IMG/VR virus record: IMGVR_UViG_3300030106_000877
Span: 1-49,305 of that record
Strand: one strand, 5' to 3'
Origin: a virus
Length of the DNA stretch: 49,305 nt
Made by a program: the position numbers and the translations under genes
The notes under the pieces: generated by a model
What the model was told of the DNA's origin: nothing
Databases searched by the model: none
The model's input: only the letters and a program-made list of their open reading frames with translations
Shown: positions 1 to 49,305 of the stretch, one piece after another
Layout of the letters: each line of letters starts with the position of its first letter
Position numbering within the stretch: the stretch's first letter is position 1

Positions 1-1
1 T

Positions 2-3000
2 ATTACTGTAGGCGTAGATGATACCGGCTACGACGTTAAGTTTTTTGGTGCTACCGCTAGTTCTTATATGTTGTGGGATGAATCTGCAGATGATCTTATT
101 CTGGCAGGTTCAGGTAGAGTAGTTGTACCTGCTAGTGGTTTAGTTATAGGAAGCACCGCTGTAACTTCTACAGCCGCAGAGTTAAACATCTTAGACGGCG
201 TTACAAGTACTGCTGCAGAATTGAATATCCTTGACGGTGTAACAGCTACAACAGCAGAACTAAATATCCTTGACGGTGTAACAGTCACAGCGGCTGAGAT
301 TAATACCTTAGATGGTATAACAGCCGTACTAGGTGAACTAAATGCCTTAGACTTAGGAAGCACTGCTGTAGGTACTGCTATAGCTTCTAAAGCAGTTATT
401 CTTGATTCTAACAAAGACTACACAGGCATTCGCAACTTTACGATTACTGGTGAGTTAGATGCTGCTACGTTGGATATTTCTGGTGATGCTGACATTGATG
501 GCACTACAAACCTTGATGTAGTAGATATTGACGGTGCTGTAGATATGGCGTCTACACTGGCTGTTGGTGGTGTAGTAACGGCAAACGCAGGTGTGGTTGT
601 AGACAACATTACAATTGATGGTACTGAAATTGATCTTTCTTCTGGTGATTTAACTCTTGATGTTGCAGGAAGTATAGTACTTGATGCTGATAATGATGGT
701 GTTGTATCGCTTCAAGACGGTGGGACGACCTATGGCACTTTTTACGAATCTTCAAATCATTTCAACGTTCAATCAAATATCAGCGATGCAGACATAGTAT
801 TTAGAGGTAGTGATGGCGGTAGTGCAATTGTTGCACTTACTCTTGATATGTCTGAAGCAGGTGCCGCAACATTTAATGACAAAATTATTGCAACTGAGTT
901 AGACATAAGCGGCAATATCGACGTAGACGGAACTACAAACCTTGATGTAGTAGACATTGATGGTGCTGTAGATATGGCGTCTACATTAGCTGTTGCTGGA
1001 AATGTCGGGATAGGCGTGTCATCCCCTACGCAAAAGGTAGATATTAGCGGCGGCGGATTGCAAATTCTGGGCAATATTTCAACTCCCGCATCTGGCACTA
1101 GCTCAGTACTTATTGATTACTACTCAGGGGCAGCGCGCTACTGGGCGCGTGGTGCTGATGGCAGCACTAGAGGTTCACACAACTTCTACGTTTTAGAAAA
1201 CGACGGCGGTAATCAGTTAACGGCATTGAGCTTAGATTCCAGTGCTAACGCCACATTCGTTGGTGAAGTTGCAGCAGCTTCCTTAGACATAAGCGGCAAC
1301 GTCGATATTGATGGTACTACCAACTTAGATGCTGTAGACATTGACGGTGCTGTCCAGATTGATAGCACAGTAACCGTAGGCGTAGATGACACTGGTCACG
1401 ACGTTAAGTTCTTTGGGGCTACTTCCGGGTCTTACATGCTGTGGGATGAGTCCACAGACGATCTTATTTTGGGAGGTGCTTCGCGCTTAGGTATAGGTAC
1501 AACATCTCCTTCCAGTCTTCTTCATTTAGAAGCGGCGGGAAGTCCTACCGTGAGACTTGTAGATACAACGAATAACGCCACTTTGTTAGCCTATGCTCAG
1601 AATACTGACGGAGTAGTTGGAACTTATTCTGCTCATAATATGTTGTTGGCCAGTAACAGCACGGTCGCAATGACTATAGATACATCTCAAAATGTTGGCA
1701 TAGGCAGTACTGCTCCTGCTGCGAATCTGGATCTTGGTAGTGCAACAGCTAACAGAGGCATTGCTTGGGGAGGATCATCGTCAGACGCTCATTACACGAC
1801 TATATGGTCAGAATATGGCACTGCATCTCTTATTCTGGGCGCAGGCTTAAAACCTGCAAGCGGTGCGGCTGGCTTTAGATTCCCGTACACAGGTACTTAC
1901 GGCTATGCAGGTATAGAGCTGGATAGCTGGTCAGATGACGGAATAAAGTTTTACGTTGGTGCGGATGCCAGCAGGACCAAAGACGCCTCTATTACTCCCA
2001 CCGAGGCCATGAGAATAACCACAGCGGGTAACGTGGGTATAGGTGTTACATCCACTGGGCATGCCTTAGAAGTGAGGCAAGATGGCGCAGATGTCACCCC
2101 TTTCATGGTAACCAACAGAAATGGGGCAGACGACGACACCACTACTCTTGGCTTTAAGAACGACGATGCAGGATCTGGCTATATTCCTGCTTATGTAGGC
2201 ACAAGAGCAACTGACGCTTCAGAGCGGGTAAATTATTTTTTCATTGCTGTTGCTGATACAGATAACGCCAATGTTGACACAGACATGAGGCTAATTGTTG
2301 ATTCGACGGGTTATGTTGGGATTAATGAGCCGAGCCCAGATGTACCTCTTCACATCAATCTGGGCGCTGAACCTCCTTCTGGGGGGATGTTAATCCTTGA
2401 GGCAAATTCTGCTGGTCGCCAACTCCGCATTCAGCCACCAACCGACTCAGATAATGGCTTCATAGACTATCGTGGCGGTAACCTGACCTTCCTCGATGAC
2501 GGAGTGGAGGTAGCTCGGTTTCAAGCCGCAACATCATTCAACCTGAACAACAAGTTGCAGCTATATACGACTGACGATCAGGCGCACTATTACGCTTTCT
2601 ATACTCATACCGATGACACGCTAAGAATCAACTATGACAACTCCGGCAATGATGAGTTTCTAATGAACTCGTCCGGCGACCTATCAACTACAGGGACTAT
2701 TACCGCAAGCCAGTCTAATTCAGACATTCGGTTAAAAGAGAATATACAGGTAATCCCTGACGCGGTATCCAAGGTTAAATCCCTTCGTGGCGTTACGTTT
2801 AATTTCAAAGAAAGCGGTGAAAAAAGTACTGGACTTATAGCCCAAGAAGTACAGGAAGTTCTACCAGAAGCTGTTTATACCGCACCTGCTTTTAAAGAAG
2901 GAGATGACTTTCTTGCATTGCACTATGGAAATACAGTTGGATTGTTGGTTGAAGCAATTAAAGAACAACAAACACAAATTGAATCTCTTATGAAACGTAT

Positions 3001-3019
3001 AAAGGAATTGGAGGATTAA
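2..3019 (+). CDS. Tail fibre, C-terminal part, with S74 chaperone domain (5'-partial)
   Basis: The reading frame is open from base 2, so the true start lies upstream; the ATG at 68 sits inside a repeat and is not the start. The visible ~1005 residues are repeat-rich, Gly/Asp/Thr-rich beta structure typical of trimeric fibre shafts: five 13-residue repeats (164-358), then longer repeats built on LDISG-DIDGTTNLD-VVDIDGAVD. The last ~110 residues are an intramolecular chaperone of the endosialidase type (peptidase S74): the SDIRLKENI motif marks the self-cleavage Ser-Asp, followed by GLIAQEVQEVLPEAV and a C-terminal coiled coil. In this family the chaperone drives trimerisation and is cut off. 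It probably binds the host surface receptor. It is followed 3 bases later by the next gene. Confidence 0.9.
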   Translation: MTVGVDDTGYDVKFFGATASSYMLWDESADDLILAGSGRVVVPASGLVIGSTAVTSTAAELNILDGVTSTAAELNILDGVTATTAELNILDGVTVTAAEINTLDGITAVLGELNALDLGSTAVGTAIASKAVILDSNKDYTGIRNFTITGELDAATLDISGDADIDGTTNLDVVDIDGAVDMASTLAVGGVVTANAGVVVDNITIDGTEIDLSSGDLTLDVAGSIVLDADNDGVVSLQDGGTTYGTFYESSNHFNVQSNISDADIVFRGSDGGSAIVALTLDMSEAGAATFNDKIIATELDISGNIDVDGTTNLDVVDIDGAVDMASTLAVAGNVGIGVSSPTQKVDISGGGLQILGNISTPASGTSSVLIDYYSGAARYWARGADGSTRGSHNFYVLENDGGNQLTALSLDSSANATFVGEVAAASLDISGNVDIDGTTNLDAVDIDGAVQIDSTVTVGVDDTGHDVKFFGATSGSYMLWDESTDDLILGGASRLGIGTTSPSSLLHLEAAGSPTVRLVDTTNNATLLAYAQNTDGVVGTYSAHNMLLASNSTVAMTIDTSQNVGIGSTAPAANLDLGSATANRGIAWGGSSSDAHYTTIWSEYGTASLILGAGLKPASGAAGFRFPYTGTYGYAGIELDSWSDDGIKFYVGADASRTKDASITPTEAMRITTAGNVGIGVTSTGHALEVRQDGADVTPFMVTNRNGADDDTTTLGFKNDDAGSGYIPAYVGTRATDASERVNYFFIAVADTDNANVDTDMRLIVDSTGYVGINEPSPDVPLHINLGAEPPSGGMLILEANSAGRQLRIQPPTDSDNGFIDYRGGNLTFLDDGVEVARFQAATSFNLNNKLQLYTTDDQAHYYAFYTHTDDTLRINYDNSGNDEFLMNSSGDLSTTGTITASQSNSDIRLKENIQVIPDAVSKVKSLRGVTFNFKESGEKSTGLIAQEVQEVLPEAVYTAPAFKEGDDFLALHYGNTVGLLVEAIKEQQTQIESLMKRIKELED
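164..358 (+). repeat. Five tandem 39-bp repeats in fibre gene
   Basis: Five in-frame units of 13 codons encode variants of TSTAAELNILDGV; units 1-3 are nearly identical, unit 4 has AEINTLDGI and unit 5 (GELNALDLG) is the most diverged. Many marine phage fibres carry such ELNxLDG repeats. The encoded units are beta-structure shaft repeats and a possible site of recombination between phages. Confidence 0.85.
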
Positions 3020-3022
3020 ATA

Positions 3023-3337
3023 ATGGCTACTACATGGCAAATTGGAACTTTAGAGTACACGAACAATTCCGACAAGATCGTTACAAATGTACATTGGCGA
3101 TGCTTCGACTCAAAAGAAGCTAATGGAGAGTTACACACTGCAGACAATTATGGTTCTGTAGCTCTTGACGAGATAGCAGCGGACGCAGCGGGGTTTATTG
3201 CTTATAGCGACTTGACTGAAGCAAAGTGTTTAGAGTGGTTATATACAAAAGTAAATAAAGCTGAAATTGAAGAGCGCATAGAAGAATCAATAGCTGCAAA
3301 AGTAAGTCCCTCTGTAAAATCTGGCACACCTTGGTAA
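3023..3337 (+). CDS. Small conserved tail-region protein (DUF7936-like)
   Basis: 104 residues. It begins MATTWQIGTLEY, with a central VHWRCFDS and a C-terminal SGTPW. This layout resembles a small family found beside fibre genes in cyanophages and other marine phages, which I recall as DUF7936. Function is unknown; the position directly behind the fibre suggests a fibre-associated or assembly protein. The start is supported by GGAGG ending at 3015 just before the fibre stop, and one base separates it from the next gene. Confidence 0.6.
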   Translation: MATTWQIGTLEYTNNSDKIVTNVHWRCFDSKEANGELHTADNYGSVALDEIAADAAGFIAYSDLTEAKCLEWLYTKVNKAEIEERIEESIAAKVSPSVKSGTPW

Positions 3338-3338
3338 A

Positions 3339-3569
3339 ATGAGTGAATTATCTTCCAATGAACTCGCTATGCAAGCTCTCCAGAAAATCGCAGAACACGA
3401 GAAAGAATGTGGTGAAAGATGGATGGAGGCAACCCATGAGTTACGAGAGCTTAGAAAGCAGACTGACTCGCATGCAGCCCGTTGGGAGCGCGTGGCATGG
3501 TTACTTATTGGCACGGTCCTCACTACCTCAGGGGCTATAGTAGTTACATTATTTAAGGATTTAATATGA
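3339..3569 (+). CDS. Small protein with C-terminal membrane helix, holin-like
   Basis: 76 residues: a charged helical N-terminal half (about residues 1-48, coiled-coil-like) followed by one hydrophobic segment, VAWLLIGTVLTTSGAIVVTLF. The shape resembles XhlA-type membrane proteins of lysis modules, but no diagnostic motif is present. The gene stop overlaps the next start (ATGA at 3566-3569). A tail-linked membrane protein is an equally good guess. Confidence 0.55.
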   Translation: MSELSSNELAMQALQKIAEHEKECGERWMEATHELRELRKQTDSHAARWERVAWLLIGTVLTTSGAIVVTLFKDLI

Positions 3570-6500
3570 GTAAGAAAAGATCTCGGAGAAATACTAAAAG
3601 CTTTAAAAAATCTAGAGCGCGTGCTGGTATTCCCAGGCAAGATCTGAGGTCTGGTGGACGTGTTGGTTTTGATCAAGGCGGTACACATGAAACAATAGAA
3701 ACTGATTCTGGTATAATATGGGTGGGCCCGAATGGTCATGTACATAATAAAAAACCATCAGGACAGGATGACGGTGGTGGGGATGGTGGAACAAAACCTC
3801 CGATAGAAGCTCCTCCTCTGTACGATGAAACAGAAGTTAAAGCTGCAAAAGAGTTAGGTCAGCAGAGAACTACAGGAGAAGCTTTAGCTTTCCCTACATT
3901 TGGGCAAGATCCTTCTAAATTAGTTAAAGACACTGGTGTAGATCCTTCTACTATAACTCAAAAAGAAGATATAGAAGAAATAGCAGCTTCTGATTATATT
4001 AGTGCAGAAGATGCTAAAGCTTCTACTTATAGAACTAGAAAAGGTAAAGCTGAAACTGCTGTAGGTGTAGGTAGACCTTTTACTCCTGAAGAAATGCAAG
4101 AAAATTGGAAAACCAGTGATGAGTATCAAGTAGCTGTTGAAAAACATACACCTGAAGCTGTAGGACGTATCGAAGATAAACTTAAAAAATTAAAAGAAGA
4201 TTATGATAAAAATAAATCAAGATTAGGTAGATCTGGATTAGCTAATTATGCAAAAAATAAAGCTAAATTAAAAAAACAACTTGAAAAATATCAAGACAGA
4301 GCTGATGAAGCTTTACAAAAATCTTTTGAAGAATGGTCAAAATCAGCACCTAAAACTACAAAAGCTGTAGATGCTATAACTTATGATGCTGCTAAAGCTG
4401 ATGATTTAGCTGCTACTGTTGGTGCTACTGGAACTGTTTCAAAAGAACCTACAGCCGCTTCTGCTGATGTAACTGCTACTACTGCTGCACAACGAGACAC
4501 AGAACAAGAAGAAGCTGCAAAAGCAACTGCAGTAGAAAGGCCAGGAAAAAAACTTTCTCCTGAAGAACAGAAAGAAAAATTTTTAAAAAGTGCCGAATTT
4601 AAAAAGGGTGAAAATGTTATATCACCTACGGTCATGTCTCAATCTTCTGATGGTCAGTGGTGGCCTAATCCCGCTCAAAGAGATGCTTACGAAGAATGGC
4701 TCAATAAACAGCCTGAAATAACTTCTGAATATGCTGAAGGTGTTACTACTGATGAAACTTATGAGATTGCAGATGATATAAGTGAGCCTACTGTAACTAC
4801 CAGAACTGGTAGAGACATATCTCCAGAAGTTATTACAAGACTTACTAATCTTGCTCAAGAGCGTGGAGTTGCTTTAGAAGATCTTCCTGAGTATAAAAAT
4901 CAGATAGCAACAAGAACCGAACAGACAGGTGAAGCTGCTACTAGGATTGATCCTGTGACTGGTCTTCCTATTGCTCAAGATATGGGAGATGCGGCTGCAC
5001 AGATTACTGATCAAGCTACAGCCGAGTACTACGCTGCTGATTACCAACCTCAGGGTGGCAATACTGACATTGATGATACCCCAGCATTTCAAAAAGCTGC
5101 TACAAGGGTAGAACAGGTTCAAGAAGCTGCTAAAAGAATAGCCAAACAACTAGGAGAGGCTCCTTCTTTAGATTTAGAAGGCCGAGAAGCAATATTAGGT
5201 GAACCTCCTGTAGGTACTGCTGCAGAAATTGGTGGTATACCTACCTTTGCTGCTGCTCAAATGGAAGCTGTTAAAGGCCGAGAAAGGATGGCCGGTGCTG
5301 CAGTTATGAATGAAGTTGTAGCTGACCTTCCTGAAGAAATTACAGCAGCTATTTCAGAAGATCCTGCAAAAGTAACAGCTCAATTAGATACTGATCCTGA
5401 TCCTAAAGTAATAGCAGCAGTAGCGGCTCTTCCTGAAGAAGCTTTAGTATCTACACAGATGAGTAATCTTCTTGCTGGTATGGAAGAAGGTAAGACGCCT
5501 TTATGGGCAAGACCGGCAGTAGCTGCTGTAGAACAGATGATGGCTAGTAGAGGCTTATCTGCTTCTTCTGTAGGCCGTGATGCTTTGTTTAATGCAATTA
5601 TTCAAAGTGCTTTACCAATGGCTCAGAGCAACGCTCAAGCTCTACAACAAAGGGCACAGCAAAATCTTAGCAACGAACAACAGGCTAATTTAGCTTCTGC
5701 ACAGAATACTATGCAAGTAAGAATGCAGAATCTTGCTAACAGACAAACTGCAGCTTCTCAAACTGCTTCTATGGCTCAACAGATTAAAGTACAGCAGGGA
5801 CAGTTTAATCAGCAGGCAAAAATACTGTCTGGTGAACAACTTCAACAAACTGAAATGGCTAATTTCCAGGCTGCTCAACAAAGGGCTTCTCAGGAATCTA
5901 GTCAAAGACAACAGGCTGCTATTGCTACACTTAGTGCAAATGCACAGATGGACTTAGCTAACTTAAAAGCTGAAAGTCTTAGAGCTGCTAAAGACATGGA
6001 TGCAGAGTCTGCTGGCCGTTTAGCTAAATATAATGCTGATATAAATAAAATTATGCGTCAAGCTGATTTTGAGCAGGATATGGAAAAAGCTAATATTAGT
6101 GCAGAATTACAAATAGAAGCTATAGACCTTAATAATTTAAATTTAGCAGCTAGAGATAGAATGACTGCTGAACAACAAGAACGTCTTACAAATTTTCAAA
6201 CTCTTGTAGATTTTAAAAAGACTAATGTACAGTTAGCCCAACAGATGGAACTTGCTAATTTAAGCAATGACCAGCAAATGAGGTATGCAGAACTACAGGA
6301 TAAAATAGCTACAGATTCAGCTAACTTTACTGCTGATAATCAATTTGAGCTTGCTGAATTAACAGCTAAGATACAAAGATCTGTTAGACAAGCTGAACTT
6401 GATCAGCGTATGGAAGAAGTTAATCTCGATGCGAAATTAAAAGTAGAGCTTTCAGAACTTTCTGAAAAGAACGCTACTTCTAGAGCTAATATGACAGCAG

Positions 6501-7840
6501 AGCAGCAGACAGATCTTGCTAATTTAAACACGTTAGTAGATTTTAGGAAAACTAATGCTCAGTTTGCACAGCAAATGGATCTTGCTAATTTAGCTAACGA
6601 ACAACAGATAGAACTTGCTGAGCTTCAAGATAGAATTTCTACTGATGCTGCAAACTTTACTGAAGAAAATAGATTTCGTTTTCAAGAGTTAAATACTCAT
6701 GTTCAAGTTATGTCTATGAACGAAGAGTTAAAACAGAGAGCAGATTTAGCTAAGTTAAGTATGCAAGAAAAAATAGAATTAGCAAATCTTGATTCTAAAA
6801 ATAGAGCCGATTCTGAAAGTATGTCTGCTGAAAACGTAACTCAGTTACAAATGTTTGAGAAACGTATGAGGGCTGGGGAAGTTAATGCACAGCTTGCACA
6901 ACAGATGGGATTAGCTAACTTAAGTAACGAACAATCAGCAGCTATGTTTAATGCTCAAGTAAATGCTAATTTAGATATGACACAATTTAATTTTGAACAG
7001 CAGACTGAATTAGCCAATAGTAAGTTTTTACAAACTATGACTGCTACAGATTTAAATAACAGACAACAAACTATTATGCAAGATGCAGCATCTTTAGCGG
7101 CTATGGATATGCAAGCTGCGGATTTAAAAACTCAAGCTTCAATACAAAATGCTAGAAACTTCTTACAGATGGACATGGCTAATTTGAATAATGCTCAACA
7201 AGGTATTATTTTAGATCAGCAACTTCGTCAACAAAGAATACTATCTGATCAAGCTTCTGAAAATTCTTCAAGACAGTTCAATGCTACTTCTGCAAATCAA
7301 GTAAATCAGTTTAATGCTAATATGGCTCAACAAATGCAACAGTTTAATGTTACTCAGCTAAACGCTATGGAACAGTTTAATGTTGCTGAAAAAAATAGAG
7401 CAAGAGCTATAAATGCACAAAACGAAACAGATGTTAGTAAGTTTAATGCTCAAATGGAAACGGCTGCTAGAGAATTTAACTCTAAATTAGATTTCCAAAG
7501 AGAACAGTGGAATGCTGCTAATGCTCAAGCAGTTGAACAATCTAATGTTGAATGGCGTAGAAAAGCCAACACAATAGATACTGCAGCACAAAATACGGTT
7601 AATGCTCAGAATGCTCAAAATTCTTTTGCAATGAGTACGGCTGCTCAGGCTCAGATGTGGCAAGAAATAAGAGATCAGTCAAATAGAGACTTTACAAGAG
7701 AATTAACTAGGAACGAAAGAATTGTAGCATTAATTAATTCTGGACTAGCAAGTGAATCTTTTATGACAAATGTGGAGTTTAAATTTAAAAGAACTAAGTT
7801 ATTTAAGTTAATGGAAGAGATAACAGGAGTAACACTATAA
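3566..7840 (+). CDS. Large coiled-coil, Gln/Asn-rich virion (ejection) protein
   Basis: 1424 residues, not assigned to a family. Residues 1-40 are very basic (MSKKRSRRNTKSFKKSRARAG), followed by an acidic, disordered-looking region to ~600. Residues ~700-1390 are almost continuous helix with periodic repeats such as AQQMxLANLSNEQQ, LDxKxKVELxEL and QFNA. Long amphipathic helical repeats of this kind occur in the internal virion proteins that short-tailed phages eject into the cell envelope. The gene opens a run of four large genes, and its TAA overlaps the next ATG (TAATG at 7838). No enzymatic domain is seen. A tail-fibre-network role is the alternative. Confidence 0.6.
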   Translation: MSKKRSRRNTKSFKKSRARAGIPRQDLRSGGRVGFDQGGTHETIETDSGIIWVGPNGHVHNKKPSGQDDGGGDGGTKPPIEAPPLYDETEVKAAKELGQQRTTGEALAFPTFGQDPSKLVKDTGVDPSTITQKEDIEEIAASDYISAEDAKASTYRTRKGKAETAVGVGRPFTPEEMQENWKTSDEYQVAVEKHTPEAVGRIEDKLKKLKEDYDKNKSRLGRSGLANYAKNKAKLKKQLEKYQDRADEALQKSFEEWSKSAPKTTKAVDAITYDAAKADDLAATVGATGTVSKEPTAASADVTATTAAQRDTEQEEAAKATAVERPGKKLSPEEQKEKFLKSAEFKKGENVISPTVMSQSSDGQWWPNPAQRDAYEEWLNKQPEITSEYAEGVTTDETYEIADDISEPTVTTRTGRDISPEVITRLTNLAQERGVALEDLPEYKNQIATRTEQTGEAATRIDPVTGLPIAQDMGDAAAQITDQATAEYYAADYQPQGGNTDIDDTPAFQKAATRVEQVQEAAKRIAKQLGEAPSLDLEGREAILGEPPVGTAAEIGGIPTFAAAQMEAVKGRERMAGAAVMNEVVADLPEEITAAISEDPAKVTAQLDTDPDPKVIAAVAALPEEALVSTQMSNLLAGMEEGKTPLWARPAVAAVEQMMASRGLSASSVGRDALFNAIIQSALPMAQSNAQALQQRAQQNLSNEQQANLASAQNTMQVRMQNLANRQTAASQTASMAQQIKVQQGQFNQQAKILSGEQLQQTEMANFQAAQQRASQESSQRQQAAIATLSANAQMDLANLKAESLRAAKDMDAESAGRLAKYNADINKIMRQADFEQDMEKANISAELQIEAIDLNNLNLAARDRMTAEQQERLTNFQTLVDFKKTNVQLAQQMELANLSNDQQMRYAELQDKIATDSANFTADNQFELAELTAKIQRSVRQAELDQRMEEVNLDAKLKVELSELSEKNATSRANMTAEQQTDLANLNTLVDFRKTNAQFAQQMDLANLANEQQIELAELQDRISTDAANFTEENRFRFQELNTHVQVMSMNEELKQRADLAKLSMQEKIELANLDSKNRADSESMSAENVTQLQMFEKRMRAGEVNAQLAQQMGLANLSNEQSAAMFNAQVNANLDMTQFNFEQQTELANSKFLQTMTATDLNNRQQTIMQDAASLAAMDMQAADLKTQASIQNARNFLQMDMANLNNAQQGIILDQQLRQQRILSDQASENSSRQFNATSANQVNQFNANMAQQMQQFNVTQLNAMEQFNVAEKNRARAINAQNETDVSKFNAQMETAAREFNSKLDFQREQWNAANAQAVEQSNVEWRRKANTIDTAAQNTVNAQNAQNSFAMSTAAQAQMWQEIRDQSNRDFTRELTRNERIVALINSGLASESFMTNVEFKFKRTKLFKLMEEITGVTL

Positions 7841-9102
7841 TGGGATTTTTTTCAAAAGTTTGGAAAGGTGTAAAAAAGACCTTTAAAAAAATCGGAAAAG
7901 GTATAAAAAAAGGTTTCCAGAAATTTGGTAAGTTTATGGGCAAGATAGGATGGCTTGGTCAGATAGCTATGTCAATGATATTGCCAGGAATTGGTAGTCT
8001 TTTTGCTAATGGATTAGGAAGTATGCTTGGACTAAGTAAGATTACTTCTTTAAGTCAGTTAGCAGGAAACTTAGCTGGAAGTACAAACATGTTTGCAAAA
8101 GCTTTGGGACATACTATGGGTGTAGGAATCCAAGCAGTAAACCTTGTAAAAGCTCCTTTTGAAAGTATTACGAAAGTAATAACTAACTTTGGAAAAAGTG
8201 CCATGAACGGCATGTCTCGTTTTTTTGGAGGTGGTAATGTTTTTGATGGTCATACTTTTACATCAGGAATGAGTAAAGACTGGACTAAAATTAAACAGGG
8301 TATCACAGGTGCTGAGTGGAGAGGTGTTAAGGCTACTAAGGTAGATATAAACACAGCTATTGCTAATGGTACTATGCCGCGAGTTAAAAACAGTGCGGGA
8401 GAAATAATAGAAATGAAAGACGGTAACAAAATTACTGCGGCCTACGACCCTAATACTGGTAAAGGTGGTTATGTTGATCCAATAAAAAAAGATAAATTTA
8501 AGGTAGTAGACCAATACAAAGTTGATGATGAGTGGACTTCTGTCAAACCAGATGATATTGGTTCAGTTGAATATGACACAAGAACAGTAAAAACGAAAAG
8601 CGAGTATAAATTTACTCCTCATAAATTAGAATATGATAAAGCAGTACCTTTTCAATCAGGAAAAGCAAATATAAGTTTTGAAGGTACTGACCCCCTTTAC
8701 TCTGAGCCAGAACTTTTTGATATTGCAGATGAAAGTGGAGATTTTTTCCGTTCTACTGAAGACAAAGGATTTTTTAAAAGTCTTCTTAGTCCTAGCAGGA
8801 TAATGGATAAGGCGCAAACAGCAGTTGTAGGTCAAACTGTAAATCTGGGTTTTCAACGTGCTATGGGTCAAGATCAACCAGAATATGAACAAGCTTGGAC
8901 TGGACGAAATATGTACTCACCAAATCCACTAGTTGCTCAACAAACTGCTATGTCTTTAAATCCACAGTCGCAAGTACAAAACTACGCTTTAGAGATAAGA
9001 AAATTATTAGACACTTCTCCGGGGTATCCTCTTAATCCTGTGGAACATGTATTAAATCCCGGACTATATGAACAAAATCTAGCTAGAAGGTTGACACCAT
9101 AA
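7840..9102 (+). CDS. Putative internal virion protein with amphipathic basic N-terminus
   Basis: 420 residues of unknown family. The first ~35 residues are a Lys/Phe-rich amphipathic stretch (WKGVKKTFKKIGKGIKKGF), similar in character to membrane-active peptides. A hydrophobic Gly-rich segment follows (IAMSMILPGIGSLFANGLGSMLGL, residues ~42-65). The remainder is soluble-looking. The combination fits a protein that enters or lines a membrane channel during DNA ejection; this is inference. It is coupled to both neighbours by TAATG overlaps at 7838 and 9100. Confidence 0.55.
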   Translation: MGFFSKVWKGVKKTFKKIGKGIKKGFQKFGKFMGKIGWLGQIAMSMILPGIGSLFANGLGSMLGLSKITSLSQLAGNLAGSTNMFAKALGHTMGVGIQAVNLVKAPFESITKVITNFGKSAMNGMSRFFGGGNVFDGHTFTSGMSKDWTKIKQGITGAEWRGVKATKVDINTAIANGTMPRVKNSAGEIIEMKDGNKITAAYDPNTGKGGYVDPIKKDKFKVVDQYKVDDEWTSVKPDDIGSVEYDTRTVKTKSEYKFTPHKLEYDKAVPFQSGKANISFEGTDPLYSEPELFDIADESGDFFRSTEDKGFFKSLLSPSRIMDKAQTAVVGQTVNLGFQRAMGQDQPEYEQAWTGRNMYSPNPLVAQQTAMSLNPQSQVQNYALEIRKLLDTSPGYPLNPVEHVLNPGLYEQNLARRLTP

Positions 9103-9620
9103 TGTCTGAAATAGATGAAATGTTTTTTAAAGAAGGGACTTCACTAGACGGAGCAATTCCGGGGGAATCTTTAACGGTTAGTCCAGATGATCCTAGACCT
9201 TGGGAAAGTCCTCCTCAGATTGTTACTAAGAGTGATGGCTTAGAATATTATTTTGATTTGTTTACATCTGAAGAAATCTATGACCCTTTAATGGACTCTT
9301 TAGAAAGTGGTGTTGCAGTCATGGATCTAGTAAAGACTTTTCTTTACCAAGGATTTCAAGAAGGTCTTTTTAATCCCGACATGATGCTTATCTTAGCAGA
9401 GCCTTTAGCTTACATGATAGCAGCTTTAGCAGAGAGAGCGCAGATTGAATTTGTTATCCAAGATGATGAGGATGATGACGAGGAAGATGTTTCTATGTTT
9501 GGACAGGCTGTAGGAACTATAGAAGAACCAGAGCCGGGAGAAGAATTTCCTGACAGAGTAACAGAACGGTTAGAAGACGATCAGCCAATGCGTGCTGAAT
9601 CATTATTAGGAGCAAGATAA
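9102..9620 (+). CDS. Acidic structural-region protein
   Basis: 172 residues, strongly acidic, with a run of Asp/Glu near residues 120-130 (IQDDEDDDEEDVS). A hydrophobic helical core lies at about 55-115. No family recognised. It is coupled on both sides (TAATG at 9100 and 9618) inside the ejection-protein block, so it may be a chaperone-like partner for the basic or amphipathic proteins next to it, or a minor virion protein. Confidence 0.5.
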   Translation: MSEIDEMFFKEGTSLDGAIPGESLTVSPDDPRPWESPPQIVTKSDGLEYYFDLFTSEEIYDPLMDSLESGVAVMDLVKTFLYQGFQEGLFNPDMMLILAEPLAYMIAALAERAQIEFVIQDDEDDDEEDVSMFGQAVGTIEEPEPGEEFPDRVTERLEDDQPMRAESLLGAR

Positions 9621-12600
9621 TGGCTAATCTTTTAGAAGGTATTGGGCAAGCATACGCTCAAGATTATAGAAATGTTAGAAAAGAACGTGAAGAAAGAGAA
9701 AAAGATTATTTAAAACAAAGATTAATGTATATGGCTCTTTCGCCTATAGGTGAAACTTTAGTTCAGGGTGCAGTAAATTTTATTAAACAACCTTTTGCAG
9801 AAAAGCATGAAGATTTTGTAGAAAGAGAAAATGCAAGAGGCGGCATCATTCAGCAAAGAAGAAACGTAGAAAAAGAAGTAGATGCAGTTCAAAAAACAAT
9901 AGATACTTGGAATGACACAGCAGCTCAAAACGGCATGAATATTTATGACGCAGCTAGACATACTCAGCGAGTACGCTCTAATGATGAGTTTAATAGAATT
10001 GTCGGAAACGATTGGAGAACGGCTGTACGCTACACTCCAGAACAACGAGCAAAAATTAATTCTGTTTTTGAAGCTATGCAAAGTACTATAGATGAAAATA
10101 GTGTAACTTTAGTAGACGATTCAATTAAATTTGTTGAAGATTTTGGCAAAGGAAGATTTAGAAGTTCTGAAGATATTGAAAAAGCTTTAGAAAAAAATAA
10201 ACTTCATGGGAATGCGGGTCAAATTTTATTGCGAAAGGTAAAGGGTATTTTTTCTGATGAACCAGTTGATCTAAAAGCAAAAGCAAGAGCAGAGGCAGCA
10301 CCAAATTTTTATAGTTTTTTACAAGATAGAACAGAGTATAACGACTCTCTTGCTAGGGCGCGGCGAGGAATAAATTATAATTTAAAAGAACAAGGTTTAG
10401 AAGATATTGTTGAGACTGCTACTGAATCAGAACGTCAACGTCAAGTAGCCCTAAGAAAAAGCGAATCCGAAAGGCTGCGACTGGACGCAATGAGAAGGCC
10501 ATTTGAAGAGCGAGAACTAGCACAACAAGAGCATTTTAATATTTATATGGATGGTGGAAAAGGAGCATATTCTGAATTAACAAAGGATTTAGACACCCTA
10601 GCTACAAGAGCTTTAAAATTAGGAATAGACTCTGGTAAAATTACTTACAAGAATTTTGAATCCTCTGTTGGTCAGTACATTAATAATAAAGATGGTCAGG
10701 GATTGATTGCTAGTAGAGTTAGAAGTATAAAGAACTATGAAACTTATAACAAAATAAAAACCGGAGGTCTTTCTGCAGTAATTTCAGAAGAAAATTTACC
10801 GCTTGCTAAAAAACTGTTACCTTTTTTCTCAGAAGAAAATTCTTATCAGTTTGTTAAAGAAATAAATTCTGGAGATCAAGATGGGTTTTATACTAGTAAA
10901 GCTATTAAAAAGCTTGCTGAAGATAACGTAAGTAGAATTAGTTCTGATTTAATTTCTAGTTCTGCAGAAAGTTCTCTTAGGAAGCAACAAGCTTTACTTG
11001 ACCGTCACATTGAGGTATTTATTTCAAAAGCAGAACAACAACCGGGAATTTCTATTTCTGATGCCAAAAAAATAGAACTGGAAGGAGACTTAAGAGGCAA
11101 GATTGTTACAAGAATTAGGGCTGAAGTTAATCAAAGATTAGGAAATGTTCTAGAGGACTATCAGATATTTGAAGTAGGAAAATCTAGAAGCGCCTTGACT
11201 CTACTTACTGATGATTTAGCACAGTACGGAGCAGCTAATGGGTTTAATTTTAATGAGTATCAAATCAGCGAAGAGTTAGAAAAATCTTTTTCTGATGTGT
11301 CTGAAGGAATAATTACAGTAGAAACAGATCTAGACATAGACCCACCATCTAGATTTCTTACTAATGAATCCATCAGTAAGGCTGTAAAAGATGGACAATC
11401 TAAAGCAGTTGCTCTTAGTCATGTGAAGACTCTTGATGCTGGTGGGGAAATTACCAATCCTAAGCTTCCACTTATGACCTCTAAAGATTCTTCACTTGTT
11501 TATGACAGTGGAACTTTTAGATTTACATTAGATAAGGTAGCAGGTAGGGCTGCTGCAGACTGGGATAATATAGAAAATGTATTAGGAATGTTTTCTGATG
11601 AAGACGCGGCTATAATTAAAGCAGATATGCAATCTAGACAACTTGTAATAAAAGATCTAGAAGAAAAATTAGGCATGAGCTATCCAGAAGCTAGTAAAAT
11701 TACCAGAAAGCATAAAGCTAGAAATCTTTTTACTCCTCCTGAAGATCAAGAGGAAAGTCCCGCACAAAAAATGAGAAATAATTCAGTATTTAAACAACTT
11801 TCTAAAGAATTAAGTAGGTTAGATTTGCCGGGACTTGATACAGATGTTGTTTCACCTTTTGGTGATAAAGTTTTATTTAAGAATAATAAAACTTATGAAT
11901 TTATAATGGGTGAAGAGTTTTCAATTGAAGAAGAGTCCCCGTCTATTGAAGAAGAGTCCCCATCTGTAGTTTCAGGAACTCTTTTTGATCCTGAATTAAG
12001 GCGTCCTCTGGAAAGGGATAAAGCACTACCCGCAGATATTGATCCTGACGATTATTCTTTTGGACCTGTGGCTGAACAACAGATTACTTCACGCTCACCT
12101 GAGTTAGGTCCGATTCAAGGCCCAGCTAACTCTTTTGTAGAAACTGGAGATGATATAATAAGAGAGGTGGTTAATTTAATACCTATTGATGATAAACAAA
12201 AAGAAAATCTTGTTACTTTTTTAGATGAGATAGCTACAGTAGAAAGTAATAAAGGTACAGACAGAGGAACATATGATATATATTCTGGAGATACCGGAAG
12301 AGGATCTTTAGGTGTATTTCAAATGGATGAAGTAGCTTTTGATGAAATAAAGAATAGAGCTGTTGGAGATAAAACTTCTTTTAAAAAGTTTAAAAAACAT
12401 TTAGGTGTTATTAATGGGTTTTTAAAAGATACTATAGGTAAGAATATGAATACTATTAAGTACGAAGATTTAAAAGATGACAGAGTTAATGCTCTTTTTG
12501 CTAGATTGTATCTTTTAACAAAACCAGAGGAAATACCCGATAGTGTAGGACAAAGAGCAAATTATTATCTTAAATATTATAATACTAAGTCAGGTAAAGG

Positions 12601-12721
12601 AACTTTTGACAGATATTTAAAAGCTGTAGGTTATGAACCTTCTCCTCAAAGTCTTCTCTCAAGAACTCCTGAAAGTTTTGGAAGGCTTAATTCAGAAAGT
12701 GCCACGCAACGAATATTTTAA
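9620..12721 (+). CDS. Internal virion protein with C-terminal lysozyme-like domain
   Basis: 1033 residues. The bulk is a charged alpha-helical region. Residues ~860-1005 resemble a lytic-transglycosylase/lysozyme fold: a candidate catalytic Glu at ~875 in IATVESNKG, then SGDTGRGSLGVFQMDEVAF, matching the usual G-x-G-x-FQ pattern, and a later NALFARLYL helix. In T7 gp16 a transglycosylase domain sits at the N-terminus and opens peptidoglycan during DNA entry; here it would be at the C-terminus. There is a small internal duplication, IEEESPS, around 11930-11960. Confidence is good for a virion protein and moderate for the enzyme domain. Confidence 0.65.
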   Translation: MANLLEGIGQAYAQDYRNVRKEREEREKDYLKQRLMYMALSPIGETLVQGAVNFIKQPFAEKHEDFVERENARGGIIQQRRNVEKEVDAVQKTIDTWNDTAAQNGMNIYDAARHTQRVRSNDEFNRIVGNDWRTAVRYTPEQRAKINSVFEAMQSTIDENSVTLVDDSIKFVEDFGKGRFRSSEDIEKALEKNKLHGNAGQILLRKVKGIFSDEPVDLKAKARAEAAPNFYSFLQDRTEYNDSLARARRGINYNLKEQGLEDIVETATESERQRQVALRKSESERLRLDAMRRPFEERELAQQEHFNIYMDGGKGAYSELTKDLDTLATRALKLGIDSGKITYKNFESSVGQYINNKDGQGLIASRVRSIKNYETYNKIKTGGLSAVISEENLPLAKKLLPFFSEENSYQFVKEINSGDQDGFYTSKAIKKLAEDNVSRISSDLISSSAESSLRKQQALLDRHIEVFISKAEQQPGISISDAKKIELEGDLRGKIVTRIRAEVNQRLGNVLEDYQIFEVGKSRSALTLLTDDLAQYGAANGFNFNEYQISEELEKSFSDVSEGIITVETDLDIDPPSRFLTNESISKAVKDGQSKAVALSHVKTLDAGGEITNPKLPLMTSKDSSLVYDSGTFRFTLDKVAGRAAADWDNIENVLGMFSDEDAAIIKADMQSRQLVIKDLEEKLGMSYPEASKITRKHKARNLFTPPEDQEESPAQKMRNNSVFKQLSKELSRLDLPGLDTDVVSPFGDKVLFKNNKTYEFIMGEEFSIEEESPSIEEESPSVVSGTLFDPELRRPLERDKALPADIDPDDYSFGPVAEQQITSRSPELGPIQGPANSFVETGDDIIREVVNLIPIDDKQKENLVTFLDEIATVESNKGTDRGTYDIYSGDTGRGSLGVFQMDEVAFDEIKNRAVGDKTSFKKFKKHLGVINGFLKDTIGKNMNTIKYEDLKDDRVNALFARLYLLTKPEEIPDSVGQRANYYLKYYNTKSGKGTFDRYLKAVGYEPSPQSLLSRTPESFGRLNSESATQRIF

Positions 12722-12734
12722 TTAAGGAAATATA

Positions 12735-15700
12735 ATGGCAATTATATTAAATCCAGAAGAACAAAAATATTATGATGAACTACTTAAACAATCTTCTGAT
12801 AAGAAATATCAAACGCCTCAAATAAAACTTCCTGAAGAGTATGAATCTTCTAAGATGAGACAGCTTCAGTACGGATTCGGAAAAGCTGACTGGCTAGGTA
12901 CAAGTGCTTTTAGATACATAGCTGCTGGAGGAGATGAAGAACTTTTAAAAGAAAAAGAAAAAGAACGTCTTAGAGAGCTTGATAGAAAATATAGTGACCT
13001 TTCTGCAGCGGATAAAGAGTCTGGCTGGGCTTTGGCAGGTGAGATTGGATCTTATGTGATTGATCCTACTGCTGCGCCTTTGTATCTTGCAGGAGGTGCG
13101 GGTGTTGCTGCAAAGGGGGCACAGCTAAGTAACACTGCTCGACGCTTTTTAAGCGCAGCTACAATGGGCAGCATAGCTGCTGGAGACTATTCAATCAAAG
13201 AACTTTCTAAAGGCAATGAAATAGAGCCTCTTGGATTAGGACTTTCAGCAGGTATGGGAGCGGTAGGAGGTGCTGTATTCCTTCCTAAAAGTTTAAAACT
13301 AACTAAGTCAGATGAACCTCTTAAAACTATTACGACTACTGAGGGAAAATCTTTACCTTCTAAAGTAAAAGATAATCCTCTTCCTGACCTGGAACCTACT
13401 GAACTAGAAGCTTTAGAACGCTCTATATCTTCTTTTTATAATGAAGCTCCAGACACTATAGGAAAAACAGTTGGAAATTTTGGTAACGGATATAAAATAG
13501 CAGCAGCTAAAAAAATAGTAGAGCTTCACAGAAGACAAAGAAATTTAAGAAAAAGCTTTTCTATTCGTCCATTAACTGTAGATCAAGACAGAGCTTTTAA
13601 AGAACTTCAAGATCTACAGACAATTTTAAAAGATGATGATTTTAAAAGATTAACAAAATCTAGAAAAGAAGCTACTAAATTTTTAAGGCAAGAACTTCCT
13701 AAGTTAATCAGAGATGAAGCTGAAGATATTTCAGATAATGTTGTTGGAATTGCTGGTAAATTATCTGTTAATGGACACTTAAACGCAAACACTATACGAC
13801 ATGCCGTTTATAGACCTATAATGGGGTCTATGGCTGGGTTTGGTTTGGGTGCTGCTCATAGTTTATATAGTGACGAAGACTTTAATCCAGTACCTTGGAT
13901 GGTTGCAGGGGCTGTTGGTGGGTTTGCTTCTAAAAAAATAGTAGAGAGTCAATTTGTTCCTTCTGTTAAAGAAGCTGCAGAAGTCTCAATTAAAGAAGTG
14001 TTATCTCACAATTTACGAGCGCAAGCCAATGTTTTTTTCTCAGGCGGTGCTGCTGCAAAAGCTCAAGCTTATGGTGGAAGAGTACATGATTTAAGCAGAG
14101 CTTTATTTCAGCAAGTAGGTAGTGGTTTGCAAGGAGCATCTAAAAATACTGTAGAAGAAGCATCTGAGTTACTACAACAAGAACTTAATCTTTCTTGGTT
14201 AAAGGTAATTGAAGATTTGGGTGTAGCAGGTGGAGGAAGATCAGAAGAAATAAGAAAAGCTGCTACTCTTCTTGAAGAAGGTTTTGAAAATATAGACACC
14301 TTGAAATCTAAGTTTTCTTTTGACGATGCAGAATTAGATAAAGTTGTTAAACTTGGAGAAGCTGGTAAAAGTTTAGTAGATAAACTTGCTGATGAAGTTA
14401 CTAAAGTAGGTATGAACTGGAAGCCTAATATTGTAGACGGTAGAGTTCAATACGTTTTACCTCAAATGCACGATAAACTTAAAATGGCTACTACAGAAAA
14501 AGCCAGAGAAGTTTATAGAGAAGCTTATACTTTAGAAAAAATAGCAGATGCTGAAGCAGTAGGAAAGACAATAGACCCTGGAAAAATAAATTTAAATGTT
14601 ATTGACGAGTGGTTTGATAGCATGGTTACTTATGGAAGATCTGATAAAGCACCTTTATCCGCTTTTTCTGACATAGCCAATAAAAAAATGAGACCTTTAA
14701 CTTCTCATTTTGAAAAAGAGAGAGTTTTTAAATCTTTTGAAGCTAGAAAACTTTTGGCGGATGAAGGATTTCTTCAGACAGATATTGATCACTTGTTAAA
14801 AGAATATACTAGTAGCACTGTACCTATTGCAGAATTTGCTAGAAGATTTGGAGCTAATGGAGAAGGAATCACATCTCTTAAAAATGCTATTAGAACAGAT
14901 TTTAGAGGCTGGATGAATAAAGCCAAAACAGAAAAAGAAAGATTAAGACTGGTTAAAATGAGAGACGACCATTTGAATGTCGTAAATGAAATGGTTGAAG
15001 TTTACTTTGGAACTGTTCACAAATCTAGTTGGGCTGCTAATAGTCAAATGTCTAATGCAGTAATGTCTACTATGGTAACAGGAGCTAATCTTGCATATCT
15101 TCCTAAAGTTGTAATAAGCAGTTTAGGAGAGCTTGCCCAGCCTTTTATGAACAGCGGAGCCTACAACGCTATGAAAGGTTTTGCAAGATCTTTAGATAAA
15201 GATACGGACATAGGCGCTGTAACAGGATTTTCTAACAGAGATGTGGCTTCTCACGAGTTAAGACAATACAGACTAGCTACTGCTAACCCTAATTCTACAG
15301 CGCAAAGGCTATCTACTAATGTGAACCAGACATTTTTTAAATACAATGGTCTAGTTCCTTTTACTAATTTTACAAGGCGATATGCTTATAACACAGGTAT
15401 TGAAAGAGCTTTTGAAATAGCTAATAAAATTTCAACAAAAAGAACTACAGCACTACAGAACCAAGCAAACGCTGCTGGTCTTTCTGATGAGAGTATTAAT
15501 ATTTTAACAAAGTTTAAAAATGTTGATGAAGCTTTACAGGACGTAGACGGAAAAAGAATTTTAAATCTAGCAGGATCTAGGGCTGCAGACAGAGACGCTA
15601 TTCTTCCTATGCTTTCTAATCGTAGAGCATGGTCTCAATCTAACGATCCTTATTTAAAATCTTTATTTCAATTTTTATCCTGGGCACAAGCAAAGACATC

Positions 15701-16586
15701 ACAAACAAATGCTCTTATTAGTCGTATGGAAGACGGAGATGATGCACTGTTTGTAAAAATGATAGGATCTTTAGCCTTATATGATGGAATTGTTACTTTT
15801 AAATCTTTCTTAAACGATCCTAGCGGAAAATGGTTAGAAGAGAGAGATGAAGATTCATATAAAGAAGCTTACGCAACCTTGAAAAACATTGGAGCAGGTG
15901 TTCAACACAGTGGTAATTTTAACCATGTGTTGATAGATAAAATAGCTAGACTTGCTTCTGGTCATGGTGGACAGCACCCGTTAGAAAACCTAGTTCCTGT
16001 TATAGGTTGGGGTACTGAAATGTTTAAAAGCTATGCTCCACCTGTAGGAGATTTTGAAGGTTCTATATCTAGAAACATTAGGACAGGAGATTTTGAAGGT
16101 GCTACAAAGCAAGCTTTAAAACCTCTTCCTTTTGGAGATGAAGTTTTAGATGTGTTTGATTATGCAGGATACCCTATTGAAGATGAAGTAGTAAGAGAAC
16201 CGACTGCTAAAAAAATAGGACGTTTATATTATGAAGGTGGTGGTGAAGTAGATATTGAAAGAGCTGCTGAAGAGCCTGATGAACGTATAGACAAAATGAC
16301 TGGTGTCCCTTATGACCAACAGGCTGGGGGTGCTTTTGTAGATGTTGAAGATCCTTTAAGAAGACTTGGATTTCTTGGTGGAGGTATTGCGGAAGAAGAC
16401 CCTCTGAGAAGACTTGGATTTGTTCAAGGAGGATTTAGCTCAATTGCAAGAGTTGCAACTAATATCTTAGGACGAACTACTGATGAAGTAATAGAAATTA
16501 ATTCTAGAAATATAAATGTTGATTCAGTTAATTATGTTGAAGGTGGTAAAGTTTTAAAAGCTTTAAAAAGGAGTCAAAATGTATAA
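12735..16586 (+). CDS. Large internal virion (ejection) protein
   Basis: 1283 residues, the last large late gene before lysis. The N-terminus (MAIILNPEEQKYYDELLK) is soluble, followed by Gly/Ala-rich hydrophobic stretches (AGEIGSYVIDPTAAPLYLAG, ~100-150; MGSMAGFGLGAAHSL, ~360). A long helical middle follows, ending in NRRAWSQSNDPYLKSLFQF-type sequence. The tail carries DKMTGVPYDQQAGGAF and two EDPLRRLGF repeats, a feature I associate with marine podovirus ejection proteins. SD AAGGAAA precedes the ATG. Likely the gp16-like conduit protein; no catalytic motif is visible. It overlaps the endolysin gene by 8 bases. Confidence 0.6.
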   Translation: MAIILNPEEQKYYDELLKQSSDKKYQTPQIKLPEEYESSKMRQLQYGFGKADWLGTSAFRYIAAGGDEELLKEKEKERLRELDRKYSDLSAADKESGWALAGEIGSYVIDPTAAPLYLAGGAGVAAKGAQLSNTARRFLSAATMGSIAAGDYSIKELSKGNEIEPLGLGLSAGMGAVGGAVFLPKSLKLTKSDEPLKTITTTEGKSLPSKVKDNPLPDLEPTELEALERSISSFYNEAPDTIGKTVGNFGNGYKIAAAKKIVELHRRQRNLRKSFSIRPLTVDQDRAFKELQDLQTILKDDDFKRLTKSRKEATKFLRQELPKLIRDEAEDISDNVVGIAGKLSVNGHLNANTIRHAVYRPIMGSMAGFGLGAAHSLYSDEDFNPVPWMVAGAVGGFASKKIVESQFVPSVKEAAEVSIKEVLSHNLRAQANVFFSGGAAAKAQAYGGRVHDLSRALFQQVGSGLQGASKNTVEEASELLQQELNLSWLKVIEDLGVAGGGRSEEIRKAATLLEEGFENIDTLKSKFSFDDAELDKVVKLGEAGKSLVDKLADEVTKVGMNWKPNIVDGRVQYVLPQMHDKLKMATTEKAREVYREAYTLEKIADAEAVGKTIDPGKINLNVIDEWFDSMVTYGRSDKAPLSAFSDIANKKMRPLTSHFEKERVFKSFEARKLLADEGFLQTDIDHLLKEYTSSTVPIAEFARRFGANGEGITSLKNAIRTDFRGWMNKAKTEKERLRLVKMRDDHLNVVNEMVEVYFGTVHKSSWAANSQMSNAVMSTMVTGANLAYLPKVVISSLGELAQPFMNSGAYNAMKGFARSLDKDTDIGAVTGFSNRDVASHELRQYRLATANPNSTAQRLSTNVNQTFFKYNGLVPFTNFTRRYAYNTGIERAFEIANKISTKRTTALQNQANAAGLSDESINILTKFKNVDEALQDVDGKRILNLAGSRAADRDAILPMLSNRRAWSQSNDPYLKSLFQFLSWAQAKTSQTNALISRMEDGDDALFVKMIGSLALYDGIVTFKSFLNDPSGKWLEERDEDSYKEAYATLKNIGAGVQHSGNFNHVLIDKIARLASGHGGQHPLENLVPVIGWGTEMFKSYAPPVGDFEGSISRNIRTGDFEGATKQALKPLPFGDEVLDVFDYAGYPIEDEVVREPTAKKIGRLYYEGGGEVDIERAAEEPDERIDKMTGVPYDQQAGGAFVDVEDPLRRLGFLGGGIAEEDPLRRLGFVQGGFSSIARVATNILGRTTDEVIEINSRNINVDSVNYVEGGKVLKALKRSQNV

Positions 16587-16947
16587 ATACTTTACAGTAG
16601 ATGAGCTTCATTGTCAACATTGCGGCAAGGACGGGATGAATCAAGTCTTTATGCAGCGTGTTGAATCTCTACGAGAGAAGGTAGGCTTTCCATTTATTAT
16701 AAGCTCTGCCTACCGCTGCCCAGACCACCCCATAGAAGCCCGTAAAAGCTCTCCAGGGGCACATGCATCAGGGCAAGCCCTCGATATTACCTGTAGTGGA
16801 ACTAACGCCTACGAGCTTCTGAAGGCGTCTCTGGCGATGGACTTCACAGGCATTGGGGTAAATCAGACAGGAACCTCCAGATTCATTCATCTTGACACTT
16901 TAGAAGACGCAGCAGGAAGGCCCAGACCTAGAGTCTGGAGCTACTAA
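16579..16947 (+). CDS. M15 peptidase endolysin
   Basis: 122 residues, the size of single-domain phage M15 (VanY/M15_3) peptidases that cut peptidoglycan cross-links. Zinc site: His62 and Asp69 in GAHASGQALDI plus His104 in FIHLD; SSAYRCPDH precedes it as in the family. An N-terminal CQHCGK pair is also common in phage members. There is no signal peptide, so release depends on a holin. It opens the lysis module and is coupled to the ejection gene upstream (8-bp overlap, SD AAGGAG) and to the next gene (TAATG). Confidence 0.92.
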   Translation: MYKYFTVDELHCQHCGKDGMNQVFMQRVESLREKVGFPFIISSAYRCPDHPIEARKSSPGAHASGQALDITCSGTNAYELLKASLAMDFTGIGVNQTGTSRFIHLDTLEDAAGRPRPRVWSY

Positions 16948-17420
16948 TGTTTGGCATCGGGGAAGCAGCAGCGATTGGAGCAGTTATATCAACTCTCAAA
17001 TCTCTTAATGATGCTTTATCCACCATAAAAGAAACCGGCGGTCATGCCTCTGATATGGCTAATCTAGTAGGTAAATACTCAGATGTAGAACAGAGGATAC
17101 AAGAAGTAGAGACGGCCAAAGGAGGCATACTGGATGTGAAACAATCTATGCAGCTACAGCTTGCAAAGCGTCAGGCCGAAAGCTTTAACAGAGCTTTAAA
17201 AGATAGTTTATTAATGAGTGGTCAAGGCTCACAGTATACTGAAATAATGACAAGAGTAGAGGAGTCTAAAGAAAGACATAAAAAGGCTATAGCTGAGTTG
17301 AAGAGAGCTAAAGCAAAAAGAAATAAAATGATTAAAGAAGTTTTAACTTATTTTGCTGCGGGTTTAATAGCTTTTGCAGTCTGTATGGCAGGATTGTTTC
17401 TTTTCCTTTGGTCACAATGA
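16947..17420 (+). CDS. Tail-anchored lysis-module protein, unknown
   Basis: 157 residues. An amphipathic N-terminal helix (MFGIGEAAAIGAVISTLKSL), a long charged helical middle, and a single C-terminal membrane segment (TYFAAGLIAFAVCMAGLFLFLWSQ). It lies between endolysin and holin genes, so a lysis or lysis-timing role is likely. It is not a classical Rz spanin, which has its membrane helix at the N-terminus. Its TGA overlaps the next ATG. Confidence 0.6.
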   Translation: MFGIGEAAAIGAVISTLKSLNDALSTIKETGGHASDMANLVGKYSDVEQRIQEVETAKGGILDVKQSMQLQLAKRQAESFNRALKDSLLMSGQGSQYTEIMTRVEESKERHKKAIAELKRAKAKRNKMIKEVLTYFAAGLIAFAVCMAGLFLFLWSQ

Positions 17421-17593
17421 TTATTAATTTAAATGCTTACAGACACGCTAGAAGTAAAGAAGCTGAGTTAGAGGTTTATAACTCAGAGCTTAAAAATAAT
17501 CTTCTTCAGAAACAGCAGATAGACACTAACATAGCTGTCATTGAAGATATTATAAAAATTATTGAAAAAGAGATTGAGGAAGAGCAGGAATAA
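17417..17593 (+). CDS. Small coiled-coil protein in lysis module
   Basis: 58 residues from the ATG at 17417, which overlaps the previous stop as ATGA; an upstream TTG at 17408 is less likely. Almost entirely charged helix (NNLLQKQQIDTNIAVIEDII, ending IEKEIEEEQE). No membrane segment and no family recognised. Position suggests a partner of the tail-anchored protein before it. Confidence 0.5.
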   Translation: MIINLNAYRHARSKEAELEVYNSELKNNLLQKQQIDTNIAVIEDIIKIIEKEIEEEQE

Positions 17594-17594
17594 A

Positions 17595-17912
17595 ATGGTT
17601 ATCTATACAAAATTTGCCAAAATCCTTAGTGGCGGGAGAAAAGGAATAGCTTTATGGCCTTTCGCTTTTATAGTTCCAGAACTAAAAGATGATACGGACA
17701 TGGTGACTCACGAAAAAATACATTTAGCTCAACAACAGGAGTTGTGGGTGGTTCCTTTCTATGTTCTATATGTATTGTTCTGGGTAAAAGGCTTAGTAAA
17801 AAGAGAAAACGCTTACTTGTCTATTCCGTTTGAAAAAGAAGCTTACGCCAATGAAAAAGATAAAGACTATTTAGAAAATAGAAAAAGTTTTTCTTGGGTT
17901 AACTACATATAG
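17595..17912 (+). CDS. Small HExxH-motif protein in lysis module
   Basis: 105 residues from the ATG at 17595 (purine-rich SD GAGGAAGAGCAGGA; the in-frame TTG at 17562 lies inside the previous gene and is rejected). Residues 39-43 read HEKIH, the zinc-metallopeptidase signature. A hydrophobic stretch (WVVPFYVLYVLFWVKGLV) and FEKEAYANE with a possible third ligand follow. Similar short proteins of unknown function occur in Bacteroidetes and some phages, from memory. An envelope-directed metallopeptidase active at lysis is a reasonable guess; the protein is short for a complete protease. Confidence 0.6.
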   Translation: MVIYTKFAKILSGGRKGIALWPFAFIVPELKDDTDMVTHEKIHLAQQQELWVVPFYVLYVLFWVKGLVKRENAYLSIPFEKEAYANEKDKDYLENRKSFSWVNYI

Positions 17913-17922
17913 AGGCTAGGGG

Positions 17923-18300
17923 ATGCTAAAAGAACTAATAGGTGGTTTAGGTGGGAAGGTAGTAGATGCTGTTTCTGCTCGTGGTGAACGTAAACATGAG
18001 GAGAAGGTTAAGAAGCTTGAGATAGAAGCTGCTCGACATAAAACTAAATTAGAGATGGCTATGAAAGGCCAGCAGATGGACAACTCTTGGGAACTTGAGC
18101 AAATCAGGAACTCAGGATGGAAGGATGAATTTGTTTTATTAATTCTTAGTATCCCTCTAATCCTAAGCTTTATTCCCGGTACTGTTACCTATGTAGAAGA
18201 TGGCTTTAGAGCATTGAGTCAAACCCCTGACTGGTATCAGTGGCTCATCCTTGCAGTATTTGCTGCAATCTATGGTATACGCATATGGAGAAGAAAATAA
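17923..18300 (+). CDS. Holin, 3TM/GTA type
   Basis: 125 residues. The N-terminal half is charged helix (ERKHEEKVKKLEIEAARHKTK). The C-terminal half has two clear membrane segments, DEFVLLILSIPLILSFIPG and YQWLILAVFAAIYGIRIW, and ends in RRK. This is the layout of the holin family described for gene-transfer-agent and marine phage release (Phage_holin_3TM-like). It would form the membrane lesion that frees the M15 endolysin. SD GAGGCTAGGGG sits just before the ATG. Confidence 0.75.
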   Translation: MLKELIGGLGGKVVDAVSARGERKHEEKVKKLEIEAARHKTKLEMAMKGQQMDNSWELEQIRNSGWKDEFVLLILSIPLILSFIPGTVTYVEDGFRALSQTPDWYQWLILAVFAAIYGIRIWRRK

Positions 18301-18597
18301 ATGGCTCACGAAGATCGTAAAGCAAGAATGTTAAAGAAATACAGACTGAAGGGAGTAAACAAACCTAAGAGAACTCCTGACCACGCTAAGAAGTCACATG
18401 TTGTTTTAGCTCAAGAAGGACACAAGCTCAAGCTTATAAGATTTGGAGAGCAGGGTGCTAAGACCGCAGGTAAACCTAAGAAGGGTGAGTCTGATAGGAT
18501 GAAGAAGAAGCGTAAAAGCTTTAAGGCTAGGCATGCTAAAAATATTGCCAAAGGCAAGATGAGCGCAGCCTACTGGGCTGATAAGGCTAAGTGGTGA
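18301..18597 (+). CDS. Small highly basic conserved phage protein
   Basis: 98 residues, Lys/Arg-rich throughout, with KSHVVLAQEGHKLKLIRFGE, then RMKKKRKSFKARHAKNIAKG and a C-terminal AAYWADKAKW. This pattern is widespread in marine phages (I recall DUF6321). Charge suggests nucleic-acid binding, perhaps packaged with DNA; no function is established. It starts one base after the holin stop and its TGA overlaps the next GTG. Confidence 0.6.
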   Translation: MAHEDRKARMLKKYRLKGVNKPKRTPDHAKKSHVVLAQEGHKLKLIRFGEQGAKTAGKPKKGESDRMKKKRKSFKARHAKNIAKGKMSAAYWADKAKW

Positions 18598-18797
18598 TAG
18601 AGCCTGTCTCCAGCAGCATACCAGTTTCTACTTGGTCTAAGAGTAGTCAGGTAGAGTACGTGACTGAAAATAAAAGACTGGGAGAAGAGCGCAGACTTTC
18701 TAGAGTTTTTAGAACTATCTTCTATGAATTTCAAGATGGAACTGTTAAACTACAAGACTACACTTCTGACAGATCAACTGTCGATTTAAACGTATGA
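18594..18797 (+). CDS. Hypothetical protein
   Basis: 67 residues from a GTG at 18594 overlapping the upstream TGA (GTGA); the GTG at 18591 is an alternative. Ser/Thr-rich N-terminus, then a hydrophilic region with FRTIFYEFQDGTVKLQDYTS. No family recognised. Second to last gene of the rightward transcript. Confidence 0.45.
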   Translation: MIEPVSSSIPVSTWSKSSQVEYVTENKRLGEERRLSRVFRTIFYEFQDGTVKLQDYTSDRSTVDLNV

Positions 18798-18806
18798 GGG
18801 AATATA

Positions 18807-19034
18807 ATGGATGATACGATACAATTCATAGAAACGCCAGAATCTACAGTACTCAGAATCAACTCAGACGCTATGTCTCATTTAGGAACAACTCTTTCAG
18901 AATCTTTACAATACGAAGATGAGAGCATGAAGAAAACTATTTTATCTTTGATACAACAACATAGTGCAATTATTCTAGAAACCAGCAACAAGATAGTAAT
19001 GAAACAGAAATTAAATATTCAAGCTGTTAGCTAA
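18807..19034 (+). CDS. Hypothetical protein, end of rightward arm
   Basis: 75 residues, acidic N-terminal half and a helical C-terminal half. SD GAGGGA precedes the ATG. No family recognised. Its stop overlaps the stop region of the opposing leftward gene by 8 bases, so no space is left for an intergenic terminator. Confidence 0.45.
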   Translation: MDDTIQFIETPESTVLRINSDAMSHLGTTLSESLQYEDESMKKTILSLIQQHSAIILETSNKIVMKQKLNIQAVS

Positions 19035-19236
19035 GAGCGTTTAATTCATCTTCTATAAACTTGTGTAAGTTCTCAAGCTTAGGCTCAAGTTCTCTTAGAA
19101 TCTTTTTTATAGATACAACATCTTCTTTGTAGAAGACCTTATCTACTTCTTCTTTAGGAAACTTTGAGTACTCACTCATCAAGTTTCCAGATGGATCTAT
19201 AAAGATTTTAAAAGATATAATATTAGCTTCGTTCAT
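19027..19236 (-). CDS. Hypothetical protein, end of leftward arm
   Basis: 69 residues from the ATG at 19236 (a TTG at 19239 directly precedes it). Charged, helical, with FIDPSGNLMSEYSKF. No family recognised. The last gene of the leftward transcript; it overlaps the gene before it by 14 bases and the convergent gene by 8. Confidence 0.45.
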   Translation of the reverse strand: MNEANIISFKIFIDPSGNLMSEYSKFPKEEVDKVFYKEDVVSIKKILRELEPKLENLHKFIEDELNALS

Positions 19237-19426
19237 CAAGTTTTTCTTCTACCACTAGAATCTTTTCTTTTGCAGCAGCTATCTTTTCAATCATAGCATC
19301 CATAGATTTTATAATATCAGGATGTTCTGCAACACCTACAGAGTTGTATAGGTAGTTTTCTAAGTTAGCAGTAGCTGTAGCTATCTCTGCTTCGTAAGTC
19401 ATTTTAAGAGCTACTAAGTAGTCCAT
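19223..19426 (-). CDS. Small helical hypothetical protein
   Basis: 67 residues, nearly all helical (MDYLVALKMTYEAEIATATA, ending VEEKLDERS), coiled-coil-like. SD GAGGAGAA lies in the end of thyX, and the ATG shares a base with the thyX stop, so it is translated with thyX. Function unknown. Confidence 0.5.
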   Translation of the reverse strand: MDYLVALKMTYEAEIATATANLENYLYNSVGVAEHPDIIKSMDAMIEKIAAAKEKILVVEEKLDERS

Positions 19427-20073
19427 CAGTTATTCTCCTCAGTTAAAACTTTCCAAGATATTTTAAAATCTTCTGTCTCAGCTATCTCACTACTAATAAG
19501 CTGAGCAATTTCCTGACACTCTTTCTGGGCATCATCGTGATCTCTAAGTTTTACTATCCTGGCAAAAGCCGCAAGAGATCCTGTCCAAATCCATTCTGTC
19601 ATCATACTCTGAGGCAGAACCATTCTAGCTTGTTCCGGCGCTCCTCCTTTCTCAAGGAGTGTATCATATAACAGTTCTGAAGCTTTTAAAAGCTTTGTGT
19701 AACTAGAAAAAAGAATGTCATCGTATACAATTATATCATCAGATGAGCCTTGTTTCTTGTTCTCTGCTCTCTTCCGCCATACCGGAGGGGTATAGAAAGA
19801 GACATCAGAGTCTACGTATCTTCTACTAACTTCGTTCCAAACCAATCCTACCTGATGCTTGCCTAACTGTCTAGCAATAAACACAGGTGCTGAGATCCTG
19901 AACTGTAGTTGAGCATGTCCGAAAGGAGTCCAGTGTTTGTGTTCAGCCAAGTAAGTTATCAAACCTTCATCAGATTTACGCATCTTTGAAATTTCTTTAT
20001 TAAAAGAAACACGAGCAGCATTAACAACGGTTTTATCGCTGCCCATGAAATCTATTAGTTTAACTCTAAGCAA
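19426..20073 (-). CDS. thyX: FAD-dependent thymidylate synthase ThyX
   Basis: 215 residues. ThyX makes dTMP from dUMP with methylene-tetrahydrofolate and FAD. Diagnostic parts: LIDFMGSDKTVVNAARVSF at the N-terminus, HWTPFGHAQLQFRISAPVF, and WNEVSRRYV in the signature region. The classical RHR-x7-S signature is altered to KHQ with one extra residue before NEVS (GKHQVGLVWNEVS), a variant I recall from other phage ThyX. A TTG at 20071-20073 is taken as start because it keeps the conserved N-terminus; it lies in the overlap with the tiny membrane-protein gene upstream. Forms a dNTP module with the reductase. Confidence 0.95.
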   Translation of the reverse strand: MLRVKLIDFMGSDKTVVNAARVSFNKEISKMRKSDEGLITYLAEHKHWTPFGHAQLQFRISAPVFIARQLGKHQVGLVWNEVSRRYVDSDVSFYTPPVWRKRAENKKQGSSDDIIVYDDILFSSYTKLLKASELLYDTLLEKGGAPEQARMVLPQSMMTEWIWTGSLAAFARIVKLRDHDDAQKECQEIAQLISSEIAETEDFKISWKVLTEENN

Positions 20074-20203
20074 GAATAAATACCATTACACCTAGAATAA
20101 AAAGAAATAAACCAATCAAAGCTAACTGTTCATGTTCTGTAACATATCCCATGTAAAGATCCATGAAAATGTTTTCAACATATTCTACAATTTTCTTAAT
20201 CAT
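20066..20203 (-). CDS. 45-residue membrane protein between nrd and thyX
   Basis: 45 codons. The N-terminal half is amphipathic (MIKKIVEYVENIFMDLYMGY); the C-terminal half is one membrane segment, LALIGLFLFILGVMVFILA. Its ATG overlaps the reductase stop (ATGA) with a good SD, AGGAG, at 20213-20217, and its end overlaps the thyX start. Position and coupling support a real gene. No function known. Confidence 0.65.
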   Translation of the reverse strand: MIKKIVEYVENIFMDLYMGYVTEHEQLALIGLFLFILGVMVFILA

Positions 20204-22074
20204 AGTTCACACACTCCTGATACACAAGCAAGCGTCTGCATACCTTCTGTATTGTCATCATCTTCTTCTAAGTCCCAGTCCATAGCTAAGGGCATTTTAT
20301 CATTTAGTATTTTATAATCTTCAAGGCTTATCTTCTGATAGGGAGCCTGCTTATATACATGCTCTGACTCTGGAAGAAAGCTAATACCGCTAACGCTATC
20401 AAAGTTTTCCCATATCCACTGACATACTGCAAAGAATGAATCATCATTATAGTAACATGTCATTGAAGGTTTATGCTCGCACCAATTGTCTTGATAGATC
20501 TTCCAGAGTTTAAGCTGTTCTAAAGAACTAAGACTATCTACAGTCAGAGAACCTTCAGGAGACTTCTGAGGAAACGAGAATACCCAGTTAGAATTATTCA
20601 TTACGTCTTCTTCATGGGGAAATCCAAAAGAGATCATAGCTGTAGCTAAAGGATCTTTCTTATCTGCACGTACAGTCCTGATATAGTAGTCACTAAACCT
20701 GGGATGGATACCAGAAGCACTGTCAGTTAACTGAGATACAGTACCAGACGGCTTAACGCAAGTTACAGCAGTAGATTGATTAATACCAAGTTCTTTAGCC
20801 ATAATTTTATTAGTTTCTACAGCAATCTCCCGCAACTCAGATAAGAATCTAGCGGTAGCTACTTCTCCTGCACTGCCGTTGGTAATAGGACAATCCATAA
20901 TACCTGTCAGAGAGACCCCAAGCAAAGCCTCCTCTTCAGTATTACGCTTCCAGATGTTACGAAGGTATCTAAAATCTGTCAAGGTAGCCTGTAAAGTTCC
21001 TAGAACTGTAGCACGCTGCACTTTAACCCTTAGAGTCTGCTTCGTATCTGTAGATCTTACTACAACTTCTGAAAGATTGCAGAACTGATACGGCCTGAGA
21101 ATGATTTCAGAGCAAGGATTAGTACCAAACTTGTGATCCGTATCTCTTCTACCATTTCTAGCAGCCACATTCTTAGCTGCCACACGGCTAAAGATACCAC
21201 GCTCTCCTGATTTACTTTCATAGAGACGCTTCATCTCACCTACGTAAGTATCAAAGTCTGGCTTTTCAGAATAAACAGCACTGTTATTAGCCAAGGCTCG
21301 CTGACCGTTAGTCAAATACCACTCACCATTCTTAGCATTAGACATACGGTTGTCTGTGACATTGCTCAAGCTAATCAAAGCAGACCTACGTACTCCTCCT
21401 ACTACAACAATGTCAGCTATCTTACATACAAGATCATGGCATTCAAGAGACGTAAGCTTCCTACCAGCAGCGCCTTTAAATAGATCTACTGTGAAATTGA
21501 ACAAGTCTGCCAAAGGCTCTGGTCCTGAGGCACGACCACCAAAAGTCTTTAGCCTGGCTCCTGCTGGACGTACTCTAGTTAAATCGCACTTAGGTACTTT
21601 TCCAGCGTACAGAAGGCTAATAAGCTCTCTGAATGCAGAGGCCCATCCAATCTTACTATCAGACACAACAATAGTTGATTCTGTTACATGAAAGCTATCA
21701 GCAACTACTGGTAGCTGAGTAACGTAGTCTCTTTCTACGCTAAAGCCGACTCCTGTACCATTTAGGAGGATATACATTAGCTCATCGAAGGAGCGAGGAT
21801 TGTCAATAGGAAGATAAGAACAGTTATATCCTGCTACATTGTCACGATCAAGAGCATCCCCTGCCGTCATCATGCAGCGCATAGAAGGCATAATATCGTG
21901 ACTATGTATAGAAGCATAAAGATCATCCCAATCAATTTCAAACTGATCAGGATTCCTTTCTTTAAAGAAATTAATATATCTTTCTACAGTTTCTTTCCAA
22001 GTTTCTCGACGCTTCTCGTCATCTAAATAACGTGCGTATCTGCTTTTATGGATATAGTGTTGGTATTGATCCAT
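20200..22074 (-). CDS. Adenosylcobalamin-dependent (class II) ribonucleotide reductase
   Basis: 624 residues, monomeric class II type, reducing ribonucleotides with a B12-generated thiyl radical. Key residues by analogy with Lactobacillus leichmannii RTPR: Cys85 (GYNCSYL) and Cys332 (FCNLSEV) as the redox pair, Cys321 as radical site with Asn319 and Glu323 in FGTNPCSEI, spaced 11 from Cys332 as expected; the C-terminal Cys617/Cys622 (CVSGVCEL) is the reductant pair. All are present, so the enzyme looks intact. It is shorter than the 739-residue L. leichmannii enzyme. The phage has no B12 synthesis gene in view, so it would use host cobalamin. Starts by TAATG overlap. Confidence 0.95.
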   Translation of the reverse strand: MDQYQHYIHKSRYARYLDDEKRRETWKETVERYINFFKERNPDQFEIDWDDLYASIHSHDIMPSMRCMMTAGDALDRDNVAGYNCSYLPIDNPRSFDELMYILLNGTGVGFSVERDYVTQLPVVADSFHVTESTIVVSDSKIGWASAFRELISLLYAGKVPKCDLTRVRPAGARLKTFGGRASGPEPLADLFNFTVDLFKGAAGRKLTSLECHDLVCKIADIVVVGGVRRSALISLSNVTDNRMSNAKNGEWYLTNGQRALANNSAVYSEKPDFDTYVGEMKRLYESKSGERGIFSRVAAKNVAARNGRRDTDHKFGTNPCSEIILRPYQFCNLSEVVVRSTDTKQTLRVKVQRATVLGTLQATLTDFRYLRNIWKRNTEEEALLGVSLTGIMDCPITNGSAGEVATARFLSELREIAVETNKIMAKELGINQSTAVTCVKPSGTVSQLTDSASGIHPRFSDYYIRTVRADKKDPLATAMISFGFPHEEDVMNNSNWVFSFPQKSPEGSLTVDSLSSLEQLKLWKIYQDNWCEHKPSMTCYYNDDSFFAVCQWIWENFDSVSGISFLPESEHVYKQAPYQKISLEDYKILNDKMPLAMDWDLEEDDDNTEGMQTLACVSGVCEL

Positions 22075-22232
22075 TAGTCTGCATCCTTCATATCTTCTTG
22101 AGCCTCTAATTCTTGAATTTGTTGAGTCTTTAAACGCTTAAAATTTTTCTGAGCTTTTAAAGGTTTACCCTTAAACTGCTTACGATTGTATCGTTCTCGG
22201 CGCTCCTCTTTACGATCTAATTTCTTCTTCAC
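22074..22232 (-). CDS. 52-residue basic protein upstream of nrd
   Basis: GTG start at 22232, stop TAA at 22074-22076 overlapping the reductase ATG. Very basic N-terminal half (KKKLDRKEERRERYNRKQFK), helical C-terminus (QQIQELEAQEDMKDAD). It overlaps the end of the DUF3310 gene by 23 bases. The coupled layout supports translation; nucleic-acid binding is possible from charge alone. Confidence 0.55.
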   Translation of the reverse strand: MKKKLDRKEERRERYNRKQFKGKPLKAQKNFKRLKTQQIQELEAQEDMKDAD

Positions 22233-22515
22233 TGTAAAGCTCCAATAACTTTTTTTCGTACCACTCAGCCTTATTTAAATCCTCTACGCCATTTTTATAT
22301 GGATACCTCCAACGGTACTTCAGAGAGTTCCCGCGAAGGTATCCAATATACTCTTCTTTAGAAAGCATTGCTTTGATACCGTCAATACATTCTATATCAC
22401 CCTTATTATAGTGGGGAGGCTTGTTAACCATATCATAATTATGATGTAAGGGGGCTTTACCGTAATCGTTTTTTAATGAATCCCATTCTCCAGGTTTAAT
22501 ATTATTAATGCTCAT
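22210..22515 (-). CDS. DUF3310 protein (T7 gp1.7-related)
   Basis: 101 residues. The C-terminal two thirds, from VNKPPHYNKGDIECIDGIKA through RGNSLKYRWRYPYKNG and NKAEWYEKKL, is the DUF3310 pattern also found in T7 gp1.7, which has been described as a nucleotide kinase. The N-terminal 30 residues are unrelated linker. This version is short, so kinase activity is uncertain. ATGA overlap with the endonuclease I gene upstream places it in the nucleotide/recombination block. Confidence 0.8.
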   Translation of the reverse strand: MSINNIKPGEWDSLKNDYGKAPLHHNYDMVNKPPHYNKGDIECIDGIKAMLSKEEYIGYLRGNSLKYRWRYPYKNGVEDLNKAEWYEKKLLELYSEEEIRS

Positions 22516-22937
22516 TCCATCTCCAAATTTATTTTATCATTACGTTTCTTGAAATCTTCTGTCTCTCTGGCAGAGCAATCTATCCACTTGGTAGGCATAG
22601 ATTCTTCACTATACCACCTAAAACCATTAGCTCCTGCCCACTCAGCGTGAGATCTCTTTGTACCATCTTTCCTAACTTTAGATCCCGGCATAGGTGCAGA
22701 AGGATTAGCAAACAAAAACACAAGTTCAGTATTCTTAGGAAGATTCTTCTTAACCCAAATGTATTTAGTGTACTCAGCATGATCCCAGAATCTGCCTTTA
22801 GATTCAAGTAAGATTGTTTTCCTACCAATCTTTCTAACAAAGTCTGGCTCGTAGGTATGCTCTATAACATACGATATTTTATTTACGTGATGATCCCAAT
22901 CTTTTAGTATTGACTCATGTAGAATAGCTTCCCACAT
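22512..22937 (-). CDS. Endonuclease I (T7 gp3-like Holliday junction resolvase)
   Basis: 141 residues from the first ATG. PD-(D/E)xK nuclease matching T7 gp3: Asp32 in YEPDF, Glu45 and Lys47 in LESKG, Glu3 in WEAIL as the equivalent of T7 Glu20, and HAEWAGANGFRW near the end. It resolves branched DNA before packaging and degrades host DNA in T7. No SD precedes ATG 22937; a strong one lies 75 bases further up before an ATC codon (see next entry), so the protein is probably 166 residues long. Confidence 0.88.
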   Translation of the reverse strand: MWEAILHESILKDWDHHVNKISYVIEHTYEPDFVRKIGRKTILLESKGRFWDHAEYTKYIWVKKNLPKNTELVFLFANPSAPMPGSKVRKDGTKRSHAEWAGANGFRWYSEESMPTKWIDCSARETEDFKKRNDKINLEME

Positions 22938-23012
22938 AGAATCATATGTAGTATTAAATCTTTTAGGACGCTTCTTTCTAGCTTTTCTTAATGTAGTTTT
23001 TCTTGTAGCGAT
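22938..23012 (-). other. Probable N-terminal extension of endonuclease I with ATC start
   Basis: Reading upstream in frame adds 25 codons, starting at an ATC (23010-23012) placed 5 bases after a perfect AGGAGG (23018-23023). The added residues are basic (ATRKTTLRKARKKRPKRFNT) and lead into YDS before the catalytic Glu, as in related enzymes. No ATG, GTG or TTG is available in frame between. Either ATC is used as start or the base is a variant of ATG. Confidence 0.55.
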
Positions 23013-23146
23013 GTCAGCCTCCTATCTAAAAATTCTTTAAGAATAATAAGATCATCATAATCTAGTTCTGTGTTCAGAATCATTATCTTATTAGCAAGCA
23101 TCACTATAAAATGATCTACTGTCATTGAACTAGCATCTTCAGGCAT
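22988..23146 (-). CDS. 52-residue hypothetical protein
   Basis: ATG at 23144-23146 inside the end of the upstream gene (ATGCCTGA overlap), stop at 22988. A hydrophobic-amphipathic helix (DHFIVMLANKIMILNTEL) is followed by an acidic-basic helix ending DRRLTSLQEKLH. Its last 25 bases overlap the extended start of endonuclease I, suggesting coupling. Family unknown. Confidence 0.6.
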   Translation of the reverse strand: MPEDASSMTVDHFIVMLANKIMILNTELDYDDLIILKEFLDRRLTSLQEKLH

Positions 23147-23411
23147 TTAGATCTTCCAACGTAAAAGATTTTATATCCACTGAAGGATTATTTTTAATAA
23201 TAGATTTTAATTTCTTTTTAATCCATCTAGGAGAATTAGGAGAAAGTCTTAGAGTTCCTTCTACAAGAGCATGGTATTCTTCAGGAACAAGATCACGATA
23301 GTCAGCATCATCAACCTTTAAAGCTTCTTCTTCAGGTAACAGAGTCTTGACCCACTCTTTAAAAAGAAATTCAGAGTGTCTGTTAATTTCTTTTAGTTTC
23401 TTATTGTTCAA
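23139..23411 (-). CDS. Hypothetical protein downstream of exonuclease
   Basis: 90 residues from a TTG at 23411 that overlaps the exonuclease TGA (TTGA). Charged, helical, with two basic patches (NNKKLKEINR and RWIKKKLKSIIK). No family recognised. Tight coupling to the exonuclease suggests a shared task in DNA processing. Confidence 0.5.
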   Translation of the reverse strand: MNNKKLKEINRHSEFLFKEWVKTLLPEEEALKVDDADYRDLVPEEYHALVEGTLRLSPNSPRWIKKKLKSIIKNNPSVDIKSFTLEDLNA

Positions 23412-24250
23412 AGTCTAGGCACCTGGGGTTCCTTAACAATTCTTGTAAAGTATTTAATTCCTGAAGCATACTTATAAGCAATAAGACCGTTACCGTGATT
23501 AGCATCAGACCAGCAGTCATACTTATAAGGACAGTAACTACAACTGGTTCCAAGACGCCTGTTACCACTCTTACCTTCAGGTACGTCAGGATAACATCTA
23601 GGAGGAAGCTCATCAACCTTTAAGTAATCTTTTATGCTAGAAATTCTAGCAGTTATATTAGGTTTACTAAATGGTCCTGGCCTATACAAAGTAAGCTCTC
23701 CTGACTCTTTGTTTATAGCCAAGAAGCCACCATCAGAAGTTCCTTCAGCAGCCTCGTACCCAGCTAACTGTGCCATGTATCCGAAAGGATCATCATTTTG
23801 TAACGTACCTTCTCTGAACTTTTTGAAGGCAAAGTTACTTGCAGTTTTAATATCGACTACTTCTCCATCAATCTTACAATCAATATGTCCGATGATACCA
23901 TCTACAGAAACTTCTTTCTGCTGATCAGTTATAGAGTGTCCAGAAAGTTTTACAAGAAGTACTACAAGTTCTTCTAAGACGTGCCCGTATAGAAATTTAA
24001 TAAGTGTAGGAGCAGAGAAAGTTTTCTTATCTTCACTCCTAGACTCAAACCATAATTGTCTAGCTGGCCTTCCTATGTTACTCATTCTAAGACCAGAAGT
24101 TTGTTTGTGGGGAGAAGACCAAGACCTAACAGCATCCTTGATCTTTTCCCCAAACTCTTCTATGACATCATCAGATAAATTTAGATCCTCACCTATCTCT
24201 AGTGGTGATAGTGCAGAATAAATGTCATCTATTAATGTACTAAGATCCAT
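23408..24250 (-). CDS. Cas4/RecB-like PD-(D/E)xK exonuclease with Fe-S-type cysteines
   Basis: 280 residues. Nuclease core: His90 in YGHVLEE, Asp124 in GHIDCK, Asp133 and Lys135 in VVDIKTAS, and Gln161 in QLAGY, the order seen in Cas4, AddB and lambda-type exonucleases. The C-terminus has Cys237-x2-Cys240-x5-Cys246 (SCSYCPYKYDCW) plus Cys219, matching the CxxCx5C half of the 4Fe-4S site in Cas4/AddB. The usual fourth Cys near the N-terminus is absent (RPARQLWF), so Cys219 may take its place. Probably the phage exonuclease for recombination and host DNA breakdown, the T7 gp6 role. No CRISPR genes are nearby. Confidence 0.85.
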   Translation of the reverse strand: MDLSTLIDDIYSALSPLEIGEDLNLSDDVIEEFGEKIKDAVRSWSSPHKQTSGLRMSNIGRPARQLWFESRSEDKKTFSAPTLIKFLYGHVLEELVVLLVKLSGHSITDQQKEVSVDGIIGHIDCKIDGEVVDIKTASNFAFKKFREGTLQNDDPFGYMAQLAGYEAAEGTSDGGFLAINKESGELTLYRPGPFSKPNITARISSIKDYLKVDELPPRCYPDVPEGKSGNRRLGTSCSYCPYKYDCWSDANHGNGLIAYKYASGIKYFTRIVKEPQVPRL

Positions 24251-24650
24251 TATTTTTTAGTTCACTATAAAAATCTGCAACCTTTCTAATCTGTTCTGGA
24301 GTTGCTTGATTCTTAATAGAGTTAGCCATCATACAAACAACAATAACATTATCTGATTCGTATCCTCTACTATTATCAATTCTATCAAGAGAGGGAGAGT
24401 TCTTCCAACTATCTCTACCTACTTCAAACTTAATGTTTAGAATAGGACAATGCGTACCAAGTTTAATATCGTCTAATGTAAGATCAAAAAAGATATTACG
24501 ACGGCGTGCCCTATCCTTAGCATGTCTCAGCATAGTTAAGCGATAATCTCTACTCTGAGGATTCTTCTCAATAAGCTCATACCTTGTTTTTCTATCCAAA
24601 CCTTTACAAAGGCTGGGGGATTCATCTGGTTGAATGTTTACGAGTTTCAT
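24240..24650 (-). CDS. HNH/endonuclease VII-like protein
   Basis: 136 residues. The C-terminal part has HCPILNIKFEV, then SPSLDRIDNSRGYESDNVIV and MMANSIKNQAT, typical of small phage His-Me-finger nucleases related to endonuclease VII. Basic N-terminal half (RHAKDRARRRNIFFDL). Could nick or cut phage or host DNA, or be a free-standing homing nuclease; the tight 11-base overlap with the exonuclease gene argues for a resident replication gene. SD GGGAGGAAAA precedes the ATG. Confidence 0.7.
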   Translation of the reverse strand: MKLVNIQPDESPSLCKGLDRKTRYELIEKNPQSRDYRLTMLRHAKDRARRRNIFFDLTLDDIKLGTHCPILNIKFEVGRDSWKNSPSLDRIDNSRGYESDNVIVVCMMANSIKNQATPEQIRKVADFYSELKNNGS

Positions 24651-24955
24651 TTTTCCTCCCTATTATTTAAAAACCTAGAGCAAAAATCTTCTATGTTTTT
24701 AGAACGGTAATGTTTTTTGAAATGCATTCCATATGAAGACCATCTACCTGTAGTGTAATAATAAGAATATTTTTTACCGCTATTGCTATATACCCAGAGC
24801 ATTTGTGCGCCAGCCTTAACTTCATACTCAATATTATTAGAATCTAAATATTCAGACACATCTTCTAATGTTTGATTAGTAGAATGTTTAAATATAGTTT
24901 CTCCTTTAGAGTTTATCCTGTCAAACTTCCAGCTATATTCTGTTTTAGATTCCAT
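24647..24955 (-). CDS. Conserved phage protein, unknown
   Basis: 102 residues with aromatic-rich YSYYYTTGRWSSYGMHFKKH, then SKNIEDFCSRFL. I have seen this YYYTTGRW...SKxIEDF pattern in replication regions of T7-like phages, without function. It is coupled to both neighbours by short overlaps. Confidence 0.55.
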   Translation of the reverse strand: MESKTEYSWKFDRINSKGETIFKHSTNQTLEDVSEYLDSNNIEYEVKAGAQMLWVYSNSGKKYSYYYTTGRWSSYGMHFKKHYRSKNIEDFCSRFLNNREEK

Positions 24956-25307
24956 TTGTATCTGACTCTTTTTTCCAAGGATATTCTAATTCTGAAGTTA
25001 TTTCTGAAATAACATCTTTATGATAATAAAGTTCTTCATCATGTACAGACAACCAAACTCCTGTTTCATTTTCAGTGTTATAGCCGAGTTCAAACTTATT
25101 GTGAAAGAAAGCAATATCTACTTTATCTGGATCAGCATGTATCCAAAGTGTTCTTTTCTTAGGATTAAAAATTTTTTTACGTGGTTCATACTGAATATCT
25201 AAACCGTCATCAAATGTAGCATAGAATCCCCCATACTCATCCGGCTCACAGGATATACTTTTTAAGTATACATCATCAGTGGGTTTCAGCCCAATTGTCT
25301 CCGACAT
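24945..25307 (-). CDS. Hypothetical acidic protein downstream of DNA polymerase
   Basis: 120 residues from ATG 25307, chosen because GGAG lies 6-7 bases before it; the ATG at 25319 has no SD. The start lies inside the polymerase gene's end (32-base overlap). Asp/Glu-rich, beta-like, with TLWIHADPDKVDIAFFHNKF. No family recognised. Confidence 0.55.
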   Translation of the reverse strand: MSETIGLKPTDDVYLKSISCEPDEYGGFYATFDDGLDIQYEPRKKIFNPKKRTLWIHADPDKVDIAFFHNKFELGYNTENETGVWLSVHDEELYYHKDVISEITSELEYPWKKESDTNGI

Positions 25308-27030
25308 TATACTCTCCATCTAGTGGACATTTAAGTTCTAAAACTTCTCCAGCATCTATAATTGCTTCAACACCTAGCTCACCAACCAAGTCAGCAAAGT
25401 CCTCATGTACTTCTACCTGCCACTCATCGTGAACATTAGCTACTATCCTGGCTTTTAAATTGCTGATACTCTCCTCAAAGAGTAAAAGAGCTTGCTTCAT
25501 AACTATAGCTCCAGCACCTTGTAGAAGCGTATTAAGTGCTGAATGCTCAGACCTGACAAATATCTTACGGCCATCTAAACCTTTAAGGAATCCTTTTTCA
25601 GACGCTGTTGATACTCTTCTCTTAAGATCCCTAAATGATGGTAGATTATCGAAGAATGATTGTCTAAGTCCCGCACCATCTTTTGCACTTCCTCCAACCA
25701 CGGTCCCAAGCTTCTCATCTCCTGCTCCGTATAGGAGGGCATAGATGAAAGTCTTAGCCTGATTTCTTGATTCAAGTCCTGCAAGTTTTTGATTAGCGGT
25801 GTGTATGTCTCCGTTAATAATTTCATTTGTGTACTCCTCATCGTTCATGTAATGAGCAAGCATTCTAAGTTCAAGCTGACTGGCATCAATACCTACCAAC
25901 TTATATCCGGTAGGTACTGTCCAACACTCTCTACACTCCTTACCATAAGGTGAAGCCAGATTAGGAACCTGTGCCATGTTAGGGTCTCTATGGGTCATCC
26001 GTCCTGTAATGGTTCCGTTAGGTACAACAAAACCATGTACACGATTATCATCACCAAGAACCTTCAGCCAAGATTTAATCTGAGCTTCACGTTTTTGATA
26101 CATCAAGAAGTCTTTAATCAGATCTGCTTGAGGAATGTTCTCAATTTGAGAGAGGGTCTTTTCATTTACTACAGGTCTACCGTTCTCCGTAAACTGCTTA
26201 GGCTTCCAACCAAACTCCTGTAGATATTCACCTACCTGTTTACGTGATGCTATATTAAAAGGAACCATAGTCTTTCTGGTTAAGCTGAATAGTCCCGGCA
26301 TCTGTACAAACTTCTCGTACTCATCAGGAGTTAGTCTAACACCTTTACCTTTAGGATTATCCCAGCTACCAGTCTTAGCTAAGCTACCTGATTTATTATC
26401 TTTACGATAAATATACCTCTCATCAATCTTAGGTTTAAAGACTTTCTCAACCTCTTGCTGAGTTGCCGACATCTTCTCACGCATCAACGCCAGTAACATC
26501 TCTGCTTTAAACTCATCGAAGTAAAACCCGTAAGCTTCCTGATCTTTCAGGATGCGTGCAGATTCATTCTCAATTTCAATAGACTTAGGATCAAACCCAG
26601 CACTCTCCTTTCTGAGAGCATGGTACACCTTAACATTTAAATCTACATCCCGCTTACAATACTCCATCATCTCTTTAGAGTACCGTTCAAACTGATCAAA
26701 CTCTATCTTAGCTAGGCCAAGACGTTGACCCCACATACCTAGACTATGACCACCTTCCCTTACAGGATTGAACAATCTCGAAAGAACAAGAGTATCTATA
26801 ATTCTCTGAGAACCTAGTTTAAATGATGTAAGTTTCTCCAAGACAGGAATGTCAAAGCCAATTATATTATGACCTGCCAACACTTCTGCCTTGGATAGCA
26901 GCTTAACACCATCTTCTATTTCATTTGGTGAATACTCCCATACTTGATTTGTATCAACATCTTGAATTACTAGACACCATATTACAGAAGCATCTAGACC
27001 ATCTGTTTCAATGTCAAATAAAAGTTTCAT
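25276..27030 (-). CDS. Family A DNA polymerase with 3'-5' exonuclease (T7 gp5-like)
   Basis: 584 residues, replicative polymerase. Exonuclease residues: Asp6 and Glu8 (FDIETDG), Asp60 (GHNIIGFD), and Tyr124 with Asp128 (YCKRDVD). Polymerase motif A has Asp382 (IDASQLELRM), motif B has Lys426 and Tyr434 (RNQAKTFIYALLYG), and motif C has His534, Asp535 and Glu536 (VHDEW). The position equal to Pol I 762 is Tyr430, the variant linked in marine phages with fast lytic replication. It is shorter than T7 gp5 (704), so the thioredoxin-binding insert may be reduced or missing. ATGA overlap with the helicase gene. Confidence 0.96.
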   Translation of the reverse strand: MKLLFDIETDGLDASVIWCLVIQDVDTNQVWEYSPNEIEDGVKLLSKAEVLAGHNIIGFDIPVLEKLTSFKLGSQRIIDTLVLSRLFNPVREGGHSLGMWGQRLGLAKIEFDQFERYSKEMMEYCKRDVDLNVKVYHALRKESAGFDPKSIEIENESARILKDQEAYGFYFDEFKAEMLLALMREKMSATQQEVEKVFKPKIDERYIYRKDNKSGSLAKTGSWDNPKGKGVRLTPDEYEKFVQMPGLFSLTRKTMVPFNIASRKQVGEYLQEFGWKPKQFTENGRPVVNEKTLSQIENIPQADLIKDFLMYQKREAQIKSWLKVLGDDNRVHGFVVPNGTITGRMTHRDPNMAQVPNLASPYGKECRECWTVPTGYKLVGIDASQLELRMLAHYMNDEEYTNEIINGDIHTANQKLAGLESRNQAKTFIYALLYGAGDEKLGTVVGGSAKDGAGLRQSFFDNLPSFRDLKRRVSTASEKGFLKGLDGRKIFVRSEHSALNTLLQGAGAIVMKQALLLFEESISNLKARIVANVHDEWQVEVHEDFADLVGELGVEAIIDAGEVLELKCPLDGEYNVGDNWAETH

Positions 27031-28694
27031 TCAAAAGCCATCTCATCCGAATTTTCAAATTCAACATCAGAATACTCAACCTCAGAAAGCCTACCAGTTT
27101 CCTTGTCATAAAGCAAGTGTGTAGCAACACCGACATCACCAGTATAGCGTGACTTCAGAATCCTTACACGAGTGGTAGCAGCCTCAACTGGATCATCAGA
27201 CTGTTGGTTCCTCTCTAAAGTAATAATAGAATCAGAAACCTGGCCAATGCTATGTGATCCACGCAGGTGACTTATGTCGGTCTCAGCGCCCTTCTCATGG
27301 CCCTTGTTGCCGTCAATACGCCTGAGGTGGGACACCAGTATTAACCCTGCTCCAGTCTCCTCTGCGAGGCTTCTGAGGCGTGTCATAATGGAATCAATAG
27401 AACGTCGTTCATCACCTTCCAGAGTAGCAGACACCATCATGTGCAGGTGGTCAATAACAATCCATTTACATTCACAACCTATGATCATGTAACGTAACTT
27501 GCTAAAGATTCCATCAATGTCATTGCTTCCAAAGTGGGCATGAATCCACACCCGATCTCTATTGTCGTTATCAACAAAGACATCATCAAATAGAATAGAA
27601 AGTTCTTCCTGAGAATAACCTTCTCTGATCCTATCAATGTGGAGTCTGTCATTAGCTTCAATAGACAGGATACCATCAACAGTCCTAGTCCAGTCCTCCT
27701 CTAGAGCAATGATACCAATGTTATCTTTGGAGTTCTTGATCAACCAGTGTTCAAGCTCACGAGTAACAGAAGTCTTACCAAGACCTGTACCACCGGCAAG
27801 AGTCACTAACTCACCCTGCCTCAGACCTTCAAGCTTCTTGTTTAGACCTTCCCAAGGATAAGGAATCGCTTCCTTCTTCAGTCGGTTATGAAACTTATCC
27901 TTATTCTCCGATATGTTCATAACACCAGAAGGTGTATAGGTTTTAGCATTCCACCACGATGAGACAAAAAGACCATGACCATTCTTTTTCAAGATGTCAT
28001 TAGAATCTTTAAAACCTTCAGGCATTAGCATTATCTTTGCCTTGTTAGGTTTCAATAAACGAGCCACTTTCTTTGCTGCCTCTTGTCCCGGCTTGTCAGC
28101 ATCAAAAGCAATGACGATGTGATCAAAGCGTTCTAGAAATTCTATATTAGCTTTAACATCTTTCTCTGCTGACTGTGCGCCACCCTTGATAGAGATCACC
28201 GGCCATTTAGAACCAAGCAACTCATACGCCGCCATAGCATCACACTCACCTTCAGTGATGGTGAGATACTTACCGCCAGTATCATTGCACAACTGCTGAC
28301 CAAACAGACCACACTCCTGAATAGGACCGCTGCTTAGAAATCCCTTAGAGTCCACAACTCTAGTTTTATAAGCCACTTCTTCAGAACCATTGTAATAGGG
28401 ATAGAAGTGTTTCAGGACACGTCCCTCACTATTAATAACAGACTTAACTCCAAACTTCTTAGCGGTATCTAATTGAATACCACGATCTGTCAAAGGATTA
28501 AATCCTCCGTCAGTAGGACTGGAATTATCTTTTATCAAAGTAGGCTTTGACGGTTCCACCGTATCTACTTCCTCCTTATAGTTTCTGTAATACTTAGCAC
28601 AGGAATGACACCAGGCTGTACCATCAGTATTAATGGTTAAACATTTTTTATGCCCACAAGCTGGACAATCTTCATGTGTTTTTTCATATGCCAT
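27027..28694 (-). CDS. DNA primase-helicase (T7 gp4-like)
   Basis: 555 residues. N-terminal zinc ribbon Cys10/Cys13 and Cys29/Cys32 (16-residue gap as in T7), TOPRIM primase with EGECDAMAAYELLG and FDADKPG, then a RecA-type helicase domain with Walker A GGTGLGKTS, Walker B WIVIDHLH, and SHLRRIDG plus a basic finger region. Makes RNA primers and unwinds DNA as a ring. The ATG has no clear SD, and a strong mRNA hairpin sits just before it (28702-28723), which may govern its expression. It is coupled to the polymerase. Confidence 0.96.
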   Translation of the reverse strand: MAYEKTHEDCPACGHKKCLTINTDGTAWCHSCAKYYRNYKEEVDTVEPSKPTLIKDNSSPTDGGFNPLTDRGIQLDTAKKFGVKSVINSEGRVLKHFYPYYNGSEEVAYKTRVVDSKGFLSSGPIQECGLFGQQLCNDTGGKYLTITEGECDAMAAYELLGSKWPVISIKGGAQSAEKDVKANIEFLERFDHIVIAFDADKPGQEAAKKVARLLKPNKAKIMLMPEGFKDSNDILKKNGHGLFVSSWWNAKTYTPSGVMNISENKDKFHNRLKKEAIPYPWEGLNKKLEGLRQGELVTLAGGTGLGKTSVTRELEHWLIKNSKDNIGIIALEEDWTRTVDGILSIEANDRLHIDRIREGYSQEELSILFDDVFVDNDNRDRVWIHAHFGSNDIDGIFSKLRYMIIGCECKWIVIDHLHMMVSATLEGDERRSIDSIMTRLRSLAEETGAGLILVSHLRRIDGNKGHEKGAETDISHLRGSHSIGQVSDSIITLERNQQSDDPVEAATTRVRILKSRYTGDVGVATHLLYDKETGRLSEVEYSDVEFENSDEMAFE

Positions 28695-28701
28695 AAAGGT
28701 T

Positions 28702-28723
28702 GGGGAGCCTTTTAGGACTCCCC
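28702..28723 (-). promoter_or_regulatory. RNA hairpin in front of primase-helicase start
   Basis: On the leftward mRNA, GGGGAG pairs with CTCCCC, with an inner CCT/AGG pair around AAA and one bulged base. It overlaps the stop of the 71-residue gene and ends 7 bases before the helicase ATG. There is no U-run, so it is not a terminator; an RNase processing site or translational control element is more likely. Confidence 0.6.
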
Positions 28724-28927
28724 CTCATCTCCTTTAACTGAATGCTCAATGTTCAGAGCGATGTTAGAACGTGCTGCATTTAGAACTGCTAGACGTTTAG
28801 TCAACGCATTGATCTCGGGAACAATCTCAGTTAGCAAGGAATAACCAAACTTTCCTTCATCACTAAGTTCTTCCACGGGATACTCTACGTTGTTAATTGT
28901 CACAACAGGTCTAGATTCTTCTTCCAT
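28712..28927 (-). CDS. Small helical protein (DUF6447-like)
   Basis: 71 residues. VTINNVEYPVEELSDEGK followed by a helical ALTKRLAVLNAARSNIAL segment, a pattern I recall from small marine phage proteins (DUF6447); the assignment is tentative. Strong SD AAGGAGG. It lies between SSB and helicase and its stop is in a hairpin. Confidence 0.55.
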   Translation of the reverse strand: MEEESRPVVTINNVEYPVEELSDEGKFGYSLLTEIVPEINALTKRLAVLNAARSNIALNIEHSVKGDEGES

Positions 28928-28940
28928 ATGTTACCTCCTT

Positions 28941-29405
28941 TTAAAAGGCTAATGATCCTCCAGAGTCGCCGGACTCAGCATTGTCTCCTAGATATTCAAT
29001 CAGGTCAATGATTTGAACATTCTCAAGAATGGGACGACGGTACTTGCCATCACCATACTCAGAGTGACGCCACTGCACAGCAACTTTAGAACCGTTGCCA
29101 AGTGCCACGTCAACATCATTCTTGTCTTGATCGACAAGACGAGGCTTACGGTTGGGCTTACCCTTAGCACCTAGTTCCCACTGCTGGAATGTAATCACCG
29201 GGTCTTCTGTGAATGACGCACGTCCTGCTGGCTTCATACCACAGTTGTATCCAGCATCTTGAAACTTCTGAAACACGTCATCAGATACAGCAAGATTAAC
29301 AATGTACAGATTCTTTTCTCCGTTGAAGTCAGGCTTAGGAATAGTAACACTACTATAGTAAGCTACACCTTCAACTACTTGCGGAATACCATTAATGTTT
29401 TGCAT
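28941..29405 (-). CDS. Single-stranded DNA-binding protein (T7 gp2.5-like)
   Basis: 154 residues. OB-fold-like beta segments (LYIVNLAVSDD, VITFQQWELGAK, GSKVAVQWRHSEYGDGKYR, ENVQIIDLIEYLG), then a short acidic tail ending in Phe (NAESGDSGGSLAF). The acidic tail with a terminal aromatic residue is the gp2.5 hallmark that contacts polymerase and helicase. Strong SD AAGGAG. First large gene after the leftward promoter at 29693-29721. Confidence 0.88.
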   Translation of the reverse strand: MQNINGIPQVVEGVAYYSSVTIPKPDFNGEKNLYIVNLAVSDDVFQKFQDAGYNCGMKPAGRASFTEDPVITFQQWELGAKGKPNRKPRLVDQDKNDVDVALGNGSKVAVQWRHSEYGDGKYRRPILENVQIIDLIEYLGDNAESGDSGGSLAF

Positions 29406-29446
29406 TGAAACACATCTCCTTAGTTAGAACTAATAATTATTACACA

Positions 29447-29659
29447 TCATCTACGGGGAAACAACCCCTCTGAGAGATTTTCTAAAAACTTTATAAAAAG
29501 TTTTAGAAGTTCTTCTTCATTTAAAATTAAATTATATCTTACTACCTCCTGTTTTACAAACGTAATAAATTTATTTTTAACTCTATCTTTTGGAAGCTTA
29601 GAACCAATTCTCATAGCGAAGAGGTAGCACCAGAACTCATCTACATCATCTTCAATCAT
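29447..29659 (-). CDS. Hypothetical protein, first gene after replication promoter
   Basis: 70 residues from ATG 29659 with SD GGAGG 8 bases upstream (the TTG at 29680 is rejected). Helical, mixed charge, with DEFWCYLFAMRIG. The predicted transcript start is ~25 bases before it, so it leads the SSB-helicase-polymerase message. Family unknown. Confidence 0.6.
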   Translation of the reverse strand: MIEDDVDEFWCYLFAMRIGSKLPKDRVKNKFITFVKQEVVRYNLILNEEELLKLFIKFLENLSEGLFPRR

Positions 29660-29692
29660 TCTGTGAACCTCCGTAAGCAATTGATTTTATTG

Positions 29693-29721
29693 ATTATAGC
29701 ATATTTTTTAGAAGATGTCAA
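29693..29721 (-). promoter_or_regulatory. Consensus sigma70 promoter for replication operon
   Basis: On the minus strand: TTGACA (29716-29721), 17-base spacer, TATAAT (29693-29698). Both boxes are perfect. The -35 box lies in the last codons of the 36-residue membrane gene. Transcription would start near 29686 and run into the SSB, helicase and polymerase genes. Confidence 0.88.
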
Positions 29722-29818
29722 GCCCCCAGATGATCAGGCCAAGGCCGACAAGAATTACTATAACAGTTTCAGGATCATTTTTAACAGCTTCTAAAAATTT
29801 AACTGATTTCTTATTCAT
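29708..29818 (-). CDS. 36-residue membrane protein
   Basis: Short soluble N-terminus (MNKKSVKFLEAVKNDPE) and one membrane segment (TVIVILVGLGLIIWGLDIF). The ATG lies inside the end of the 40-residue gene (GATGAATAA overlap). Last member of an iscU-led coupled trio. Function unknown. Confidence 0.55.
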   Translation of the reverse strand: MNKKSVKFLEAVKNDPETVIVILVGLGLIIWGLDIF

Positions 29819-29933
29819 CTTCTTTATACTGTGTTAAAAGAATACCTAATAGAACTAAACATATACCTGGAAAAGCAACAGTAAAACCTATTATTATTAT
29901 TGTCCATATTGAAATTTCTAAAAGCTTTTTCAT
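29811..29933 (-). CDS. 40-residue membrane protein coupled to iscU
   Basis: ATG overlaps the iscU stop (ATGA at 29930-29933). Mostly hydrophobic (WTIIIIGFTVAFPGICLVLL) with an acidic end (QYKEDE). Single membrane helix or a tight hairpin. Coupling to iscU suggests joint expression, not necessarily joint function. Confidence 0.6.
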   Translation of the reverse strand: MKKLLEISIWTIIIIGFTVAFPGICLVLLGILLTQYKEDE

Positions 29934-30310
29934 TCTTTTTTCCTACGAATATCTTTTATAGCAGCTTTTATAGCATCTTCTGCTAAAACTGAACAATGAA
30001 TTTTTACAGGTGGAAGAGCTAGTTCCTCTGCGATGTCAGTATTTCTTATAGAGTTAGCATCTTCTAAAGTTTTACCTTTTACCCATTCAGTAAGTAGTGA
30101 ACTAGAAGCAATGGCGGAACCACAGCCATAGGTTTTAAATTTAGCATCCTCTATTAAACCATCATCACTAACTTTAATTTGTAGTCTCATAACGTCGCCA
30201 CACGCAGGAGCGCCCACCATTCCAGTACCTACACTATCATCTTCTGCGTCAAGTTTACCTACATTTCTTGGATTTTGATAGTGGTCTAAAACTTTATCGC
30301 TATATGCCAT
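29930..30310 (-). CDS. iscU: IscU Fe-S cluster assembly scaffold
   Basis: 126 residues, full length against ~128 in bacteria. IscU receives sulfur from IscS and iron, builds a 2Fe-2S cluster and passes it on with HscA/HscB. Every functional residue is in the usual numbering: Cys37 and Asp39 (APACGDVM), Cys63 (TYGCGSAI), His105-Cys106 (KIHCS), and the HscA-binding LPPVK at 99-103. The whole sequence reads like a gammaproteobacterial IscU as I remember it. No iscS, iscA or hscA is in the window, so it would plug into the host ISC machinery. SD GAGGAA; it begins 17 bases after the tRNA-Arg CCA end. A likely phage client is the Cas4-like nuclease. Confidence 0.96.
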   Translation of the reverse strand: MAYSDKVLDHYQNPRNVGKLDAEDDSVGTGMVGAPACGDVMRLQIKVSDDGLIEDAKFKTYGCGSAIASSSLLTEWVKGKTLEDANSIRNTDIAEELALPPVKIHCSVLAEDAIKAAIKDIRRKKE

Positions 30311-30327
30311 AGTAGTTCCTCTATGTT

Positions 30328-30404
30328 TGGTCTCCCCGGTAGGACTTGAACCTACAACCCTTAGCTTAGAAGGCTAATGCTCTATCCAATTGAGCTACGG
30401 GGAG
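30328..30404 (-). tRNA. tRNA-Arg (UCU) with encoded CCA
   Basis: Cloverleaf on the minus strand: acceptor CTCCCCG/CGGGGAG, D-arm GCTCAATTGGATAGAGC, anticodon arm TTAGC-CTTCTAA-GCTAA with anticodon TCT, T-arm GTAGG-TTCAAGT-CCTAC, discriminator A and encoded CCA (30328-30330). It reads AGA, the main Arg codon of this phage. Its first 10 bases are also the end of the SleB-like gene. Confidence 0.96.
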
Positions 30405-30874
30405 TAAAAGATATGATTATCTATCTGTGTTACTTTAGTTTTAGTTTTGGCCCAGTAAGGATTAACGCTAGTACTATGATACCACATACTACCTTCGGTT
30501 ATATCAGGTAATGTTTTTAATAGAACCCTCATAGAAACATTAACGGCCATATCCCAAGCCTTCCTATCTGTTATACTTTCAGGTAAACCATCACAATACC
30601 AGCTAAACTGACACTTATGTTTTATGGGTAGGATGTTTCCCCTAGCAGAAATGTATGATGGACCTTCAAAAATAACATCACATGGATTTCCAGGAAAGTG
30701 TTCTGATTCTACCCGATTCATAACAACCTGGGCAACTGCTATCTGACCTATGAAAGATTCAGATGCGGCTTCAAAGTAAACATTCTGTGCCATACAATGT
30801 AAACTTCTATCAGCAAAAGAGTTAAAAGAAATAGTCAACAGACATAGCAAACTCAACATCGTTTTCAAGTACAT
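30395..30874 (-). CDS. Secreted SleB-like cell wall hydrolase
   Basis: 159 residues. N-terminal signal peptide (MYLKTMLSLLCLLTISFNSFA, likely cut after Ala21), then a Hydrolase_2/SleB domain: VYFEAASESFIGQIAVAQVV with Glu35 as candidate catalytic acid, NRV, CQFSWYCDG and AWDMAV. Family members cleave peptidoglycan glycan strands. It would act in the periplasm without a holin, and it lies in the early/middle arm, not the lysis module. The stop codon TAG is formed by tRNA-Arg bases, so CDS and tRNA overlap by 10 bases. Confidence 0.88.
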   Translation of the reverse strand: MYLKTMLSLLCLLTISFNSFADRSLHCMAQNVYFEAASESFIGQIAVAQVVMNRVESEHFPGNPCDVIFEGPSYISARGNILPIKHKCQFSWYCDGLPESITDRKAWDMAVNVSMRVLLKTLPDITEGSMWYHSTSVNPYWAKTKTKVTQIDNHIFYSP

Positions 30875-30962
30875 ATATCAGCACCTTCGAATTGTCAATG
30901 AATGTATCAAGATCTTCTTCTTTTTTTAGAAGTTTCCAGAACTCCTCGATGTCTTTAGTCAT
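30822..30962 (-). CDS. 46-residue acidic hypothetical protein
   Basis: ATG overlaps the upstream stop (ATGA at 30959-30962). Acidic, helical (MTKDIEEFWKLLKKEEDLDT, later ENDVEFAMSVDYFF). It overlaps the start of the SleB-like gene by 53 bases in another frame. Family unknown; coupling supports that it is translated. Confidence 0.5.
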   Translation of the reverse strand: MTKDIEEFWKLLKKEEDLDTFIDNSKVLIYVLENDVEFAMSVDYFF

Positions 30963-31315
30963 TTCTTTTCTTTTCTTAAAAGTATTAAAAGCTCTAAGCT
31001 TTCTTTAATTTCTGACTCTATATTATTGTCATCCTTTAATACTTCAATTATTGATCTTATTTTCTGTGGAGTGCTAAAAGATTTACTAGAATTTAACTCT
31101 ATGCATATGTCTTGAAAAATTCTATTGAGCCTTTGCACTTCTTCGTAATTGTCTTGAGCAGTTCTTAAAGGAGAGTCCCATATTACTATAGGCTGTCTAA
31201 ATACTTCCCTTTCTTTACGTATTTCTTTTTCCCATTGTTCCTCTAACATCCAGAAGGATCTTCTCAAACCTCTTAAAATAGTTTGCTCTAGTCTGTTTCT
31301 AAAAGATTTAATCAT
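30959..31315 (-). CDS. Hypothetical helical protein
   Basis: 118 residues, basic N-terminal 40 residues (FRNRLEQTILRGLRRSFWML) and helical, charged remainder. No membrane segment. Overlaps the gene before by 8 bases and the gene after by 4. No family recognised. Confidence 0.5.
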   Translation of the reverse strand: MIKSFRNRLEQTILRGLRRSFWMLEEQWEKEIRKEREVFRQPIVIWDSPLRTAQDNYEEVQRLNRIFQDICIELNSSKSFSTPQKIRSIIEVLKDDNNIESEIKESLELLILLRKEKK

Positions 31316-31550
31316 TACTAATTTGCTCTAAAAATATTTCGGAATCGTTTAATTTTTTATTAATCAAAGAATGAAGTTCTGAATAACAATCAAAGCGTTC
31401 TACTATCGTTTCAATCTTGTCTAGTTCTAAACTTTCAGATTGTTTTCTATCTATTTGTTTTAAAATATACTCAAGAATTTCTATCTCAGCTAACAATCTT
31501 ATACGAGTATCTCTGGTTTCTTGAATTTCTGAGTATGCATCAATGCTCAT
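31308..31550 (-). CDS. Hypothetical coiled-coil protein
   Basis: 80 residues, Glu/Leu/Ile-rich helix throughout (RIRLLAEIEILEYILKQIDR). Starts 14 bases after the tRNA-Leu 3' end, so it may be translated from the processed downstream RNA. Function unknown. Confidence 0.5.
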   Translation of the reverse strand: MSIDAYSEIQETRDTRIRLLAEIEILEYILKQIDRKQSESLELDKIETIVERFDCYSELHSLINKKLNDSEIFLEQISND

Positions 31551-31566
31551 AATTAACTCTTTAAGG

Positions 31567-31653
31567 TGGTGCCCCGAGCCGGACTTGAACCGGCAAGGCC
31601 GCTAGGCCGGGAGATTTTAAGTCTCCTGTGTTTACCAATTTCACCATCGGGGC
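31567..31653 (-). tRNA. tRNA-Leu (UAA) with encoded CCA
   Basis: 87 bases on the minus strand: acceptor GCCCCGA/TCGGGGC, anticodon arm GGAGA-CTTAAAA-TCTCC with anticodon TAA, a long variable arm (CGGCCTAGCGGCC region) as expected for Leu, T-arm GCCGG-TTCAAGT-CCGGC, discriminator A and encoded CCA at 31567-31569. Reads TTA, a frequent codon here. Confidence 0.95.
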
Positions 31654-31669
31654 GGGTTAAAGTTAAAGT

Positions 31670-31894
31670 CTATTTAAATTCCAGAACGTAGTCATCACCT
31701 TCTTCAAGTTTCTGAAGACTATATCCTCCTTTCCTGTACCTATTACCTGCCTGGTTAGCCTTGTCTCTGTCTTTTGCAGGGATAGTTACCCAGTGTCCTA
31801 CTTGAGCTTCTGCAAATAACTGCTGCCATTTGCCTTTTCCTCCACGCTTAACAGTCTTAGGTGCAGGTCCAGTTTCAATTTTAAAAGTGTTCAT
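31670..31894 (-). CDS. Small conserved phage protein, paralogue A (DUF7303-like)
   Basis: 74 residues from ATG 31894. TGPAPKTVKRGGKGKW, then VGHWVTIPAKDRDKANQAGN and YRKGGYSLQKL. It shares the pattern TGPxPxTVxRG, W, VGxWxxIP, YxKGxYSL with the protein at 32381 and, in part, with the one at 32625. The family is common in phages without known function (I recall DUF7303). Confidence 0.65.
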   Translation of the reverse strand: MNTFKIETGPAPKTVKRGGKGKWQQLFAEAQVGHWVTIPAKDRDKANQAGNRYRKGGYSLQKLEEGDDYVLEFK

Positions 31895-32057
31895 AATTAG
31901 ATCCATCTGAAAAAGTTATATGTACTTTAGTATTACGTGTAAAGAGTGTAGCTTTATTGTCGAACTCGCTCACAAGCGTCTCTGGTTTTTCCAAATTTAA
32001 TCTCTCCTTTTCAAGCCAGTATTGGAATAGTTCTGATAGTGTGGCATCTTCAAGCAT
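31881..32057 (-). CDS. Hypothetical protein
   Basis: 58 residues from ATG 32057, which overlaps the end of the upstream zinc-finger gene (AATGCTTGA); the TTG at 32069 is less likely. N-terminal helix (LSELFQYWLEKERLNLEK), then beta-like TKVHITFSDGSNYEHF. Family unknown. Confidence 0.5.
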   Translation of the reverse strand: MLEDATLSELFQYWLEKERLNLEKPETLVSEFDNKATLFTRNTKVHITFSDGSNYEHF

Positions 32058-32181
32058 TACGCTTACCAAGTTTTTTCATAGTACATTTGTAACAGTACAA
32101 CAGATTGTCGAAGTAAAACATTTTATGTCGTAACTCTTTGTTATAACAAATAATACAAATCTCTTCGTCATGTTTGAGCAT
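32050..32181 (-). CDS. 43-residue double-CxxC (zinc-finger-like) protein
   Basis: CIIC near the N-terminus (residues 9-12) and CYKC at 30-33, a compact zinc-ribbon-like pair, followed by a basic end (KKLGKRNA). ATG overlaps the upstream stop (TAATG). Metal binding is inferred from spacing only. Possibly a regulator or RNA/DNA binder. Confidence 0.6.
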   Translation of the reverse strand: MLKHDEEICIICYNKELRHKMFYFDNLLYCYKCTMKKLGKRNA

Positions 32182-32378
32182 TAGCTATTATACCCTAAGT
32201 CTTCCCAAGCTTCATCAGTGATTCCAGTCTTGATGAACTCACGTTCAGAAGCTGTAAGGTTAGGCATAGCATCTTGAATCAAGGTTCCTTCATGCCAAAG
32301 CCTGATCTGTTCTTCTGTTACCTCAATCTCCTTCCTGTTTTGTACACCAGTAAGAGGACATTTGCGAATGATTAACAT
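32181..32378 (-). CDS. Small conserved phage protein
   Basis: 65 residues. Beta N-terminus (MLIIRKCPLTGVQNRKEIEV) then TEEQIRLWHEGTLIQDAMPN, SEREFIKTGIT and EAWEDLG. This arrangement (T-EEQ-x-x-W-x-x-G, LIQ-A-PNL, EREF, TGIT) is familiar from many phage genomes and has no known function. Confidence 0.65.
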   Translation of the reverse strand: MLIIRKCPLTGVQNRKEIEVTEEQIRLWHEGTLIQDAMPNLTASEREFIKTGITDEAWEDLGYNS

Positions 32379-32380
32379 TA

Positions 32381-32623
32381 TTATTTCCTAATCAAGACGT
32401 AAGCTCGTTGATCTTTGCACCTTAGTAAACTGTACTTACCTTTAAGATACTTATTAGCAGATACTAGTGCAGACGCACGTTTCTTATCAGGTATCAGCAT
32501 CCATGATCCAACAGGCATGTTAGTAAGCATACTTTTCCATGTTGAATTCCTCCCTCTAACAACAGTAGCAGGGTGAGGTCCGGTTCTTACTTTGTAAAAG
32601 CTATTTACTTTAGGAGTTTTCAT
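32381..32623 (-). CDS. Small conserved phage protein, paralogue B (DUF7303-like)
   Basis: 80 residues from ATG 32623 (TTG at 32635 lies in the upstream gene's end). TGPHPATVVRGRNSTWKSML, MPVGSWMLIPDKKR, NKYLKGKYSLL. Closest relative in the window is the protein at 31670. Basic overall. Confidence 0.65.
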   Translation of the reverse strand: MKTPKVNSFYKVRTGPHPATVVRGRNSTWKSMLTNMPVGSWMLIPDKKRASALVSANKYLKGKYSLLRCKDQRAYVLIRK

Positions 32624-32624
32624 A

Positions 32625-32828
32625 TCATTTCTCAATAGTAATTAAGTGATTGTTTGTTGCAAAGATGCCTAAGTTTTCTTCTATAGAATATCTCCCTTCA
32701 ATATACTTATTTAGTGATTCAATAATTTTAGCTTTGTCTCCTTCGATAACAGTCCACTCTCCGGGTTTTAATCCTACTAAACCCGAATGAGTTTTGAAGT
32801 TATGGTACTTAAGAATGCTTATGTGCAT
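32625..32828 (-). CDS. Small protein, diverged paralogue C
   Basis: 67 residues. LKPGEWTVIEGDKAKIIESL and NKYIEGRYSIEE align with VGxW-IP-KR and NKYLKGKYSL of the two paralogues; the N-terminal TGPxP-RG half is replaced. Overlaps both neighbours. Function unknown. Confidence 0.55.
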   Translation of the reverse strand: MHISILKYHNFKTHSGLVGLKPGEWTVIEGDKAKIIESLNKYIEGRYSIEENLGIFATNNHLITIEK

Positions 32829-33036
32829 AGGCAGCTCCTAGCAGTGTATGAAGTAGCGTACTGTCTTCTATGTCTCTATCAGAAGAAATGATCATGCTGA
32901 GGCTTGCGGGAATACCGCAGTCAATATTAATGTAATCATCTTCAGATTTGAAAACAAAAGTTATTACACCATTTGAATCTTCTTGAATGTTGATAGAATT
33001 AATATCTCGGACATAAATTGAGTTAATCATCTTCAT
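32809..33036 (-). CDS. Hypothetical protein
   Basis: 75 residues from ATG 33036 (ATG 33030 and TTG 33039 are alternatives). Beta-rich with acidic patches (SIYVRDINSINIQEDSNGVI), ending in a helical LLHTLLGAAYAHKHS. Overlaps the genes on both sides. Family unknown. Confidence 0.5.
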   Translation of the reverse strand: MKMINSIYVRDINSINIQEDSNGVITFVFKSEDDYINIDCGIPASLSMIISSDRDIEDSTLLHTLLGAAYAHKHS

Positions 33037-33196
33037 CAATCCTTATGAAAAAAGCTACGAGTGAACCTGAGACTGCTAGGAATAAACATATGAGATAGTC
33101 ACATAATGGAATCATACCTTCGTAGAATCCATACGTACACAGTATCAGCATTAACAGAGAGAACCATATAACAAATATCAAATTGTCTTGCGTCAT
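33023..33196 (-). CDS. 57-residue two-helix membrane protein
   Basis: Two membrane segments (LIFVIWFSLLMLILCTYGF and LICLFLAVSGSLVAFFI) with a short loop and an acidic end. ATG overlaps the end of the gene upstream (ATGA-like, 33193-33196). A small inner-membrane protein, possibly acting on the host envelope or in superinfection exclusion; no evidence beyond topology. Confidence 0.6.
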   Translation of the reverse strand: MTQDNLIFVIWFSLLMLILCTYGFYEGMIPLCDYLICLFLAVSGSLVAFFIRIDEDD

Positions 33197-33792
33197 TGCA
33201 GATACTCCAAGTGTACTAGAGATACATGAGAAGAATCTTGCCAGCGTTCAGGCTGCTTCTTAGCTATTAAAGAACACCAAGTATTCCAGAGCCAAGAACA
33301 TTTCCTTTTACTGCAAGCATCTATATAATTTTTTATCCTCTTTTCTTTAGTTTTATCTGTAGCATTCTTATTAAATGTTAAGATGTTAGGAGATATATTT
33401 AATCTCCTTATGTTGTGTATATCTATACAGCCAACACATCCAGCAAATAATTGACAACAGAAACCTGCTTTAGCTAAGCCTAAACCAGGAACCCTTAAGA
33501 ATACTTTCATTAATTTGAGAGATTTGTTTTTATAGTTAAACTCTAAACACTCTAGAGCCTCTCTATAAAGTTCTTCTTTATGTTTCTCTAAGAATTTTAG
33601 AGTTCTAAGTTTATTACCCCATACATACTTTGAAGAGGAACCCTTTAACCTGTAGTCTTGCATCTGTTTACCCACAGAATGCCAAGGTTGTTGGATAGAT
33701 AATACTACCATCATTATCATATCCTTAAAATTATCAGGAGATTTTTGAGACCTCTTGTTTATTGCAGGGTTATGTCTTTTGAAATTGCTCAT
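33193..33792 (-). CDS. HhH-GPD superfamily DNA glycosylase-like protein
   Basis: 199 residues. The central LRVPGLGLAKAGFCCQLFAG followed by CIDIHNIRRLN matches the helix-hairpin-helix plus catalytic Asp of the endonuclease III/AlkA family (PGxGxxxA ... VDTHxxRL), with the Asp kept. N-terminal MVVLSIQQPWHSVG resembles the lead helix. Nine Cys residues occur, but not in the C-x6-C-x2-C-x5-C order of EndoIII. Could remove damaged or modified bases, or only bind DNA. Confidence 0.6.
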   Translation of the reverse strand: MSNFKRHNPAINKRSQKSPDNFKDMIMMVVLSIQQPWHSVGKQMQDYRLKGSSSKYVWGNKLRTLKFLEKHKEELYREALECLEFNYKNKSLKLMKVFLRVPGLGLAKAGFCCQLFAGCVGCIDIHNIRRLNISPNILTFNKNATDKTKEKRIKNYIDACSKRKCSWLWNTWCSLIAKKQPERWQDSSHVSLVHLEYLQ

Positions 33793-33828
33793 TGTTTTTA
33801 AGCATCCTCATAATGTAGTGGTTGTATG

Positions 33829-34032
33829 CTACCTAGTTACTTGTACCTGTATCTCACCTTTGATCCACCTGTCTACAATGTAGTCAGGTATTGTTAAAGC
33901 TGTAGTTGGTGCATCTTTTTCTTTGCTGAGATTCATCTGCGAATGATTCGGGTAAATTTGATTGATGCCATCAGCCTTCAATCGCTTGTGAAGTTTCCAA
34001 CGCTCTCCGTTTATGTCAATTAAAATCATCAT
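33829..34032 (-). CDS. Hypothetical protein downstream of methyltransferase-like gene
   Basis: 67 residues from ATG 34032, sharing a base with the upstream stop (TAATG); ATG 34041 or 34029 are alternatives, the latter best spaced from GGGG. ILIDINGERWKLHKRLKADG, then a basic-acid mix ending GEIQVQVTR. No family recognised. Confidence 0.5.
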   Translation of the reverse strand: MMILIDINGERWKLHKRLKADGINQIYPNHSQMNLSKEKDAPTTALTIPDYIVDRWIKGEIQVQVTR

Positions 34033-34616
34033 TAACCCCATTGAGTTGCCATTGCATTTGCAATACCAGTGAAAGTTTTGCTACGTATCTTCCACCTATC
34101 TTCTGATGGTGGCAAGTAGTGCAATCTCTGTTGTTGATTCTTAGGAAGATTGTCGAACTGTTCTTTGACGTTATCAGTCTCCTCTAATGGTGATAGTCCA
34201 TTCAGCCACAGGCCAGTCTTCTTGGACTCAGGGTGGCCGAACATCCAAGGCTGTACATATTGGGTGGCTTTCATTGGTAGAACCCCGACAGGATTTTCCA
34301 AGTAGACTTTATTACATACAGTCGTTGCTAAATTCCATACCGCCATAGTCCAGTCAATAGACTCTAGCCTGGCATGATGCTTAGGCATTCCCCTACCATA
34401 CGTAGCATTGCCGCTGACAGCCAACGCTGTACATGGTAGGTGCATACCTATGAAGTCCCATGTGTCGCTCCTAATAGCGTCTATACAGTCCTCCTGTAGA
34501 TGATAGGGGCTGTTATCATCAGACGGTAGAAGATCATTAGAGAAAGCGTCGTGGCCTCTGCTTCTGAATGCTTCCCTAACTGTTCCAGAAAATTCAGCGA
34601 CTATTAAAACTTTCAT
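34032..34616 (-). CDS. DNA cytosine-methyltransferase-like protein
   Basis: 194 residues. VLIVAEFSGTVREAFRSRGH is the nucleotide-binding N-terminus, SNDLLPSD follows, MHLPCTALAVSGNA contains the PC of motif IV with a candidate catalytic Cys, VYLENPVGVLP matches motif VI (EN), and SEDRWKIRSKTFTGIANAMATQWG is the conserved end. Phages carry this short family widely; activity is often unproven, and the target-recognition region is small. It could modify phage DNA against host restriction. No restriction enzyme is alongside. Confidence 0.78.
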   Translation of the reverse strand: MKVLIVAEFSGTVREAFRSRGHDAFSNDLLPSDDNSPYHLQEDCIDAIRSDTWDFIGMHLPCTALAVSGNATYGRGMPKHHARLESIDWTMAVWNLATTVCNKVYLENPVGVLPMKATQYVQPWMFGHPESKKTGLWLNGLSPLEETDNVKEQFDNLPKNQQQRLHYLPPSEDRWKIRSKTFTGIANAMATQWG

Positions 34617-34858
34617 ATCTCTTCCCTATTAAGATAACTTTCTTTTGAACTGGAGACATTCACGTTCCCTTCTTCACAGTCACAACTAGACTCTGATCCG
34701 TGGTCAATAAGCGCCATCAAAATTGCAGATCGCTTCTTACCATTTTTAGGAAAGTAAAAATTCCCATGACCCCTAGGAAATTTTCTACCTCCTATCTTTA
34801 CAGTATAGGCCACAGGTCTACCGTTATCTTTAACGGTTCTGGCTATTCTAATTCTCAT
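34613..34858 (-). CDS. Hypothetical protein upstream of methyltransferase-like gene
   Basis: 81 residues. Basic N-terminal 50 residues (RIRIARTVKDNGRPVAYTVK, GGRKFPRGHGNFYFPKNGKK), then an acidic Cys/Ser-rich end (SCDCEEGN). ATGA overlap with the methyltransferase-like gene. No family recognised. Confidence 0.5.
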   Translation of the reverse strand: MRIRIARTVKDNGRPVAYTVKIGGRKFPRGHGNFYFPKNGKKRSAILMALIDHGSESSCDCEEGNVNVSSSKESYLNREEI

Positions 34859-34859
34859 T

Positions 34860-35087
34860 TCAATCCCTTTTATAAATGTTGAACGTCACCACTTGTAATA
34901 CCAGACCAAGCACTATACAGATTGCTGGCATATAGTATGACAATACTTTTGTTCTGAGACTAACAGTCCCTCCCATTTCTAGTATTTGAAATTCTACTAC
35001 TGCGATGTTCTGCATCAAGACGATACCAGAAACAATACAGAAAGTACTCAACAGTGCGGCCAAGCTTATCGCTGTGTGTCTAATCAT
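34860..35087 (-). CDS. Two-helix membrane protein
   Basis: 75 residues. Membrane segments AISLAALLSTFCIVSGIVLM and MPAICIVLGLVLQVVTF joined by a short loop, ending NIYKRD. Strong SD AAGGAG. An inner-membrane protein of unknown role among early genes. Confidence 0.6.
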   Translation of the reverse strand: MIRHTAISLAALLSTFCIVSGIVLMQNIAVVEFQILEMGGTVSLRTKVLSYYMPAICIVLGLVLQVVTFNIYKRD

Positions 35088-35088
35088 T

Positions 35089-35259
35089 TCAGTATCTCCT
35101 TATGTTGTACTTGTACATCAATAGAACTAAATATTCAGTCAATCTTTCGTCATCTTCTACAGATAGAAAAAGATTGTCTACTTCTTCTGGTGATAGAAGT
35201 TTTAAGACTTCTACCAGGTCTTTCTGGTTTCTGTAAGTTTCCAGATCAACTATTTTCAT
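35089..35259 (-). CDS. Small acidic hypothetical protein
   Basis: 56 residues from ATG 35259, chosen for its SD (GGAGGA) immediately upstream rather than the TTG at 35274. Leu/Glu-rich helix (LVEVLKLLSPEEVDNLFL). No family recognised. Confidence 0.55.
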   Translation of the reverse strand: MKIVDLETYRNQKDLVEVLKLLSPEEVDNLFLSVEDDERLTEYLVLLMYKYNIRRY

Positions 35260-35899
35260 TCCTCCATTCCTCAATTGTTTGTAGATATTCCGCGACCCTT
35301 CTTGTATTCATAAAACCAACCACATCATCATCAGAATCAAAGATGTTCATGGTCATCCACTTATCAGGATTTTTTGTCTGCCAGATTCCTAATTCCCAGA
35401 GTCCTCTCTCACCACCATAACTCATCTCATGCATAACAATAGAAACAGTTAGACCATTCTCTAGCTTACGATGTAGACCTAGACCACCCGCAAAAAAAGT
35501 CAACACCTCACCGTCACCTTTACCTAAAGATGTGCCTCTCAGCGTTCCACTTCTGGGATTTAGCCAACTGCTAACAAAGGTTACTGCTTCCAGTAGGTCG
35601 TGATTGTGAAGGTTCCAAGTTTTCCAGCAGGTGTGTAGTCTGGCGTACTGCTTGAAGTTATCTCGGCCAATAGACATCGAAGGTCTCTTTTTCATTCGAT
35701 GGTATTCGTTCAGGACACTAAAACTCCAACATGAATTTTTAAATTCAAGATACCCAGCATATCCATTGTTGAAGTTTAGCCAGATGTTCGCGGACTCTGA
35801 TGTAAAATCAAAGTCAGCCTTGCCATTGAAACTTATTCTTTCGTATCCAAACACTTCTTTTCCCCTTGTGTAGTTTCTTTCCTGTGGATACTTTGACAA
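35246..35899 (-). CDS. Hypothetical protein
   Basis: 217 residues from a TTG at 35899; a GTG at 35854 with an AAGGGGA SD is a strong alternative and would give 202 residues. Trp/Tyr/Phe-rich, beta-like (ANIWLNFNNGYAGYLEFKNS, FFAGGLGLHRKL, WELGIWQTKNPDKWMTMNIF). No membrane segment or known motif. Overlaps the next gene by 14 bases. A copy of the 24-25-nt element lies just upstream (35920-35943). Confidence 0.55.
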   Translation of the reverse strand: MSKYPQERNYTRGKEVFGYERISFNGKADFDFTSESANIWLNFNNGYAGYLEFKNSCWSFSVLNEYHRMKKRPSMSIGRDNFKQYARLHTCWKTWNLHNHDLLEAVTFVSSWLNPRSGTLRGTSLGKGDGEVLTFFAGGLGLHRKLENGLTVSIVMHEMSYGGERGLWELGIWQTKNPDKWMTMNIFDSDDDVVGFMNTRRVAEYLQTIEEWRNENS

Positions 35900-35919
35900 A
35901 TACCCACAGCAAAAAAAAG

Positions 35920-35943
35920 GCAGTTTTACGTCATACCCAGGAC
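35920..35943. repeat. 24-nt element, copy 1
   Basis: Starts GCAGTTTTACGTCAT and ends CCAGGAC. Lies between leftward genes, about 20 bases upstream of the start of the 217-residue gene. Matches copy 2 (36393-36416) at all but four positions; copy 3 (36504-36528) is looser. The GTCAT...AGGAC half is an imperfect palindrome, as in an operator. Confidence 0.65.
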
Positions 35944-35953
35944 GTTTGGGGAA

Positions 35954-36160
35954 TTACTTGACCTTAGTTATCAGGTCATCTTTCATTGTAACAACAGCAA
36001 AAAACTCTCGTCCTTGACCTGTTATGTGCGGCCTGTTGGCACCTGTCAATTTGCCATTACTGATGTACTCATTACCAAACATTGATGTCTCAATGTAATT
36101 CAATCTCTCACCAATGTGGGTTTTTAGATCCTTCTTTGACTTGTAATTAAAGATGATCAT
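35954..36160 (-). CDS. Small conserved phage protein
   Basis: 68 residues. FNYKSKKDLKTHIGERLNYI, ETSMFGNEYISNGKLTGANR, VTMKDDLITKVK. This pattern recurs in T7-like phages, with no established function. SD GGAGGAG precedes the ATG and also forms the end of the upstream gene. Confidence 0.65.
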   Translation of the reverse strand: MIIFNYKSKKDLKTHIGERLNYIETSMFGNEYISNGKLTGANRPHITGQGREFFAVVTMKDDLITKVK

Positions 36161-36166
36161 TTTATT

Positions 36167-36319
36167 TTACTCCTCCGCTATAGTTTCTTTCCATCTTTTT
36201 AAATGTTCAAGAAACTCTTGGTGATTCATAAACCCAGTGATAGTTAATATATCCTGAGAGGTCCACTTATTCTGTAATTTTACCAGCTCAGCCCATTCTG
36301 GTGTCTCATACCTATCCAT
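36167..36319 (-). CDS. 50-residue hypothetical protein
   Basis: ATG 36317-36319 with a strong SD GGAGGAG, stop at 36167. Helical and charged (MDRYETPEWAELVKLQNKWT, ILTITGFMNHQEFLEHLKRW). Directly upstream in the leader is an inverted repeat CCTTTG/CAAAGG (about 36337-36356). The first leftward gene after the repeat-bearing 36320-36588 interval. Confidence 0.65.
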   Translation of the reverse strand: MDRYETPEWAELVKLQNKWTSQDILTITGFMNHQEFLEHLKRWKETIAEE

Positions 36320-36392
36320 ACATTTACTCCTCCGTACCTTTGTCAATTTTCAAAGGTTGGAAAAACCTGGCTGTCCTACCACCAAAAAATGA

Positions 36393-36416
36393 GCAGTTTA
36401 ACGTCATGCTCAGGAC
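36393..36416. repeat. 24-nt element, copy 2
   Basis: Starts GCAGTTTAACGTCATGCT and ends CAGGAC. Upstream of the 50-residue leftward gene. On its minus-strand downstream side both copies 1 and 2 continue with a T-run and then a G/T-rich stretch, so the similarity extends beyond the core. Confidence 0.65.
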
Positions 36417-36503
36417 ATCAGGGTCCGGCTTCAGTTATTAAAGTCTTTTGGTCCGGTATTAGAGACTGGGCCCGTTTTAAGTCGCACTTAGCCCAAGACT
36501 CAT

Positions 36504-36528
36504 GCAGTTTTGTGTCTTTTCTGAGGAC
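36504..36528. repeat. 25-nt element, copy 3 (diverged)
   Basis: Starts GCAGTTTTGTGTC and ends TGAGGAC; one base longer than the other two copies. Lies in the 269-base gap 36320-36588, which also holds copy 2, two GGTCCGG repeats (about 36422 and 36450) and one arm of the 19-bp inverted repeat, and no further gene that I can see. Confidence 0.5.
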
Positions 36529-36559
36529 TGTTTCTAGTCAATATTAAACTCCTTTGACC

Positions 36560-36578
36560 CTTTTCTAAGTGTTGGAAT
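36560..36578. repeat. Left arm of 19-bp perfect inverted repeat
   Basis: CTTTTCTAAGTGTTGGAAT, the exact reverse complement of 37073-37091. It starts 10 bases after the stop of the 152-residue gene. The two arms enclose that gene and nothing else. Confidence 0.85.
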
Positions 36579-36588
36579 CGGTTTCAGT

Positions 36589-37047
36589 TTATGCCGCGTT
36601 GATTACTTTTCGGATTGCAACCAGCGCATCCTTTGCCGCTAGTTGGTTGGTCACATTTTCTGACTTATCAAGGCGATTGATGAAGGATGACAATTGCTTG
36701 ATCACGTCAAACTCTGCCGCCTTGCCTTTGTTGTCATGTTCCCACCATAGCGTTGTGGGCGTGGTTGCTGTGACGCTCTCGCCTTTCACTTTTTTCACGC
36801 GGATGCTGCCATCTTTCGCAGCACTCACTACGATATTTGCGTGAGCCTTGATCCATGCGACAAGCGTTGATGAGCGCACAGAATGCATACCCTTAACAGC
36901 GGTTAGCACCATCTCAATATAGTTGGTGTTGCCGCTTTTTGCGTATTCCTCAATCGCAAGAATCAGCAAATTCTGCAGACCTTCGCGCACAGTTTTCTCT
37001 GATTTTATGATGCGATCCAAATTGTTACGAAAGTGTTTTGTGTTCAT
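36589..37047 (-). CDS. Early protein flanked by inverted repeats, unknown
   Basis: 152 residues; the first gene of reasonable length on the leftward early transcript. Helical, Ala/Val/Lys-rich (HFRNNLDRIIKSEKTVREGL, VRSSTLVAWIKAHANIVV, TPTTLWWEHDNKGKAAEFDV, ending AIRKVINAA). Base composition is visibly richer in GC than the rest of the early arm. SD AGGAG. In outline it resembles early-region proteins of marine T7-like phages, whose role is unknown; host take-over is a guess from position. A 19-bp inverted repeat lies on both sides. Confidence 0.7.
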   Translation of the reverse strand: MNTKHFRNNLDRIIKSEKTVREGLQNLLILAIEEYAKSGNTNYIEMVLTAVKGMHSVRSSTLVAWIKAHANIVVSAAKDGSIRVKKVKGESVTATTPTTLWWEHDNKGKAAEFDVIKQLSSFINRLDKSENVTNQLAAKDALVAIRKVINAA

Positions 37048-37072
37048 TTTTTACTCCTATTTATTTTGAATT

Positions 37073-37091
37073 ATTCCAACACTTAGAAAAG
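37073..37091. repeat. Right arm of 19-bp perfect inverted repeat
   Basis: ATTCCAACACTTAGAAAAG, exact reverse complement of 36560-36578. It lies 25 bases upstream of the 152-residue gene's ATG, in its leader, at the border of the hairpin-rich tract. Confidence 0.85.
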
Positions 37092-37123
37092 AGCAGCGCG
37101 TGGTTAAAGGTGTGCCCGATGGC

Positions 37124-37648
37124 GTTGTGAATTGTTCAGATCACAACAACGGCCTGTCAGCAATAGCCGCAGGCGTTACAGACGACACGCGGAATAATCA
37201 CGCGCTCTCGATGTGTCCAGTTTGCTCCGTCGATAGAAGCTTTCGGTTAACCGGAAAACCTTAGACGATTATCCTCACCCCGTGGGGTCAGTGGCATCGG
37301 GACCGCTTGTGCGGCAGACGGCTGACTTTCGTTGCCGTCGTTTCCTATCAATTCTCACGCATCCTGTTTTGCTGTAATAGTTCGATGACTTCGCATGGTC
37401 TGCCTTTTTTGGCAGGTTTTTTCCACTCCAAAATAGCTTAATGCTGTGGGAGCGTGCGACCTGTTACTGAAGCGTTGCCTGCCTGAACAGTGCAGACGGC
37501 GGCGACAGAAACTAGAACAACAAAACGGGCATTCTACTACGCGAGAAAATCCCGTATTTGTCTCTACCGTGGGCACCAAGTCACTAAGCAGTTGCTAACT
37601 GCACAAAATTCTCCGGAGTTATCCGAACGATACCGAAAGCGCCTTTCG
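37124..37648. ncRNA. Hairpin-rich non-coding tract, candidate structured RNA
   Basis: No convincing gene is seen in 37048-38414. Within 37124-37648 there are at least eight short perfect stems: GTTGTGA/TCACAAC (37124-37147), GCCTG/CAGGC (37152-37174), CGGTTAACCG (37244-37253), ACCCC/GGGGT (37277-37288), CCGC/GCGG (37303-37314), GACGGC/GCCGTC (37317-37339), GCAGTT/AACTGC (37588-37602), CGAAAG/CTTTCG (37634-37648), plus a longer-range ACGGG/CCCGT (37525-37555). GC is higher than the flanks. It lies in the long leader of the leftward early transcript, but a rightward terminator at 37400 suggests that an RNA may also be made from the plus strand. Strand and identity are unresolved. Confidence 0.45.
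37400..37422 (+). terminator. Intrinsic terminator facing right inside non-coding tract
   Basis: CTGCC-TTTTTT-GGCAG followed by G and six T. Only the plus strand has the U-run, so it would stop rightward RNA. It may end a plus-strand small RNA or block antisense transcription of the early arm. The stem is only 5 bp. Confidence 0.6.
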
Positions 37649-37980
37649 TCGCATTCTGTAAGCATTGCCCTATGCCGTAGCCGAGACAATGCAACCCATG
37701 GCTGGCTGTACTCTGAAGCATGACAGTGAATTAATCACTCAGCGATTCGGTACAACAGGACCGACATTAACAGGTCTGATGAAGATGTAAAGAAAAAATA
37801 AAGCCAGATATATAATTATATAATGGTGTATAAATTTTTTGTATGATTCCAGGACTGGCATGGTTTGTGCATCTTTTTAAGACTGTCGAAAGGTGCCGCA
37901 AGTTTTTGAAAACTCTAAATGTTACAACATAACATTCTGGCTTTTAGAACCTTTGGAAAGCGGCCCCAAGATTGTCTAGC

Positions 37981-38130
37981 CTTTGTCAAAGTTTGGGAAA
38001 GTTTGGGAAAATCGGCAGGTAACGACTAGGGAAGGTTTGAAAAGGAATGCGAACGATTCCTAAAAGGATTGGCAAATGGGAACGGTAATAGGAATGGGAA
38101 GCAAATGAGAGAGAATGGGGTAGGCAGGAG
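37981..38130. repeat. Purine-rich tract with repeated GGGAA motifs
   Basis: The plus strand is strongly purine-rich, with AAAGTTTGGG twice in tandem (about 37988-38007) and GGGAA six times overall, and an inverted repeat GGAAT/ATTCC around 38044-38060. Iterated short motifs beside an AT-rich tract resemble an initiator-binding region; no function is shown. Confidence 0.4.
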
Positions 38131-38255
38131 ACCATAGCCCCCACCCCCACTATAAATACAATCAAAAACATTTCAACAACTTTTAAAATTGTCCAACCTT
38201 TGGGGAACTTTCTGGGGGACCGCCTTTCTAAAAGCTTTTAAAAGCTTCTAATATA

Positions 38256-38287
38256 CTTCTAAATAAATATTTATTTTTATTTAGAAG
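38256..38287. repeat. AT-rich tract with 12-bp perfect inverted repeat
   Basis: CTTCTAAATAAA (38256-38267) and TTTATTTAGAAG (38276-38287) with an 8-base loop. The TTAGAAG heptamer also occurs nearby at ~38244-38250 and ~38322-38328, and CTTTTAAAA-type repeats fill 38225-38320. It lies just downstream of the leftward promoter. Candidate origin or regulator-binding zone. Confidence 0.5.
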
Positions 38288-38341
38288 ATTCTAAAAACTT
38301 TTAAAAACTTTTAAAAACACTCTTAGAAGGCGTGTTTGCCT

Positions 38342-38370
38342 ATTATAGGGTTGTTTTCTTGTTTTGTCAA
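38342..38370 (-). promoter_or_regulatory. Leftward consensus sigma70 promoter
   Basis: On the minus strand: TTGACA (38365-38370), 17-base spacer, TATAAT (38342-38347), both perfect. The start would be near 38335, giving a leader of ~1.29 kb before the 152-residue early gene. Its -35 box is 7 bases from the -35 box of the rightward promoter. Confidence 0.9.
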
Positions 38371-38377
38371 TAAAAAC

Positions 38378-38406
38378 TTGACAAATCTTAAATTCAGCTA
38401 TATAAT
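38378..38406 (+). promoter_or_regulatory. Rightward consensus sigma70 promoter
   Basis: TTGACA (38378-38383), 17-base spacer, TATAAT (38401-38406), both perfect. The predicted start, ~38413, is at the terminase small subunit ATG (38415), so the mRNA would be leaderless or nearly so. The two divergent -35 boxes form an inverted repeat, TTGTCAA-N7-TTGACAA, that one protein could cover. Confidence 0.9.
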
Positions 38407-38414
38407 GGGCAGTT

Positions 38415-38831
38415 ATGAATAAATATTTACCACAGAAATCATCAGAACGTGTTTTAACAGAGAGACAACAAAAGTTCTTGGACTGTTTAATCCAAACGGG
38501 AGGTGATCCAAAACTAGCAGCAAATTTAGCAGGCTATGCTGAAGGAAGCTATCTTCAAGTTATAAAATCACTTAAAAATGAAATAATAGATTTAGCCACT
38601 CAGATCCTTGCTCAATCTGCACCTAAAGCTGCTTTAAAACTTGTACATGTGATGGAATCAGATGAACCTATTCCTCAAGCCAATGTAAAGTTACAAGCGG
38701 CTCAAACTATCCTGGATCGTATTGGAGTTAGTAAGACAGATAAGTTAGATATTAGCGTAGATGATAGTGGTGGATCTTTATTCATTCTTCCTGCAAAAAA
38801 GGTAATAGATATTGAAGCTGCCGAAAACTAA
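38415..38831 (+). CDS. Terminase small subunit
   Basis: 138 residues. LTERQQKFLDCLIQTGGDPK and AANLAGYAEGSYLQVIKSLK are the helix-turn-helix region typical of small terminases (family pattern: LT-x-RQ-x-F-x-D-L, A-x-x-AGY), followed by a helical oligomerisation part (AAQTILDRIGV) and a hydrophobic end. It recognises phage DNA and hands it to the large subunit, whose gene follows with a 20-base overlap. No SD precedes the ATG; see the promoter entry for the leaderless reading. Confidence 0.85.
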   Translation: MNKYLPQKSSERVLTERQQKFLDCLIQTGGDPKLAANLAGYAEGSYLQVIKSLKNEIIDLATQILAQSAPKAALKLVHVMESDEPIPQANVKLQAAQTILDRIGVSKTDKLDISVDDSGGSLFILPAKKVIDIEAAEN

Positions 38832-40641
38832 ACCAAGAAAACAAGGTACAGCACCTTTTGCGTATGATGATGATAAACCTAACAAACAATTTGTTCGCAA
38901 CGAAACTAAATATAAAATATTAAAAAAGGTTGTAGAGGGCATTGTTGCTGGGTCTATCAAATCTATCAGAGAAGGTAGATTATTTGTAGAACATGAAGGT
39001 TACAGTATATCTATACAATCTCTTTCTAACTACGTAAAAGAAGAAAGAGAAGCTGTAGGTAACAAAGGTAAGTATCATTATACAAGAGCTAATCAGGCTA
39101 AGATAGCTGCTAGACAAGAAGTAAGAGATAAAAAAGAACAAGTTAAAAAGCTTCAAAAACAATTAACCAACGCTAAAAACTCTTTAGATTCTAAAACCAA
39201 GACTTTAACAAAACTTGACGAAGATCCTAAAACTGAGACAAAGGCTGGTAAAGTTGTAACAGATGCTGACATTAAAGAACTTTCACCGACTGTTCAAGAG
39301 GCTGCAAAGAAAGAAGTTATATTCCAGCCTAATGATGGTCCACAGACAGACTTCTTAGCAGCTTCAGAAACTGATGTTCTTTACGGAGGTGCAGCAGGTG
39401 GTGGTAAGTCTTATGCCATGCTTGTTGATCCTTTAAGATATTGCCATAGATCTGCTCATAGGGCTTTAATCCTGAGGAGGTCTATGCCAGAACTTCGGGA
39501 ACTTATTGATAAGTCCCGTGAGCTTTACCCTAGAGCTTTTCCGGGGTGTAAGTTCAGAGAAGTAGAAAAGATTTGGAACTTCCCCAGCGGAGCAAAGCTG
39601 GAGTTTGGTTTCCTTGAAAGAGATGCAGATGTTTATAGGTATCAGGGCCAAGCCTACTCTTGGATAGGTTTTGACGAGATTACTCATTTAAACACAGAGT
39701 TTTCTTGGAACTATCTAGCATCACGTTTACGTACTACAGATTCAGAAATAACGCCCTACATGCGTTGTACCGCTAACCCCGGTGGTGTAGGAGCACATTG
39801 GGTAAAGAAGCGTTATGTAAGTCCAGAAGAGCCTAATACAAGCTTTACAGGCCAAGATGGACTTACACGACGTTTCATTACTGCCAGACTAGAAGATAAT
39901 CCTTATCTGGCACAAGATGGACGCTATGAGCAAATGCTCAAGGCACTTCCAGAAGTTCAGCGTAGACAGCTTCTGGAAGGTAACTGGGATGTTACAGAAG
40001 GTGCTGCATTTACAGAGTTTGATTTAGATGTACATGTAATACCACCTTTTGAAATTCCTATAAGCTGGGAAAGAGTTAAAGGTATTGACTACGGTTATGC
40101 TTCAGAAAGTGCATGTGTTTGGGCTACAATTGATCCTGATGACAACACGTTAATTATTTATAGAGAATTATACAAGAAAGGTCTTACAGGAGAAGATTTA
40201 GCTGTTATGCTCACTAACATGGAATTAGAAGATCCATATAGTGTCCAAGGAGTTTTAGATACTGCAGCTTGGAATAGGACAGGTACTACAGGTCCAACCG
40301 TAGGTGAAACTTTACAGAAAGCTGGTCATAAGCTGCGTAGATCAGATAAAAATAGAATACAAGGTAAAATACAAATACACGAATATTTAAGATTACAACC
40401 TAATGGAAGACCTAAGCTACAGATTTTTAGCAGTTGTCCGAATCTTATAAAAGAGTTACAAGGTCTTCCTTTAGATAAAAGTAATCCAGAGGACGTGGAT
40501 ACTCACGCCCCTGATCATGCTTATGACGCCTTAAGATATTTAATTATGTCTAGACCTAAGGTAAATGACATTTTTAGTAAGTTTAGAAACTTAAGAATGG
40601 AACAAGCTTATACACCAGCAGATGCTGAATTTGGATATTAA
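38812..40641 (+). CDS. Terminase large subunit
   Basis: 609 residues from a TTG at 38812; no ATG is available before the ATPase core. Residues ~190-200 hold Walker A (YGGAAGGGKS), Asp288-Glu289 Walker B (WIGFDEITHL), and CTANPGG the coupling motif. Nuclease aspartates: Asp426 (GIDYGYA), Asp483 (VLDTAAW) and the DHAYDALRYL Asp near 575. Motor plus nuclease of headful or terminal packaging. An unusual ~185-residue N-terminal extension contains an HTH-like stretch (IKSIREGRLFVEHEGYSISI) and a Lys-rich coiled coil (VRDKKEQVKKLQKQLTNAKN). Confidence 0.95.
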   Translation: MKLPKTKPRKQGTAPFAYDDDKPNKQFVRNETKYKILKKVVEGIVAGSIKSIREGRLFVEHEGYSISIQSLSNYVKEEREAVGNKGKYHYTRANQAKIAARQEVRDKKEQVKKLQKQLTNAKNSLDSKTKTLTKLDEDPKTETKAGKVVTDADIKELSPTVQEAAKKEVIFQPNDGPQTDFLAASETDVLYGGAAGGGKSYAMLVDPLRYCHRSAHRALILRRSMPELRELIDKSRELYPRAFPGCKFREVEKIWNFPSGAKLEFGFLERDADVYRYQGQAYSWIGFDEITHLNTEFSWNYLASRLRTTDSEITPYMRCTANPGGVGAHWVKKRYVSPEEPNTSFTGQDGLTRRFITARLEDNPYLAQDGRYEQMLKALPEVQRRQLLEGNWDVTEGAAFTEFDLDVHVIPPFEIPISWERVKGIDYGYASESACVWATIDPDDNTLIIYRELYKKGLTGEDLAVMLTNMELEDPYSVQGVLDTAAWNRTGTTGPTVGETLQKAGHKLRRSDKNRIQGKIQIHEYLRLQPNGRPKLQIFSSCPNLIKELQGLPLDKSNPEDVDTHAPDHAYDALRYLIMSRPKVNDIFSKFRNLRMEQAYTPADAEFGY

Positions 40642-40654
40642 AAGGAGATAGATA

Positions 40655-41242
40655 ATGGCAAATCCTGTTTTTGAAATTAGAGATACCGGACGTAATTCTG
40701 CCCGTGCAGGAGATGTCCAAGAACTTGCTGATCATATTTGTACTTCATGGACTTCTGTAACTACAGGTACTATCGCAGTAACTGATGACACTAATACAGA
40801 TGTTTCATTTACTCAACCAGCAGATACTATTATACGAAACTTAATTGCTATTCCGGCAGGTAACATTGTTACAGGTGGTAGTAGCGGTAATGACGTAGAC
40901 TTTTCACTAGGTACTTCTTCTGGTGGTACTCAAATCATTGCAACAGAAGCTATTCTTGATGATGGAGGTTCTGCTGTAACTTGGACTGCTAATGCACCCT
41001 TGTACATTATCCAGAACTCTCATGGTCATGCAGCTAATGCATTTGTTAGTACTAGCGTTACTGCTGGTGTCGTAGGTGGCCCTGCTACTTCTGAAGCTAT
41101 TGTAATTGCAGGAACTCTTTATACAGCAGCCGCAAGAACTTTATACGGAAGACTCACTCCAATTGGAGCAGACCTAGCTACAGCAGCAACCACGGTTACG
41201 TTCTTGGTTGAGTTCCTTCACCTTGGCGTGCTGCCTGACTAA
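40655..41242 (+). CDS. Putative head decoration or structural protein
   Basis: 195 residues, Thr/Ala/Gly-rich and beta-predicted (SVTTGTIAVTDDTNTDVSF, PLYIIQNSHGHAANAFVSTS, TTVTFLVEFLHLGVLPD). Good SD AAAGGAGAT. Genes of this type between terminase and portal are found in marine podoviruses as virion proteins; identity as decoration protein is inference. Confidence 0.5.
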   Translation: MANPVFEIRDTGRNSARAGDVQELADHICTSWTSVTTGTIAVTDDTNTDVSFTQPADTIIRNLIAIPAGNIVTGGSSGNDVDFSLGTSSGGTQIIATEAILDDGGSAVTWTANAPLYIIQNSHGHAANAFVSTSVTAGVVGGPATSEAIVIAGTLYTAAARTLYGRLTPIGADLATAATTVTFLVEFLHLGVLPD

Positions 41243-41247
41243 AGATT

Positions 41248-43419
41248 ATGGCAGAAGAAAATACATTAACGGCCAATGAGCTTTACTTTGAGCAAGTTGA
41301 AGATGAACAAGGTCTTCAACTTACTCTAGAAGATAATCTACGTAAAAATCTTATTGGTCTTATAAACGACAGATTTACTTCTGCCGAATCTTCCAGAGAC
41401 CTTGATGAAGGTAGATGGCTCAATGCATACCATAATTATCGAGGTATGTATGCTAAGAATGTAAAGTTCAGAGAGTCCGAAAAGTCTAGAGTATTTGTTA
41501 AAGTAACTAAGACTAAAGTACTCGCAGCCTTTGGACAACTTATAGAAGTTATCTTTGGCTCCGGTAAATTTCCTATTGGTATTACTGAAACTAAAGTTCC
41601 TGAAGGAGTAGCAGAACATGCTCACTTGGATATTAACAATCCTGCGCCGGGTCTTGAAACAACTTCTGGAGAAACTGAAACGGAAAACCCTTTTGATGTA
41701 GGTTTTTCAGGAGACGGTAAAACTCTAAAACCTGGAGCTACTTATGGCTCTGGTAAATTTGAAGTTGTTCCTCCTGTAGATATACAGGCACAAGAAGCAG
41801 GAGTAAAAGAAAACCTTACTCCTATTGCAGAAGCTCTTGAACTGAATCCGGCTCAGAAAGCTGCAAGAAGAATGGAAAAACTTATACATGATCAGATAGA
41901 GGAGTCTAACGGAGCCAGTGAAATACGTAATGCGCTTTTTGAGGCCGCACTTTTTGGGACTGGTATTATTAAAGGTCCATTTAACTTTAACAAAACGTTA
42001 CATCGTTGGGAAGATGTCGAAGGCGAGAGACAATATTCTCCTGTTGATGTTCGTGTTCCTCGTATTGAGTTTGTCAGTCTTTGGGATTTTTTCCCAGACC
42101 CAAACGCTACCAGTCTATCCGAATGTGAATATGTTTTACATAGGCACAGACTTAACAGGACACAGCTACGAGCCTTAGGAAAGATGCCTTACTTTGATAA
42201 GGATGCTATTAGGAACTGTCTCCAGATGGGACCAAACTATATAGAGAAAGGTTACGAGAATGAATTAAGAGATAACCCTACTTCTGAAGAGTCTGGTCAG
42301 TTTGAAGTAATAGAGTACTGGGGTGTTATGGATGCTGAGTACTGCCGTCAGGTAGGTATGGAGCTTTCAGAAGAAATAGATGATTTAGATGAAGTACAAA
42401 TTAATGCTTGGATCTGTAACGGAGAACTTCTAAGAACTGTAGTAAATCCTTTTACACCTTTTAGAATCCCTTACCAAGCTTTTAGCTACGAAAAGAACCC
42501 TTACAGTTTCTTTGGTATCGGCGTAGCAGAAAACATGGATGACTCTCAGAAGATTATGAATGGTCATGCAAGAATGGCTATTGATAATTTAGCTTTATCA
42601 GGATCTCTTGTATTTGATGTAGACGAGACTGCTTTAGTAGGTGGTCAGTCTATGGAAATCTATCCCGGTAAAGTTTTTAGAAGGCAAGCAGGCGTACCGG
42701 GAACTGCTATCAATGGTTTAAAGTTCCCTAATACATCACAAGAAAACATGATGATGTTTGATAAGTTCCGTCAGCTTGCTGATGAACAAACAGGTATTCC
42801 TAGTTATAGTCATGGTCAGACAGGTGTACAGAGCATGACCAGAACTGCTTCCGGCATGTCTATGTTGTTAGGAGCAGCTTCATTAAACATTAAAACCGTT
42901 ATTAAGAACCTTGACGACTTTCTTTTGAAACCTTTAGGAGAAGCTTACTTCCAATGGAACATGCAATTCCTAGAAGGTAAATTAGATGTACAAGGAGATT
43001 TAGAAGTAAAAGCTACAGGTACTAATAGCCTGATGCAGAAAGAGGTGAGGAGTCAACGTCTGACTACATTCTTACAGACCGTACAGAATCCAGCAGTAGC
43101 TCCTTTTGTCAAAATTAACAAGCTTATTAGCGAGCTTGCTTACAGCTTGGATCTAGACCCAGATGAACTTCTGAATGATCCTGAAGAAGCCGCTATCATG
43201 GCACAAATTATAGGGATGCAGAATGCTGGACAAAACGCTGGCGCGGAAGCTGGCCCCGTTGGTCAAGAACCCGGAGGTATGGGAGCCGCTGAAGGAGTAC
43301 CTGCAGGCGCTCAAGACCTTGGAGCTACAGGTACTGGTGGGGGCAACATCGGAACTGGAGGTGTACCGCAGCCAGGGGAGGGTGAGTTCGCTGGAACGCC
43401 TAGAGCAGTTGAAGGTTAA
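41248..43419 (+). CDS. Portal protein
   Basis: 723 residues. Portal features: an N-terminal helical entry, FEAALFGTGIIKGPFNFNKT, VEFVSLWDFFPDPNATSLSE-like PDP (actual IEFVSLWDFFPDP), QFEVIEYWGVMD, YEKNPYSFFGIGVAENMDDS, and TGVQSMTRTASGMSMLLGAA, the order seen in P22/SIO1-style portals. Gly/Ala/Gln-rich C-terminus after ~665. It forms the 12-mer DNA gate at the capsid vertex. Followed by overlapping small frames leading into the next gene. Confidence 0.92.
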   Translation: MAEENTLTANELYFEQVEDEQGLQLTLEDNLRKNLIGLINDRFTSAESSRDLDEGRWLNAYHNYRGMYAKNVKFRESEKSRVFVKVTKTKVLAAFGQLIEVIFGSGKFPIGITETKVPEGVAEHAHLDINNPAPGLETTSGETETENPFDVGFSGDGKTLKPGATYGSGKFEVVPPVDIQAQEAGVKENLTPIAEALELNPAQKAARRMEKLIHDQIEESNGASEIRNALFEAALFGTGIIKGPFNFNKTLHRWEDVEGERQYSPVDVRVPRIEFVSLWDFFPDPNATSLSECEYVLHRHRLNRTQLRALGKMPYFDKDAIRNCLQMGPNYIEKGYENELRDNPTSEESGQFEVIEYWGVMDAEYCRQVGMELSEEIDDLDEVQINAWICNGELLRTVVNPFTPFRIPYQAFSYEKNPYSFFGIGVAENMDDSQKIMNGHARMAIDNLALSGSLVFDVDETALVGGQSMEIYPGKVFRRQAGVPGTAINGLKFPNTSQENMMMFDKFRQLADEQTGIPSYSHGQTGVQSMTRTASGMSMLLGAASLNIKTVIKNLDDFLLKPLGEAYFQWNMQFLEGKLDVQGDLEVKATGTNSLMQKEVRSQRLTTFLQTVQNPAVAPFVKINKLISELAYSLDLDPDELLNDPEEAAIMAQIIGMQNAGQNAGAEAGPVGQEPGGMGAAEGVPAGAQDLGATGTGGGNIGTGGVPQPGEGEFAGTPRAVEG

Positions 43420-43450
43420 TGTTGAACAAATGATGGAGTCTAGAGAATGA
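43382..43450 (+). CDS. 22-codon frame bridging portal and next gene
   Basis: GTG at 43382 inside the portal end, stop TGA overlapping the next ATG (ATGA at 43447). Encodes a short coiled coil (SSLERLEQLKVNVEQMMESR). GGGGAG lies directly before, spaced too tightly for a good SD. It may be a real micropeptide or only a coupling device between portal and next gene. Confidence 0.4.
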   Translation: MSSLERLEQLKVNVEQMMESRE

Positions 43451-44916
43451 GTATATTGAATCCCGTTGAACGTGAGCAGTACGTTGTTGGCGGTGTTAGC
43501 AGTGCTGTATCAAAACTTGCTAAACCTCTTGTAAAGTTATTTAACGATTATTCTGATGCAAAAGCTATAAAAGCTGAAATGGTAGCTGTTCATAAAGCAG
43601 TTGAAAAGCCAAGAGCAGGGGCTGGACCGACCCGGAAAAAAATTATTGAAACGGTTGCAGAAGATTTTGATATGACTCCTTCACAAGTAAAAAACATAGA
43701 AAAAGTTTATGCTTATCGTGCTGGCGGTGGTGGTGGCGATGAAAATATACTTGGTGAAACTGCACAAACTATTCGTGCTATGGTTACTAAGCCTACTTCT
43801 GGTCAACAAATAAGTGAAGAGTTAGGAGGAACAAAAACTACTAGGGCTGCTAGACGTGGTAAAGGTTTTGCAGCTTTAAAAACAGCAGGATTATTATCTC
43901 CTGCAGTTATAGGTTCAAATATATATAGTTATAATTTAGGTTCTGCTGAAGAAAAAGAAGAAGTTGAAAAAGAAGTTAAAAAAGAAAGTAAAGGAAATAC
44001 TTTTGAAAGTGTATCTGATATTGATGTTAAAGATATGGATGCTGCTTTTTCAAAAGCATTTACAAATCCTGCAACCTATGTTTATGTTAAAGGTAATAAA
44101 TCTTACTTTAAATATAAAGGAGAACCTATAGAGTTTAAATTTGCTACAGAAGATGATGTTGATTTATATCCTATGCCTGTGAGAGAAGGTAAAACTTCTG
44201 GTAGTTTAGCAGAACCAAAACCTCCTAAAGGACACGCTCCTTTTGAGGCTGAAACTTATAGACAATTAGCTGATGTTCAAAGTGGAAAAATTACTTTAGA
44301 AGATTTATCTAAAGAAGATCGACAACAGGTAGAGTATCTTGCTGATGCTTTAAAAAGTGAAGAAAACACTCGTTCAAAGAAAACGGAAGGCTCTTTAATG
44401 GTTCCTCCTGAAATGCCTATAGATACTTACACGCCTGAAGATCAGGCAAATGCAGAAGAAACACAACTTCCTGATGATGAAATGGAAGAAGATTATATTG
44501 ATTTTGTTCTTTCAGAAGCTTTACAACCTGAAGAACAAGATTACTTAATGGAAACATTAGAGGCAGATTCTAGGCTTAGTCAAATCTTTGACAAAGTTGT
44601 AGAGACTGCTTCAGAATTTTCTGGCGCTGGAGAAGTAGAAGGGCCAGGAACGGGAGTATCAGATTCTATCCCCGCTAGACTTAGTGATGGAGAATTTGTT
44701 ATGACCAGAAAGGCCACTGATCAGATTGGTGCGGATAATCTCCAACGAATGATGGATGATGCTGAACGTGCCTATGACGGTGGATTACAACGAAAGAACG
44801 AAGGCGGATTACTGTCTCCACCTATTCCTGAAGAGGAAGAGCTAGAAGATAACCCAGAAGAAGAAGAAATTAATCGACTAATGATGGGTGCAAATAAGAT
44901 GCCAAGCGTTCGATAA
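43447..44916 (+). CDS. Structural-region protein with SDSIPA-LSDGEFV motif
   Basis: 489 residues. N-terminal MSILNPVEREQYVVGG, a basic-helical section to ~150, a disordered acidic middle, then GPGTGVSDSIPARLSDGEFV with MTRKATDQIG near residues 400-430. That motif recurs in many marine and enteric phage proteins next to portal genes, of unknown function. A single hydrophobic patch (LLSPAVIGSNIYSYNLGS) is too weak for a sure membrane helix. A virion or head-assembly protein is likely. Confidence 0.6.
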   Translation: MSILNPVEREQYVVGGVSSAVSKLAKPLVKLFNDYSDAKAIKAEMVAVHKAVEKPRAGAGPTRKKIIETVAEDFDMTPSQVKNIEKVYAYRAGGGGGDENILGETAQTIRAMVTKPTSGQQISEELGGTKTTRAARRGKGFAALKTAGLLSPAVIGSNIYSYNLGSAEEKEEVEKEVKKESKGNTFESVSDIDVKDMDAAFSKAFTNPATYVYVKGNKSYFKYKGEPIEFKFATEDDVDLYPMPVREGKTSGSLAEPKPPKGHAPFEAETYRQLADVQSGKITLEDLSKEDRQQVEYLADALKSEENTRSKKTEGSLMVPPEMPIDTYTPEDQANAEETQLPDDEMEEDYIDFVLSEALQPEEQDYLMETLEADSRLSQIFDKVVETASEFSGAGEVEGPGTGVSDSIPARLSDGEFVMTRKATDQIGADNLQRMMDDAERAYDGGLQRKNEGGLLSPPIPEEEELEDNPEEEEINRLMMGANKMPSVR

Positions 44917-44924
44917 ATTTTTAC

Positions 44925-45004
44925 GGCTACCTTGATAAGACAAGCCCCATATCTTTTATAGGCCAAATAAAAGAATTATGGCTACCTTGCAAGACACAAG
45001 CCCC
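44925..45004 (+). repeat. Duplicated 24-25-nt stem-forming repeat in scaffold leader
   Basis: Copy 1 (44925-44948) and copy 2 (44980-45004) both begin GGCTACCTTG and end CAAGCCCC. The CTTG/CAAG and GG/CC ends can pair. Copy 2 sits after an ATG that opens a 19-codon frame, with no SD. Located just before the scaffold gene; a control element for capsid gene expression is possible. Confidence 0.6.
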
Positions 45005-45020
45005 GTGAAGGAGAAAGAGT

Positions 45021-45815
45021 ATGTCAGAACAACCTAACCTATATAATGCTAAAAAATCTTGGCATACGCCAGATAAACCTAGCAGAGGAGATGCAGACGG
45101 ATTATTTTTTGAACCTGAGGCCACCTCGGAAGAAGCCCCTCAAGAAGAAGAGTCGTCGCATAATTATAAAAAGAGATACGATGATCTAAAAAGACATTAT
45201 GATAATAAGGTTTCTGAGTTTAAACAGAAGGAACAGGAATTAGTAGCTCAAGCTAGAGCCGCTGAACCTCAGTACGAACCTCCCAGAACTATTGAAGATC
45301 TGGAGGAGTTTAAACAACAGTATCCTGATTTGTATAATACAGTTGAAACTGTAGCTCATTTACAAAGTAAACGCCAAGTATCAGAACTTGAAGCTCAGTT
45401 GCAGTCTATCAGACAGCGTGAGTCTGAAGTTCTTCAAAGAGAAGCAGAGACTTCTTTAAGGGATAGACATCCTGATTTTGAAGATATTAGAGGTGATGAA
45501 AACTTTCATAATTGGGCACAGGAGCAACCTGAACAAATACAAGATTGGATTTATAATAATCCTGATAATGTTGCTTTAGCTTCAAAAGCTATTGATCTTT
45601 ATAAAATGGAAAATGGCATTACTCAAACGCAGCCCAGACGGCGACAGCCGCAGGGTTCGGCAGCAGATATGGTATCAACTAAAACAACTTCTGTAGATGC
45701 TAAACAACCTAAAATCTGGACTGAACGGGAAATAGCTGCTATGTCCCTTGATCAGTTTGATAAACATGAAGAAGAAATTAATCAAGCAATGATGGAGGGT
45801 CGCGTAGTAGCCTAA
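45021..45815 (+). CDS. Capsid scaffolding protein
   Basis: 264 residues, charged and helical with long Glu/Gln/Lys stretches (KKRYDDLKRHYDNKVSEFKQ, SELEAQLQSIRQRESEVLQR), no enzymatic motif, and located directly before the coat gene, the usual place and shape for a scaffold. SD AAGGAG. Guides coat assembly and is removed before or during packaging. Confidence 0.85.
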   Translation: MSEQPNLYNAKKSWHTPDKPSRGDADGLFFEPEATSEEAPQEEESSHNYKKRYDDLKRHYDNKVSEFKQKEQELVAQARAAEPQYEPPRTIEDLEEFKQQYPDLYNTVETVAHLQSKRQVSELEAQLQSIRQRESEVLQREAETSLRDRHPDFEDIRGDENFHNWAQEQPEQIQDWIYNNPDNVALASKAIDLYKMENGITQTQPRRRQPQGSAADMVSTKTTSVDAKQPKIWTEREIAAMSLDQFDKHEEEINQAMMEGRVVA

Positions 45816-45843
45816 CTTATGTTTTATATAGGAGTACATAACA

Positions 45844-46833
45844 ATGGCTTATAATACATCAAATCAGTTTTTTGAACCTAGCACAGATACTAATGCTAAC
45901 TTTGCTAACTCTGTAGCAGGTCAAACAAACTCATTCTTCCTGCCCAAGGTTTATTCTAAGCAGGTTCTTAACTTTTTTCGTAAATCTTCTGTAGTAGAAG
46001 CTATTACGAATACTGACTATGCTGGTGAAATTTCAGCGTTTGGCGATAGTGTACGCATTATCAAAGAACCTGAAATCACTGTTGTCGATTATACGAGAGG
46101 TTCAGATGTAACAGCTACCAAGCTGACGGACGCAGAGATTACCTTGGTTGTAGATACGGCTAACGCTTTCAAGTTCATCGTTGATGATATTGAAACAAAT
46201 ATGTCGCATGTAAACTTTAGAGAAGCTGCAACTTCTTCGGCTGCATACGCATTGCGTGATGCCTTCGATGAAGGTGTAATTGCTAAGATGTTTGCTGGTG
46301 TATCAGACTCATCTCCAAACCATAGCATGGGTACTGACAGTGATACTGACCTTGCAGCAGGAACCTTTGATGGTACTGGTAATTTGGACATTGGCTTTGG
46401 TTCTTCTGAGCATGATCCTATTGACGTTCTGTCTCACATGGCACGTCTTTTGGATGAGCAAAATGTTCCTGAAGAAGGACGCTGGTTCTTAGCTAACCCC
46501 CAGTTCTATGAAGTCCTTGTACAAAGCTCTTCTAAGCTCTTGTCAGTTGACTATAACGCTGGTCAGGGTTCCATCCGTAATGGCTTGGTAAGCTCTGGCA
46601 AGCTCCGTGGTTTTGATATGTACAAGACCAATAACATTGCCTCTCCAGATAACGCAGCAGGTAAATGTCTTGGTGGTCATATTAGTTCTACGGCAACTGC
46701 ACAAACTATCACTAACTCTGAGGTTCTTCGTGATCCTGATAGCTTTGGTGATATTGTTCGTGGTCTGCATGTCTACGGAGCCAAAGTCCTTCGCGAGGAA
46801 GCTCTTATAGAATGTTTCTACGGTATTGACTAA
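45844..46833 (+). CDS. Major capsid protein
   Basis: 329 residues. PKVYSKQVLNFFRKSSVVEA, SAFGDSVRIIKEPEITVVDY, then FIVDDIETNMSHVNFREAAT, and late GFDMYKTNNIA and HVYGAKVLREEALIECFYGI are the conserved blocks of HK97-fold coat proteins of SIO1/P22-like marine podoviruses. SD AGGAG in its leader; codon use is less AT-biased than in its neighbours, as expected for a highly expressed gene. A strong terminator follows 7 bases after the stop. Confidence 0.95.
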   Translation: MAYNTSNQFFEPSTDTNANFANSVAGQTNSFFLPKVYSKQVLNFFRKSSVVEAITNTDYAGEISAFGDSVRIIKEPEITVVDYTRGSDVTATKLTDAEITLVVDTANAFKFIVDDIETNMSHVNFREAATSSAAYALRDAFDEGVIAKMFAGVSDSSPNHSMGTDSDTDLAAGTFDGTGNLDIGFGSSEHDPIDVLSHMARLLDEQNVPEEGRWFLANPQFYEVLVQSSSKLLSVDYNAGQGSIRNGLVSSGKLRGFDMYKTNNIASPDNAAGKCLGGHISSTATAQTITNSEVLRDPDSFGDIVRGLHVYGAKVLREEALIECFYGID

Positions 46834-46840
46834 ACTAACC

Positions 46841-46872
46841 GGGGGCTGCTTCGGTGGCCCCCATCTTTTTTT
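46841..46872 (+). terminator. Strong intrinsic terminator after capsid gene
   Basis: GGGGGCTGC-TTCG-GTGGCCCCC: a 9-pair stem (with two G-U) closed by a UUCG tetraloop, then ATC and seven T. It probably limits read-through to the tail genes, raising the capsid-to-tail ratio. Confidence 0.93.
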
Positions 46873-46883
46873 AGGAGTATTAA

Positions 46884-47096
46884 ATGCCTAAAATAGGTTC
46901 TGATGAAAAACCATTTGTAATGTCTACTGGAACTATAGCAAGTAAAGAAAGCAGGTTTAGGAAAGGTTTTAATAAAGCCGCATACGATGAGAACTATGAT
47001 CGTATCTTCAGAAAAGATCCTTTTTTAAATAGACCTAAAAGTGAATTTGAGATTGCAAGAGAAACATCTAAGACTTTTGAATCTGATCAAGATTAA
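46884..47096 (+). CDS. Small hypothetical head-tail region protein
   Basis: 70 residues, basic and polar (SRFRKGFNKAAYDENYDRIF, KSEFEIARETSKTFESDQD). SD AGGAG. Follows the capsid terminator and precedes the tail adaptor. No family recognised. Confidence 0.55.
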   Translation: MPKIGSDEKPFVMSTGTIASKESRFRKGFNKAAYDENYDRIFRKDPFLNRPKSEFEIARETSKTFESDQD

Positions 47097-47107
47097 GGAG
47101 AAAGATA

Positions 47108-47275
47108 ATGCCGATGGTTAATGGTAAAAAATATCCCTATACTAAAGAGGGTAAAGCAGCGGCTGAGAAAGCTCGTGATAAAAAGATGCACGGTGGTAAA
47201 GTAAAATCTGATATTTTTGCTATGGAAAAAGCTTGTGTTTCTATGGCTGGGAAAAATAATAGCGTAACTTACTAA
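47108..47275 (+). CDS. 55-residue conserved podovirus protein
   Basis: ATG 47108 with SD AAGGAG, stop overlapping the adaptor ATG (TAATG). Begins MPMVNGKKYPYTKEGKAAAE, then a basic KARDKKMHGGK. This GKKxPYTKEGKAAAEKA start is familiar from small proteins in marine podovirus head-tail modules; function unknown. Confidence 0.65.
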   Translation: MPMVNGKKYPYTKEGKAAAEKARDKKMHGGKVKSDIFAMEKACVSMAGKNNSVTY

Positions 47276-48045
47276 TGGCTACTAACTACTTACAGATTTG
47301 TAATGAAATTTTAAGAGAAGTAAATGAAGTTGAATTAACTTCAGCTACTTTTGCATCTTCTGTAGGTGTACAAACGCATGTAAAAGATATTGTTAACAGA
47401 GCCTATTTAGATGTAGTTAATGAAGAACCTCAGTGGCCTTTTTTATCTGTAGCAGAAAGTGGAGCTACTGATCCTATGTATGGTAACACATATATAGAAA
47501 CAGTGGCGGGTACACGCTGGTATGAATTAAAGCCTACTAGTTCTTCTATTTTAGGAGACTATGGCTACATAGACTGGGATAACTTTTATCTTACTACTGT
47601 AGGCGTAAGCGGAGAATCTGCTCCTTATACTGCACGTAACTTAAGACATACTACTATTGAAGAATGGAAAGATTATTTTAGAGTCTCAGAAAACTTAGAC
47701 GATGCGGATACTCAGTCATATGGTGTACCTAGCAGAGTTGTAAGAAGTCCTGATGCAAGAAACTTTGGATTAAGTCCTATACCAGATCAAGTTTACAGAA
47801 TCTGGTTTTTTGCTTTTAATCAGCCTACAAAGCTTGATTTATATTCAGATGCAGTAGTTTTTCCAGATGTATATGTGCCTGTAATTATAAGTAAAGCTAG
47901 ATATTATATACACCAGTTTAATGATAATGCTCAAGGTGCTGCTTTTGCTTTAGAGGATTATAAAAGAAACTTAAAGAACATGAGGCTCCATCTCATGGAA
48001 CCTGATCCCGGTTACTTTAAAGATGATAGGATTAGGTTCATCTAA
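47275..48045 (+). CDS. Tail tubular protein A / adaptor (gp11-like)
   Basis: 256 residues. LQICNEILREVNEVELTSAT, QTHVKDIVNRAYLDVVNEEP, then PSRVVRSPDARNFGLSPIPD and YRIWFFAFNQPTKL are the pattern of the podovirus adaptor that joins portal and nozzle. Coupled at both ends by TAATG. Confidence 0.85.
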   Translation: MATNYLQICNEILREVNEVELTSATFASSVGVQTHVKDIVNRAYLDVVNEEPQWPFLSVAESGATDPMYGNTYIETVAGTRWYELKPTSSSILGDYGYIDWDNFYLTTVGVSGESAPYTARNLRHTTIEEWKDYFRVSENLDDADTQSYGVPSRVVRSPDARNFGLSPIPDQVYRIWFFAFNQPTKLDLYSDAVVFPDVYVPVIISKARYYIHQFNDNAQGAAFALEDYKRNLKNMRLHLMEPDPGYFKDDRIRFI

Positions 48046-49305
48046 TGCCACAGTCTTTACCTTTCGGTGTATCCTGTAAAGGAGGCTTAAATACAAACTT
48101 AAATCAGTTTGAAATGCTTTCTAATCCGGGTCTTGCTACAAAGCTTGAAAACTTTGAAGTAGATTCAGATGGTGGTTACAGAAGAATAAATGGTTTTGAA
48201 CCTTTTGGTGGCAGCGACGCTACAAGACCTAATAGTACTAATGCTATCTTAGGTCTTTTTGTTTATGCAGATGGTCTTATAGCTTGTTCTGGAACAAATA
48301 TATATTTTACTATAGATGGTGAAACATGGTTACAGATAAATAGGGATTCTGTAGCTGGTGGAGGAGATAACTATTCTACTTTTACAGGAAGATCTACTTT
48401 AGCCAGAACAAATCAAAACCAGTGTAATTTTGCTTTCTATGAGGGTGATACTCAGTACGGGGAACTTTTAATTACTGACGAAGCCTCTGCTACTAAACCT
48501 TTTTATTTTAAAATGACAGGTACGGGAGCATTAAGCAACAGAACTTACTTTGCTAAAGAAGTTACGGTAAGCGGCACTGTATATCCTATTACAGGCGTAA
48601 TACACGATAAACATTATGTCGTAGCTGGGGATTCTAATAATCCTAATACTATTTATTATAGCGGAACTAATGATATAGACGACTTTACTGCTACAGGTTC
48701 TGGAAATATAAAACTTGATGATAAGGTTATTGGTTTAAAATCTTTCCGAGATGACCTTATTATTTTTTGTAAAAACAGTATTTATAAATTAGTAAATATA
48801 AATAATTCTTCTACTATAGCTGTAGTACCTGTAACTAAAAACGTAGGTTGTTTAGATAATCATAGTATTCAGGAAATTGCTGGTGACTTGGTATTTTTAA
48901 GTCCTGATGGAGTTAGGACTATCGCTGGTACTGCACGTATTGGTGACGTAGAGTTAGGAACAGTAAGCAGACAGATAGTATCTATAACAGAAACTATTGC
49001 TAATGGTATTGACTCTTATGTAGTATCTAGTGTAGTGTTGAGGCAGAAATCTCAATATAGATTATTTTATACTACATCAGGTGCTGGGTCTTCTCAAGCT
49101 AAAGGAGTTATTGGTGCTATAACATCTCAAGGATTTCAATGGTCAGAAACTAGAGGAATTCAAGCTACTGCTATAACTTCAGGTTTTAACAGTAACGGAA
49201 TAGAAAAAACATATCATGGTGATGATGATGGTTATGTATATATCCACGATTCTGGAAATATTTTTTACCACGAAGGATCTTCTGCAAGTATGAGAGCTAC
49301 TTACG
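48045..49305 (+). CDS. Tail nozzle / stabilisation protein (gp12-like), 3'-partial
   Basis: 420 residues are visible before the window end; no stop is reached. Begins MPQSLPFGVSCKGGLNTNLN, with ENFEVDSDGGYRRINGFEPF, DDKVIGLKSFRDDLIIFCKN, EIAGDLVFLSPDGVRTIAGT and RQIVSITE. These are typical of the beta-propeller tail nozzle (tubular protein B) of SIO1-like phages, which is generally 700 or more residues, so roughly 300 residues should lie beyond the window. Confidence 0.85.
   Translation, partial: MPQSLPFGVSCKGGLNTNLNQFEMLSNPGLATKLENFEVDSDGGYRRINGFEPFGGSDATRPNSTNAILGLFVYADGLIACSGTNIYFTIDGETWLQINRDSVAGGGDNYSTFTGRSTLARTNQNQCNFAFYEGDTQYGELLITDEASATKPFYFKMTGTGALSNRTYFAKEVTVSGTVYPITGVIHDKHYVVAGDSNNPNTIYYSGTNDIDDFTATGSGNIKLDDKVIGLKSFRDDLIIFCKNSIYKLVNINNSSTIAVVPVTKNVGCLDNHSIQEIAGDLVFLSPDGVRTIAGTARIGDVELGTVSRQIVSITETIANGIDSYVVSSVVLRQKSQYRLFYTTSGAGSSQAKGVIGAITSQGFQWSETRGIQATAITSGFNSNGIEKTYHGDDDGYVYIHDSGNIFYHEGSSASMRATY

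Follow-up and report, generated by a model that had tools for sequence, protein, structure and literature searches.

A Cas4-like phage nuclease with a putatively relocated cluster ligand and an accessory iscU gene

Cysteine-bound Fe-S clusters are found in several nucleases of DNA replication and repair, where their role is debated, since some Cas4 proteins stay active after the cluster has been removed. The window analysed here, that is, the whole stretch of DNA, is the entire 49,305-base virus record IMGVR_UViG_3300030106_000877, from a marine phage that encodes both a Cas4-like nuclease with such a cysteine motif and an IscU scaffold. The question raised by this locus is whether the phage carries the scaffold for the sake of the nuclease. 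A first-pass annotation had proposed so, describing the nuclease as a client of the phage IscU. The general idea that the IscU of a phage supplies the phage's own Fe-S proteins, Cas4 being one of those named, was put forward in 2017 by Nishimura et al. (PMC5332604), and iscU has been reported from HMO-2011-type genomes (MVGs; PMC9038755). What is new in the present work is the ligand swap in the nuclease family and a near-isogenic pair of phages with and without iscU.

The nuclease and its replication operon

The nuclease gene runs from an ATG at 24250 to a stop at 23408 and encodes 280 amino acids (Table 1). The protein matches phrog_1990, 'Cas4-domain exonuclease', over residues 22-269, most of its length (E=1.5e-47), followed by phrog_1706 (5.5e-12), while the searches of Pfam and NCBIfam gave zero matches and a sequence search for a solved homolog, profile included, returned none. 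The name 'Cas4-domain exonuclease' is already the product name of the homologs in the SIO1 and P12053L records. Further relatives occur in Lentibacter phages, in the Pelagibacter phages HTVC103P, HTVC104P and HTVC115P, in HMO-2011, in many CRP roseophages, in phiM6 and in cyanophages. In an alignment of 95 sequences, the window included, the residues G89, E93, D124, K135, Q161 and Y165 were invariant and position 133 was D in 93, so that the protein has the RecB motifs I-III and the QxxxY motif of the Cas4 family. The open reading frame and the alignment thus agree with the first-pass description of a nuclease with an intact core, a CxxCx5C motif (Cys237, Cys240, Cys246) and Cys219. One further cysteine, Cys125, completes the inventory of the protein.

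Table 1. Features of the window discussed in the text
Feature	Position	Strand	Evidence
Class II (B12-dependent) ribonucleotide reductase (RNR)	20200..22074	-	TIGR02505 E=2e-91, 307 bits, below the curated cut-off of 340
Endonuclease I of the T7 gp3 family, 3' neighbour of the nuclease in most relatives	22512..22937	-	PF05367 E=2e-8
Nuclease, RecB/Cas4-type PD-(D/E)xK exonuclease, predicted Fe-S protein (C219 + CxxCx5C)	23408..24250	-	ORF, phrog_1990, AF2 model
Cys237-x2-Cys240-x5-Cys246, Cas4/AddB-type triad	23513..23542	-	Each Cys in 93/95 aligned sequences
Cys219 codon, proposed relocated fourth ligand	23594..23596	-	Mutually exclusive with N-terminal Cys in 278/278 triad-keeping homologs
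Nuclease catalytic motifs II + III, D124 ... D133-x-K135	23846..23881	-	D124 and K135 95/95; D133 93/95
DNA polymerase of family A, 5' of the nuclease in the same operon	25276..27030	-	PF00476 E=1e-52
iscU, complete scaffold gene, presence/absence cassette	29930..30310	-	TIGR01999, 225 bits, above the curated cut-off of 192.4
tRNA-Arg (TCT)	30328..30404	-	ARAGORN; retained in the iscU-less L002 and L009

AlphaFold2 models were obtained for the window nuclease (mean pLDDT 91.2) and for L182, a homolog with the N-terminal cysteine of Cas4 (93.1). In a Foldseek search the closest PDB structure to the former was the Cas4 protein SSO0001 (4ic1; E=1.2e-5, probability 1.00), which was also the closest to the latter (E=2.1e-5). 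The TM-scores of both models against their PDB matches were low (0.42-0.55; 0.42-0.54 for the window nuclease), so the match backs membership of the superfamily rather than close similarity to Cas4. Neither cas1 nor cas2 was found among the window ORFs that were scanned, a subset of the total.

The gene lies in a minus-strand series formed by SSB, primase-helicase, DNA polymerase A, small genes, HNH and the nuclease, and continued by a small gene, endonuclease I, DUF3310, class II RNR and ThyX. The nuclease also stands between DNA polymerase and endonuclease I in SIO1, HMO-2011 and L081, and an endonuclease directly follows it on the 3' side in P12053L, phiM6, CRP-4 and CRP-207. In T7, gp5 is followed by gp6, an exonuclease of another nuclease superfamily which has no Fe-S site, and no gp6-family match to the window nuclease appeared among the PHROG, Pfam and NCBIfam results. 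From this position we infer a gp6-like role, in which the nuclease would break down DNA together with endonuclease I and process ends in replication.

The cysteine site and its variants

In Cas4 proteins the cluster is held by one N-terminal and three C-terminal cysteines (PMC4176176), the four being conserved in all members (PMC5704561). The C-terminal ones, C200/C203/C209 in Pcal_0546 and C188/C191/C197 in SSO0001 (PMC4176176), have exactly the spacing of the window triad. The N-terminal one is missing from the window nuclease, as the first-pass annotation had noted, the corresponding place reading SNIGRPARQLW, so the window lineage lacks one defining feature of Cas4 proper. Eighteen residues ahead of the triad, Cys219 is a cysteine in 89 of the 95 aligned sequences. 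Since the triad cysteines are each kept in 93 and most other positions vary, the pattern is not due to chance. In the model, strands 222-224 and 229-231 (model numbering, gene minus one) could form a hairpin placing Cys219 opposite the residues just before Cys237.

A census of cysteine states was made with 283 homologs, gathered from four IMG/VR scans and from phage records and aligned with the window to give 284 rows, one of which is a truncated fragment. Cys219 and the triad, without a Cas4-like N-terminal cysteine, were present in 189 rows, and an N-terminal cysteine (C-x-R-x-L-W, as in GTPCERKLW) and the triad, without Cys219, in 89. No row of the 284 had both, and none of the 278 that keep the triad had neither. 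CRP-9 and T5S1 are among the sister phages of the N-terminal type. The pattern survived the removal of near-copies, the 28 representatives at 60% identity comprising 17 with Cys219, nine with the N-terminal cysteine and two with neither. A third arrangement was found in L201-L203, with a CPRALW-type N-terminal cysteine and a CxC at about positions 217/219; there C237 and C240 are replaced, and of the triad just the last cysteine remains, with a second cysteine adjoining it. Finally, the homologs from six phages of filamentous cyanobacteria (Pf-WMP3, PP, A-4L, TR020, CHP58 and Lbo402-yong5) have lost all four cluster cysteines and kept the catalytic residues. The phrog_1990 family is therefore not uniform, showing four states of the site (N-terminal cysteine, Cys219, CxC variant, none), of which no earlier description was found in the literature searched.

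The mutually exclusive cysteines and the concerted loss in cyanophages fit a single relocated ligand in a four-cysteine cluster site. That the window lineage lost the N-terminal ligand and replaced it by Cys219 is well supported by the alignments, in line with the variant Cas4-like site that the first-pass annotation had proposed, although the metal itself is predicted by homology and conservation. On nuclease trees built with the trait columns left out, the cysteine states were strongly clustered. The number of independent swaps is small, a point against this reading. One Cys219 sequence, that of phiM6, was placed within the N-terminal group, which suggests a second, independent swap; the tree favours it, a single clade of the N-terminal type is not rejected (AU p=0.079) and the pairs are too few for a sign test. 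Both cyanophage rows in the trees belong to one clade, and so the loss of the four cysteines may have been a single event.

Two side observations concern the same site. The HMO-2011 group (L164, L285-L364) has, besides Cys219, a fifth cysteine (GRPNCQLW) two residues off the Cas4-type N-terminal position. The homologs from phages of filamentous cyanobacteria named above (L173, L174, L463-L466) would represent a natural cluster-free version of the enzyme, in oxygen-evolving hosts.

Cx2C-type sites are often zinc sites, and the four cysteines of the window nuclease might likewise form a zinc site, or a metal-free structural one. Moreover, Cys-to-Ala mutants of the Cas4 proteins Pcal_0546 and SSO1391 lose the cluster and retain nuclease activity (PMC4176176); this favours such a reading, and for the same reason a cluster in the window nuclease may not matter for catalysis. 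Nevertheless, a RecB-like fold with CxxCx5C spacing carries the Fe-S motif of Cas4 (PMC4176176; PMC5704561), the best PDB match, SSO0001, is a [4Fe-4S] protein, and the sister phage group retains the Cas4-type N-terminal cysteine, all of which makes a site other than Fe-S improbable. The site most likely binds an Fe-S cluster, which most likely stabilises the fold of what is most likely an exonuclease.

The phage iscU and its link with the nuclease

The phage IscU named by the first-pass annotation is borne out by its match above the curated cut-off, and its translation contains the key residues Cys37, Cys63, Cys106, Asp39 and His105 together with LPPVK. The gene starts 17 bp past the end of the tRNA-Arg. 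Its nearest cellular relatives, with 79-86% identity, are from Gammaproteobacteria, including Halieaceae, SAR92 and a SAR86-labelled MAG, and hint at a marine gammaproteobacterial host. No ORF of the window other than the nuclease has a convincing Fe-S motif, and class II RNR works without an Fe-S cluster, which makes a link between iscU and the nuclease plausible. The phage might then keep IscU mainly to load clusters onto the nuclease, many copies of which must mature fast.

Three further ORFs of the window had been considered as Fe-S candidates. The primase-helicase (27027-28694) and a 43-aa ORF (32050-32181) were set aside, their cysteines being of zinc-ribbon type, and the product of 33193-33792 (-), with eight cysteines, was rejected as a second client, merely two of these being conserved among relatives. 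This 199-aa protein has by eye a helix-hairpin-helix glycosylase-like motif (GLGxxKAxF ... GCIDTHN), with the conserved Lys and Asp of EndoIII, and relatives in Mwe-JY26, ParKuw1, CRP-9 and DSS3_VP1; the searches of Pfam, NCBIfam and PHROG gave zero matches to it, and an unrelated 225-aa ORF takes the place of its gene in L002.

Evidence on the link comes from that same phage, L002, whose contig is 96-98% identical to the window, with 97.5% identity over the replication operon and 100% in the nuclease protein. The gap in the alignment, window positions 29945-30326 (382 bp), is exactly iscU, beside the tRNA-Arg and between conserved flanks, with few bases left in L002 between the tRNA and the following gene. 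In L009, 91% identical to the window, iscU is likewise missing and the flanks are conserved. Given that both phages lack the gene and that the nuclease of L002 is unchanged, iscU is a single-gene presence/absence cassette, and it is clearly dispensable for the retention of the nuclease. The window phage has a second tRNA gene, Leu-TAA (31567-31653, minus strand), and the site beside the tRNA-Arg is a possible hot spot of gene gain.

The co-occurrence of both genes, which the first-pass annotation had offered as a check, turned out to be real and rare. The nuclease is present at 10 of 80 IscU loci in contig stretches and at 9 of 50 in whole records, both genes being common in marine phages, and all ten of these nucleases keep Cys219 and the triad. 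Conversely, iscU was found in none of the 19 genomes of phage isolates that carry a nuclease of this family, in 1 of 42 contigs with a window-like nuclease and in 0 of 50 with other cysteine types, so 1 of 92 in all, these contig counts being lower bounds as many contigs are fragments. Gene order differs among the phages with both genes. In L081, L092, L114 and L141, iscU follows class II RNR on the nuclease strand at a distance of about 7 bp or less (with overlapping ORF calls in L114), the first three showing the series nuclease-endonuclease I-DUF3310-RNR-IscU on one strand. An IscA-IscU pair lies downstream in L104, L129 and L135, and the iscU genes of L125 and L137 are encoded on the opposite strand. 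On the IscU tree the nuclease-carrying phages need seven changes in the best topology, at least three of them forced, so that repeated gain or exchange of iscU is probable.

These data leave an IscU kept mainly for the nuclease as an unlikely explanation: the shared operons and the downstream IscA-IscU pairs speak for it, and the iscU-less L002, the rarity of iscU among nuclease carriers, the location of the window iscU beside a tRNA, away from the nuclease, and the opposite-strand cases speak against it. In addition, iscU elsewhere adjoins A-type carrier, NrdB and radical-SAM genes, which suggests a wider use. A dedicated scaffold as a need of the nuclease is not supported, and the client relationship of the first-pass annotation is weakly supported, with a helping role that is possible because iscU lies in the nuclease's own operon in some lineages.

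As side observations, with names judged from sequences, an A-type carrier (IscA/ErpA) lies within three ORFs of iscU at 28 of 78 phage IscU loci, and NrdB or radical-SAM genes lie beside it at others; an A-type carrier was looked for in the window and none was found.

A broader function has about an even chance of being correct, namely that iscU acts as a general metabolic helper supplying Fe-S clusters to host proteins of respiration or stress repair during infection, the nuclease being incidental. The completeness of this gammaproteobacterial-type IscU, the lack of the nuclease in most IscU phages and the clean single-gene cassette are in its favour, but some lineages hold iscU in the replication operon right after RNR and not among scattered accessory genes.

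Proposed role and comparison with known systems

The explanation that accounts jointly for these results, and that we consider probable, is that a RecB/Cas4-superfamily exonuclease substitutes for T7 gp6 in a T7/SIO1-like replication operon, alongside endonuclease I. It would degrade DNA ends to nucleotides for the phage RNR, ThyX and polymerase, and would also process ends in replication or recombination. An Fe-S cluster would act as an 'iron staple' joining Cys237, Cys240 and Cys246 to a fourth ligand, Cys219 in the window lineage. This cluster would normally be matured by the host, with the phage iscU as a recently gained or lost accessory that may speed maturation and is not required. A more tentative suggestion, possible though doubtful, is that phages tune how, or whether, the nuclease holds a cluster to the oxygen and iron of the host, as ligands have been moved or removed over evolution and the scaffold is a swappable cassette. 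In any case, within this family a single enzyme exists in nature with two or three different anchorings of the predicted cluster and also without any cluster site, and near-identical phages with and without iscU make the purpose of a phage-borne iscU directly testable.

Compared with known systems, the window nuclease shares the PD-(D/E)xK core, QxxxY, CxxCx5C and its best structural match with Cas4 (SSO0001, Pcal_0546) and the iron-staple RecB-like nucleases AddB, DNA2 and Bad. It differs from them in lacking the N-terminal cysteine, which Cas4, AddB and the sister phage homologs use, in its proposed fourth ligand and in its location in a phage replication operon. The phrog_1990 proteins of SIO1 (gp17), P12053L and Pf-WMP3 are direct homologs, that of SIO1 sharing the operon position. 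With the T7 gp6 exonuclease it has in common the place after DNA polymerase, an endonuclease I in the operon and the expected role in DNA breakdown, but no sequence match. As in previously described marine phages that encode iscU together with A-type carriers (PMC5332604; PMC9038755), a phage IscU stands here alongside a predicted phage-encoded Fe-S protein of the kind named there, Cas4; that pairing had been proposed or reported, and the window and L002 add to it two near-isogenic phages, one with iscU and one lacking it.
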